This document shows positions 1 through 49,299 of a stretch of DNA of 49,299 nucleotides, in pieces. Position 1 is the first letter of the stretch. Each line of letters starts with the position of its first letter. Source of the DNA: an uncultured Bacillota bacterium (GTDB lineage: Bacteria > Bacillota_I > Bacilli_A > Erysipelotrichales > Erysipelotrichaceae); contig CAMNFQ010000004.1 in NCBI GenBank assembly GCA_946537295.1, positions 1-49,299 of the forward strand, in the 5' to 3' direction. The notes beneath the pieces were generated by a model that had not been told where the DNA came from, searched no databases, and saw nothing but the letters and a program-made list of their open reading frames with translations. A program made the position numbers and the translations under genes.

Positions 1-977
1 ACACCAATAAACAACATTTTGGAAACAAGACTTCTTGTTTTTAAAGATGCAGAAATTATTGGATAAAGCATCAAAGCATACATTGCGATCAGGAATACAA
101 AACCAAAAATTCCAAGTTCTTCAACGATAACTGGCAATATAAAGTCATTTGAAGGGTTTGGGAAGTTCATATACTTATGGATGGAATTACCATATCCCAA
201 GCCAAACCAGCCGCCATTGGCAAAAGAAACAAGCGACATGATGATATGATAGCCGTTATCAAACTGATACAGAAAAGGATCAGCAGCAGCCAGGAATCGT
301 CCGATCATATAGTTGCTAGAGTGTTTCTTGAGAAATTCAGTCACTGGATTACTAAGCATCAGTAGAGTCAATCCAATAACACCGACAACTATTATGAACA
401 TCCATTTTCTGATTGGCCTTAGTTCTTTGTAACTTGGTATCATTGCAATACAATAGCAGATGATAAATAAGACGATGGCTGAACCAAAGTCATGTTGTAT
501 TCTGGCGATTACCAGAAAGTAGACGACAGCCATACCGGCATAGATATAGAAATTCCTGAGATTGTTTTCACCTTTATCTTTGCCAAAGATCTTGGCACCA
601 AAAGCGATCATAAAGACCTTTGCGAATTCTGAAGGCTGTATGGTTGCACCCATTGGTAATGGTATCCAGGCATAGGCTCCATTGATCTGTCCAAAAAAAC
701 GACAAGCAATCATAGCTCCAAGAATAACGATATATGCAATATAGTATAAAGAAGTGCGCAGTTTCAGGACTCTGAAATTAGTCAGAAAAAAATAGCCGAT
801 AAAACCTACGACCATATATATAAGCTGCCTGATTATTACACCGGTAAGATAAGCTGTATCGCCAGCACTATTGCCCATTTCAGCTGAAGCTATCATCATT
901 GAACCAAAGACGCTCAGAGCTATCAGAGCTATTGCGACGCGTTTATCTCCCAGCGTCAAGTGCGTTTTCTTATTCAC
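1..977 (-). CDS. FtsW/RodA/SpoVE-family SEDS protein, 3' end truncated by window edge
   Basis: Reverse-strand translation from GTG at 977 (VNKKTHLTLGDKRVAIALIALSVFGSMMIASAEMG...) with multiple TM segments and SEDS-like motifs (LPLPMGATIQPSEFAKV, QHDFGSAIV, PVIVEELGIFGF). Not in the supplied ORF list because it is open at the edge. Confidence 0.9.
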   Translation of the reverse strand, partial: MNKKTHLTLGDKRVAIALIALSVFGSMMIASAEMGNSAGDTAYLTGVIIRQLIYMVVGFIGYFFLTNFRVLKLRTSLYYIAYIVILGAMIACRFFGQINGAYAWIPLPMGATIQPSEFAKVFMIAFGAKIFGKDKGENNLRNFYIYAGMAVVYFLVIARIQHDFGSAIVLFIICYCIAMIPSYKELRPIRKWMFIIVVGVIGLTLLMLSNPVTEFLKKHSSNYMIGRFLAAADPFLYQFDNGYHIIMSLVSFANGGWFGLGYGNSIHKYMNFPNPSNDFILPVIVEELGIFGFVFLIAMYALMLYPIISASLKTRSLVSKMLFIG

Positions 978-1019
978 AAAAACATTTTAACACATCAAAT
1001 ATGGTATTATAATATTGTT

Positions 1020-1580
1020 ATGCTTATTAATAATGATACAATAATCAAAGACTCTGATGAACTCATCAGAAGAAAATCTGCTGATGTGGAAATGCCTGTT
1101 TCTGCCGAAGATAGAGATATCCTTATGCAGATGCTTAAATATGTAGATGAATCAACGATTCCGGAATTGGCAGAAGAAAAAAATCTTCGCCCCGCCGTTG
1201 GTATAAGTGCTATTCAGATCGGTATCCCTAAAAAACTTACAGCAATAATATTAAAAGATGAGGAAGGAAAAAAGATCTGTGAATATGCCCTGGTCAATCC
1301 CAAGATAATATCCAATTCAATTGAAAAAGCCTGTCTGGCCGCTGGTGAAGGATGCCTGTCGGTAGTTGAAGACCACGAAGGATACGTCTATCGTTCAGCC
1401 AGAGTAAAGGTTAAAGCTTATGATATTCTTCAGGAAAAGGAAATCGTAATAAAAGCCGATGGATATCTGGCTATCGTTCTGCAACATGAACTTGATCATT
1501 TCAAAGGTATCCTTTTCTATGACCATATCAACCCTAAGGATCCTTTCCATCGTGAAAACGATGCTCTGATCATTGAATAG
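1020..1580 (+). CDS. def: Peptide deformylase
   Basis: Motifs AVGISAIQIG, GEGCLSV and QHELDH. Start set at ATG 1020 (MLINNDTIIKDSDELIRRKS) rather than the ORF-track start at 960. Confidence 0.93.
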   Translation: MLINNDTIIKDSDELIRRKSADVEMPVSAEDRDILMQMLKYVDESTIPELAEEKNLRPAVGISAIQIGIPKKLTAIILKDEEGKKICEYALVNPKIISNSIEKACLAAGEGCLSVVEDHEGYVYRSARVKVKAYDILQEKEIVIKADGYLAIVLQHELDHFKGILFYDHINPKDPFHRENDALIIE

Positions 1581-1615
1581 ATAACTTCAGATTAAGATCA
1601 ATATATGGAGGTTAG

Positions 1616-3373
1616 ATGAATATAATAAACAGATTATACAGTCCTGGAAGCAGCAGTTCTTCACGTGGATATACCGGTACAAACTACGATCCACAGAAAG
1701 ATACGATCGTCTATGCTCTGGGTGGACTTGGTGAAGTCGGCAAGAATATGTACTGTTTTGAACATGATGATGAGATCATCGTCATAGATGCCGGTGTCAA
1801 GTTTCCTGATGATGAGCTTTTAGGAGTAGACTACGTCATTCCGGACTATACCCACCTGATAAAGAATAAAGACAAGGTAAAGGCACTGATCATTACTCAT
1901 GGACATGAGGATCATATCGGAGGAATCCCGTTTCTGCTTCTTGCCTGTCCGATCAAAAAGATCTATGCCCCACGTTTTGCCAAGGCCCTGATCGAAAAGA
2001 AACTGCAGGAAAGAAGACGTCTGGCTGGAACTCAGGTCATTGAGATCAATGGCGATTCAGCTATTCAGACTGAACATTTCAGGATCGGTTTCTTCAATAC
2101 CGTTCACTCGATCCCTGATTCACTCGGTGTTCTGATCAATACACCTAATGGCAGAGTTGTTGAAACAGGTGATTTCAAGTTCGACCTTACTCCGGTCGGA
2201 CAAAACTCTGACTATCAGAAAATGGCCTATATCGGAGCTGCAGGAGTTACCCTGCTGATGTCAGATTCAACCAATGCCGAAGTTGATGGTTTCTCTATTT
2301 CAGAGAAAAAAGTTGCTTCCGCAATCAATGATATAATGCGTAAAACGACAGGAAGGATCTTGGTTTCGACCTTCGCATCCAATGTCAATCGTCTGGCTCA
2401 GATAATTAAAGCCGCCAAGAAATGTGATCGTAAAGTCGTGGTATTTGGCCGTTCAATGGAAAATGTCGTTGAAATTGGCCTGCAGATGAAAACGATTGAT
2501 GTACCTGATGATACCTTCATTTCACCAGAACTGGTAAATCAGTATCCACCTGAAAAGCTGTGTATCGTCTGTACCGGTTCCCAAGGTGAAGCTCTGGCTG
2601 CCTTAAGCAGAATAGCCAACGGATCACACAAGTATGTCAAGATCATACCTGGTGATACTGTCGTCTTTTCATCCAGTGCAATTCCTGGCAATGCCCTCAA
2701 TATCGGTGGTATCGTCAACCAGCTGATGAGAAACGGGGCCAGAGTTCTGGAAAACTCCGCCCTGACTTCCTTGCATACCACAGGACATGCATCCAAAGAG
2801 GAACAGAAGCTGATGCTTCAGCTGATTAAACCAAAATACTTCATGCCGATGCATGGTGAATACAAGATGCTTAAACTGCATGCGGAATCAGCAGTTGAAA
2901 CCGGTATTCCTAGAGAAAACTGTTTCATCTGTGCCAATGGAGATGCTCTGGTATTACACGAAGGAGAAGTATACAGATCCAACACCAGAATCCAGACTGA
3001 TGCGATCTATGTTGATGGCAATGATATTTCCGGTCTTTCAACTTCTGTATTAAAAGATCGTAAGATTCTGGCTGATAATGGCCTTGTTGCGGTTGTTGTA
3101 TGTATTGATTCTCGTACAAATAAGATCCTATGCCGACCTGGTATTGTTTCCAGAGGCTTTGTCTATCTGAAAGAATCACAGACTCTGATCAGAGAAGCTG
3201 AAATGCTGGTCTATGAATCGTTAAAGAATGCCATGAAACAGAAAGTGACATTTGGCGATCTCAAAAACTGTATCAAAAACACGCTTGAGCCTTTCCTGTA
3301 TGAAAAGACAAATCGTAACCCGATCGTCATACCGGTCATCCTCAATCATGTCGATGCCATAAAGAAAGCATAA
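1616..3373 (+). CDS. rnj: Ribonuclease J
   Basis: Metallo-beta-lactamase HGHEDHIGG, GGLGEVGKN, beta-CASP region; GGAGG Shine-Dalgarno before ATG 1616. Confidence 0.93.
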   Translation: MNIINRLYSPGSSSSSRGYTGTNYDPQKDTIVYALGGLGEVGKNMYCFEHDDEIIVIDAGVKFPDDELLGVDYVIPDYTHLIKNKDKVKALIITHGHEDHIGGIPFLLLACPIKKIYAPRFAKALIEKKLQERRRLAGTQVIEINGDSAIQTEHFRIGFFNTVHSIPDSLGVLINTPNGRVVETGDFKFDLTPVGQNSDYQKMAYIGAAGVTLLMSDSTNAEVDGFSISEKKVASAINDIMRKTTGRILVSTFASNVNRLAQIIKAAKKCDRKVVVFGRSMENVVEIGLQMKTIDVPDDTFISPELVNQYPPEKLCIVCTGSQGEALAALSRIANGSHKYVKIIPGDTVVFSSSAIPGNALNIGGIVNQLMRNGARVLENSALTSLHTTGHASKEEQKLMLQLIKPKYFMPMHGEYKMLKLHAESAVETGIPRENCFICANGDALVLHEGEVYRSNTRIQTDAIYVDGNDISGLSTSVLKDRKILADNGLVAVVVCIDSRTNKILCRPGIVSRGFVYLKESQTLIREAEMLVYESLKNAMKQKVTFGDLKNCIKNTLEPFLYEKTNRNPIVIPVILNHVDAIKKA

Positions 3374-3401
3374 TAAAAGCAGTTCGTATGAACTGCTTTT
3401 A
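3374..3401. terminator. Bidirectional intrinsic terminator between convergent rnj and pfkA
   Basis: AAAAGCAGTTC-GTAT-GAACTGCTTTT perfect stem flanked by A/T tracts. Confidence 0.85.
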
Positions 3402-3403
3402 TG

Positions 3404-4363
3404 TTAGACAAGTTTATCAAAGAGACGATAGAATTCTTTTCGACTGCTTCTTGGAAGCGAAACACATTCACTGATCGGCATCGAAGTGATCGTATTATTC
3501 TTGATGCAGACACAATGTCCTCCCACTCCTTCTACCAGCAGATCTACGGCCTTTGCGCCCATTCGGGAAGCCAGAACTCTATCTACCGGAGTTGGAGAAC
3601 CACCACGCTGTATATGACCTAAGATCGTAGCTGTGCCAGAGAATCCGGTAACATTCGTGATCTTCTGTGCCAGTGATTTAACATCACAGACATTTTCGGA
3701 AACGATTACGATCGCATGATTTTTGCCTTTCTTTTCCAGATATCTGAGTTTTTCCAAAACAGCTTCTTCATCATATCCTGTTTCAGGTGTGATCAATATT
3801 TCTGCGCCACACGATATGCCAGAATAGATTGCCAGGTCACCACAACGGTTACCCATAACTTCTACAACCGAACAGCGATGATGAGAATTGGAAGTATCAC
3901 GCAGTTTATCGACACATTCAACAATCGTAGTTAAAGCCGTATCAAAACCGATCGTCGCATCTGTTCCTTCGATATCGTTATCGATGGTTCCTGGTAAGGC
4001 TATACAGTTTACACCTTTCTTGGTAAGTGCATCAGCACCTCTATAGGTACCATCACCTCCAATAACTACCAGCGCATCAATACCTGCAGTTTTTAACTGT
4101 TCAACGCCCTTCATCATGACAGCTTCTTCACTGAACTCCGGAAGTCTTGCGGATCCAAGGATCGTTCCGCCTCTTGACATAGTTTCAGAAACAGAGCTGC
4201 TGGTAAAATTCTCATAGTTTCCTTCAACCAGACCACGATAGCCATCTCTGATACCGACGACTTCAATACCTTTTGTAAGAGCTGATCTGGTTACGGCTCT
4301 GATAGCCGCATTCATTCCAGGAGAGTCACCTCCTGATGTCAGAATTCCGATTTTTCTAAGCAT
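3404..4363 (-). CDS. pfkA: 6-phosphofructokinase
   Basis: IGILTSGGDSPGMNAAIRAVTR, GGDGTYRGA, PGTIDNDIEGTD, LGHIQRGGSPTPVDR. Confidence 0.96.
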   Translation of the reverse strand: MLRKIGILTSGGDSPGMNAAIRAVTRSALTKGIEVVGIRDGYRGLVEGNYENFTSSSVSETMSRGGTILGSARLPEFSEEAVMMKGVEQLKTAGIDALVVIGGDGTYRGADALTKKGVNCIALPGTIDNDIEGTDATIGFDTALTTIVECVDKLRDTSNSHHRCSVVEVMGNRCGDLAIYSGISCGAEILITPETGYDEEAVLEKLRYLEKKGKNHAIVIVSENVCDVKSLAQKITNVTGFSGTATILGHIQRGGSPTPVDRVLASRMGAKAVDLLVEGVGGHCVCIKNNTITSMPISECVSLPRSSRKEFYRLFDKLV

Positions 4364-4365
4364 AG

Positions 4366-5220
4366 TTAAACCCTCCTCATATTTTTGCCCGACATGACAT
4401 AATTGTCTGTCATGATATCTATTCTTTCCAACAATCTTCTTGCATTCATCAGATTTGATTTTTCCTTACGATCATACTGATAGTGTTTCAGCAGTTCCTC
4501 TTTATTGAGATTTGAAGTAAAGATCGTAATCAGTTTATTCTCCAGACGATAATCCAGTATCCTGAACAGAATATCATCCCTGACAAATTCAGAAACACTT
4601 TCTGAACCGATATCATCCAGAAACAGATATTCAACATTCTTCAATATGGCGATATTACGATCGATCTGTTCTGAATTGGATCCAAAGAACGATTTCATTT
4701 CATTGAAGAAATTAGCTACTTTCACAAAGGCTACTTTCTTTCCTTGTTTTACCAGTGAATTGGCTAAAGCGGTACACAGATAGGTCTTTCCTACTCCCAG
4801 ATCACCGCTTATAAATAAACCGCGATCACTGAGCCCATGAAGGATAGCCGCCAGTTTCAGATAAAGCTGTTTCTGATCTTCAGTATATTCAACATTATTC
4901 AGATCCAGATCTACTAGATTTGGTGCAATATCACAATAGGCATATTTTGAAAGCAGTTTCTCTTTTTTACGCTTTGCCAGAGCATATTCACAGAATTCAA
5001 TCTCTTCCAGAAGAACCCCTTCATAATTAAGTGAGAGTCTTTGTCCCCTGGAAAGCTGATTACACATCGATAAACCTTTACAGTCCTTACATTTTTCTCT
5101 TGACTGATAAACACGCATAAAAACACTGAGATGTTCTTCAACATATTTATCAGACAGTCCATTATTTTTAATGAGATCATTTATCTCATTATCATTCTTG
5201 ATCAGTTCTATCTCTTTCAT
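4366..5220 (-). CDS. dnaI: Primosomal protein DnaI (helicase loader)
   Basis: AAA+ Walker A ISGDLGVGKTYL, Walker B FLDDIG, N-terminal Cys cluster; ATGA overlap with upstream dnaB-like gene. Confidence 0.88.
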   Translation of the reverse strand: MKEIELIKNDNEINDLIKNNGLSDKYVEEHLSVFMRVYQSREKCKDCKGLSMCNQLSRGQRLSLNYEGVLLEEIEFCEYALAKRKKEKLLSKYAYCDIAPNLVDLDLNNVEYTEDQKQLYLKLAAILHGLSDRGLFISGDLGVGKTYLCTALANSLVKQGKKVAFVKVANFFNEMKSFFGSNSEQIDRNIAILKNVEYLFLDDIGSESVSEFVRDDILFRILDYRLENKLITIFTSNLNKEELLKHYQYDRKEKSNLMNARRLLERIDIMTDNYVMSGKNMRRV

Positions 5221-6350
5221 TTTCTACCCATCAGTCTTAATAACTGCTCCTCTTCTGATTCTGACATGATTGTATTGGAACTGGTATCATATACCGGAAT
5301 CTTATCTTCTTTTCTGTCCTTGTGATTATTATTGATCGCAAGTCTTTGTAAAGCAGCTTCGGAAGTCGTAATATCGTTGCGATGAAGATCGGCTGCAACT
5401 GCATAGATATATTTTTCGATCAGTCTGTTGTCGCAATTTTTCAGACAATATGACAATAAGACATTGATGACCGGTGCACTCAGATGATAATGATTTGACA
5501 GATTATAGATTATCTTCTTGTCGTAGTCAGTAAGTTCCTTACCATCAAATAAAGACATCAGATACTGTAAACATGGTACATCATATTGATCCTGTGCTGT
5601 TCTTTGATAATCATTCTTTGCGCGCATACATAGATAACGCAACTGTTTAAGATCAAGCTCATCAGAATCAAGCGAAGCGATACGTGGTAAAAATGTTCGC
5701 ATCTTATCATAGGAAATATTATAAAGATCAGCCAGTGTAGCAAGCTCTTTCATGTTGTCCCTGGTTCTGAATTTCATCGGTAAAAGATTGGTTGAAATAT
5801 CTTTTAAGAAGACATTCACATCAAACAGTGTATTGAAATCATAACTATCTGTCTTGCTTGGAGCGGTGATATATTGTTCATCAGACATACTCCAGGAATT
5901 AAGATCATCAAGTGAAAGTGTCTCAGAAACATCTTCAAAACCGGCATATGAATCTTCATTATAGAGACCGGCTATCAGCTGCTGATAGTGTTCTCCTGAG
6001 GTCTTCAGAATAAAATCCCTCACCAGAATACTATCCTTAACGAATTCTTTCATACTTAAAGCTTCATTGACGATAAAAATATAATAGTTATCTTTTTTTA
6101 GTGTTTTAAGCAGCCGATATTCATTGAGTTTTGAACACAGATTTTCAAACTGATCAACTGAGATATTTATTCTGCTGAGCAGTTCATTAAGTTCAGAGTA
6201 GCTGTATCTGTTTCCATTTAGTACCAGATACTGATACAGGATCAAAGCATCATTGCCGATCATTGGTCTATAGAAAAAGATAAGAGATTTTAATCTCTCA
6301 TTTGACAATTCTGCATTAACTTCTGTTTTATAAAAATCCTTGCCTAACAT
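5217..6350 (-). CDS. dnaB: Replication initiation/membrane attachment protein DnaB (Firmicutes type, DnaD-like C-terminus)
   Basis: Position directly upstream of dnaI and downstream of coaE; N-terminal YRPMIGNDALILYQYLVL is typical. Start set at MLGKDFYKTE (6350). Confidence 0.8.
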   Translation of the reverse strand: MLGKDFYKTEVNAELSNERLKSLIFFYRPMIGNDALILYQYLVLNGNRYSYSELNELLSRINISVDQFENLCSKLNEYRLLKTLKKDNYYIFIVNEALSMKEFVKDSILVRDFILKTSGEHYQQLIAGLYNEDSYAGFEDVSETLSLDDLNSWSMSDEQYITAPSKTDSYDFNTLFDVNVFLKDISTNLLPMKFRTRDNMKELATLADLYNISYDKMRTFLPRIASLDSDELDLKQLRYLCMRAKNDYQRTAQDQYDVPCLQYLMSLFDGKELTDYDKKIIYNLSNHYHLSAPVINVLLSYCLKNCDNRLIEKYIYAVAADLHRNDITTSEAALQRLAINNNHKDRKEDKIPVYDTSSNTIMSESEEEQLLRLMGRK

Positions 6351-6904
6351 AGAATTTCTTTCAACCACTCATCGATCTGGCGATACAGATCAGAAAGACT
6401 ATCATTATTATATATGATTTTGTCTGCCCTTTTAATCTTTTCAACCACGCTCATCTGAGCCTTCAGTCGTCTTTTAGCTTCTTTTTTATCCAGGCCTCTT
6501 TCAATCAGCCTTTCGATTGCGATCTTTTCATCGACAACGATCAGAAGATTGCGATCAAAATACTTTTCCCAGCCGCTTTCAAACAGTAATGGAACTTCCG
6601 CAAACAGCGGATCATCTTTTCTTTCCATCATTTTCTTTAAGATCAGCGGATGCATGATCTCTTCGAGTTTTTTCCGTTTTTTATCATCTGAAAAGACCAG
6701 ATCAGAAAGGATCTTCTTATCAAGTTCATTATCTGCGAAAGCTTCAGGAAAGGCTTCCTTAACCTGTTTATAGCCCTCTTGGCCTTTCTGTAACAGAATA
6801 CTGTTTTCTCTGTCACAATCAAAGACGTCAAAACCCTTGCTTCTCAGATACTCACAAGCCATACTTTTGCCAGAACCGATAGATCCGCTTATCGCTATTT
6901 TCAT
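6344..6904 (-). CDS. coaE: Dephospho-CoA kinase
   Basis: ISGSIGSGKSMAC P-loop, VPLLFESGWEKYFD; start MKIAISG overlaps mutM TGA stop by 1 nt (TGATG). Confidence 0.92.
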   Translation of the reverse strand: MKIAISGSIGSGKSMACEYLRSKGFDVFDCDRENSILLQKGQEGYKQVKEAFPEAFADNELDKKILSDLVFSDDKKRKKLEEIMHPLILKKMMERKDDPLFAEVPLLFESGWEKYFDRNLLIVVDEKIAIERLIERGLDKKEAKRRLKAQMSVVEKIKRADKIIYNNDSLSDLYRQIDEWLKEILC

Positions 6905-7716
6905 CAGCGTCCTTTCTGACAAACAGGACAGTAGTATGTACCTCTAGAACCAACGACTGTCTTGATGATCTCAGCACCGCACTCAGGACAATTCTTCATC
7001 GTATGGACCTTGAGTGAAAGCTGAAAACGTCCTGTTACCCCTAATGAAGAGGTATATGAACGGATTGTTGTACCACCGGCTTTTATTGCTTTTTTCAGAA
7101 TTGTTCTGGTCGATCTGATCAGATTCTTCAGATCCTGATCATTCAGTTTATCTGATGGTGTTCGAGGATCGACCTTTATCGCAAACAGGATCTCATCGGC
7201 GTAGATATTGCCGATACCTGCAACAAAACTCTGATCCAGCAGTGTCTGCTTAATTGGTCCTTTTTTATCCTTTAGATATTCTTTACAGTAACTGACACTG
7301 AATTTATCAGAAAATGGTTCCGGACCCAGATCCTTAAAGTCTGAATAATCATCTTTCTTTTCAATCAGTTCCATCCTGCCGAATTTTCTGACGTCATTAT
7401 AGCGAAGCTGTTTACCATTATCGAGATAGAATATCACATGGTCGTGTTTACTTAACGGGACACTTTCATCCAGAATGAAGTATTTTCCTTCCATCCTCAG
7501 ATGTGATACCAGTGTAATATCATCCATTTCAAAAAGCAGGTATTTACCCCTTCTTTTGAAACTGCGAAAATGCTGATTGAGCAGTTTTCTTTTGAATGTT
7601 GTCTCATTACAGCTGACAATCGGTTTATAGATGATTTTGATCTTTTCGATCTTACAGTCTTTGATCTTTGTTTCCAGGGTATCAAGGACTGTCTGCACTT
7701 CAGGAAGTTCTGGCAT
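6904..7716 (-). CDS. mutM: Formamidopyrimidine-DNA glycosylase
   Basis: MPELPEVQTV N-terminus, C-terminal zinc finger CPECGAEIIKTVVGSRGTYYCPVCQKGR. Confidence 0.96.
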   Translation of the reverse strand: MPELPEVQTVLDTLETKIKDCKIEKIKIIYKPIVSCNETTFKRKLLNQHFRSFKRRGKYLLFEMDDITLVSHLRMEGKYFILDESVPLSKHDHVIFYLDNGKQLRYNDVRKFGRMELIEKKDDYSDFKDLGPEPFSDKFSVSYCKEYLKDKKGPIKQTLLDQSFVAGIGNIYADEILFAIKVDPRTPSDKLNDQDLKNLIRSTRTILKKAIKAGGTTIRSYTSSLGVTGRFQLSLKVHTMKNCPECGAEIIKTVVGSRGTYYCPVCQKGR

Positions 7717-10292
7717 TATTTGGCCTCGTACCAGTCTTTGCCGATCGCCAAAGAAGAATCCAGTCTGGTCTTCATCTTATAGGCATTAGACATGATCTCT
7801 GGTATTATTTCTTTCATTTTTTCTATCTCATCTTCCGGTACTTCAAAGATCAGTTCATCATGAACCTGAAGTATCAGTTTAGCTTTCATCTTGTCTTCTT
7901 TCAGTCTGTTATAAGCTCTGTTCATCGCGATCTTGATCAGATCAGCAGCACTGCCCTGTATCGTGGCGTTCATTGCCGCACGCTTGCCAAATTCGCGCAT
8001 CATATAGTTTCTGTCATTGATCTCATTGATATATCTTCTGCGATTAAGCATCGTTTTGACATAACCGTTGTTCTTACAGAACTCAACCTGCTCATCCAGA
8101 TATTTCTTGATATTTGGATAAGTGAGGAAATAATCATCAATAAACTTTTTGGCATCTTTGAATGACAGCTGAGTCTGATTAGCCAGGCCAAAATCTGAGA
8201 TACCATAAACTACACCAAAATTGACTGCCTTGGCATGTCTTCTGATCGTATCATCTACTTCTTCCTTCTTTAAACCAAAGACATCCATTGCCGTTTTGGT
8301 ATGAATATCAATACCACTGTTAAATGCTTCGATCATCTTCTCTTCATTTGCCAGAGAAGAAAGAACACGCAATTCAACCTGCGAATAGTCCGAGCTGATG
8401 AATACACAACCTTTTTGAGGTTTAAAAGCTTTTCTGATTTCTCTTCCTTCATCATCTCTTACTGATATATTCTGTAAATTTGGATCATAGCTAGATAATC
8501 TGCCAGTCTGAGTGATCATCTGGGAAAAGATTGTATGGATCTTTCCTTCGGAATTGATATATTTTTTTAATCCTTCAGCATAAGTCGAATACAGTTTGGT
8601 ATATTTACGATATTCAAGGATATCAGATACAACCGGATGGTAATTACTGAGCTTGGAAAGGATATCGGCATTAGTTGATCCTTTCTTGAGATCCGGTAGC
8701 TGCAGTTCACCATAAAGGACTTCCGAAAGCTGTTTTGGTGATGAGATATTGAACTCATGACCTACTGATTTATAGATATTTTTCTCAAGTACATCAATCT
8801 TTTTCTTTGTATTATTGGCAATCTCATCAAGTTCCTTGACATCGCAATGAACACCCGTGACCTCCATATCATAAAGGACATAGACAAGTGGCAGTTCGAT
8901 ATCGTTATAGAGATGTTCCATCTCCTTCTGTTTGAGTTCTTCCTTGACCTTTTTATAGATCATAGAAAGATTCATGACGATCTCACAGGCATAAGCTGAT
9001 AACGTTTCATCATCAGTGTCTAATGGTTTCTTCTCTGTTCCTACTATTTCCTTGAGGTCACTTATCGATCCTCCACCATAGTTTATGATGATACTTTTCA
9101 GATCAGTATTATAGTTGTTCGATAAAAAGCACATAAGATAGACATCATCGACTTCTTTCGAGATCTTAAGATCGTTATAGGCAAACGCATGTAAAAAAGG
9201 TTTAAGATCAAAGACGACCTTTTTCTTATCTGAAACAAGATACGCTAAAGCAGAACTGTCATTTTTCAGATCACTTAACGCAATATATTCCTGCTTGTTT
9301 TCATTTCCAAAACACAGACCAAAGATCTTTCTTTCGTAATATGAGAATTCATCAGAAACTATGTATACCACCGTCTCATCTTTAAGAAGATCAGCCGATA
9401 TCTTTTTTACCACCGATCCTTTGACCTGCTTCTTTTTTTCTTTATTATTAGAAACTCTGATCAAAGAATACATTTCATATTTGTCAAAGAAAGAATTGCG
9501 TTCTTCCTCGTTGATCGAGAGTTTGAACTCATCCAGATCCTTATCGATCTCAACATCTGTCTTGATAGTAGCCAGTTTCTTGGATAGGAAACAGGAATCC
9601 TTATCTCTGATCAGTTTTTCCTGAAGTTTTCCTTTTATACTGTCAATGTTTTCATAAATACCTTCACAAGTATCATAATCATTAAGTAATTTTACTGCTG
9701 TCTTTTCTCCAACACCTTCAACACCTTTGATGTTGTCAGATTTATCACCAGCCAGTCCCTTATAGTCAATGATCTGATAAGGTTTAAGTCCATATTCTTC
9801 CTTTAAGGCCTTTTCATCCATTCTGGCGATATCGGACATTCCCTTCTTCATCACATAGACACTTGTTGTATCATCAATCAGCTGAAGCATATCGCGATCA
9901 GAAGAAAGGATACAGGTCTCCATGTTGTATTTCTTGGCTAAAGATCCAATGATATCATCTGCTTCAATAGAGTCATATTCAAGATAAGGAACATTGTAGG
10001 CTTCAAGCATCTCTCTGACCAGCTGGAACTGACCAACAAGTTCTTCCGGAGTTTCTTTACGACCGGCCTTATAGTCACTGGCAATGTCATGTCTGAAAGT
10101 GTGTTTTCCTTTATCAAAAGCCACAACACAATAATCCGGTTCAATCGTCTTGATCGCCTTATTCAGCATATTGGCAAAAGCGTATACAGCATTGGTGTAT
10201 ACGCCCTTACTTGTTTTCATGATATTTCCATAACACGTAGCATAGAAGCCTCTGAACAGTACAGAGTTTCCATCGATCAGTAGCAGTTTCAT
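7716..10292 (-). CDS. polA: DNA polymerase I
   Basis: 5' nuclease N-terminus LLIDGNSVLFRGFYA; polymerase motifs DYSQVELRVLSS, RRHAKAVNFGVVYGIS, QVHDELIFEVP. Confidence 0.97.
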   Translation of the reverse strand: MKLLLIDGNSVLFRGFYATCYGNIMKTSKGVYTNAVYAFANMLNKAIKTIEPDYCVVAFDKGKHTFRHDIASDYKAGRKETPEELVGQFQLVREMLEAYNVPYLEYDSIEADDIIGSLAKKYNMETCILSSDRDMLQLIDDTTSVYVMKKGMSDIARMDEKALKEEYGLKPYQIIDYKGLAGDKSDNIKGVEGVGEKTAVKLLNDYDTCEGIYENIDSIKGKLQEKLIRDKDSCFLSKKLATIKTDVEIDKDLDEFKLSINEEERNSFFDKYEMYSLIRVSNNKEKKKQVKGSVVKKISADLLKDETVVYIVSDEFSYYERKIFGLCFGNENKQEYIALSDLKNDSSALAYLVSDKKKVVFDLKPFLHAFAYNDLKISKEVDDVYLMCFLSNNYNTDLKSIIINYGGGSISDLKEIVGTEKKPLDTDDETLSAYACEIVMNLSMIYKKVKEELKQKEMEHLYNDIELPLVYVLYDMEVTGVHCDVKELDEIANNTKKKIDVLEKNIYKSVGHEFNISSPKQLSEVLYGELQLPDLKKGSTNADILSKLSNYHPVVSDILEYRKYTKLYSTYAEGLKKYINSEGKIHTIFSQMITQTGRLSSYDPNLQNISVRDDEGREIRKAFKPQKGCVFISSDYSQVELRVLSSLANEEKMIEAFNSGIDIHTKTAMDVFGLKKEEVDDTIRRHAKAVNFGVVYGISDFGLANQTQLSFKDAKKFIDDYFLTYPNIKKYLDEQVEFCKNNGYVKTMLNRRRYINEINDRNYMMREFGKRAAMNATIQGSAADLIKIAMNRAYNRLKEDKMKAKLILQVHDELIFEVPEDEIEKMKEIIPEIMSNAYKMKTRLDSSLAIGKDWYEAK

Positions 10293-11299
10293 TATTCCTC
10301 TTCCTCAACTGGAGCAACACTTGCTGAAGTCGCAATGCTTTCCAGAACACTGAGATTTTCATACATCAGGGAAAGATAATCCTTTCCTGATTCTGATTCA
10401 TTAGTTGTAAGTGATGAGATATTACGTAAAGTGATTCTCTTTAAGCCAAGCTCTTCTTCAAGCTGATTCATCAGAGTTACCATTTCTTCAGGCATATTTG
10501 GCTCATATGCGATAAATTTGACTTCATCATTCTTGATCCTGGTCTTGATAAGTTCCAGTTGCGCAGCACTTGGAAGTGCTCCATATTTGGAAAGACAGAC
10601 AGGATAGACCTGAAAACCGAAATCCTTCTGCCAGCAGCCAAACGACCCGGTCATAGATACAAATTTGATCGTCTTGTTTTCCTTGACAAGTCTGGTTGCC
10701 AGAGCCTGATAGGAAGCATCAAGCGCAATCAGTTCATCAGCTACCTGTTCATAGTTTTCAGTGAAATAAGATGATTGTTCAACATAGTTGTTGGAAAGAT
10801 ACTCATAGACATCCTTAGCCATGCAATACATGCCACTAGGAGAAAGCCAGATAAATGGATCCAGATCATAGACATCGATCTCATTGAAGATATCTCCTTC
10901 ATAATATGGTCCTTCAACATATGAGACCTTACCATCAACAACAACCGGTGTATAGCGCTTATACTCATAAAGACAGTTCAGCACTGACAGATCGCCAGCG
11001 GCAAGATCAATACCTTTTTCTTTGATCTCATCATCATAAAGATCCATATATGGTTCAAGATTACCAATATGAAACAGAACTGATGAATCTGAAACGATCT
11101 CATCATAGTTCTCAACCAGATTGGCACATTGGACAAGCTGTTTATTCTGGATCGAAACCGCTTCGATCCTGTTTCCACCGATCCTGTTCAGAAGATAACC
11201 GATCGGATATATCGTATATGCTGTATAGTGTTTAGCACTGCCACATCCCGTCATCAAAAGGATCAGAGCAACACAAATAATCTTTCTAATCAATTTCAT
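10292..11299 (-). CDS. ZnuA/TroA-like (cluster A-I) metal ABC substrate-binding lipoprotein, degenerate metal site
   Basis: Lipobox LLMTGC; family segments VLFHIGNLEPYMD, DLDPFIWLSP, IAYEPNMPEEM, DYLSLMYENL. No permease or ATPase adjacent. Confidence 0.75.
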   Translation of the reverse strand: MKLIRKIICVALILLMTGCGSAKHYTAYTIYPIGYLLNRIGGNRIEAVSIQNKQLVQCANLVENYDEIVSDSSVLFHIGNLEPYMDLYDDEIKEKGIDLAAGDLSVLNCLYEYKRYTPVVVDGKVSYVEGPYYEGDIFNEIDVYDLDPFIWLSPSGMYCMAKDVYEYLSNNYVEQSSYFTENYEQVADELIALDASYQALATRLVKENKTIKFVSMTGSFGCWQKDFGFQVYPVCLSKYGALPSAAQLELIKTRIKNDEVKFIAYEPNMPEEMVTLMNQLEEELGLKRITLRNISSLTTNESESGKDYLSLMYENLSVLESIATSASVAPVEEEE

Positions 11300-11309
11300 A
11301 CTCTTTTAA

Positions 11310-11921
11310 TTATACCTTATCAATCTGATATTTAGCATAGAAGATGGGCTTGCCTTCATTGACAAATTTTTCCTGATAAGCCGTCATTGGCTCGCCTTCC
11401 CGATAATAGTTCCGGTCTGTTTCAAGCTGAACGAACGATGATTCCTTGAAGTATTCAAGCGAATCATCAAAGAACGATTCATTATCGGTTTTATAGATCA
11501 GGATACCCTTATCCTTGAGAATAGTTTCGTATTTCTTTAAAAAAGGCAGATAAGTAAGACGACGCTTATGAGTGCGTTTCTTAGGCCAGGGATCAGAAAA
11601 ATGAAGATAGATCAGATCGATACTATTGGGTTTACACAGTTCATCGATCTTATCAGCATCCTTAAGCATGACTTTAAAGTTTTCAAGCTTAAGATCCTGT
11701 GCTTTTTTGATCGCTCTGGCAACACAAGTCTCTACTTTTTCCAGACCGATATATAAAACATCAGGATGAAGTGCAGCCGATTGGGTAATGAAATCTCCCA
11801 TACCCATCCCTATTTCGATATAGACAGGCTTTTCACTTTCGATATGTAAAAGATCCTCAACCAGATAGTTTTCTTCATTTTCCAGAAAAGGCGTTACCCA
11901 TTTCTTTTTTCTCATTCGCAT
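11310..11921 (-). CDS. trmB: tRNA (guanine-N7-)-methyltransferase
   Basis: IEIGMGMGDF, LHFSDPWPKKRTHKRRLTY. Start set at MRMRKKKW (ATG 11921), preceded by TATAAT-N6. Confidence 0.94.
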   Translation of the reverse strand: MRMRKKKWVTPFLENEENYLVEDLLHIESEKPVYIEIGMGMGDFITQSAALHPDVLYIGLEKVETCVARAIKKAQDLKLENFKVMLKDADKIDELCKPNSIDLIYLHFSDPWPKKRTHKRRLTYLPFLKKYETILKDKGILIYKTDNESFFDDSLEYFKESSFVQLETDRNYYREGEPMTAYQEKFVNEGKPIFYAKYQIDKV

Positions 11922-11927
11922 ACATCT

Positions 11928-11933
11928 ATTATA
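11928..11933 (-). promoter_or_regulatory. -10 TATAAT 6 nt upstream of trmB ATG (leaderless configuration)
   Basis: Reverse strand TATAAT-AGATGT-ATG. Confidence 0.65.
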
Positions 11934-11967
11934 CGGTAAAAAGAAGTAAAATAAATTGGGGGAAATA

Positions 11968-13044
11968 ATGATGAATAAAGAAAGAATAAACCGTGTCATA
12001 GCAAAAATGGAAGATAGGGATGCACTGCTGATAAGTGATCCAAATGCGATATATTACCTCATCAACAGATGGATACATCCAGGAGAAAGATTTTTAGGAT
12101 TACTGATAAATAAAAACGGTGATGTTTCACTGTTTCTGAATATCCTGTTTCCTTTTGAAGAAACAGAAGGATTAAAACTAATTTCCTATTCCGATACCGA
12201 TGATCTTACGAAACTCTTAACAAAATACATAAATAAAGACTGGATCGTAGGAGTCGATAAGAATCTGGCTGCACGTTTTCTCTTGCCAATGATCAACAAC
12301 AAAATCGCCAAAAGCTTTGTGGATGGCTCGATCTGTGTTGACAAAACCAGAGCGGTCAAAGATGAAGAAGAAAAACAGCTGATGAGAAAATCTTCTCAGA
12401 TAAACGATCAGGCCATGGCGATCTTTAAATCGCTGGCCAAAGAAGGCATCAGTGAAAAACAGATGGCTGATCAGTTTCTGGATATCTACAAGAGCTTGGG
12501 AGCTGAAGACTATTCCTTTGAACCGATCGTGGCGTTTGGCTTAAATGCTGCCGATCCACACCACATGCCAGATGAAACAAAACTTAAGGTTGGTGATGTC
12601 GTATTGATCGATGTAGGATGTAAATACAAAGGATACTGTTCTGACATGACCAGGACCTTCTTCTTCCGGAAAAAACCAGATGAGTTACAGGAAAAGATCT
12701 ACAATCTGGTGCGCAAAGCCAATGAGGATGCGGAAAAGTTTGTCAGAAAAGGTGTCAGACTGTGTGATATCGACAAGACAGCAAGAGATGTGATTGAGAA
12801 CGGTGGTTATGGCAAGTATTTTACTCATCGTCTGGGCCACTTCATCGGTATTGAAGATCATGAATATGGCGATGTATCTTCTGCGTTTACAGATCCTTGC
12901 GAAACAGACAACATCTTCTCGATCGAACCGGGAATATATGATCCTCAAACCATGGGCTGTCGAATCGAAGATCTGGTAATCGTAACAGATGAAGGATGTG
13001 AAGTACTAAATCATTATCCTCATGACATCGAAATAATTGAATAA
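11968..13044 (+). CDS. Xaa-Pro aminopeptidase family M24 peptidase
   Basis: DVVLIDVGCKYKGYCSDMTRTFF, HRLGHFIGIEDHE, SIEPGIYDPQTMGCRIEDLV; SD-like GGGGGAA upstream. Confidence 0.9.
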   Translation: MMNKERINRVIAKMEDRDALLISDPNAIYYLINRWIHPGERFLGLLINKNGDVSLFLNILFPFEETEGLKLISYSDTDDLTKLLTKYINKDWIVGVDKNLAARFLLPMINNKIAKSFVDGSICVDKTRAVKDEEEKQLMRKSSQINDQAMAIFKSLAKEGISEKQMADQFLDIYKSLGAEDYSFEPIVAFGLNAADPHHMPDETKLKVGDVVLIDVGCKYKGYCSDMTRTFFFRKKPDELQEKIYNLVRKANEDAEKFVRKGVRLCDIDKTARDVIENGGYGKYFTHRLGHFIGIEDHEYGDVSSAFTDPCETDNIFSIEPGIYDPQTMGCRIEDLVIVTDEGCEVLNHYPHDIEIIE

Positions 13045-13083
13045 AAAAAATAATCAGTATCAAATGATACTGATTATTTTTTT
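13043..13083. terminator. Bidirectional terminator between M24 peptidase and pnp
   Basis: AATAATCAGTATC-AAAT-GATACTGATTATT with A and T tracts. Confidence 0.88.
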
Positions 13084-13086
13084 AGA

Positions 13087-15300
13087 TTATTTCTTGCCGA
13101 AGAATCTTATTTCACCAAAATGTTTCTTTTCTTCTTTTGGCTCTTCCTTTACTTCGACTGTTTCTTCCTTGTTTTCCTTCTTTTCTTCTTTTTTCTTTTC
13201 AGGTTTAGGAAGAAGTTCCTTGGCAGAAACATTAACTCTGCCTTTTTCATCTATTTCCATGACTTTGACTTTGATCTTGTCACCGATCTTGAGAACACTT
13301 TCAGGTTTATCAACTCTTTCATGTTTGATCTTGGAAACATGTAACAATGCATCCTGACCCTTGAACAGTTCGACGAAAGCGCCGAATTTTTCAAGTCTGA
13401 CTACAGTTGCATCATAGACCTCACCAACTTTAGCTTCTCTGGTAATGTCATCGATCATAGCCTTAGCCTTTTCAATAGCTTCCTTAGAAGTATGATAGAT
13501 AACTACCTTGCCATCATCATCGATGTCGATCTTGACCTGATCACACTGTTCAATGATTTCGTTAATGGTCTTACCACCTGTACCGATAACTTCTCTGATC
13601 TTATCAGTAGGAATTGTGAATGTGACCATCTTAGGAGCATACTTGCTGACTTCTTTTCTAGGTTCAGCAATTGCGGTAGCCATATTATCAAGGATTTCCA
13701 TTCTGCCCTTATGTGCCTGAGCTAATGCTTCCTTGAAGATCTGTTTTGTAATACCTTTACACTTGATATCCATCTGTAAGGCTGTGATACCTTCTCTTGT
13801 TCCGGCAACCTTGAAGTCCATATCACCATAGTGATCTTCCATACCCTGAATATCAGTAAGGATAGAATAGTTATCACCAGTAGTGATCAGACCCATTGCA
13901 ACACCGGCAACAGGAGCCTTGATAGGAACACCAGCAGCCATCAAAGACATTGTACCGGCACAGATTGAAGCCTGTGAACTAGAACCGTTAGATTCCAGTA
14001 CTTCCGCAACAGTTCTGATTGCATATGGGAATTCTTCTTCTGAAGGAATGACCTGTAAGAGTGCTCTTTCACCCAGGGCACCATGACCGATCTCTCTTCT
14101 TCCTGGAGTACCCATTCTGCCAACTTCACCAACACAGTAAGGTGGGAAGTTGTACTGATGCATGAATCTCTTTTCTTCGATTTCAGTAAGATCGTCAACG
14201 ATCTGATTATCGCCTAAAGGACCTAATGTAGTGACTGACATAACCTGTGTCTGTCCACGGGTAAATAAAGCTGAACCATGAACTCTTGGTAAGAGGTCAA
14301 CCTGTGAATCAAGAGGTCTGATTTCATCAAGTGCTCTGCCATCAGGTCTGATCTTTTCTTCTGAAATCAGTCTTCTGACTTCATTGGCAATGATCTCAGT
14401 GCAGTATTCATTTGTCTGTTTAACCAGTTTATCTGCTTCTTTTTCACTCAGACTTGTATCATTAGCGAAATGTTCCTTCATTTCATTAGTGATGTTTTCC
14501 TGAGCAGCGTATGATTCAAGTTTGTCATGGATGGAAACAGCTGCTTCCAGTCTGCTCTTACCATTGGCATTGACATATTCCTTGACCTGTGGATCGATTT
14601 CATAAAGAACAACTTCCATCTTTTCCTTGCCGACCTTGGCAATGATCTGTTCTTCCATCTCACAGAGTTCTTTAACTTTCTCATGACCGAACATCAATGC
14701 ATCCAGCATCAGATCTTCGCTTACTTCGTGAGCTCCAGCTTCGACCATGTTTAAAGCTTCCTTAGTACCTGCAACTGTCAGATCGATCAGAGATCTTGAA
14801 GCCTGTTCAACAGTTGGGTTTACAACAAATTCTCCATCAATGTAACCAACTTTAACACCAGCAATCGGACCATCAAAAGGAATGTTGGAAATGCAAAGTG
14901 CCAGCGAAGCACCAAACATTGCTGCCATTTCTGGTGAACAGTCAGTGTCAGTTGACATAACGGTATTAACGACCTGAACTTCATTTCTGAAGCCTTCAGC
15001 GAATAATGGACGGATCGGTCTATCGATCAGTCTTGCAGTTAATGTAGCGTGTTCTGAAGGCCTTCCTTCTCTTCTTAAGAAACCTCCAGGAATCTTTCCT
15101 ACTGAATACAGTTTTTCTTCAAAAGAAACTGTAAGTGGGAAGAAATCTGTGTCTTTCGCAACACTTGAGGCACATGCAGTTGAAAGTGTAACTGTATCGC
15201 CATATCTTACCAGAACAGACCCTCCAGCCTGTTTTGCGACTTCTCCAGTCTCGACGCTTAACTTACGACCATAGAAGTCAAAATCAAATACTTCTTTCAT
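13087..15300 (-). CDS. pnp: Polyribonucleotide nucleotidyltransferase (PNPase)
   Basis: [16 protein letters not shown] domain, C-terminal S1 domain with Lys/Glu-rich tail, two RNase PH domains. Confidence 0.97.
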
Positions 15301-15377
15301 CTTTTCTCTTCTTTCTTATTTTTAAACGTATTAATTCTATCACATTAAAAGATAAACTAAAAACAAAATAAGCATAA

Positions 15378-15383
15378 TATAAT
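15378..15383 (+). promoter_or_regulatory. -10 TATAAT 6 nt upstream of cca GTG start (leaderless configuration)
   Basis: TATAAT-TAAAAC-GTG; no Shine-Dalgarno. Confidence 0.6.
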
Positions 15384-15389
15384 TAAAAC

Positions 15390-16517
15390 GTGATAATAAT
15401 CCCGGAAAATATAAAAACAGCTTTAAATATCCTGGAAAACGGCGGATATGAAGCATATCTGGTAGGTGGAGCTGTCAGAAGTCTGTTGCTTGATCAGAAG
15501 ATCAACGATTTTGACGTTACGACTAATGCCGACCCCAATGCGATAAAAATGCTGTTTTCTTCTTACCGGGTTTATGATATCGGCAAAAAATTCGGAACGA
15601 TCCGTGTGCTCATTGGAAATGATGAGATCGAAATAACACCATTCCGTTCCGAAGGAAAATATCTTGATCATCGTCATCCTGAAGAAATATTTTTTACCGG
15701 CTCATTAAAAGATGATCTGAAAAGAAGAGATTTCACTATCAATGCCATGTGTCTGGATCAAAGAGATGAGCTGATAGACTATTTCGGAGGCCTGGATGAT
15801 CTTAATAACAGACTTATCAGATGCATAGGCAATCCTGAAAGTCGTTTCAACGAAGATGGCTTAAGGATCTTAAGAGCTTTGCGTTTCAGCAGTAAGCTCA
15901 ATTTTAGAATCGAAGAAAAGACCAGAGATGCCCTATTTTCATCAAAGCATCTCTTATCATATATCTCGGCCGAAAGAAAAAACGATGAGCTTTTAAAAAT
16001 TCTTGATAATGAAAACGCTTTTGCAATCATCAATGAATATCTGCCGATCTTTAATGAGTTTGTTCCTTTTGGACATGTCGAAAGAAAGATAAATGATTTT
16101 TCAAATAATATGTTTGCCCTGGCTTATTTACTGATCGATAAAGATGTCGATTTGCTTGAATTAAGGTATTCTAAGAAGCAAAGTGAACTGATTAACGCCT
16201 TAAAACATTCTGCCAAGATCGATATCTATGATGATTATGATTTTATTTGTGCTCTTTCTTCCATCAATGAAAAACAGATCCTGCAGTTTTTGGAAGAATA
16301 TCATCATATTGATCTTGAAAACAGATACGAGGAACTTAAAGACTATATCACCGATATCTCCAATCTCAGGATCACAGGTGAACAGATCGGAAGTTTTGGC
16401 TATACAGCTAATCAGATAACTCAGGTCAAAAACATACTCTTGGAAAAAGTTCATCAGAAACAGATAAGAAACGATGAAACTTCACTGCTTAAAAATATAG
16501 AAGGAATTATATTATAA
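15390..16517 (+). CDS. cca: CCA tRNA nucleotidyltransferase / poly(A) polymerase family
   Basis: GGYEAYLVGGAVRSLLL, DFDVTTNA, RRDFTINAMCLD, EDGLRILRALRF. Confidence 0.92.
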   Translation: MIIIPENIKTALNILENGGYEAYLVGGAVRSLLLDQKINDFDVTTNADPNAIKMLFSSYRVYDIGKKFGTIRVLIGNDEIEITPFRSEGKYLDHRHPEEIFFTGSLKDDLKRRDFTINAMCLDQRDELIDYFGGLDDLNNRLIRCIGNPESRFNEDGLRILRALRFSSKLNFRIEEKTRDALFSSKHLLSYISAERKNDELLKILDNENAFAIINEYLPIFNEFVPFGHVERKINDFSNNMFALAYLLIDKDVDLLELRYSKKQSELINALKHSAKIDIYDDYDFICALSSINEKQILQFLEEYHHIDLENRYEELKDYITDISNLRITGEQIGSFGYTANQITQVKNILLEKVHQKQIRNDETSLLKNIEGIIL

Positions 16518-16518
16518 T
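16513..16518 (+). promoter_or_regulatory. -10 TATAAT overlapping the cca stop codon, 6 nt upstream of femX-like ATG
   Basis: TA[TAA]T-AATGAT-ATG; the bracketed TAA is the cca stop codon. Confidence 0.6.
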
Positions 16519-16524
16519 AATGAT

Positions 16525-17499
16525 ATGAAACTACATGAAATTGATGTAGACAAATTCAATTTACTGATGCTGGCAGAACCCGATTCAACCATCTACCAGT
16601 CATCATATTGGGCAGACTATATGATCAGGGATGAGTATAACCCTGTTTTTATTGAAGCTACAGATGATCTGGGTTCATGTGTTGGTCTTTCCATGTTTCT
16701 GATCAAGAAGGAAGGCTTTCTTTTTAACAGATATGTCGCCTATGCACCACATGGCTATCTTATAAATTATTACGATAATGACTCTTTTAATCAGTTCCAT
16801 TCTCAGATCGTTGATTACATGAAGAATAAGAACGTCAAAAAAATCATTATTGAACCTCAGGTCTCATCTGAAAACAGACTCATTGATGAAAATCTGAAAA
16901 AGCTTGGTTATCGTAAAAGCAAGGATCTGAATTCTTATGAACTTCTTCTTAATGACCACGAAGCAAGTAAACTCAATGAATATGGCATTCTGAAGATATC
17001 ATCAGAAGATCCTGAAACAGTAAGTGCTTTTTTAAGCGATGAAGAAAAAAAGATGTACAGTTCTTTAGACAAGTATGGCAGGCTTTATGTTGCCCGAATC
17101 GATTCAACCAAAAGCAAAAGGAATATAACTGACAGTCTTTACTATGGTGAACAATTCATCAATTCCAATAAAAATGATTACAAGTTCAATAAAAGAATAG
17201 CCGATAAAGAAGAAGATATGAATTCTGCCAGAAGATATCTGGAGATGATTCAGAAACATGAGAACAATAACGGAGAAGATCCAATCATTGGAATAATCTG
17301 TACATGTTTCTATTCAGATAAATGCAGTATCATGTTCAAGAAGATACTTGATGATGGAGTATTTGAAGCAGAAGCTAAAATCGTCGATCAGATCTGTGAT
17401 GAGTGCTTCCGGGAAAAGATCAGAAAGATCGATTCTGCAATTGATTTTTATGGTGCAAAAGCGATAGAATTGCTGGGGGAATATACCTACAAAGTATAA
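16525..17499 (+). CDS. FemAB/FemX-like peptidyltransferase (lipid II interpeptide bridge, aminoacyl-tRNA dependent family)
   Basis: QSSYWADYM, YAPHGYLINYYD, central charged helical arm (IADKEEDMNSARRYLEMIQKH), GNAT-like halves. Confidence 0.75.
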   Translation: MKLHEIDVDKFNLLMLAEPDSTIYQSSYWADYMIRDEYNPVFIEATDDLGSCVGLSMFLIKKEGFLFNRYVAYAPHGYLINYYDNDSFNQFHSQIVDYMKNKNVKKIIIEPQVSSENRLIDENLKKLGYRKSKDLNSYELLLNDHEASKLNEYGILKISSEDPETVSAFLSDEEKKMYSSLDKYGRLYVARIDSTKSKRNITDSLYYGEQFINSNKNDYKFNKRIADKEEDMNSARRYLEMIQKHENNNGEDPIIGIICTCFYSDKCSIMFKKILDDGVFEAEAKIVDQICDECFREKIRKIDSAIDFYGAKAIELLGEYTYKV

Positions 17500-17575
17500 G
17501 CCGACTTAGCTCATCAGGTAGAGCAACGCACTCGTAACGCGTAGGTGGTAGGTTCAAGTCCTATAGTCGGCACCA
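17500..17575 (+). tRNA. tRNA-Thr (CGU) with encoded CCA
   Basis: GCCGACT/AGTCGGC acceptor, GCTC/GAGC D-stem, anticodon loop CTCGTAA, GTAGG-TTCAAGT-CCTAT T-arm, ACCA end. Confidence 0.95.
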
Positions 17576-17585
17576 TTATCAAATT

Positions 17586-17612
17586 AAAAGCCTTGTTTTA
17601 AAGGCTTTTTTT
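17586..17612 (+). terminator. Intrinsic terminator after tRNA-Thr
   Basis: AAAAGCCTT-GTTTTA-AAGGCTTTTTTT. Confidence 0.85.
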
Positions 17613-17633
17613 GTGTTTTTATATTTCAACATA

Positions 17634-18011
17634 TTATTTTTTTAGGTCTCTAATCGTGAGGATAACAATAATAAACAAAGCTCCCAGTACGATCATGATG
17701 ATACCCATTACATTCATCAGAACACTTTTACCTTGGTAGTAAAGAGTAAGGATACCGCTAAGGATCTCTACCACCCCAGCAAAGATAAGTATACCTCTGG
17801 TATTGAAAGTTATCGCAAATATGCTGCTGATAATATTTAAACCAGGAATGATATATATTGAAAGACGCAAAAGAGTTGCCTCAAAATCGGTATGCGGCAA
17901 TATCTTCATGATGATAGGATCATTATCAAACTGATAAGCAACAGTAAAATACATGATGATCGCAATCAGCATCTCAATAATTGGTATCGTTCTCGCAATT
18001 TTTCTGTTCAT
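17634..18011 (-). CDS. Small four-TM membrane protein of unknown function
   Basis: Four hydrophobic segments; TAAAAT-N6-ATG upstream. Confidence 0.7.
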   Translation of the reverse strand: MNRKIARTIPIIEMLIAIIMYFTVAYQFDNDPIIMKILPHTDFEATLLRLSIYIIPGLNIISSIFAITFNTRGILIFAGVVEILSGILTLYYQGKSVLMNVMGIIMIVLGALFIIVILTIRDLKK

Positions 18012-18020
18012 AGGTTTATT

Positions 18021-18752
18021 TTAATAGAATATTTTCAGCAAATAAAGTCCATTGGGATCGGCGTTATAACGTCTCGTGGTTTTACATGGTCTCTCCAACA
18101 TTTCTTCGATATCTTCCAGAGTTTTAAGTCCTCTGCCCAGATCGATAAGAGTTCCCACCATGATCCTGACCATGTTTCTTAGAAAACCAGTACTGGTAAC
18201 TCTGATCTTTAGCATATCCTTTTTCCTGGCGATTGAAAACTCACTGATCACTCTAACCTGATCAGGATATTCCTTAAGACTTGAAGTATTGAAGGAAGAA
18301 AAATCGTGTCTTCCTTTGAGCAGTTCAGCTCCTTTTTTCATCAGATCGACATCCAGTTTGTAGAAGCACTGATAGGCATAGCCATTCAGAAAGACATCAT
18401 ATTCACCAATATTGATCAGATATTCATAGGTCTTCTTCTTGACGGAATAGCGGGCATGAAATTTATCTGATACTTTTTCCACTTTCAGAACATGAATGTC
18501 TTTTGGCAAAAGACCATTCATGGAAAACTTCAGTTTTCCTGCTTCCTTGACCTTTTCTGAATCAAAATGGAAGACCTGTCCCTTGGCATGGACACCGGCA
18601 TCCGTTCGGGAAGACATGACGATCCTGATCTTTTCCGAAAAGATCCTTTTCAGTACATTTTCTATAACATCCTGGATAGCAAGAGCGTTTTTCTGTGATT
18701 GAAAACCGGCATAGTTACGGCCATCATAGGCAATTGTGATCTTATATCTCAT
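18021..18752 (-). CDS. truA: tRNA pseudouridine(38-40) synthase
   Basis: YDGRNYAGFQSQKNALAIQDVIE, SSRTDAGVHAKGQV, GFLRNMVRIMVGTL. Confidence 0.95.
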   Translation of the reverse strand: MRYKITIAYDGRNYAGFQSQKNALAIQDVIENVLKRIFSEKIRIVMSSRTDAGVHAKGQVFHFDSEKVKEAGKLKFSMNGLLPKDIHVLKVEKVSDKFHARYSVKKKTYEYLINIGEYDVFLNGYAYQCFYKLDVDLMKKGAELLKGRHDFSSFNTSSLKEYPDQVRVISEFSIARKKDMLKIRVTSTGFLRNMVRIMVGTLIDLGRGLKTLEDIEEMLERPCKTTRRYNADPNGLYLLKIFY

Positions 18753-19549
18753 AGATAGAATCTGGACAGAATGCTGAAGACCATGACCAGCAGACAGATA
18801 AAAATAAACAGATAATCAAGGAAATTGAATTTCAGAACATGATATCTTGTTCTTTGAGCACCAGGAACATATCCTCTGGCTTCCATGGCATCAGCCAGTT
18901 CATAAGCTCTTTCAAACGCCACCGAGAATAATGGAACAATCAGAGAAAGAATAGCTGAGATCTTTTCTGATAACTTGCCATTTTCAAAATCAACACCACG
19001 TGATTTCTGGGCATTCATGATTCTCATTGTCTCTTCGATGATTGTTGGAATGAAACGTAAGGCTATTGATACCATCATCGCTACTTCGTGAGCTGGAAAA
19101 TGAACGACCTGTAAAGGTTTCAACATCCATTCAATTCCTAATGTCAGATCCAAAGGATTTGTAGTAGCGGTAAGTAAAGTCGTGATCGAAATCATCAGCA
19201 GGAGTCTGACGATCACAAACAGCGTATTGAATATAGCATCAGAATATACATCAAATGTACCGATTGAGAATAATACATATCCCGTCTTGATACTCAATGA
19301 GTTTATCAGCATCAGAAACAACAGCATGACTATCATCGGTTTAAATGACTGAACGATCATCTTGATACCGATTTTTGCCAGAAGTAAGGCGATAGCAATC
19401 ATTACTCCTATTACCAGAAAGGCGATCCAGCTCTTTGGAATAAAGACAGCTGCGATCATCAGGAAAAGACCGATCAGCTTAGCTCGCGGATCAAGTCTGT
19501 GAATAAGTGAATCGATAGGTATGTATTTACCAAAAACCAGGTTATTCAT
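18749..19549 (-). CDS. ecfT: ECF transporter T component
   Basis: SLIHRLDPRAKLI N-terminus, ARGV/SRGVDF and AMEARGYVPG motifs. Confidence 0.93.
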   Translation of the reverse strand: MNNLVFGKYIPIDSLIHRLDPRAKLIGLFLMIAAVFIPKSWIAFLVIGVMIAIALLLAKIGIKMIVQSFKPMIVMLLFLMLINSLSIKTGYVLFSIGTFDVYSDAIFNTLFVIVRLLLMISITTLLTATTNPLDLTLGIEWMLKPLQVVHFPAHEVAMMVSIALRFIPTIIEETMRIMNAQKSRGVDFENGKLSEKISAILSLIVPLFSVAFERAYELADAMEARGYVPGAQRTRYHVLKFNFLDYLFIFICLLVMVFSILSRFYL

Positions 19550-20400
19550 CTTTTCACCTGCCCTGCCACCTCTTTGGCGATCATCTCGATCGTACGGGCT
19601 TCTGAAGATATCTTAAAGCCTTTTTCAATAAGCATATTCTTTAATTCAACGATCTGCGGTTCAAGAAGATTGAACTCCTTGAGCTTTTCTTTATCAGCAA
19701 ACAGATCAGTAGTTTTACCATGATACATGATCTTTCCATGAGAAAGAACTACTGTCTCTTCGCAATAGTTATAGACCATCTCGTTATCATGTGAAACGAT
19801 GATGATCGTCTTATTAAGCTTTCTGTTAAGATTTACAAACAGTGAGATGATCTCTTTTGCTCCTTGAGGATCAAGTCCGGCTGTCGGTTCATCGAGAACG
19901 ATGATCTTTGGATCACAGGCAATGATTCCGGCAATTGCAACTCTTCGTTTCTGCCCACCGGATATCTCTAATGGTGATACCTCAAAAAGTGACTGATCGA
20001 TGCCTACCAGTTTTAGTGCCTCAGCTGCTCTTTTGATCGCTTCTTCAGGAGCAAAACCGAAATTAAGCGGACCAAAGGCTACATCTTTAATGATTGTTTC
20101 TTCAAATAACTGATACTCTGAAAACTGAAAGACCAGTCCGACATCTTTACGTAATGGCTTAAGAAACTTCTGTTTTACACCAGCTACAATCTCATAATCA
20201 AGTATCTGCAGACTGCCTTCATCTGGTAGAAGCAAGGCATTGAGATGTTCAACTAAAGTTGATTTTCCCGAACCGGTTTCACCAATAATGGCAGTTATGA
20301 CACCTTCTTTAATATCAAGATTGATATTATCAAGAGCCTTATGTGCATAAGGCATGTCCTTATTATATATATAGCTTAGTGATTTGAACGATATCGGCAT
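19546..20400 (-). CDS. ecfA2: ECF transporter ATPase A2
   Basis: GETGSGKSTLVEHLN, LEISGGQKRRVAIAG, VLDEPTAGLDPQG. Confidence 0.93.
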   Translation of the reverse strand: MPISFKSLSYIYNKDMPYAHKALDNINLDIKEGVITAIIGETGSGKSTLVEHLNALLLPDEGSLQILDYEIVAGVKQKFLKPLRKDVGLVFQFSEYQLFEETIIKDVAFGPLNFGFAPEEAIKRAAEALKLVGIDQSLFEVSPLEISGGQKRRVAIAGIIACDPKIIVLDEPTAGLDPQGAKEIISLFVNLNRKLNKTIIIVSHDNEMVYNYCEETVVLSHGKIMYHGKTTDLFADKEKLKEFNLLEPQIVELKNMLIEKGFKISSEARTIEMIAKEVAGQVKR

Positions 20401-21200
20401 AATTCATCCACCATTCCTTTCAAATCATCTGATTTAAGTCTGATCTTATATTTACCAAAAGCTTCTCTGGTCTGTTCCACAAAAGGAATATCAAGATCGA
20501 TCTCTCTTAGCTTCTCCGGTTCTTTAAAGACTGCTTCAGGTTTTCCATGCATAAAGATCTTGCCTTTATTCAAAACGATACAATCATCAGACTGCAATAC
20601 TTCTTCTATATCATGAGTTATGGAAATGATCGTGATCTCATCATCACCGGAAAGTTCATACATCAGCTGTTTGATCTCTTTCTTTCCTTTTGGATCAAGC
20701 ATGGAAGTTGCTTCATCAAAGATCAGGATACTAGGATGCATTGCCAGGATTCCGGCAATCGCAACACGCTGTTTCTGTCCTCCGGAAAGATTCTGAGGTT
20801 CATAATTCAGAAAAGCACTTAAGCCAACCTTATTGGCATATTCTTCAATGATAGCTGGCATCTTTTCAGATTCGACCATCTTATTTTCCAAGCCAAAGGC
20901 TATATCATCTTTTACTGTTGAACCGATAAACTGGTTATCCGGATTCTGAAAGACGATACCAAGCTTATTGCGGATCATCGCGATGTTTTCTTCGTTAACT
21001 TCATCACCATCAATAACGATCTTGCCCTTCTTGATCGGCAAAAGTCCGGCAATGAGTTTTGCCATCGTTGATTTGCCAGAACCATTATGGCCGATGATCG
21101 TCACATAAGATCCCTTTTCAATATCAAAACTGACACCATCTACTGCATTTCTGGTGCCATTGTAGGAAAATGTTACATCTTTAACTTCAATAAGACTCAT
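20376..21200 (-). CDS. ecfA1: ECF transporter ATPase A1
   Basis: GHNGSGKSTMAKLIAGLL, NLSGGQKQRVAIAG, IFDEATSMLDP. Confidence 0.93.
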   Translation of the reverse strand: MSLIEVKDVTFSYNGTRNAVDGVSFDIEKGSYVTIIGHNGSGKSTMAKLIAGLLPIKKGKIVIDGDEVNEENIAMIRNKLGIVFQNPDNQFIGSTVKDDIAFGLENKMVESEKMPAIIEEYANKVGLSAFLNYEPQNLSGGQKQRVAIAGILAMHPSILIFDEATSMLDPKGKKEIKQLMYELSGDDEITIISITHDIEEVLQSDDCIVLNKGKIFMHGKPEAVFKEPEKLREIDLDIPFVEQTREAFGKYKIRLKSDDLKGMVDELCRYRSNH

Positions 21201-21219
21201 ACTACTAGATTATACAATA

Positions 21220-21633
21220 TTAATTTTCCGATAAACTTCTAAGCTGCATAATCTTCTTATTAAGAGCCTCATATGCTTCATTAAGATCATCGATATCCTT
21301 GACAGTCATTTCCATCGGACACATTCCATCGCCTTTACGGTTTACGATATAATCAACCATTTCACCATATTCATAGGCAATGCCATATTTTTCAAAAATA
21401 TCTTTTCCGGCATTTGAAAGTACATGAGCATATACTTTCTTTACACCAGAAAGAGTAAGCAGCATTGCGGAAGCTTTTCCGATGATCTTATCAGCAACTT
21501 CCAGTCCATCAAAAAAATGCAGATTCTCGTTCAAACGCATAATTACAGGCTTTATTCCTGAATCTTTTGAACAATATCCGTTTGAAGCGACGATCGAATA
21601 GTTTTCCTTAAGTAATTGTTCTTTTAATGTCAT
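21220..21633 (-). CDS. DUF1893 family protein
   Basis: FDGLEVADKIIGKASAMLLTLSGVKKVYAHVLSNAG...RKGDGMCPMEMTV resembles DUF1893 (deaminase-like fold). Confidence 0.75.
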   Translation of the reverse strand: MTLKEQLLKENYSIVASNGYCSKDSGIKPVIMRLNENLHFFDGLEVADKIIGKASAMLLTLSGVKKVYAHVLSNAGKDIFEKYGIAYEYGEMVDYIVNRKGDGMCPMEMTVKDIDDLNEAYEALNKKIMQLRSLSEN

Positions 21634-21639
21634 AAATCA

Positions 21640-21645
21640 ATTATA
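21640..21645 (-). promoter_or_regulatory. -10 TATAAT 6 nt upstream of DUF1893 ATG (leaderless configuration)
   Basis: Reverse strand TATAAT-TGATTT-ATG. Confidence 0.65.
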
Positions 21646-21694
21646 CACTATGTTTTTTGCGCTATAATAATTATAGAAAAAGGAGAATTTTTAT

Positions 21695-22660
21695 ATGCCA
21701 TTAGTAACATCAAAAGAAATGTTTGAGAAAGCTTACAACGGCGGTTATGCTATTGGTGCTTTCAATGTAAACAACATGGAAATCATCCAGGGCATCACAG
21801 AAGCTGCTAAAGAATGCAACGCTCCTGTTATCCTGCAGGTTTCCAAAGGCGCAAGAGCTTATGCTAACAGAACATATCTGATAAAGCTGGTTGAAGCTGC
21901 TTGCATAGAGACAGGACTTCCAATTGTTCTGCATCTGGATCATGGTGATTCTTTCGAAACATGTAAGTCATGTATCGATGACGGTTTCACTTCTGTAATG
22001 ATCGATGCTTCTTCAAAACCATTTGAAGAAAATATCGCCATCACAAAGCAGGTCGTTGAATACGCTCATGCTCATGGTGTTGTCGTTGAAGCAGAATTAG
22101 GTACACTGGCAGGTGTTGAAGATGAAGTTAAAGTTTCTGCTGAAGATTCATCATACACCAGACCTGAAGATGTTGAAGAATTCGTTAGAAGAACAGGATG
22201 TGACTCATTAGCTATCGCTATCGGTACATCTCATGGTGCTTACAAGTTCAAACCTGAACAGTGCACAAGAAATGCTGAAGGTATCCTTGTTCCACCTCCA
22301 CTAAGATTCGACATTCTTGAAGAAGTATCTAAGAGACTTCCAGGCTTCCCAATCGTTTTACACGGTTCATCATCTGTACCACAGGAATGGGTAAAGATCA
22401 TCAACGAAAACGGTGGTAAGATGCCTGATGCCGTTGGTGTTCCAGAAGAACAGTTAAGAGAAGCTTCAAAGATGGCGGTTTGTAAGATCAACATCGACTC
22501 AGACCTGCGTCTGGCTATGACTGGTACAATCCGTCAGTTCTTCAATGAACATCCAGAAAAGTTTGACCCAAGAGAATATCTCAAACCAGCAAGAGAAAAC
22601 ATCAAACAGCTTGTTAAACACAAGATCGTTGATGTCTTAGGTTGCGACAATAAGATCTAA
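21695..22660 (+). CDS. fba: Class II fructose-bisphosphate aldolase
   Basis: GAFNVNNMEIIQG, HLDHGDSFETCKSCID, VVEAELGTLAGVED, VLHGSSS; AAGGAG SD. Confidence 0.95.
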   Translation: MPLVTSKEMFEKAYNGGYAIGAFNVNNMEIIQGITEAAKECNAPVILQVSKGARAYANRTYLIKLVEAACIETGLPIVLHLDHGDSFETCKSCIDDGFTSVMIDASSKPFEENIAITKQVVEYAHAHGVVVEAELGTLAGVEDEVKVSAEDSSYTRPEDVEEFVRRTGCDSLAIAIGTSHGAYKFKPEQCTRNAEGILVPPPLRFDILEEVSKRLPGFPIVLHGSSSVPQEWVKIINENGGKMPDAVGVPEEQLREASKMAVCKINIDSDLRLAMTGTIRQFFNEHPEKFDPREYLKPARENIKQLVKHKIVDVLGCDNKI

Positions 22661-22670
22661 TTATAACAGT

Positions 22671-22706
22671 AACGGTGCAGTTAATCTGCACCGTTTCTTT
22701 TTTTAT
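22671..22706 (+). terminator. fba terminator, overlapping the 3' end of the convergent GNAT gene
   Basis: AACGGTGCAG-TTAAT-CTGCACCGTT followed by TCTTTTTTT. Confidence 0.85.
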
Positions 22707-23130
22707 ATAGCATTGCACTGTGGAAGTTCATACCGATCTCATCAATATAGAAATGAAGGATAGACTTGTAGTTCTTTGAGGCCGTTGCCAGAATCAGATA
22801 ATCGCAATCACTATCCTCTTCAAGAGCGCTAAACAGTTTTTTACCGATCCCCTTACATCGGTATTCCTTTTTCACATATATTTCCATTATTTCAAAACAT
22901 TTACTTCCTGAAGGAATTACCGATGAGAGTTTCTCAGCTTTCTCTACATGACCAAACAGATAACCGATTATTTCTCCATTTTCCTGAGCGATATAGATAT
23001 CGTTTCCTTCAATATCCTCTTTTCTGTTGGCTCGATATCCATAAACATTCTCTTCTTTTTCCCAAATCAAAGAAAGATCGATCAGCTGTTTCAATGTAGC
23101 ATCATCAAGTTTAGTCTTACTTATCTTCAT
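22681..23130 (-). CDS. GNAT family N-acetyltransferase
   Basis: [27 protein letters not shown] acetyl-CoA binding motif. Confidence 0.85.
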
Positions 23131-23593
23131 CGATCAGACATACCGCATAGGCGATCACGCCTTCACCTCTTCCAACAAAACCAAGACCTTCACCACGAGT
23201 AGCTTTGACATTGATCTGTGTCTCATCACAATGAAGATGTTCCGCAATGTTTTTGCGCATCTGATCGATATGCGGAGCCATCTTTGGCTTTTCGATATTG
23301 ATCAGAGAATCGATATTGACGATCCGATAACCGTTTTCCTTAAGCATCTTATATGTTTCATCCAGTAGCAGTAACGATGAGATGCCTTTATATTTTGGAT
23401 CGGTATCCGGAAAATGAGTACCGATATCTTTTAAACCCATTGCCCCAATCAGTGATTCGATGATGGCATGCAAGAGCACATCGGCATCAGAATGGCCAAG
23501 TAATCCCTTCTCATAGGGAATGTTTACCCCTCCAATGATCAAAGGACGTCCTTCTACCAGTTTATGTATATCTTTTGACTGTCCTATCCTCAT
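23117..23593 (-). CDS. ispF: 2-C-methyl-D-erythritol 2,4-cyclodiphosphate synthase
   Basis: [57 protein letters not shown]. Confidence 0.95.
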
Positions 23594-24216
23594 ATAAGTT
23601 CGACCTCCCTGATATCATCTACGACCTTATCATATTCTTTTGTAAGGACATCTTTAGCCTGATGACCTTTTGCGACCAAAACACAATCTACACCCATAGC
23701 TTTGGCTGTTTCCAGATCATGCAGAGAATCACCGATCATCATGCAATCAGCCGGATCCTTATCAGCGATCCATTTCAAGGCAATATTTACTTTTGAACCG
23801 GCATAGATATTATCGATGCCTAGCACTTCATCAAAATACTTTTTGATACCAAGTTCTTCCAACTGTTTCTTTAATTCAACAAGACTTGAAGCACTAAGCA
23901 GTATATTTCTATTTCCCTTTTCGTGATTTCTGATCAGCATTTCTTCGACACCATCATAGATCTTATACTCAGGTTTAAGCTTACAATACCAGTCAAACCA
24001 GTAGCTTCCCACCTCTTCATAGCTGTATCTGTTCCAGTCAAAACCGACATTTGTATAGTAGTCTTTTACCGGAAACGTAAACAGATGAAGATACTCGTCT
24101 TTACTTAATGGTCCTCGCTCCAGACCAAAGTGTTCGATCGTCAGATTTTCTGCTTTTATACACACATCAACGTCATTAAGAACAGTGCCATTAAAATCAA
24201 AAATCACATATTTCAT
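23590..24216 (-). CDS. HAD family hydrolase
   Basis: [11 protein letters not shown] motif [22 protein letters not shown]. Confidence 0.88.
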
Positions 24217-24222
24217 AGATAC

Positions 24223-24228
24223 ATTATA
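24223..24228 (-). promoter_or_regulatory. -10 TATAAT 6 nt upstream of HAD hydrolase ATG (leaderless configuration)
   Basis: Reverse strand TATAAT-GTATCT-ATG. Confidence 0.65.
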
Positions 24229-24232
24229 TAAG

Positions 24233-24253
24233 AAAAAAGACTCTTTCGAGTCT
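24233..24253 (-). terminator. rpoE terminator
   Basis: Reverse strand AGACTC-GAAA-GAGTCT TTTTTC. Confidence 0.8.
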
Positions 24254-24567
24254 CAATATTCATCTTTATCAATAATGATATCGTCTTCATCTTCTGTCTC
24301 TTCCGGTTCATCATCTTCTAATTCGATTTCGGAAAGATCAACATGAGATTCAGCAAATTTTCTGCGCTCGATCAGATCCCATTTGTTATCCTTCAGTGAA
24401 GCAAACCTTGAATCGAGAGTAAGATCAGAATAGAACTGAGCAATCTTATCATTGGAAGCACCATAGATCTTTGATACTTCTTCCCAAAGCTTCGGAAAGA
24501 CGATTGCACGTTTCTTTTTAGAGATAACATCATATGCGATATCAGTCATTGACTTAGCACTGGCCAT
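24253..24567 (-). CDS. rpoE: RNA polymerase delta subunit
   Basis: HARE-HTH-like N-terminus (SMTDIAYDVISKKKRAIVFPKLWEEV) plus acidic C-terminal tail. Confidence 0.88.
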   Translation of the reverse strand: MASAKSMTDIAYDVISKKKRAIVFPKLWEEVSKIYGASNDKIAQFYSDLTLDSRFASLKDNKWDLIERRKFAESHVDLSEIELEDDEPEETEDEDDIIIDKDEY

Positions 24568-24580
24568 AAAACTATTACTC

Positions 24581-24928
24581 CTAATAATACCTTATTTCAA
24601 TAATTCTATCCTCATCATTTATGAGGTACCGCATTACTAATATATCACTATTTATAGTAAAATCAATAATTTTTACTTCAATTTTTAAAATTCCTTCAGG
24701 GCTTGTAATTTTCGCATAGCCACTGGTCCTCAAATGAAGTTCCAACAGGTGGTCATCACTTTGTCTGAACAGAATAATACCGTCTTCATAGATACATACT
24801 TCGCATTGTGAATTTTCATTATCGAGATAGGAAAAACAGTTCCTGTCTTTGATATCTTCAACTAACACTTCGTCGAAGTATCCTTCCTTTGGATTACTTA
24901 GTGATACTTTAGCATTCACATTTTTCAT
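24581..24928 (-). CDS. DUF1934 (YwiB-like, calycin/lipocalin-like) protein
   Basis: Beta-rich small protein next to rpoE, as ywiB lies near rpoE in Bacillus; start at MKNVNAKVSL. Confidence 0.6.
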   Translation of the reverse strand: MKNVNAKVSLSNPKEGYFDEVLVEDIKDRNCFSYLDNENSQCEVCIYEDGIILFRQSDDHLLELHLRTSGYAKITSPEGILKIEVKIIDFTINSDILVMRYLINDEDRIIEIRYY

Positions 24929-24977
24929 TAAAAACCAACAGTTCCAATAAGTCAACTATAATGATAGAATTAGATTT

Positions 24978-26315
24978 ATGGAATACAGAAACGCAAAAGT
25001 ATTGGTCATCGGTCTGGCTCGTTCGGGAATGGCTGCGATCAATGTACTTCATAAACTTAACGCAAAAATATACCTTTCTGAAAAGAAAGAGCTTTCTGAA
25101 GAAGAAAAGGCTCACCTGGAGTCACTGGGAGTAACGATCTATGATCAGGATATGTCGGTTTTTGAAAAAGACTATGATCTGGTGATCAAGAATCCTGGCG
25201 TTCCACCGGTATCACCGATTGTTAAAAGGCTTAAGGAAAGAAATATTCCGATCATTACCGAAATAGAACTGGCCTATGATGTCAGTAAGCCTCAGCATTA
25301 CATTGCGATAACCGGTACCAATGGTAAAACTACCACTACTACTGTCATGTATGAACTGCTTAAGACAGCCTTTGGTGAAAAAGCGCTGGTTGGAGGAAAT
25401 ATCGGTACTCCGCTTTGTGAACTGGTACTTCAGTATGATCTGATGGAAAATGAGGGTTATTATATCTCTTTGGAGATCTCAAATCATCAGCTGGTGGATA
25501 TTGACCGTTTCAGACCAGAGATCGCTACGATCATCAACCTTACTCCGGATCACCTTGAAACCATGGGCTCTTTAGATGCCTACTATAAATCCAAGACAGA
25601 AGTATATCGCAATATGAAAGATGACGATCTTTTCATCTATAACGATGATGATCCTATTCTTAAGGAATATACAAAGAGATATCCGATCAACTGTAAGATC
25701 GAAAAATTCTCACTTACAAAAGACAATACCTATGCCTGCCTGAAAGATGGCTATATCAATATCAATAATGAAAATGTTCTGCCATTAAGTAATATCAGAC
25801 TGGTTGGTAAACATAATGTACAGAACATTATTATTGCCATGATGGCCGCTAAAGCCTTAGGTATCTCAAACAAGGATATCAATGATACCATCAGCAGTTT
25901 CAAGGGTGTAGAACACCGTATTGAATTTGTCAGAGAACTGGATGGTGTCAAATACTATAACGATTCCAAAGGAACAAATACTGATGCAACTATTACGGCT
26001 TTGGACTCCTTTGATAAAGGTGTCATACTGCTTGTAGGCGGATATGAAAAAGGTCTCGATATGAGTGAAATGAGAAAACATCTGGGTTGTGTCAAAAAAG
26101 TCATTGGCTTTGGGGCAGCAGGATACAGAATAGCTCATGATCTGGTAGATGATCCAATCATTGTTGAGAATCTTGATCAGGCAACCAGACAGGCTAAACA
26201 GCTTGGCACAGATGGTGATATCGTACTTCTTTCGCCTACGACTTCCAGCTTTGATCAGTACTCAGGATATGAGGAAAGAGGAAGACATTTTAAAAAGATC
26301 GTAAATTCATTATGA
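24978..26315 (+). CDS. murD: UDP-N-acetylmuramoylalanine-D-glutamate ligase
   Basis: LGLARSG-type N-term, GTNGKTTTTT, NDSKGTNTDAT, LLSPTTSSFDQYSGYEERG. Confidence 0.96.
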   Translation: MEYRNAKVLVIGLARSGMAAINVLHKLNAKIYLSEKKELSEEEKAHLESLGVTIYDQDMSVFEKDYDLVIKNPGVPPVSPIVKRLKERNIPIITEIELAYDVSKPQHYIAITGTNGKTTTTTVMYELLKTAFGEKALVGGNIGTPLCELVLQYDLMENEGYYISLEISNHQLVDIDRFRPEIATIINLTPDHLETMGSLDAYYKSKTEVYRNMKDDDLFIYNDDDPILKEYTKRYPINCKIEKFSLTKDNTYACLKDGYININNENVLPLSNIRLVGKHNVQNIIIAMMAAKALGISNKDINDTISSFKGVEHRIEFVRELDGVKYYNDSKGTNTDATITALDSFDKGVILLVGGYEKGLDMSEMRKHLGCVKKVIGFGAAGYRIAHDLVDDPIIVENLDQATRQAKQLGTDGDIVLLSPTTSSFDQYSGYEERGRHFKKIVNSL

Positions 26316-27109
26316 GAAACAGTTATATAGGTGTCTTTGATTCCGGACTTGGTGGTTTAACAACAGTAAGAGAACTCATCAGACAGCTTCCTGATGAAAA
26401 TATCGTTTTTCTTGGTGATACCAAGAATATGCCCTATGGATCAAAACAAAGAAATGAGATCATCTCTTTCACTAAAAACAATATAAAAACACTGATGAAA
26501 TATGATGTGAAGGCAATCATTATCGCCTGTAATACGTCCGACTCCAACGCATCCGATGTCGTCAGAAACTATTTTGATATACCGATCTTCGGGGTGATCA
26601 AACCAGCTGTGAGAAAAGCTCTATCAGTAAGTCAAAACAGAAGAATCGGGATCATGGCTACTTCTTTAACGATAAAAAGCAAAAAATACGAAGAACTGAT
26701 CCATTCTTATGATCAGGATGTGAAAGTGTTTGGAATAGAATGTCCCTTACTGGTGCCAATGATCGAAGATGGAGAATTTATAAACAATGAAGAAAAGATG
26801 ACAGATACGGTAAGAGAGTATCTGAAACCTTTACAGGAAGAAAACATCGATACACTGATCTTAGGTTGTACCCACTATGATCTGTTACAAGACATCATCA
26901 GAAAGCTTGCGCCTGAGATCAATATTGTATCTTCATCCCGCTGTGTCATTGATGATGTCAAGGAATATCTAAACGATAATGATCTTACAAATGATGCAGA
27001 AGTAACTCAAAGAAAATATCTGTGTTCAAAAGATGGAGAAAACTTCCGTAAGATCGCATCGCTGATCATTGATGATATCAATATTGAAAAAATAGAAATG
27101 GATACCTGA
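26312..27109 (+). CDS. murI: Glutamate racemase
   Basis: IGVFDSGLGGLTTVRE, ACNTSDSNA, LILGCTHYDLL. Confidence 0.96.
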   Translation: MRNSYIGVFDSGLGGLTTVRELIRQLPDENIVFLGDTKNMPYGSKQRNEIISFTKNNIKTLMKYDVKAIIIACNTSDSNASDVVRNYFDIPIFGVIKPAVRKALSVSQNRRIGIMATSLTIKSKKYEELIHSYDQDVKVFGIECPLLVPMIEDGEFINNEEKMTDTVREYLKPLQEENIDTLILGCTHYDLLQDIIRKLAPEINIVSSSRCVIDDVKEYLNDNDLTNDAEVTQRKYLCSKDGENFRKIASLIIDDINIEKIEMDT

Positions 27110-27126
27110 TGGTATCCATTCTTTTT
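27097..27126. terminator. Bidirectional terminator whose loop contains the murI stop codon
   Basis: AATGGATACC-TGAT-GGTATCCATT-CTTTTT; murI TGA at 27107-27109. Confidence 0.85.
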
Positions 27127-27664
27127 AGTAGTTTTCAGCGTTTACTTCAAAATATGATTGAGGGTGATTGCAGGTAGGACAGACATCCGGGGCTTTTGTA
27201 CCTACTACGATGTGGCCACAGTTGCGGCATTCCCAGATCTTGACTTCTGATTTTTCAAACACCTGTTTAGTTTCGACATTCTTTAATAAAGCTCTATATC
27301 TTTCTTCGTGGTGTTTTTCGATTGCGGCAACAAGTCTGAACTTGGTAGCGAGTTCTGTAAAACCTTCTTCTTCAGCAGTCTTGGCAAAGTCCTCATACAT
27401 ATCAGTCCATTCATAGTTTTCACCATCAGCTGCAGCTTTCAGATTTTCAGCTGTAGTACCGATACCGTTAAGTTCCTTGAACCACATCTTGGCATGTTCC
27501 TTTTCGTTTTCAGCGGTTTTAAGGAATAAGGCAGCTATCTGTTCAAAGCCTTCCTTTTTGGCTTTAGAAGCAAAGTATGTGTACTTGTTTCTTGCCTGTG
27601 ATTCGCCAGCAAAGGCAGCCTGAAGATTCTGTTCTGTTTTTGTTCCAGCGTATTTGTTTGTCAT
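27125..27664 (-). CDS. rbr: Rubrerythrin
   Basis: [19 protein letters not shown], diiron EXXH motifs, C-terminal rubredoxin-like CRNCGH...CPTCNH. Confidence 0.95.
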
Positions 27665-27704
27665 TATTTTTTCTCTCCTTTTTGTCAATTAAAGTATATA
27701 TGTT

Positions 27705-28286
27705 TTAGCGCGTTTTCGCCACAAACCTGACCTTAAGTTCGTAGATGATGTCCTTCCAGTTGACAATGATCATGACCAGGAAAAGTAAGAATGAGGCACA
27801 TTGAAATGCGAATGCGATCCAGTTTTCGATCGGCCAGCTGTGGATCGAATAAGGAATGGTTACCAGATTGAAAGCACCAAGCATCATTATAGAGACCAGA
27901 TGTTTTTCTTTTTTGTCGTAAGTTACAAAAAACAGGACAAACATGACAAGCAGATAGGCAAACATGACGATCGGCACGACTGTTTCAGCCCAACCAGGAG
28001 CTAAAAATCTGTCGATCAGAACCATCATTACAAACAGATAGAAAGTTACCTTGATCGCATGAGAGTAGATGGAAAATTCGACCAGACGCAAAGAAAAGAC
28101 CAGTCGCCAGAAAGAGAATAATGACCACACTACGATCAAAGACCATGCTTTTCCTCCTACCAGGATATTGACCAGCACACAGATCGCTCCGGATATAAGG
28201 AAAATGATCCGAAACAGATTGCGGATATTACGATAGAACATCTTTTGACGCTCTGGCACTGGATAAATGATCTTAGGATTCATATT
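27705..28286 (-). CDS. Polytopic membrane protein, DUF6320-like TM domain
   Basis: IYPVPERQKMFYRNIRNLFR...; about six TM helices; overlaps the acyltransferase gene. Confidence 0.6.
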   Translation of the reverse strand, partial: NMNPKIIYPVPERQKMFYRNIRNLFRIIFLISGAICVLVNILVGGKAWSLIVVWSLFSFWRLVFSLRLVEFSIYSHAIKVTFYLFVMMVLIDRFLAPGWAETVVPIVMFAYLLVMFVLFFVTYDKKEKHLVSIMMLGAFNLVTIPYSIHSWPIENWIAFAFQCASFLLFLVMIIVNWKDIIYELKVRFVAKTR

Positions 28287-29769
28287 CGACACTGCCCTCC
28301 ACTTCAATCGTCAATCCATCTTCTTTCATCAGATTATAGATCTCATCTTCAAAAACAGTTTCCCTGTTTGCCTTAGCGATCGTAAGAACCGTCGTGTTAT
28401 TCACTGAAACCAAAGTGGCACTGACTCTGTTTGGCTTTCCTGGTACAATAATGAATTCAAAACTGTCGATCTGTTTAGACAGACTCTCATCTGCCTGTAT
28501 CATTCCCAGATTTGATAAGGTACAGCCAATTATGGAATTACCCAGATAGCCATAAACGATCTGCATGACCGGTATTTTCAAAGAAAGTGGTACATAGGCA
28601 AGAGAACGGATCAGCTTTCCTGTTGTCTGCATCATCTGACGCATAAGCTTCTCTGATCCCTTTTCCTTTATCTGTTTTCCCATTTCCTTTACAAGTTCAG
28701 ATCGATCATCAACATCTTTCAGATCCATACTGGCGTTAAAATACATGGAATAATTGCGAAGCGTTCTGGAACCATTGAATTTACGCATATTGATCGGAAC
28801 CTGAATATTGAATAGTCCCTCTTTCTTTATCGAATCTTTTTTAGCTGCAAGAAAGATCAGCGAAAGAATATAGGCTGTTACGGTACCGCCATATTTCTTG
28901 CTGACTTCCTTAAGATCATCAGAAGCAAGTTTGAAATGAATGATCTTAGTCAGATTAAGATTACTTAGCTTACCAGAAAGTTGAACCGATTTCTTATCGA
29001 CAAAGGTCGAGAAATCTCCTTCCCCTTTTTCGTTGGCGAATTCATTGACGAATTCTTCTTCCTTTGGCTCTTCATTGATGTCTAAGACACCGTTATTTTT
29101 GACGACATCTATTCCCTTCAATCTGAGATATTCACCTAAAAGTGTCTTAAGGAAGATCAGACCACCATTGCCATCAGTAATTACATGGAAGAATTCAATG
29201 CTGATTCTTTTTTTATAGTACAATACCCTGATCGAACTCTTGGTTCTTAGAATTATCGAGATCGGTTTACATGGAATATCGTTTTCTTCGTTTATTTCCG
29301 GAACATTATTGGTAGATTCAAGATAATGCCAGAAAAAACCATTTTTGATTACAGCTGAAAAGACCGGGAAACGTTTGATCGTAAAATCCAGAGCTATCTG
29401 CAAGAGTTCAGGGACAATATTTTCTTTGAGTTCAACAGAAAGTCTGAAGATCGGCATCTGACCGAATTTCATTCCCAAAGGATAGACGATCGCAGCATTA
29501 TCGAGGAAAAAGAAACGACGTTTTTTTCCTTTATAGTAATCACCAAGATTACTGATATCCAGAAATTCAATGATTTTATCAGGTTTATAGCCATTATCAA
29601 GATAGTATTCAAAAGCCTTCACAAAATGATTGATAAGCATATCATGCGACACCATCGGCAGATCGATATGTTCATCAAGTTCACTAAAAAAATGTTCAAT
29701 TCTGATTGAATCTTCTTCACCAAGACCACCGGTCAGCTTTACTATTCTGAGATCTTTATTTTTAGCCAC
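28273..29769 (-). CDS. Condensation/alcohol acetyltransferase-like acyltransferase
   Basis: HVITDGNGG active-site-like motif, condensation-domain-like layout; GTG start at 29769. Confidence 0.7.
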   Translation of the reverse strand: MAKNKDLRIVKLTGGLGEEDSIRIEHFFSELDEHIDLPMVSHDMLINHFVKAFEYYLDNGYKPDKIIEFLDISNLGDYYKGKKRRFFFLDNAAIVYPLGMKFGQMPIFRLSVELKENIVPELLQIALDFTIKRFPVFSAVIKNGFFWHYLESTNNVPEINEENDIPCKPISIILRTKSSIRVLYYKKRISIEFFHVITDGNGGLIFLKTLLGEYLRLKGIDVVKNNGVLDINEEPKEEEFVNEFANEKGEGDFSTFVDKKSVQLSGKLSNLNLTKIIHFKLASDDLKEVSKKYGGTVTAYILSLIFLAAKKDSIKKEGLFNIQVPINMRKFNGSRTLRNYSMYFNASMDLKDVDDRSELVKEMGKQIKEKGSEKLMRQMMQTTGKLIRSLAYVPLSLKIPVMQIVYGYLGNSIIGCTLSNLGMIQADESLSKQIDSFEFIIVPGKPNRVSATLVSVNNTTVLTIAKANRETVFEDEIYNLMKEDGLTIEVEGSVEYES

Positions 29770-29774
29770 TTCTA

Positions 29775-29803
29775 ATTATAAAAAACCGTTTCAGATACGG
29801 TTT
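29775..29803 (-). terminator. Terminator downstream of tRNA-Arg
   Basis: Reverse strand AAACCGT-ATCTGAA-ACGGTTTTTTATAATT. Confidence 0.75.
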
Positions 29804-29814
29804 AAATACTGTTT

Positions 29815-29889
29815 TGGCGGCCCCAACAGGAATCGAACCTGTAACTATCCCTTAGGAGGGGATTGTTTGATCCATTAGACTATGGGGCC
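29815..29889 (-). tRNA. tRNA-Arg (CCU) with encoded CCA
   Basis: Reverse strand GGCCCCA...TGGGGCC acceptor, anticodon loop CTCCTAA within ATCCC/GGGAT, ACAGG-TTCGATT-CCTGT T-arm, GCCA end. Confidence 0.95.
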
Positions 29890-29907
29890 GTACAACATAT
29901 ATTATAA

Positions 29908-29935
29908 CAAAAAAGAAAATAGGACATAGCCTATT
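29908..29935 (-). terminator. Putative terminator of the ABC exporter transcript
   Basis: Reverse strand AATAGG-CTATGT-CCTATTTTCTTTTTTG. Confidence 0.6.
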
Positions 29936-30059
29936 CTCTTATTGCAAAGGATTTAAAATGAAAAACTTTTTACACTATTAATATAGACTTCAATTGTGAA
30001 AAAACAGTGAAATTTTTACATTATTTGAAAATAATATGAAAATTTATCTGAAAACTCTT

Positions 30060-31886
30060 TCAGTCATTCTTTCGGTCAAAACGTTTAAACTGTTTTTCAT
30101 ATAGTTCAGTATATACTCCATTCATTGCAACAAGTTCTTCGTGACTTCCCTTTTCAACGATCATTCCATCTTTTACTACCATTATTTCATCAGCTGAAAG
30201 GACAGTTGAAAGACGATGAGCAATAAGAATAGAAGTTCTTTCTTCGATCAGTGGTTCAATAGCTTCCTGGATCAGGTCTTCAGAAATCGTATCTAGAGCG
30301 GAAGTTGCTTCATCAAAGATCATCAGAGCTGGGTCTTTAAGTAAGATTCTGGCGATCGAGATACGTTGTTTTTCGCCACCTGAAAGCTTGAGCCCTCTGT
30401 TTCCTACAAGTGTATCAAAACCGTTTTCCTGTTTAGCGATAAAATCATAGATATTCGCCTTCTTACAGGCATCGATCAGTTCTTTTTCATCAGCATCAGG
30501 CTTGGCATAAAGCAGATTATCTCTGATCGTACCAGAAAACAGATAGGTGTCCTGTGAGACCATACCTACTTCGCTTCTTAACCATGAAAGTTTCAGGTCT
30601 CTGATATCATAGCCATCAAATGTGATTCTTCCTTCATTCACATCATAAAGACGAGGAATGAGATTGACGATCGTACTTTTACCTGAACCTGATGGTCCAA
30701 CCAAGGCAACACATTTTCCTTTAGGCAGATCAAAACTGATATTTTTAATGATCATTTTTTCAGAATCATAACCGAAACTGACATTTTCAAATCTGATATC
30801 TCCTCTGGCGATCTGGGCAGGTGTGATCGGATTGGCAATTTCCTTGATCTCAATATCCATATCGAAATAATCAAAGATCCTGGTGAAATTAGCCATGGAA
30901 CGGATCCACTCTACACCAATCGACATCAGAGAGTTAACCGGCTGATACATTCTGCTCAAAAGTGAGACCATGACGGTAATATCTCCAACACTTAATGAAT
31001 CATCATATTTCATCATGATGATGCCACCAACCAGATATATCAGCATTGGTCCAAAGGAAGTGAATGTACTCATAAGCATCCTGAACCATCTGCCAGCCAT
31101 GGATTCCTTAATGTTTAGTTTGATCATCTTTTCATTGGAACTGCGATATTTCTCATACTCTTTCTCTTCCTGAGTAAACAGTTTTACCAGCAGCTGGCCT
31201 GAAACAGAGAGAGTCTCGTTAAGAATACCATTGATCTCATCACGACATTCCTGAGCTTCTTTTGTGAGCGACCATCTTCTTTTGCCTGCCTGTCTGGTAG
31301 GCAAAGAGAAAAGCGGCACGATAATCAGAGCGATCGATGCCAGGATATAGTTTCTGCGATACATAGCGATCAAAGCAGCGATTAGAGTAATGATATTAGA
31401 AAGGATCGAAGAAAAAGTATTAGTGATGATCTGCTGAACTCCGGAAATATCATCTGTCATTCTGGTGATAATATCTCCCTGATTGTTTTCCATAAAGAAA
31501 CGATTGGACATCTTTAACAGATGAGCAAACATCTGATTGCGCATATCGTAAGTGATATGTTGAGCGATCCAGGAATTGAGGTAATTTTGTAAGATCCCGA
31601 TCAGATTCGATGCGATCTTGAGGATAAGTGATATGACAATCAGCCTGACCAGGGTACTCATAGATCTGCCGATCAGACCTTCATCGATGATCCTGCCGGT
31701 AAGAATCGATGGATACATATCGAAAACGGCACTGAAGGCGATCGAAAGAAGCACCATAACAAACTGAAACTTATAAGGAAGCAGATAGGAAAAGATCCTT
31801 TTAATCAAAGGCCATGTCACTTTAGGCGCGTTTGCTTTTTCTTCTTCGCTTAGAAAACTTCTGCTTCCTCTGAATCCTGGTGGCAT
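30060..31886 (-). CDS. ABC transporter, fused TM and ATPase domains (multidrug/lipid exporter type)
   Basis: GPSGSGKSTIVNLIPRLYD, LSGGEKQRISIARILLKDP, IFDEATSALDT, N-terminal TM domain. Confidence 0.93.
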   Translation of the reverse strand: MPPGFRGSRSFLSEEEKANAPKVTWPLIKRIFSYLLPYKFQFVMVLLSIAFSAVFDMYPSILTGRIIDEGLIGRSMSTLVRLIVISLILKIASNLIGILQNYLNSWIAQHITYDMRNQMFAHLLKMSNRFFMENNQGDIITRMTDDISGVQQIITNTFSSILSNIITLIAALIAMYRRNYILASIALIIVPLFSLPTRQAGKRRWSLTKEAQECRDEINGILNETLSVSGQLLVKLFTQEEKEYEKYRSSNEKMIKLNIKESMAGRWFRMLMSTFTSFGPMLIYLVGGIIMMKYDDSLSVGDITVMVSLLSRMYQPVNSLMSIGVEWIRSMANFTRIFDYFDMDIEIKEIANPITPAQIARGDIRFENVSFGYDSEKMIIKNISFDLPKGKCVALVGPSGSGKSTIVNLIPRLYDVNEGRITFDGYDIRDLKLSWLRSEVGMVSQDTYLFSGTIRDNLLYAKPDADEKELIDACKKANIYDFIAKQENGFDTLVGNRGLKLSGGEKQRISIARILLKDPALMIFDEATSALDTISEDLIQEAIEPLIEERTSILIAHRLSTVLSADEIMVVKDGMIVEKGSHEELVAMNGVYTELYEKQFKRFDRKND

Positions 31887-31927
31887 ACTTGTTAGATTAG
31901 ATAAATTTATTTTTAAAAATTATAACA

Positions 31928-31957
31928 CAAAAAAAGGTTCTTCATATTGAAGAACCT
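31928..31957 (-). terminator. groEL terminator
   Basis: Reverse strand AGGTTCTTC-AATAT-GAAGAACCT TTTTTT. Confidence 0.87.
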
Positions 31958-31978
31958 CTTGTATATCTGTATGTTCTA

Positions 31979-33601
<1,623 letters not shown>

Positions 33602-33613
33602 TCAATTAACCTC

Positions 33614-33898
33614 CTACTTAACTATAGCCAGGATATCCTCGGCTTTAATAAGAATGAATTCCTGATCATTATCTTTAACTTCAGTTCCGGAATACTTCTT
33701 ATACATTACTTTGTCACCCTTCTTTAAAGGCATTTCATATACCTTATCGTCTACTTTAACTTCTTTACATCCACTTACAGCTTCAACGATAGCGTAATCT
33801 TCATTCTTTTCTTTCTGTGAGATGATGATTCCGCTTACTGTCTCATTAGAAGCTTCAACTTTCTTTAATAGAACATTGTTATATAAAGGTTTTATCAT
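33614..33898 (-). CDS. groES: 10 kDa co-chaperonin GroES
   Basis: MIKPLYNNVLLKKVEA, mobile loop SGIIIS, GDKVMYKKYSGTEV. Confidence 0.96.
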   Translation of the reverse strand: MIKPLYNNVLLKKVEASNETVSGIIISQKEKNEDYAIVEAVSGCKEVKVDDKVYEMPLKKGDKVMYKKYSGTEVKDNDQEFILIKAEDILAIVK

Positions 33899-33926
33899 TT
33901 CTACATAATCCTCCTACACTTATCTA

Positions 33927-33965
33927 TTATATTCATTTATAGCACTCAGTCAATAAGAGTGCTAA
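33927..33965 (-). promoter_or_regulatory. CIRCE (HrcA operator) overlapping the groESL promoter
   Basis: TAGCACTC-AGTCAATAA-GAGTGCTA at 33940-33964; reverse strand -35 TTGACT in the spacer and -10 TATAAT at about 33927-33932. Confidence 0.92.
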
Positions 33966-34012
33966 AGATTGGCACATTATTATCACTCATAAAAAAGAGC
34001 GACCTGAGTCGC

Positions 34013-35248
34013 TCAATTTGAACCAAGTATTTTTATCAACATGATATTGGTATAGGCATAAGCTTCGATCGGATAATCTTTCATATCGATACTGTTGGAA
34101 TTGACCAGCACATGGCCATCAACGACCTTGGAAACTATTACAGTATGCGACAATCCATAATTACCAACCATGATGATATCACCAGGTTGGGCATAATAGA
34201 TGTTTGCGTTGACATCAGCTACCAGCCCTTTTCCCTCATTATCCTTGCAGTAATTATAGAAGTAACCGACATTGACCCATGATCTTGTACGGCCGGCTTT
34301 TGTCTCTTCGCCATTTATTTCCGGATCATATTCTGGATCAGTGATAAAACACTTCCATTGCAGATCCCCGTTATAATCCATAGGAAGACCACCGGAAAGA
34401 ATTGATTGAGAGGCATAGTTTTGACAATTGCCTCCTTCATCAGTGAAGTTATACCATTCCGGATTTCTGGAATGGTAATACTTGTCAGCATAAGCTACAG
34501 CGGCTGCACGATCATAATTGATAGTATAGGTCTTTGCACTGCTGTAAGGATTGGCCTGTGCCTTTGGCTTTAGGATCTCGGAATTATAGGCATACATATC
34601 CTTTAGCTGTTTCAGGAAATACTGATAGGTCTCCTCTACTTTTTCGACACTTTCTGCCTCTTCATAGATACCCATATAATAACCCTGAACCTTTTCCAGA
34701 TCCTTTATTTTATAAGCGCCATTATCTTCTACGATCTCAAAATAGTTTTCAATATCAAAAGCCTGTGATTCCAGACCATCTAAGAAGACAAAGCTCATAT
34801 AGTCATCTTCCATGACATCGACATGATAGACATTATTCTCTTGTTTATAGTTGAAGACTTTCAGATCATAATGAGCTGAATTCATCCGAAAGTCAAAATC
34901 GTACTGTTTTCTGTTTTCAATGAGAAGTCTGATCGCCTTTTCAGATACTTCCTTCATCAGATCATTAGAAAAATAAGATGAAAAATCCTGTTCCTCCAGT
35001 GTATAGATACTGCGATAATAACTGTCCATATACGAACAGATCAGATCCATGACCTCAGCTGGTACACCATAGGTATCGTCAATGTTTCCTTTAAATGATT
35101 CAGGAACACTATCATTCACAACTACAACATCATCTGATGGTTTAACTTCAGGAACATCATCTTTTTTACGATTAAGTGCCCCTAGAACCGTCAAAATAAG
35201 CATCAGTGAAAGGATAGCTATCATCACTACACTGTTTTTTACTCTCAT
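34013..35248 (-). CDS. Membrane-anchored amidase-domain (Amidase_6-like) protein
   Basis: N-terminal TM MRVKNSVVMIAILSLMLILTVL; YDRAAAVAYADKYYHSRNPEWYNFTDEGGNCQNYASQSILSGG; DIIMVGNYGLSHTVIV. Confidence 0.8.
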   Translation of the reverse strand: MRVKNSVVMIAILSLMLILTVLGALNRKKDDVPEVKPSDDVVVVNDSVPESFKGNIDDTYGVPAEVMDLICSYMDSYYRSIYTLEEQDFSSYFSNDLMKEVSEKAIRLLIENRKQYDFDFRMNSAHYDLKVFNYKQENNVYHVDVMEDDYMSFVFLDGLESQAFDIENYFEIVEDNGAYKIKDLEKVQGYYMGIYEEAESVEKVEETYQYFLKQLKDMYAYNSEILKPKAQANPYSSAKTYTINYDRAAAVAYADKYYHSRNPEWYNFTDEGGNCQNYASQSILSGGLPMDYNGDLQWKCFITDPEYDPEINGEETKAGRTRSWVNVGYFYNYCKDNEGKGLVADVNANIYYAQPGDIIMVGNYGLSHTVIVSKVVDGHVLVNSNSIDMKDYPIEAYAYTNIMLIKILGSN

Positions 35249-35254
35249 AGCAAT

Positions 35255-35260
35255 ATTATA
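35255..35260 (-). promoter_or_regulatory. -10 TATAAT 6 nt upstream of amidase ATG 35248 (leaderless configuration)
   Basis: Reverse strand TATAAT-ATTGCT-ATG. Confidence 0.65.
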
Positions 35261-35267
35261 AACCAAT

Positions 35268-36572
35268 CTACTTGACTATTCTTTTACTGATATTATCCAG
35301 TATCCTGTCTCTGCTGGAAAGATAATCCTCTTTTTCCTGTTTCGTAAAACCTTCATAGGCAACTGCTTCATAATCAGAATCAACATTCTTAAGCAGATCA
35401 GAAACTTTTGAAGGATTGTAGACATACCTGATCTTCTTTTCTTCAAATATATTCAGATCGGCGATCTTTATATAGGATAAGGCGAGCAGTTTAGCGATAG
35501 CCAAGGAAAACTCGCTTATTTTCAGTTCACTGAGACTGCATAATTCATCTGTACTGCATTCCTTATTTTTCTTGTACAGAAAATAAAGGATCTTAACCTC
35601 ATTGAGATCAAGCTTACTTTGTTGAGCAACGGTATTTAACAACTGATCCAGGAAAGCGTTTTTCAGATAATCAGCCATCCATTCGTTGTGACTGAGCTGT
35701 TTATCATAATAGATCCTGTTTCCTGTCTCCTTGCCAAGTTTCTTAGATTCAAAAAACGGAATACTCAAAGCATCAGTACTGAAAGAAACCAGATAGCTGT
35801 AGATGAACAGTTTACGGTTTTCGTAAGCTTCTTCATCAAGGATTTTTTTATAGAACTGATTGTAATATTTGATGACACTGGTCTTCATATTGACAGTACT
35901 TTCCAGATTCAAATTCTGTGATACCAGTGAGCCTTCTGTCTTGACATAGTAATAAACCGGGACCTTTAAGACATAGATGTTATCAACATGCAGAAGATAT
36001 TCAAGATTAAAGATCGTATCTTCACAATAGGAGATATTTTCGTCCATTCTGATATTGTATTTATCGATAATATCTTTGCGATACAGTTTATTCCACAAGA
36101 CACCATAATAGAAATCAGCCGGTGTCAGCATCATCTTGTCGGCATATTCGTTGCGGGATATCAGACCATCATTCTTGATGGAACCCTTCTTTGAGATCGT
36201 ATCATCAACTACCCGATAGAAATCACCGATGACCATCTGAGCGTCATTTTCTTCCATTGCCCTGACCAGCTGTTTGGTGGAATCAAAAGGAAGCCAATCA
36301 TCTACATCAAGAAACTGAATATATTCTCCGGAAGCCATAGAAAGAGCCTTATTACGGGTTGAAGAAACACCGCCATTGTTCTTGTGGACTGCTACGACTC
36401 TGTTATCTTTTTGTGCATATTCACTGATGATCTTGAAAGAATTGTCCTTGCTGCCATCATCAACAAGAATAACTTCGATATCTTTGTAGTCCTGTGCCAG
36501 GATGGAATCGACACATCTCTGCAATACTTTTTCTCCATTGTAGACAGGAACGATAATACTCACTTTACTCAT
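35268..36572 (-). CDS. GT2 family glycosyltransferase with C-terminal MarR-like winged-helix region
   Basis: VSIIVPVYNGEKVLQRCVDSILAQDYKDIEVILVDDGSKDNS, DVDDW; C-terminal segment described in findings. AAGGAG SD before ATG 36572. Confidence 0.88.
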   Translation of the reverse strand: MSKVSIIVPVYNGEKVLQRCVDSILAQDYKDIEVILVDDGSKDNSFKIISEYAQKDNRVVAVHKNNGGVSSTRNKALSMASGEYIQFLDVDDWLPFDSTKQLVRAMEENDAQMVIGDFYRVVDDTISKKGSIKNDGLISRNEYADKMMLTPADFYYGVLWNKLYRKDIIDKYNIRMDENISYCEDTIFNLEYLLHVDNIYVLKVPVYYYVKTEGSLVSQNLNLESTVNMKTSVIKYYNQFYKKILDEEAYENRKLFIYSYLVSFSTDALSIPFFESKKLGKETGNRIYYDKQLSHNEWMADYLKNAFLDQLLNTVAQQSKLDLNEVKILYFLYKKNKECSTDELCSLSELKISEFSLAIAKLLALSYIKIADLNIFEEKKIRYVYNPSKVSDLLKNVDSDYEAVAYEGFTKQEKEDYLSSRDRILDNISKRIVK

Positions 36573-37104
36573 TGTTTTTCTCCTTGAACAGTACAAATTT
36601 TTCTAAAGGGTATAACACGATAAACTGAACCCAGCCAGCTGCCCAGGCTGCGATCGTACGGGAAAGAAAAGCTACCTTGCTTCTCGAAAGCAAGCCGGCG
36701 ATCAATCCCTGCAACCAGGTCGTAAATAGAATCAGGGCAATAAGCACCACAAAATAGACGATCAGACCCTTTCTTGTTCCTTTACCCTTAAAGGTCATTT
36801 TCATGTTGACGAAATAGCCATAGACATTTGCCAGAAAATTTGAAAGGAAAAATGGCAGAACATAGCCCCAGGTCACAACACCATCGACCAGATATTTTGC
36901 ATCTAATCCACCAAGACTTTCTGTATTAAATATCACTCTTAAAAAAACGGGGAGCTTAACCCTAAAGCCATCAAAAACAAGTGGCAGGATATTTGCTAAG
37001 ATCAGTTGCAGAAATTGAATACTGTAACCTACTATATTAAATTTGATGAATTGCCATAAATTATTATTGCCATATTTTTCTTCTAATCTGCTGTATAACG
37101 CCAT
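36565..37104 (-). CDS. GtrA-like membrane protein
   Basis: FIKFNIVGYSIQFLQLILANILP...FFLSNFLANVYGYFVNMKMTFKG; four TM layout next to GT2. Confidence 0.75.
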   Translation of the reverse strand: MALYSRLEEKYGNNNLWQFIKFNIVGYSIQFLQLILANILPLVFDGFRVKLPVFLRVIFNTESLGGLDAKYLVDGVVTWGYVLPFFLSNFLANVYGYFVNMKMTFKGKGTRKGLIVYFVVLIALILFTTWLQGLIAGLLSRSKVAFLSRTIAAWAAGWVQFIVLYPLEKFVLFKEKNNE

Positions 37105-37159
37105 ATAAACTTTTTTACTCCATTAACACATTATAGCCTATTTCATGTTGATTACCTAA

Positions 37160-37185
37160 AAAGAAAAAGCCGTAACACAGCTTTT
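37160..37185 (-). terminator. Terminator of HAD hydrolase transcript
   Basis: Reverse strand AAAAGCTGT-GTT-ACGGCTTTTTCTTTTT. Confidence 0.75.
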
Positions 37186-37194
37186 GATCGATCA

Positions 37195-37800
37195 TTAACC
37201 AAAGATATATTCCCGCAACTTTTCTGTATCGTTTTCAAAATGAAAGGTATCGATACCTAGTTTTGCGGCAGCATCAGTATTTACAATCCTGTCATCAATA
37301 AACAGGCATTCATTTGCCTTGAGCTCATATCTTTCTAACAGAAGCCTGTAGATCCTTTCATCAGGTTTTATCAGATGTTCAAAGGCTGATACGACAACTC
37401 CATCAAAGCAGATCGAACACTTAACATTTGGCCAATACTGTTTCTGCATTACACTTGCGTTTGATAAAAGATAAAGATTGTAACCTGCCTTTTTCAAATC
37501 AAAGACAAGATCATCAATTCCTTTGATCATGATCAAAGGATCACACCATCTGCAGATCAGATCTTCCAGATGTCTGTGCAGATGTTCAGGTAATCTCTGC
37601 TTCACAAGTTCACACATGCCTTTTTCATCCAGGTTACCCATATCCATTTCCACCCACATTGGTGAATTATATATCTCTTTTCTGATGAGTTCACGATCAC
37701 TTTTATCTTCAATCTGTGCTCTATCCATAAAAACATCAGGATCAAAATCAATGATCACATTCCCCATATCAAAGATAATGTTTTTTACACCTTTTCTCAT
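37195..37800 (-). CDS. HAD-IA family hydrolase
   Basis: IIFDMGNVIIDFDP, LLSNAS, KPDERIYRLLLERY, FIDDRIVNTDAA. Confidence 0.9.
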   Translation of the reverse strand: MRKGVKNIIFDMGNVIIDFDPDVFMDRAQIEDKSDRELIRKEIYNSPMWVEMDMGNLDEKGMCELVKQRLPEHLHRHLEDLICRWCDPLIMIKGIDDLVFDLKKAGYNLYLLSNASVMQKQYWPNVKCSICFDGVVVSAFEHLIKPDERIYRLLLERYELKANECLFIDDRIVNTDAAAKLGIDTFHFENDTEKLREYIFG

Positions 37801-37827
37801 GTTTTTAATTACACCTTGGTATCCCTT

Positions 37828-38910
37828 CTACTGTTTTACTCTTATATCAATTCGATTAGGATACTCTCCTTCTGTTTCTGAGAATCTGATATCTGAAACG
37901 CGACTCATCAATATTTTGAAGGAGACGCTTTCTTCATCAATCGTCAGTTTCTTTCCTTTATAACCTATATGCATATCAATAGTAGAATTCTTCTCGGAAT
38001 ACTCTATTTCCAATCTGATATCCCTGTAGTTGTTTTCGTTGACCATTATCTGCTGGACAAGTTCTTCACTTATCGAAAGCAGATACATGGCATATTTATG
38101 TGCGATCCTGTTTTTGAAACAGTATTTCTCGATCTCACCATATGATCTGGCAAAATCAAAAGATCGACCCTTGATCACAAAACTGATCGTTCGAAGTTTC
38201 TCAATAAAGATCCTGGTCTTTTCCTTTTTAGGATTGTCAAATATTTCTTCCGGGCTTCCCTGTTCATAGATGATGCCATCATCCATATAAAAGACTCTAT
38301 TGGCGATCTGTCTGGCAAAATGCATTTCATGTGTGACGATCATCATCGTTTTACCTGTTCGGGAAAGTTCAGTTATGACTGACATGACTTCCGAAGACAT
38401 GGTCGGATCTAATGCGCTGGTCGGTTCATCAAAAAGGATAACTTCCGGATCATTGATCAATGTTCTGACGATCGCAACTCTTTGCTTCTGGCCACCGGAA
38501 AGACTATCCGGATAGGAAAAGGCATTTGCGCTAAGACCAACAGTCTCCAGTAGAGCAATACCTTTATCATAAGCTTCCTGTCTGCTCAATAATTTCAGTT
38601 TGACTGGAGCATACATGATATTTTCAATTACGGTCATATGTTCAAAAAGATTGAAAGACTGAAAGACCATACCGATCTTACGCCTGACCTGATGAACATC
38701 GACATTCTTATCAAGGATATTTACTCCATCTACTACGATTCTTCCACTATCTGGCCTTTCCAAAAGATTCAGGCAACGTAATAAAGTTGATTTTCCAGTG
38801 CCACTAGGACCGATAATCGAAATAATATCCCCATCATTTATCGTTGCATTGACATCCTGAAGCGGGACAGCATTTTCATATTCCTTACGCAAATGAGATA
38901 TCTCGATCAT
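37828..38910 (-). CDS. Amino acid ABC transporter ATP-binding protein with extra C-terminal domain
   Basis: GPSGTGKSTLLRCLNLLERPDSG, LSGGQKQRVAIVRTL, LFDEPTSALDPTM; about 115-aa C-terminal extension. Confidence 0.92.
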   Translation of the reverse strand: MIEISHLRKEYENAVPLQDVNATINDGDIISIIGPSGTGKSTLLRCLNLLERPDSGRIVVDGVNILDKNVDVHQVRRKIGMVFQSFNLFEHMTVIENIMYAPVKLKLLSRQEAYDKGIALLETVGLSANAFSYPDSLSGGQKQRVAIVRTLINDPEVILFDEPTSALDPTMSSEVMSVITELSRTGKTMMIVTHEMHFARQIANRVFYMDDGIIYEQGSPEEIFDNPKKEKTRIFIEKLRTISFVIKGRSFDFARSYGEIEKYCFKNRIAHKYAMYLLSISEELVQQIMVNENNYRDIRLEIEYSEKNSTIDMHIGYKGKKLTIDEESVSFKILMSRVSDIRFSETEGEYPNRIDIRVKQ

Positions 38911-40445
38911 AGTTTTATCCCCCTGGTAATCTGCTGTTTAGTACGCAGTTTCGGATCAGTATAAAGCGTGATCTTGTTTACGATATAGATCATGATGGCA
39001 GCTAAAGCGAAATAGATTATTGCGACTGCAATTAAAGGAAAGAAAGCTTCATATGTCCGGCTTCTGACGATATCTGACATCTTGGTCAGATCCTGAACAG
39101 TAATATAGCCAACAACAGCAGTTGCCTTGATCAGCGCTGAGATATTTCCTTTATAGCCTGGTAAGAAGATCCTCGCTGCCTGAGGAAGAATGATATCAAA
39201 GAAAGCCTGTCTGTCATTAATTCCCAAGGCATAGGCAGCTTCCAGCTGTTTATCATCTATTGCCTTAACACCGGTTTTTATGTTGCCGAAAACTGAGCAG
39301 GAAAAAGTTAGTGAGAAGGCAATTATTGAAACACTGAGTGCACTGATTCGAGTCTTTCCTAAAATCACATAGTAAAGGATCATCAGCAAGACTACTATCG
39401 GCAAACCCTCGATCAGCCAGACCAGAAGATCCAGAATTTTTCTGATAAGTGAATTGCCATTGCGATACAGCAGATAGATCGCAAAACCCAATATCGTTCC
39501 AAAAATGATCGCAGATATTGTGATCAGGATCGTTGTAGCGATACCTTGCAAGAAATAAAGATAACGGTTTTCTTCAATGAAAGTTCTGCGGAAACTGTTG
39601 GCGATCCTATCAACAAATGAACTGTTTCCACCATCCACATCATAGACAACAAAGATCAGATCATCATTAAGATTAGGAACAGAGAAATAGACTGATTCAG
39701 CCCTCTCTTCCGTAATAGCAATATCTGAACCGGCAAAATCACATTTACCTGATTCAAGGCTTGGAATCAGGGCATCAAAATCCATTGTATATGGTTCAAT
39801 ACTATATCCATATGCCTGGGCAAAACGATAAGCTATATCAACATCATAGCCGATCAGTTCGCCATTGCGATAATAATCATTTGGCGGGAATGTTCCCTCT
39901 GTAGCAAATCTCAATGTTCCATTAGGACCATTAAGACTTCTGTAATCAAGGACGTTTTTAACTGACTCATCATTTCCCTGCCAGATGTCTTTTATTTCAT
40001 TCAATGTTCCCTGTTTATCAAGTTCATTGATGAATTCATCCATCTGATTTTTCAGTTTAAGGCCATTCTCGTTTTTAGGAAAGATGTATCCGGCTTCAAT
40101 ATGACCAAATGGTTCATCAATAATAGCGAGCTGTTCATCTTCATGAAGATAGGTAGAGATGACCATCTTGCTGATAGGAAAAGCATCGATCTTTCCGGCC
40201 TTTAGAGCAGTAAGTTGATCAGTAAGATTATTGAAATACAGAATCTTGGCATCAGGCATTATTTCTGAAATGATCTCAGCATAGATCGTTCCAACCTTGA
40301 CACCGATGTTTTTATCAGCAAGATCTGAAATACTTTCATATTGGTGCTTTCTACTGTTGTCTGCACAGGAAAAACATCCTAAAAGCAGTAATGATAGTAA
40401 CAATACTTTAAAGATATTTATGATAGTCTTATCTTTTCTGCTCAT
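38907..40445 (-). CDS. Amino acid ABC transporter SBP-permease fusion
   Basis: Lipoprotein signal (LLLGCFSC), SBP_bac_3-like segments, His/Glu-type permease (GIATTILITISAIIFGTILGF, EGLPIVVLLMILYYVI). The ORF-track start at 40520 lies inside the gapA terminator, so ATG 40445 is preferred. Confidence 0.88.
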   Translation of the reverse strand: MSRKDKTIINIFKVLLLSLLLLGCFSCADNSRKHQYESISDLADKNIGVKVGTIYAEIISEIMPDAKILYFNNLTDQLTALKAGKIDAFPISKMVISTYLHEDEQLAIIDEPFGHIEAGYIFPKNENGLKLKNQMDEFINELDKQGTLNEIKDIWQGNDESVKNVLDYRSLNGPNGTLRFATEGTFPPNDYYRNGELIGYDVDIAYRFAQAYGYSIEPYTMDFDALIPSLESGKCDFAGSDIAITEERAESVYFSVPNLNDDLIFVVYDVDGGNSSFVDRIANSFRRTFIEENRYLYFLQGIATTILITISAIIFGTILGFAIYLLYRNGNSLIRKILDLLVWLIEGLPIVVLLMILYYVILGKTRISALSVSIIAFSLTFSCSVFGNIKTGVKAIDDKQLEAAYALGINDRQAFFDIILPQAARIFLPGYKGNISALIKATAVVGYITVQDLTKMSDIVRSRTYEAFFPLIAVAIIYFALAAIMIYIVNKITLYTDPKLRTKQQITRGIKL

Positions 40446-40501
40446 CTTATAAATAATGATATCATTTACTACCTGTTTTTCAGAATTTAAATAGACTAGA
40501 A

Positions 40502-40534
40502 ACAAAAAAACGGAGATCACGAGATCTCCGTTTC
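40502..40534 (-). terminator. gapA terminator
   Basis: Reverse strand AAACGGAGATC-TCGT-GATCTCCGTTTTTTTG. Confidence 0.9.
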
Positions 40535-40556
40535 AAAGTACTTTGTTAAGTAACTA

Positions 40557-41627
40557 TTAACCTAATTCAGCGAAGTACTTGATAGTTCTTACCATCTGAG
40601 ATGTGTAAGAGTTTTCGTTATCGTACCAAGCAACAACCTGTACTAAAGCAGTACCATCGCCTAAATCAGAAACCATTGTCTGGTTAGCATCAAATAATGA
40701 ACCGAATTTCATACCGATGATATCAGAAGAAACCAGTTTTTCAGTTGTGTAACCGAATGATTCGTTAGCGTGAGCCTTCATAGCTTCGTTGATACCTTCA
40801 ACAGTAACACCGTCTTTCTTAACTACAGCGTGAAGAATTGTAGTAGAACCAGTTACTGTAGGAACTCTCTGTGCAGCACCGATGAGCTTACCATTGAGTT
40901 CAGGAATTACCAGACCGATAGCCTTAGCAGCACCAGTTGAGTTAGGAACGATGTTGGCAGCACCAGCTCTTGCTCTCTGTAAATCGCCTTTTCTGTGAGG
41001 TCCATCAAGGATCATCTGATCACCAGTATAAGCGTGAACAGTTGTCATGATACCAGACTGGATTGGAGCATAATCATTTAATGCCTGAGTCATAGGTGCC
41101 AGACAGTTTGTTGTACAAGAAGCAGCAGAGATGATCTTGTCATCCTTAGTTAATGTTTTGTGGTTTACGTTGTAAACGATAGTTGGCAGATCATTTCCTG
41201 CAGGAGCAGAGATAACGACTTTCTTAGCACCAGCATCGATATGAGCCTGAGCTTTTGCCTTTGAAGTATAGAAACCTGTACATTCAAGAACTACATCTAC
41301 ATCTAATTCACCCCAAGGTAATTCAGCTGCGTTTGGTTTTGCATAGATAGTGATTTCCTTGCCATCAACAGTGATAGAACCAGGAACCTTTACTGTCTTG
41401 CCATCTTCTTCCATTTCAGGTTCTTTAGAAGAAACTGTATGAAGATTTTCGCCAAACTTACCGCAGTATCCACCCTGAGCAGAGTCATACTTTAATAAAT
41501 TTGCTAACATTTTAGGGCTTGTTAAATCGTTGATAGCAACAACTTCATAGCCCTCGGCACCGAACATCTGACGGAAAGCTAATCTACCGATACGTCCGAA
41601 GCCATTAATCGCAACTTTTACTGCCAT
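40557..41627 (-). CDS. gapA: Type I glyceraldehyde-3-phosphate dehydrogenase
   Basis: [51 protein letters not shown]. Confidence 0.97.
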
Positions 41628-41703
41628 AATTAAATTTTTCCTCCTATTTTATGACTACATATATATTATAAGAGTTTTCCTATAATTTTAAATATTTATT
41701 TAG

Positions 41704-41734
41704 TTAAAAAAAGGAAGTTTAATCAAACTTCCTT
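41704..41734 (-). terminator. Lipoprotein gene terminator
   Basis: Reverse strand AAGGAAGTTT-GATT-AAACTTCCTTTTTTT. Confidence 0.85.
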
Positions 41735-41744
41735 CCCTGTTTTC

Positions 41745-42563
41745 TTATTTAACTGTAACAGATGTGATATGTGGCTGAGCGCCATTATACCAGTATAAGA
41801 AACCTTCCAGATCAACAGTCTGACCTACCTGTAAAGCTTCTACTGCTTCATAAGCATCTGAACCGTCATAGCACAGATATGATTCAACTACGAATGAATA
41901 AGTAAGACCATCTTTTTCACAGTTGAAGTACAGGTCTGCACCAGGTTCACCTGATCCATCCCAGTTGTAAAGGAATGCAACATCCTTACCTTCACCATCT
42001 TTCTGAGCAGCAACTGTCAGATCAGTGAATTTAACTTTCTGGTTCATATATCCTGCAGTAGCATCAGTAGCCATGTAGCTTGTAACATCAGTTGCTTCAG
42101 CCAGCCACTTATCGCCACCTTCAACCAGTGTTACTGTTGCGTCAGTGATTTCGATTTCACCAGACCATTCAGACTTAACACCTTCAACATGAACTTTTGT
42201 ACCATTTGCCAGACCAGTCCAGCCAGCAGAATAATCAGTGCTGTCAACCAGTTTAGCATAGTCTTCTTCAGCCATCTTGCCATTGTATACAAGATAAGCA
42301 CCGTCTTTGTCCTGCAGATATAATGTAGCAGCACCTTCATAGTATGACTGTGCGCCCTGAACATAAGCTTCAATAATAACGCTGGCAGAGCCATCAGCTG
42401 GTAAAGCATCATAGTCTGCATAAGTCATTACAGTAGCTTCAGTTGTTGGTGCAGGTTCATTCTGTGGTTCTGGTTCTACTGGAGCTGGTTCTTCTTTTTT
42501 GCTACAGCCAGCAACAGCCAGAATCATCATTAAACTCAATAAAACTGTTAATAACTTTTTCAT
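41745..42563 (-). CDS. Secreted lipoprotein with possible repeated beta-barrel (OB-like) domains
   Basis: MKKLLTVLLSLMMILAVAGCSKKEEPAP lipobox and Pro/Glu linker; GAGGGAG SD. Confidence 0.75.
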   Translation of the reverse strand: MKKLLTVLLSLMMILAVAGCSKKEEPAPVEPEPQNEPAPTTEATVMTYADYDALPADGSASVIIEAYVQGAQSYYEGAATLYLQDKDGAYLVYNGKMAEEDYAKLVDSTDYSAGWTGLANGTKVHVEGVKSEWSGEIEITDATVTLVEGGDKWLAEATDVTSYMATDATAGYMNQKVKFTDLTVAAQKDGEGKDVAFLYNWDGSGEPGADLYFNCEKDGLTYSFVVESYLCYDGSDAYEAVEALQVGQTVDLEGFLYWYNGAQPHITSVTVK

Positions 42564-42617
42564 TTTTTCTCCCTCTTGTAGGTTTTTCCTACAACAATTT
42601 AATGATAGCACATTATG

Positions 42618-44195
42618 TTATGAATGATTATTCTTCTGTGTTTTGAGATAGTAAATAATTATTAGGGTCCATGCTATACCAAGACTGATCAGAAGCATTC
42701 TGGAAGCACCAGGCAAAGGACCCAGATCTCTGTTTCCTGTAACTGCAACATGCTGATCAAGATGATAAAGCGATGTTAACTGTTCAAACAATTCATCAAA
42801 GAAAGCATCATCAATAGTCTGCTTTCTTCTCACAGCCTTACAGGTGTTTTCGATCATACTTCCTGCCGCATCTCGTAAAGAAGCTGAACCATTGAAGACA
42901 GGCGTGATAAAGGTATTTGCTGTATTATCTATCAATAGCTTTGAAGCAGCGATCTTGACATCGTAGTATGTACTGCTATCCTGTCCGGCCTTCGACAGGT
43001 AATCCTGATACTCTGAAGATTCAAGAGCTTTATGGCTGACTGGAATATAGCCTTCTGTCTTGCTGTAGGCAATCTGTACATCATTGCTCAACAGATATTG
43101 GGCAAATAACCAGGAAGCCAATACTTCATCAGGATCATCCTTATTGAAGATACATAATGAAGGACCTTGGGAGATCATTTTCTTATCTTCTGTATCGTAT
43201 TGCGGAATCGGTCTGACAACCGTTTCAAATTTGACGATCTGATCTTCCGGTATATCCAATAGTGGAGCTTCACTACCCATCCAGGTAGCTCCAGCAGTAG
43301 AATCTATCGCAAATATACATTGTCCGGCATTAAGGAAATTGGCAGGATATGATGAGATCTTGAAAGTTGAGAAAGCACCATTAGCAGTATGCTTTCCTAT
43401 TTCGCTCAAGATCTGTCTGCTTTGATCATTAAACAGCAGGATATTGCCATAATCATCAGAATATGGAGCATTCAGCTGTTTAAGCATACTGATCATCATA
43501 TTGTCAGTAGATTTATAGATAAACGGAATCATGATCTTCTGGCCATTGACCAGATAGTTTCCATTAGCATCTTTCTTTACGGCAGCTTCCGAAACTTCCC
43601 AGATATAATCCCAAGTCAGAACATCAGGAACCTCATACCCCAGTTTTTCAACATAATCCTTATTTATATATGTGACTTCCGTAGAACGCATATATGGCAA
43701 GGCATAGTATTTTCCATTGATGATCCCTTCATTAAGAAATTCTTGAACTATCTCACTTCTTTTCGGAGCATCAAACCTGATCTCACTTCCACCCAGACCA
43801 TATTTCTCATTATCCAGCAGTTCATCAAGTGGCACAACGGTGTTGGCACCCGTAATATATGTAGCAATATGATCCGGATAAGTTATACAGACGTTTGGTG
43901 TAGAATCAGTTGAAATGTTGGTAATAACATCATTGTAGATCCTGGAATAATCGGTATACAGTTTCATGTTTACCTTTATATTCGGATAGATCTTTTCAAA
44001 ATCACTGATAGCTTTCTTATAGACATTTACCTGATTGATATTGGTATCGTTTTTAGCCCAGAAACTGATCTCATATGACCTGTTTTCATTAAACGTATCA
44101 GGCACAAAGAAAGCATCATTTTCTTTCTGACCATGACAAGCAGAAAGATCAAAAAGAAGCAGAATAAGTAATATGATACTGATGATCTTCTTCAT
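42618..44195 (-). CDS. Sugar (UgpB/MalE-type) extracellular solute-binding lipoprotein with C-terminal TM
   Basis: LLFDLSAC lipobox; SBP_bac_1-like body; C-terminal ASRMLLISLGIAWTLIIIYYLKTQKNNHS. Confidence 0.85.
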   Translation of the reverse strand: MKKIISIILLILLLFDLSACHGQKENDAFFVPDTFNENRSYEISFWAKNDTNINQVNVYKKAISDFEKIYPNIKVNMKLYTDYSRIYNDVITNISTDSTPNVCITYPDHIATYITGANTVVPLDELLDNEKYGLGGSEIRFDAPKRSEIVQEFLNEGIINGKYYALPYMRSTEVTYINKDYVEKLGYEVPDVLTWDYIWEVSEAAVKKDANGNYLVNGQKIMIPFIYKSTDNMMISMLKQLNAPYSDDYGNILLFNDQSRQILSEIGKHTANGAFSTFKISSYPANFLNAGQCIFAIDSTAGATWMGSEAPLLDIPEDQIVKFETVVRPIPQYDTEDKKMISQGPSLCIFNKDDPDEVLASWLFAQYLLSNDVQIAYSKTEGYIPVSHKALESSEYQDYLSKAGQDSSTYYDVKIAASKLLIDNTANTFITPVFNGSASLRDAAGSMIENTCKAVRRKQTIDDAFFDELFEQLTSLYHLDQHVAVTGNRDLGPLPGASRMLLISLGIAWTLIIIYYLKTQKNNHS

Positions 44196-45058
44196 CCTTT
44201 TGTACCTCCTCTTGAGACACCTTCCATGATCTTCTTGTGGAAGATCAGAAAGATTATGATCAGTGGTAAGGAAATAACAACAACTGCTGCCATCATAGCC
44301 GGAATGTTTTCACGGCCAAAGCCTGATTCTCTGATCGTCTGAATTCCATTTGACACCAGAAAATAATTCTCATCATCAGTAATGAGTCTTGGCCAGACAT
44401 AGGCGTTCCAGCATTCGATGACTTTCAGGATAAAGATCGTCACAATCGTCGGTTTACTGATCGGGATCATAACTTTATAGAGGTATTTAAAGTCCGAAGT
44501 TCCATCGACTTTTGCGGCTTTATACAGTTCATCAGGGATCTGTTCAAAGTTTTCTTTGAGAAGATAGATATAGAAAACACTTGTAACACTAGGTAAGATC
44601 AATCCCAGATAGGTATTTCTTAATCCAAGGTTAGAAATTGTTACAAAGTTGGTTATTATCACCAGTTCATTAGGTATCATCATTAATGAGAGAAATGCGG
44701 TAAAGACAAGATTCTTGCCCTTAAATTCCAGCCTTGAAAACGCAAAAGCCGATAATACTACAATGATCATCATCAGGATCGTTGTGACAAGGGTAAAAAT
44801 AATTGTGTTTACAAAATATCTGGCTAAAGGTACAGCTGTAAAAGCCTGGATATAGTTTTCTAAAGTCGGACTTAAAGTAATAAACTGTGGAATATATTCA
44901 GCATTATAGGCACTGTATGATTTTAAGGAGGTCAGAACCATCCAATAGAATGGGAAAAGAACGATAAATGACCAGAAAATTAGCAAAGCAAAAATCACGA
45001 TCGTCCAGATCGTATTCTTAGCTCTGTTTTCTTTTGCGATCTTTTTTAATTCATCCAT
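44192..45058 (-). CDS. Carbohydrate ABC transporter permease (UgpE/MalG-like)
   Basis: FPFYWMVLTSLKS, EELPDELYKAAKVDGTSDFKYLYKVMIPISKP-type EAA loop. Confidence 0.92.
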   Translation of the reverse strand: MDELKKIAKENRAKNTIWTIVIFALLIFWSFIVLFPFYWMVLTSLKSYSAYNAEYIPQFITLSPTLENYIQAFTAVPLARYFVNTIIFTLVTTILMMIIVVLSAFAFSRLEFKGKNLVFTAFLSLMMIPNELVIITNFVTISNLGLRNTYLGLILPSVTSVFYIYLLKENFEQIPDELYKAAKVDGTSDFKYLYKVMIPISKPTIVTIFILKVIECWNAYVWPRLITDDENYFLVSNGIQTIRESGFGRENIPAMMAAVVVISLPLIIIFLIFHKKIMEGVSRGGTKG

Positions 45059-45060
45059 AA

Positions 45061-45957
45061 TTACTGATAGTAGACCTTCCTTCTAGAAACGATAAGGTTT
45101 ATCACGGTGATCGTCAAAACGATCGCAAACAGGATCAAGGCTGCAGCTGAAGCAAACGATGGGTATCCACCAGAATTGCCATAAAGCATGTCATAGACAT
45201 AGCCTACGATCGTATTCATGCCAGCAGAATTGAGATCAGTTCCAAATAACGCAACAACATCAGAATAGGCTTTAAAGGCACCGATAAAACCGGTAATGAT
45301 CAGATAAAACAAAGACGGTGAGATCATTGGAAGTGTGATCCTGAAAAAAGTACGGATCCTGCTGGTACCATCAACTTTCGCAACCTTATAGAAATCCTTG
45401 TTTACTGATGCCAGAGCACTGGTCAGAATAAGGATCTTGAAAGGAAGTACGACCCAGATCGTATAGAAACAAAGCACAAACATCTTTGCCCAATATGGTC
45501 CTTCAATAAAATCAATTGAAGATATGCCAACACTGTTAAGCAAAAGATTGATCAGGCCATCCGAATAGGCACTCTTTTTGAATAGGATCATGAAGACCAG
45601 ACCTACTGCCAGAGTATTAGTAACATAAGGCAGAAAAAAGATCGTCTGAAAAAGATCCTTAAATCTGTTTAAAGAGTTTAACGCCAATGATATGAGTAAA
45701 GCGATTCCGGTTGATAGTGGAACCGTAATAATAACTAAGATAAAGGTATTTTTTAAAGCCTGAATAAAATACGGATCATGCAGGACATAGGAATAATTGA
45801 AAAGTCCTACACCATTATAGGTCTGAGAAGCAAAATTATAGCCTTCCTCAAAAGAATAGACAAAAACATCGATCAAAGGATAGACCATAAAAATACCGAT
45901 GAAAACTAGCGCCGGTAAAAGATAGAGCCATCCTTTGAGATTATTCTTATTAGACAT
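45061..45957 (-). CDS. Carbohydrate ABC transporter permease (UgpA/MalF-like)
   Basis: LLPALVFIGIFMVYPLIDVFVYSF, YKVAKVDGTSRIRTFFRITLPMISP. Confidence 0.92.
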   Translation of the reverse strand: MSNKNNLKGWLYLLPALVFIGIFMVYPLIDVFVYSFEEGYNFASQTYNGVGLFNYSYVLHDPYFIQALKNTFILVIITVPLSTGIALLISLALNSLNRFKDLFQTIFFLPYVTNTLAVGLVFMILFKKSAYSDGLINLLLNSVGISSIDFIEGPYWAKMFVLCFYTIWVVLPFKILILTSALASVNKDFYKVAKVDGTSRIRTFFRITLPMISPSLFYLIITGFIGAFKAYSDVVALFGTDLNSAGMNTIVGYVYDMLYGNSGGYPSFASAAALILFAIVLTITVINLIVSRRKVYYQ

Positions 45958-47041
45958 TCATCACCTTCTCATCCGTCTTGGAGAATATATATGTCTTGTG
46001 ATCTTTCAGATCAAATCTGATCTTGTTGTCGTTGACAATAATCTTTTCATCCGCATCAACGATCGTTCTGATATCATCATCAGAAATACAGTTTGGATTA
46101 TGAGAAATGATACTGGTATCACGACCTGTCGTTTCAACTCTGTCAAATTCGCATTCCAGTACACCCTTTTCACTGACGATAAAACCTTCCGGTCTGATCG
46201 CTACATAGACATCCTGATCATCAGCTTGGGCTTTTCTGATCTTATTTTCACCAATATAGAGATAGCCATCCTTGATCTTTCCATCAAAGACATTGATAGC
46301 CGGTGTACCTAAGAACTTGGCAACAAACAGATTCTTAGGATTATTGTAGACTTCCTGTGGTTTTCCCATCTGCTGTAATACACCTTTATTCATGACAACG
46401 ATCAGATCAGAGATCGACATAGCTTCTTCCTGATCATGCGTTACAAAAACTGTTGTGATCTTTGTCTCTTTCTGGATTCTTCTGATCTGTTCTCTGGTCT
46501 GAAGACGAAGTCTTGCATCAAGATTTGATAGAGGTTCATCCAGAAGCAGAACATTTGGTGTCTTGACCAAGGCTCTGGCAATCGCAACACGCTGTTGCTG
46601 GCCACCGGAAAGCTCTGAAGGTTTACGCTCCATCAGTTCATCTATTTCGACCACTTTAGCTGCTTTAAGGGCTCTTTCTTCGATTTCGGCCTTACTTAAC
46701 TTCTTGTCACCTTTAAGGTTCTCTAAAGGAAACATGATATTTGCTTTGACACTCATATGAGGATATAGTGCATAATTCTGGAAAACCATGCCAACCCCTC
46801 TGCTTTCAGGAGGAAGATCAGTAATATCATTTTCACCAAAAAAGATTCTTCCTTCTGTCGGATTTTCCAGACCGCAGATAAGATTGAGCGTCGTAGATTT
46901 GCCACATCCTGAAGGGCCAAGAAGTCCAATCAGAACGCCATCAGGAATTTCGAAATTAAAATCGTTTACAGCAGTAACAATTTCTTTCTTATTGTGTATT
47001 GAAACAAACTTTTTAGTCAGATGATCCAGAATGATTTTCAT
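45950..47041 (-). CDS. Carbohydrate ABC transporter ATPase (UgpC/MsmK-like)
   Basis: GPSGCGKSTTLNLICGLE, ELSGGQQQRVAIARALVK, LLDEPLSNLDARLR, C-terminal TOBE-like region; SD GAGGAA before MKIILDHL. Confidence 0.93.
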   Translation of the reverse strand: MKIILDHLTKKFVSIHNKKEIVTAVNDFNFEIPDGVLIGLLGPSGCGKSTTLNLICGLENPTEGRIFFGENDITDLPPESRGVGMVFQNYALYPHMSVKANIMFPLENLKGDKKLSKAEIEERALKAAKVVEIDELMERKPSELSGGQQQRVAIARALVKTPNVLLLDEPLSNLDARLRLQTREQIRRIQKETKITTVFVTHDQEEAMSISDLIVVMNKGVLQQMGKPQEVYNNPKNLFVAKFLGTPAINVFDGKIKDGYLYIGENKIRKAQADDQDVYVAIRPEGFIVSEKGVLECEFDRVETTGRDTSIISHNPNCISDDDIRTIVDADEKIIVNDNKIRFDLKDHKTYIFSKTDEKVMNV

Positions 47042-47071
47042 TTTATTTTTCCTCAAATACTATTTTTATTA

Positions 47072-47099
47072 TAAAAGAAAAACCTGTAACTTATACAGG
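47072..47099 (-). terminator. Terminator of the two-component operon, containing the HK stop codon
   Basis: Reverse strand CCTGTA-TAAGT-TACAGG-TTTTTCTTTT; stop TAA in loop. Confidence 0.7.
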
Positions 47100-48488
47100 C
47101 TTTATATCAAAATAGAATTTAGAATACTCTCCTTTTTGCGATTCTACCCCATAATTTAGTCCATGAGCCTCCAGCAGTTCCTTCGCTAAGGAAAGGCCAA
47201 TACCTGAGCCGATATGGTGACGCTTATGTTCCTTATCGACCTTATAGTAACGATCCCAGATGTTCTTGATGTCATTTGCTTCAATGCCTTCACCGTTATC
47301 GTAAACATAAACCCGATAGAAATCATCGATCTTCTCTGAACCAAGTTCAATCACCTGTTTGTCCTTGTTGTTGTAATTCAGAGAATTATTGATGAAATTA
47401 TACAGGATCTGTTTGATCCTTTTTTCATCTATTGATACTTTAATATCATCAGATAGTTTCAGGGAAAAATCGATCTTCTGTGTCTGACAATACTTTTCGT
47501 ATTGACGATAGACACTGCTTAAGAAATCATTCAGATCTACTTCTGTTCTATTAAGTTCAAGTTTGATCGCATCGATCTTGGAAATATCGATCAGATCATC
47601 AACAAGTGTTGAAAGTCTCTTAGCTTCATCAATGATTACATTGATGTTGTCTTCGTTATTTTCTTCCGGCAGATCTCTCATCATCTCACCATATCCAACA
47701 ATCATCGTTAATGGCGTCCTTAGATCATGTGAGACATTACCAAGCAGTTCCTTCTTGGCCTTTTCAGCCTTCAATATATCTTCGTTGGCTTTTTCCAAAC
47801 CTTCGTTTAATTCGGACAGTTCCAGAGAATTGGTAGCAACTTTAGTTGCGTCATATTCACCTTTGGACAGATTCTTCGATTCGTTATTGATCTGTTTGAT
47901 CGGTTTAAGAATAAAACGTGACAGAATCAGTGCCAGAATTATCGTCATGGCTACGATGATCGAAGAAATAAGCAGATATTGTGATTTGATAGTTGAAATA
48001 GTAGTATTGAGTGGCGTAATGCCTGAAGAAACCAGAATAAGTATTCTTTCCTCATCATATTCGATCATCTTCGCAAAGATGTAGACATCTTCCGGCTTGT
48101 CCTGAAAATGACGCTGATAGCGGAAGTTATCAAACAGCTTTTCCCCATTGTCCTGTGCCACCACCTCACTGGCGATCATGTTTATGGTATTATTGTCGAT
48201 ACCCTTTAAGGTACAAGGACCGGAATAGCAGTAATCCTCCTTATTAGAGACCACCCTGACACAGACTTCATTGCTCATAGACATATGTTCGATAATCTCA
48301 TCGAAATCTTCATCACCGATCATATCTGCGATTGAATAGGCAACACTTGAAAGTGATTTTATCTTATTTGTCTTATAAAAGTCATCAAGAAAAGTCGTCT
48401 GAACAAAATAGACCAGGCCCATTACTGCAATAACGAATATCAGCAAAATAAAGACCAGCTGAACACGAAGACTATATTTCTTTTTCAA
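47091..48488 (-). CDS. Membrane sensor histidine kinase
   Basis: LLGNVSHDLRTPLTMIVGYGEMM H-box, NNSLNYNNKD N-box, DNGEGIE, GSGIGLSLAKELLEAHG, HAMP-like region, two TM. Confidence 0.95.
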   Translation of the reverse strand: MKKKYSLRVQLVFILLIFVIAVMGLVYFVQTTFLDDFYKTNKIKSLSSVAYSIADMIGDEDFDEIIEHMSMSNEVCVRVVSNKEDYCYSGPCTLKGIDNNTINMIASEVVAQDNGEKLFDNFRYQRHFQDKPEDVYIFAKMIEYDEERILILVSSGITPLNTTISTIKSQYLLISSIIVAMTIILALILSRFILKPIKQINNESKNLSKGEYDATKVATNSLELSELNEGLEKANEDILKAEKAKKELLGNVSHDLRTPLTMIVGYGEMMRDLPEENNEDNINVIIDEAKRLSTLVDDLIDISKIDAIKLELNRTEVDLNDFLSSVYRQYEKYCQTQKIDFSLKLSDDIKVSIDEKRIKQILYNFINNSLNYNNKDKQVIELGSEKIDDFYRVYVYDNGEGIEANDIKNIWDRYYKVDKEHKRHHIGSGIGLSLAKELLEAHGLNYGVESQKGEYSKFYFDIKPV

Positions 48489-49137
48489 AACGGTATCCTA
48501 CACCTCTGATCGTAGTTATATAATTTCCATAATCTTTAAGGTCTTTTCTTAACAGTTTCATATGGGTATCCAAAGTACGATCATCTGAATCATATTCATA
48601 GCCCCATACTTTGGAAATAATCGCCTGTCTGGTTAAAGCATTTCCAATATTCTTCAACAGATAAAGCAATAATTCATATTCCTTATTAGCCATATCAACT
48701 CTTTCACCATCAACTGTGACAGTATGAGCATCTTCATCGACTACCAGACCATTTACTGTAATCTTGTTGCTGGTCTTGTTTTCTCTTTTAAGAATGACCT
48801 TGATACGCATCATAAGTTCTTTTAATGAAAAAGGTTTAGTCACATAATCTTCTGCACCGATATCAAAGCCATAAATACGATCATATTCCTGACCTAAAGC
48901 CGTCAGAAAGATACAAGGAACTTCCTTTATCTCCTTCATCTTTTTTAATGTTTCATAACCATCCATTTCAGGCATCATGACATCCAGTATGACCAGATCA
49001 AAATCTTCTTCCTTAAAGTGCTTAAGGGCATCTTTTCCGTCACAAGCCAATACCGCTTCATGTCCTTCATGAACAGCGTATTTTCCGATCATTTCACGGA
49101 TCTTATCTTCATCATCAACAACTAATAGTTTTGCCAT
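48472..49137 (-). CDS. OmpR-family response regulator
   Basis: LLVVDDEDKIREMI, LVILDVMMPEMDGYE, DYVTKPFSLKELMMRI, winged helix C-terminus TTIRGVGYRFE. Confidence 0.96.
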   Translation of the reverse strand: MAKLLVVDDEDKIREMIGKYAVHEGHEAVLACDGKDALKHFKEEDFDLVILDVMMPEMDGYETLKKMKEIKEVPCIFLTALGQEYDRIYGFDIGAEDYVTKPFSLKELMMRIKVILKRENKTSNKITVNGLVVDEDAHTVTVDGERVDMANKEYELLLYLLKNIGNALTRQAIISKVWGYEYDSDDRTLDTHMKLLRKDLKDYGNYITTIRGVGYRFEKEI

Positions 49138-49222
49138 AGCTATATATTATCCTTTGCATGTGAACTTAATCTGAATTTTTCTATTCATTTTTCTTTTTTT
49201 ATTATATAATACTAATTGTCAT

Positions 49223-49298
49223 TGCGGATTAGCCAAGCGGTAAGGCAGTGGACTCTGAATCCACCATTGCGAAGGTTCGAATCCTTCATCCGCAGCCA
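49223..49298 (+). tRNA. tRNA-Gln (CUG) with encoded CCA
   Basis: TGCGGAT/ATCCGCA acceptor, GTGGA-CTCTGAA-TCCAC anticodon arm, GAAGG-TTCGAAT-CCTTC T-arm, GCCA end; TATAAT at 49205-49210 upstream. Confidence 0.94.
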
Positions 49299-49299
49299 G

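Follow-up and report, generated by a model that had tools for sequence, protein, structure and literature searches.

Here, we report that a gene in the window, i.e., the whole stretch of 49,299 nucleotides that was analysed, encodes a family 2 glycosyltransferase (GT2) that carries a full MarR-type winged-helix domain at its C-terminus. This fusion belongs to a widespread protein family in which all 110 members examined retain the MarR tail, its wing has largely eroded and the helices corresponding to the dimerisation arm have remained conserved. We give a probability of roughly 0.6 to the reading that the enzyme captured the MarR domain as a dimerisation, and possibly ligand-binding, module that is no longer mainly used for DNA binding.

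The fusion gene occupies positions 35268-36572 on the minus strand. Its start is likely the ATG at 36572, which gives a translation of 434 residues and is shared by equally long orthologues from the window's genus and its neighbours (55-62% identity over the full length). An earlier note on this DNA had described a protein of 442 residues; the reading frame was correct, while the start had probably been placed too far upstream, at a TTG codon. The tail of 128 residues quoted there is encoded exactly at 35271-35654, followed by the stop codon at 35268-35270. Considering that the window genome is a fragmented draft of 149 contigs, one could imagine that an assembly or frameshift error joined two separate genes. 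However, such an artefact is ruled out because the frame is intact in those other genomes at this level of full-length identity, and 110 members, spread over several bacterial families and many separately assembled genomes, each have a single open frame, which makes the chance of an artificial fusion negligible.

Identification of the tail depended on its relatives. With the window sequence alone, profile matches were weak (Pfam SarA/Rot, E 0.06; NCBIfam MreA, E 5.5e-4), and nothing convincing was found in PDB by a single-sequence search with the window protein. As searches with one sequence yielded too little, profiles had to be built from orthologues. Relatives were collected from whole genomes and GTDB contigs, and 62 full-length proteins were aligned, with their tails aligned separately. 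The profile of the 62 orthologous tails matched MarR crystal structures, including 2fa5 (E 3.1e-10), 2fbh (6.7e-10) and SlyA (2.4e-9); the matched PDB MarR structures span E-values from 3.1e-10 to 1e-6, and the alignments take in the C-terminal arm. Pfam MarR_2 matches 34 of the 62 tails individually, with a best E-value of 8.7e-10 and some matches above the curated cut-off.

The predicted structure agrees with these profiles. In the AlphaFold model (pLDDT 94.7 for the tail; pLDDT 90.1 and pTM 0.88 for the full protein), the tail has the complete layout a1-a2-a3-a4-b2-wing-b3-a5-a6. Helix a1, which is part of the dimerisation arm in MarR proteins, covers residues 302-318 (35619-35669, minus strand, as are all features below), and the recognition helix a4 covers residues 352-364 (35481-35519). 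The b2-wing-b3 element with its degenerate wing spans residues 368-385 (35418-35471; strands 368-372 and 382-385), and the other arm helices, a5 (390-405) and a6 (411-432), lie within residues 390-432 (35277-35405). When the tail model was compared with PDB by Foldseek, the best 50 matches were nearly all MarR proteins (E <0.001, probability 1.00). These analyses confirmed residues 300-434 (35271-35675) as a full MarR domain. The weak match of the single sequence might have indicated an ordinary GT2 helical bundle that resembles MarR by accident, but the profile, the Pfam matches, the full topology of six helices plus wing and the nearly uniform Foldseek result refute this idea, and we consider it hardly credible.

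The fusion proposed by the earlier note, together with the recognition helix, the wing and the C-terminal dimerisation helices that it had pointed out, was thus borne out by the profile searches, the predicted fold and the structure comparison, including the Foldseek comparison with MarR structures that it had suggested. The assignment of the last ~128 residues needs a small correction, since the domain is of MarR type as claimed, but it begins slightly earlier, with a1 at residue ~302 (window ~35669).

The N-terminal part, residues 1-215 (35928-36572), is a GT-A/GT2 catalytic domain according to Pfam, invariant motifs and Foldseek, with a Glycos_transf_2 (PF00535) match of E 8e-40 over residues 5-171. 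The DxDD metal/nucleotide motif, here DVDD at residues 89-92 (36297-36308), aligns with DSDD of TarS, and E184-D185 (36018-36023) align with the 'AED' motif of TarS (5tze), in which D178 is the proposed base (PMC5156392). D89, D91, D92, E184 and D185 are all invariant in 62/62 members. Between the catalytic domain and the tail lies a helical connector, residues 216-299 (35676-35927), with AlphaFold helices at 223-244 and 247-262 and a mean identity of 39% across the family. The nearest PDB folds found by Foldseek with the full-length model were Streptococcus GalT1/CgT, TarS, TarP and RmlT, which share the catalytic domain with its DxD and E-D motifs. No membrane helices are evident in this GT2, and the protein is best read as a cytoplasmic inverting GT2 of the cell-surface-glycan type.

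TarS is also of interest with regard to the tail. It trimerises via C-terminal carbohydrate-binding modules, and truncated TarS is still active although less processive (PMC5156392). Thus, TarS has a C-terminal oligomerisation domain as is proposed for the fusion, but it uses stacked carbohydrate-binding modules where the fusion would use a MarR domain. This resemblance suggests that the MarR tail, in a TarS-like position, may be an analogous and independently acquired oligomerisation module. Wall teichoic acid is no obvious acceptor, because PF04464 (CDP-glycerol glycerophosphotransferase) is absent from the window genome, whose completeness is estimated at 95%, and on this ground the acceptor class of TarS/TarP-type wall-teichoic-acid transferases was rejected.

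The search for further GT2-MarR fusions, which the earlier note had recommended without knowing how widespread they are, revealed a wide distribution. A scan of GTDB contigs identified at least 80 loci in Erysipelotrichaceae, Lachnospiraceae, Oscillospiraceae and Christensenellaceae as well as in Olsenella and Pseudoscardovia (Actinomycetota). The fusion is found in 80 of the 273 genomes of the window's family, in one copy each except for a single genome with two. In this genome (G003; contigs C9 and C58), the copies share 60% and 57% identity with the window protein; its contamination estimate is 6%, and it is possibly a mixed bin. Seven genomes of other lineages were found to have exactly one GT2-MarR each, separated by a wide score gap (5e-168 or better for the fusion gene versus 2e-54 for the best other GT2). 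No plasmid carriage of the fusion was found. Two unannotated faecal 'Bacteriophage sp.' records, MT839439.1 and MT837809.1, encode GT2 relatives with 45-49% identity; these records are probably bacterial contigs that were deposited under a phage name.

The tail is present in all 110 members examined, and the distances of the glycosyltransferase domain and the tail are correlated (Mantel r 0.69; 0/2000 permutations), showing that tail and enzyme have diverged together in a family that is normally single-copy. In the tree of the glycosyltransferase domain, a branch with support 100/99 separates the 62 fused proteins from four tail-less GT2s, which are few and have long branches. Since all members examined have the tail, the distances co-vary and the fused proteins share one side of the tree, it is most likely that the fusion is old and has been inherited as a unit. 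No description of a GT2-MarR fusion was found in the open literature that was searched, and we regard the family as undescribed only provisionally.

To characterize the fused domain further, the 62 tails were compared with 33 MarR domains found with the same profile, all registered to one model; 31 of these controls are apparently free-standing and two are located at the N-terminus of a radical-SAM enzyme. Mean identity is comparable in the two sets (26% for fused tails and 24% for controls), while conservation is distributed differently. The fused tails are less conserved than free MarR in the wing (0.88 versus 1.55 bits) and in the recognition helix (1.49 versus 1.74 bits), and more conserved in a1 (1.92 versus 1.03 bits), where the fused domain is most strongly conserved, and in a5 (1.43 versus 0.98 bits), with a6 unchanged. 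The key wing position is basic in 33/33 controls (Arg 88%) but in only 32% of fused tails (Arg 11%), and mean net charge of the wing is +0.21 in fused tails versus +1.70 in free MarR (0/5000 permutations). These differences should be read with the caveat that the compared sequences are related, that the controls were picked by their similarity to the fused profile and that the wing alignment is gappy. The arginine of the wing makes a minor-groove contact that has been put forward as a general feature of the MarR family (PMC2650471), and erosion of this residue lowers the likelihood of DNA binding, as far as can be judged from the alignments. In comparison with MarR/SlyA regulators (3cjn, SlyA, MarR and OhrR), the fused domain retains the whole fold, detected at a profile E-value of 3e-10, and the conserved arm helices; it differs in being the tail of an enzyme, in having lost most of the wing arginine and wing conservation, and in that no operator was found.

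These results bear directly on the proposal of the earlier note that the GT2 might be a moonlighting regulator of the GtrA/GT2/amidase cluster. Such a protein would use the MarR domain to bind DNA and would repress the unit that encodes it, or other genes. Although the winged-helix fold is complete, basic pairs are retained in the wings of 24/62 members and the recognition helix of the fused tails is basic on average (+1.35), the wing arginine is mostly gone and the conservation of the wing has collapsed. In the window protein, the column of the wing arginine is occupied by Glu, and HTH plus wing have a net charge of -1 versus a mean of +3.15 for free MarR. Upstream of the window unit, no palindrome of 6 bp was found besides the terminator hairpin, so that autoregulation at 37105-37140 was rejected; orthologous upstream regions share no operator-like palindrome, and gene context varies across the family. 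Among the three roles that had been offered, regulation is the least supported, and we think it rather improbable. A related and even more doubtful idea is that members with a basic wing, above all those of Lachnospiraceae and Oscillospiraceae, some of which have KR pairs in the wing, bind DNA in one substrate state of the catalytic domain, so that the glycosyltransferase would report envelope-precursor supply to transcription, whereas the window's clade lost DNA binding and kept the allosteric dimer. If this were true, the DNA-binding members would provide a direct link of glycan synthesis to gene control.

Dimerisation fits best among these roles, given that conservation has shifted from the wing to a1 and a5. 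In MarR proteins the dimer arm is formed by a1, a5 and a6 (PMC2650471), and the corresponding helices of the fusion probably join two enzyme subunits in the same way. On the other hand, the higher conservation of a1 could come from packing on the glycosyltransferase domain instead of dimerisation. Two further observations do not favour the preferred reading: the wing of the window protein keeps K379, K380 and R382 close to the lost arginine, and GtrA, the partner considered below, is adjacent in just 23/74 contexts. A small ligand or the acceptor may additionally sit between the arm and the winged helix. In a stronger version of this idea, a metabolite bound at that interface, such as a lipid intermediate, a phenolic or a nucleotide sugar, would rearrange the two catalytic domains and switch the glycosyltransferase on or off. 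It is in this interface that MarR proteins classically bind their ligands (PMC2650471), and the fusion has kept the entire fold and not the arms alone, with a2 and a3 still conserved and a well-defined overall arrangement of the model (pTM 0.88). However, the conserved positions of the tail are mostly in the hydrophobic core or at helix caps, no conserved polar pocket was identified and no ligand is named by the neighbouring genes. We therefore regard such a sensor as unlikely, if still worth considering beside the captured dimerisation module.

In the window, the fusion gene is the middle one of a three-gene unit (GtrA, GT2-MarR and Amidase_6) flanked by terminator-like hairpins at 37165-37185, before the GtrA gene, and 33997-34014, after the Amidase_6 gene, where the unit closes. 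The GtrA-like membrane protein gene (36565-37104; PF04138 at E 3e-4, below the curated cut-off) is preceded by a TATAAT -10-like element, read from the sequence at 37130-37135, 25 bases before its start, and a similar TATAAT occurs in several orthologous upstream regions. The end of the GtrA coding region overlaps the start of GT2-MarR, and the two genes are translationally coupled in the window. Among the 23 contexts that have a GtrA homologue directly upstream on the same strand are members of the window's clade (23 rows) from Erysipelotrichaceae as well as from Clostridia. In this clade, the enzyme may work together with the GtrA-like protein, which would bring the enzyme or its lipid-linked product to the membrane. 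The next gene downstream encodes an Amidase_6 protein (34013-35266; PF12671, 4e-26), a neighbour (cluster c3) seen in 8 contexts and conserved only near the window. A family-wide conserved operon was rejected, as neighbours vary and GtrA is restricted to a single clade plus a small number of related members.

In a Solobacterium-like clade, a gene for a GH3 beta-glucosidase-like protein of ~780 residues lies directly downstream of GT2-MarR in place of Amidase_6 (L085, L088, L091, L094, L099, L106, L108, L111, L113, L121 and L128). Farther upstream in the window, 38907-40520 encodes a protein of 537 residues that, from its translation, apparently combines an ABC permease with a solute-binding domain; an ATPase gene (37828-38910) adjoins it.

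A GT2 and a GtrA-family protein, with or without YfhO, make up glycosylation systems such as CsbB-GtcA-YfhO, which the window's clade resembles in having a GT2 beside a GtrA-family gene. Differently from such systems, the fusion GT2 is without evident membrane helices and the GtrA neighbour is missing in most of the wider family. A three-part system of this kind was rejected, as the occurrence of YfhO does not track the fusion: it is missing in half of the genus members carrying the fusion, and genomes with the fusion but no YfhO are G006, G014, G028, G031, G012, G025 and G033, several of which are incomplete. In the window genome itself, a YfhO-type GT-C membrane protein is present as a fragment at a contig edge (G000:C108:11-631; L169).

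MarR domains are found on other enzymes as well, and MarR-GNAT proteins are one such fusion known from annotation practice. In the window genome, a protein encoded at L131:1417-2562 (G000:C10, about 11035-12180) has an N-terminal MarR domain on a radical-SAM protein resembling the anaerobic ribonucleotide-reductase activase, and its gene is directly upstream of an NrdD-like gene. It shares with the GT2 fusion the presence of MarR on an enzyme, but its MarR domain is N-terminal, has an intact, basic wing (DKRSK) and lies beside an apparent target gene, whereas that of the GT2 fusion is C-terminal with a degraded wing. The L131 protein could be a genuine regulator-enzyme fusion. The same type occurs in G015 (L047), and MarR-matching ORFs of 380-397 residues in several genomes may also belong to it.

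Taken as a whole, the GT2-MarR proteins form an enzyme family that is widespread in gut Bacillota and usually present in a single copy, and sequence libraries match them as generic family 2 glycosyltransferase only. They appear to present a transcription-factor domain reused as part of an enzyme and, with the wing lost and the dimer arms kept, would offer a clean test case for repurposing of a DNA-binding fold. For annotators, a MarR match in such proteins should not be taken as a sign of a regulator. For the bacteria themselves, the acceptor glycan of GT2-MarR would be one that occurs in many common gut lineages.
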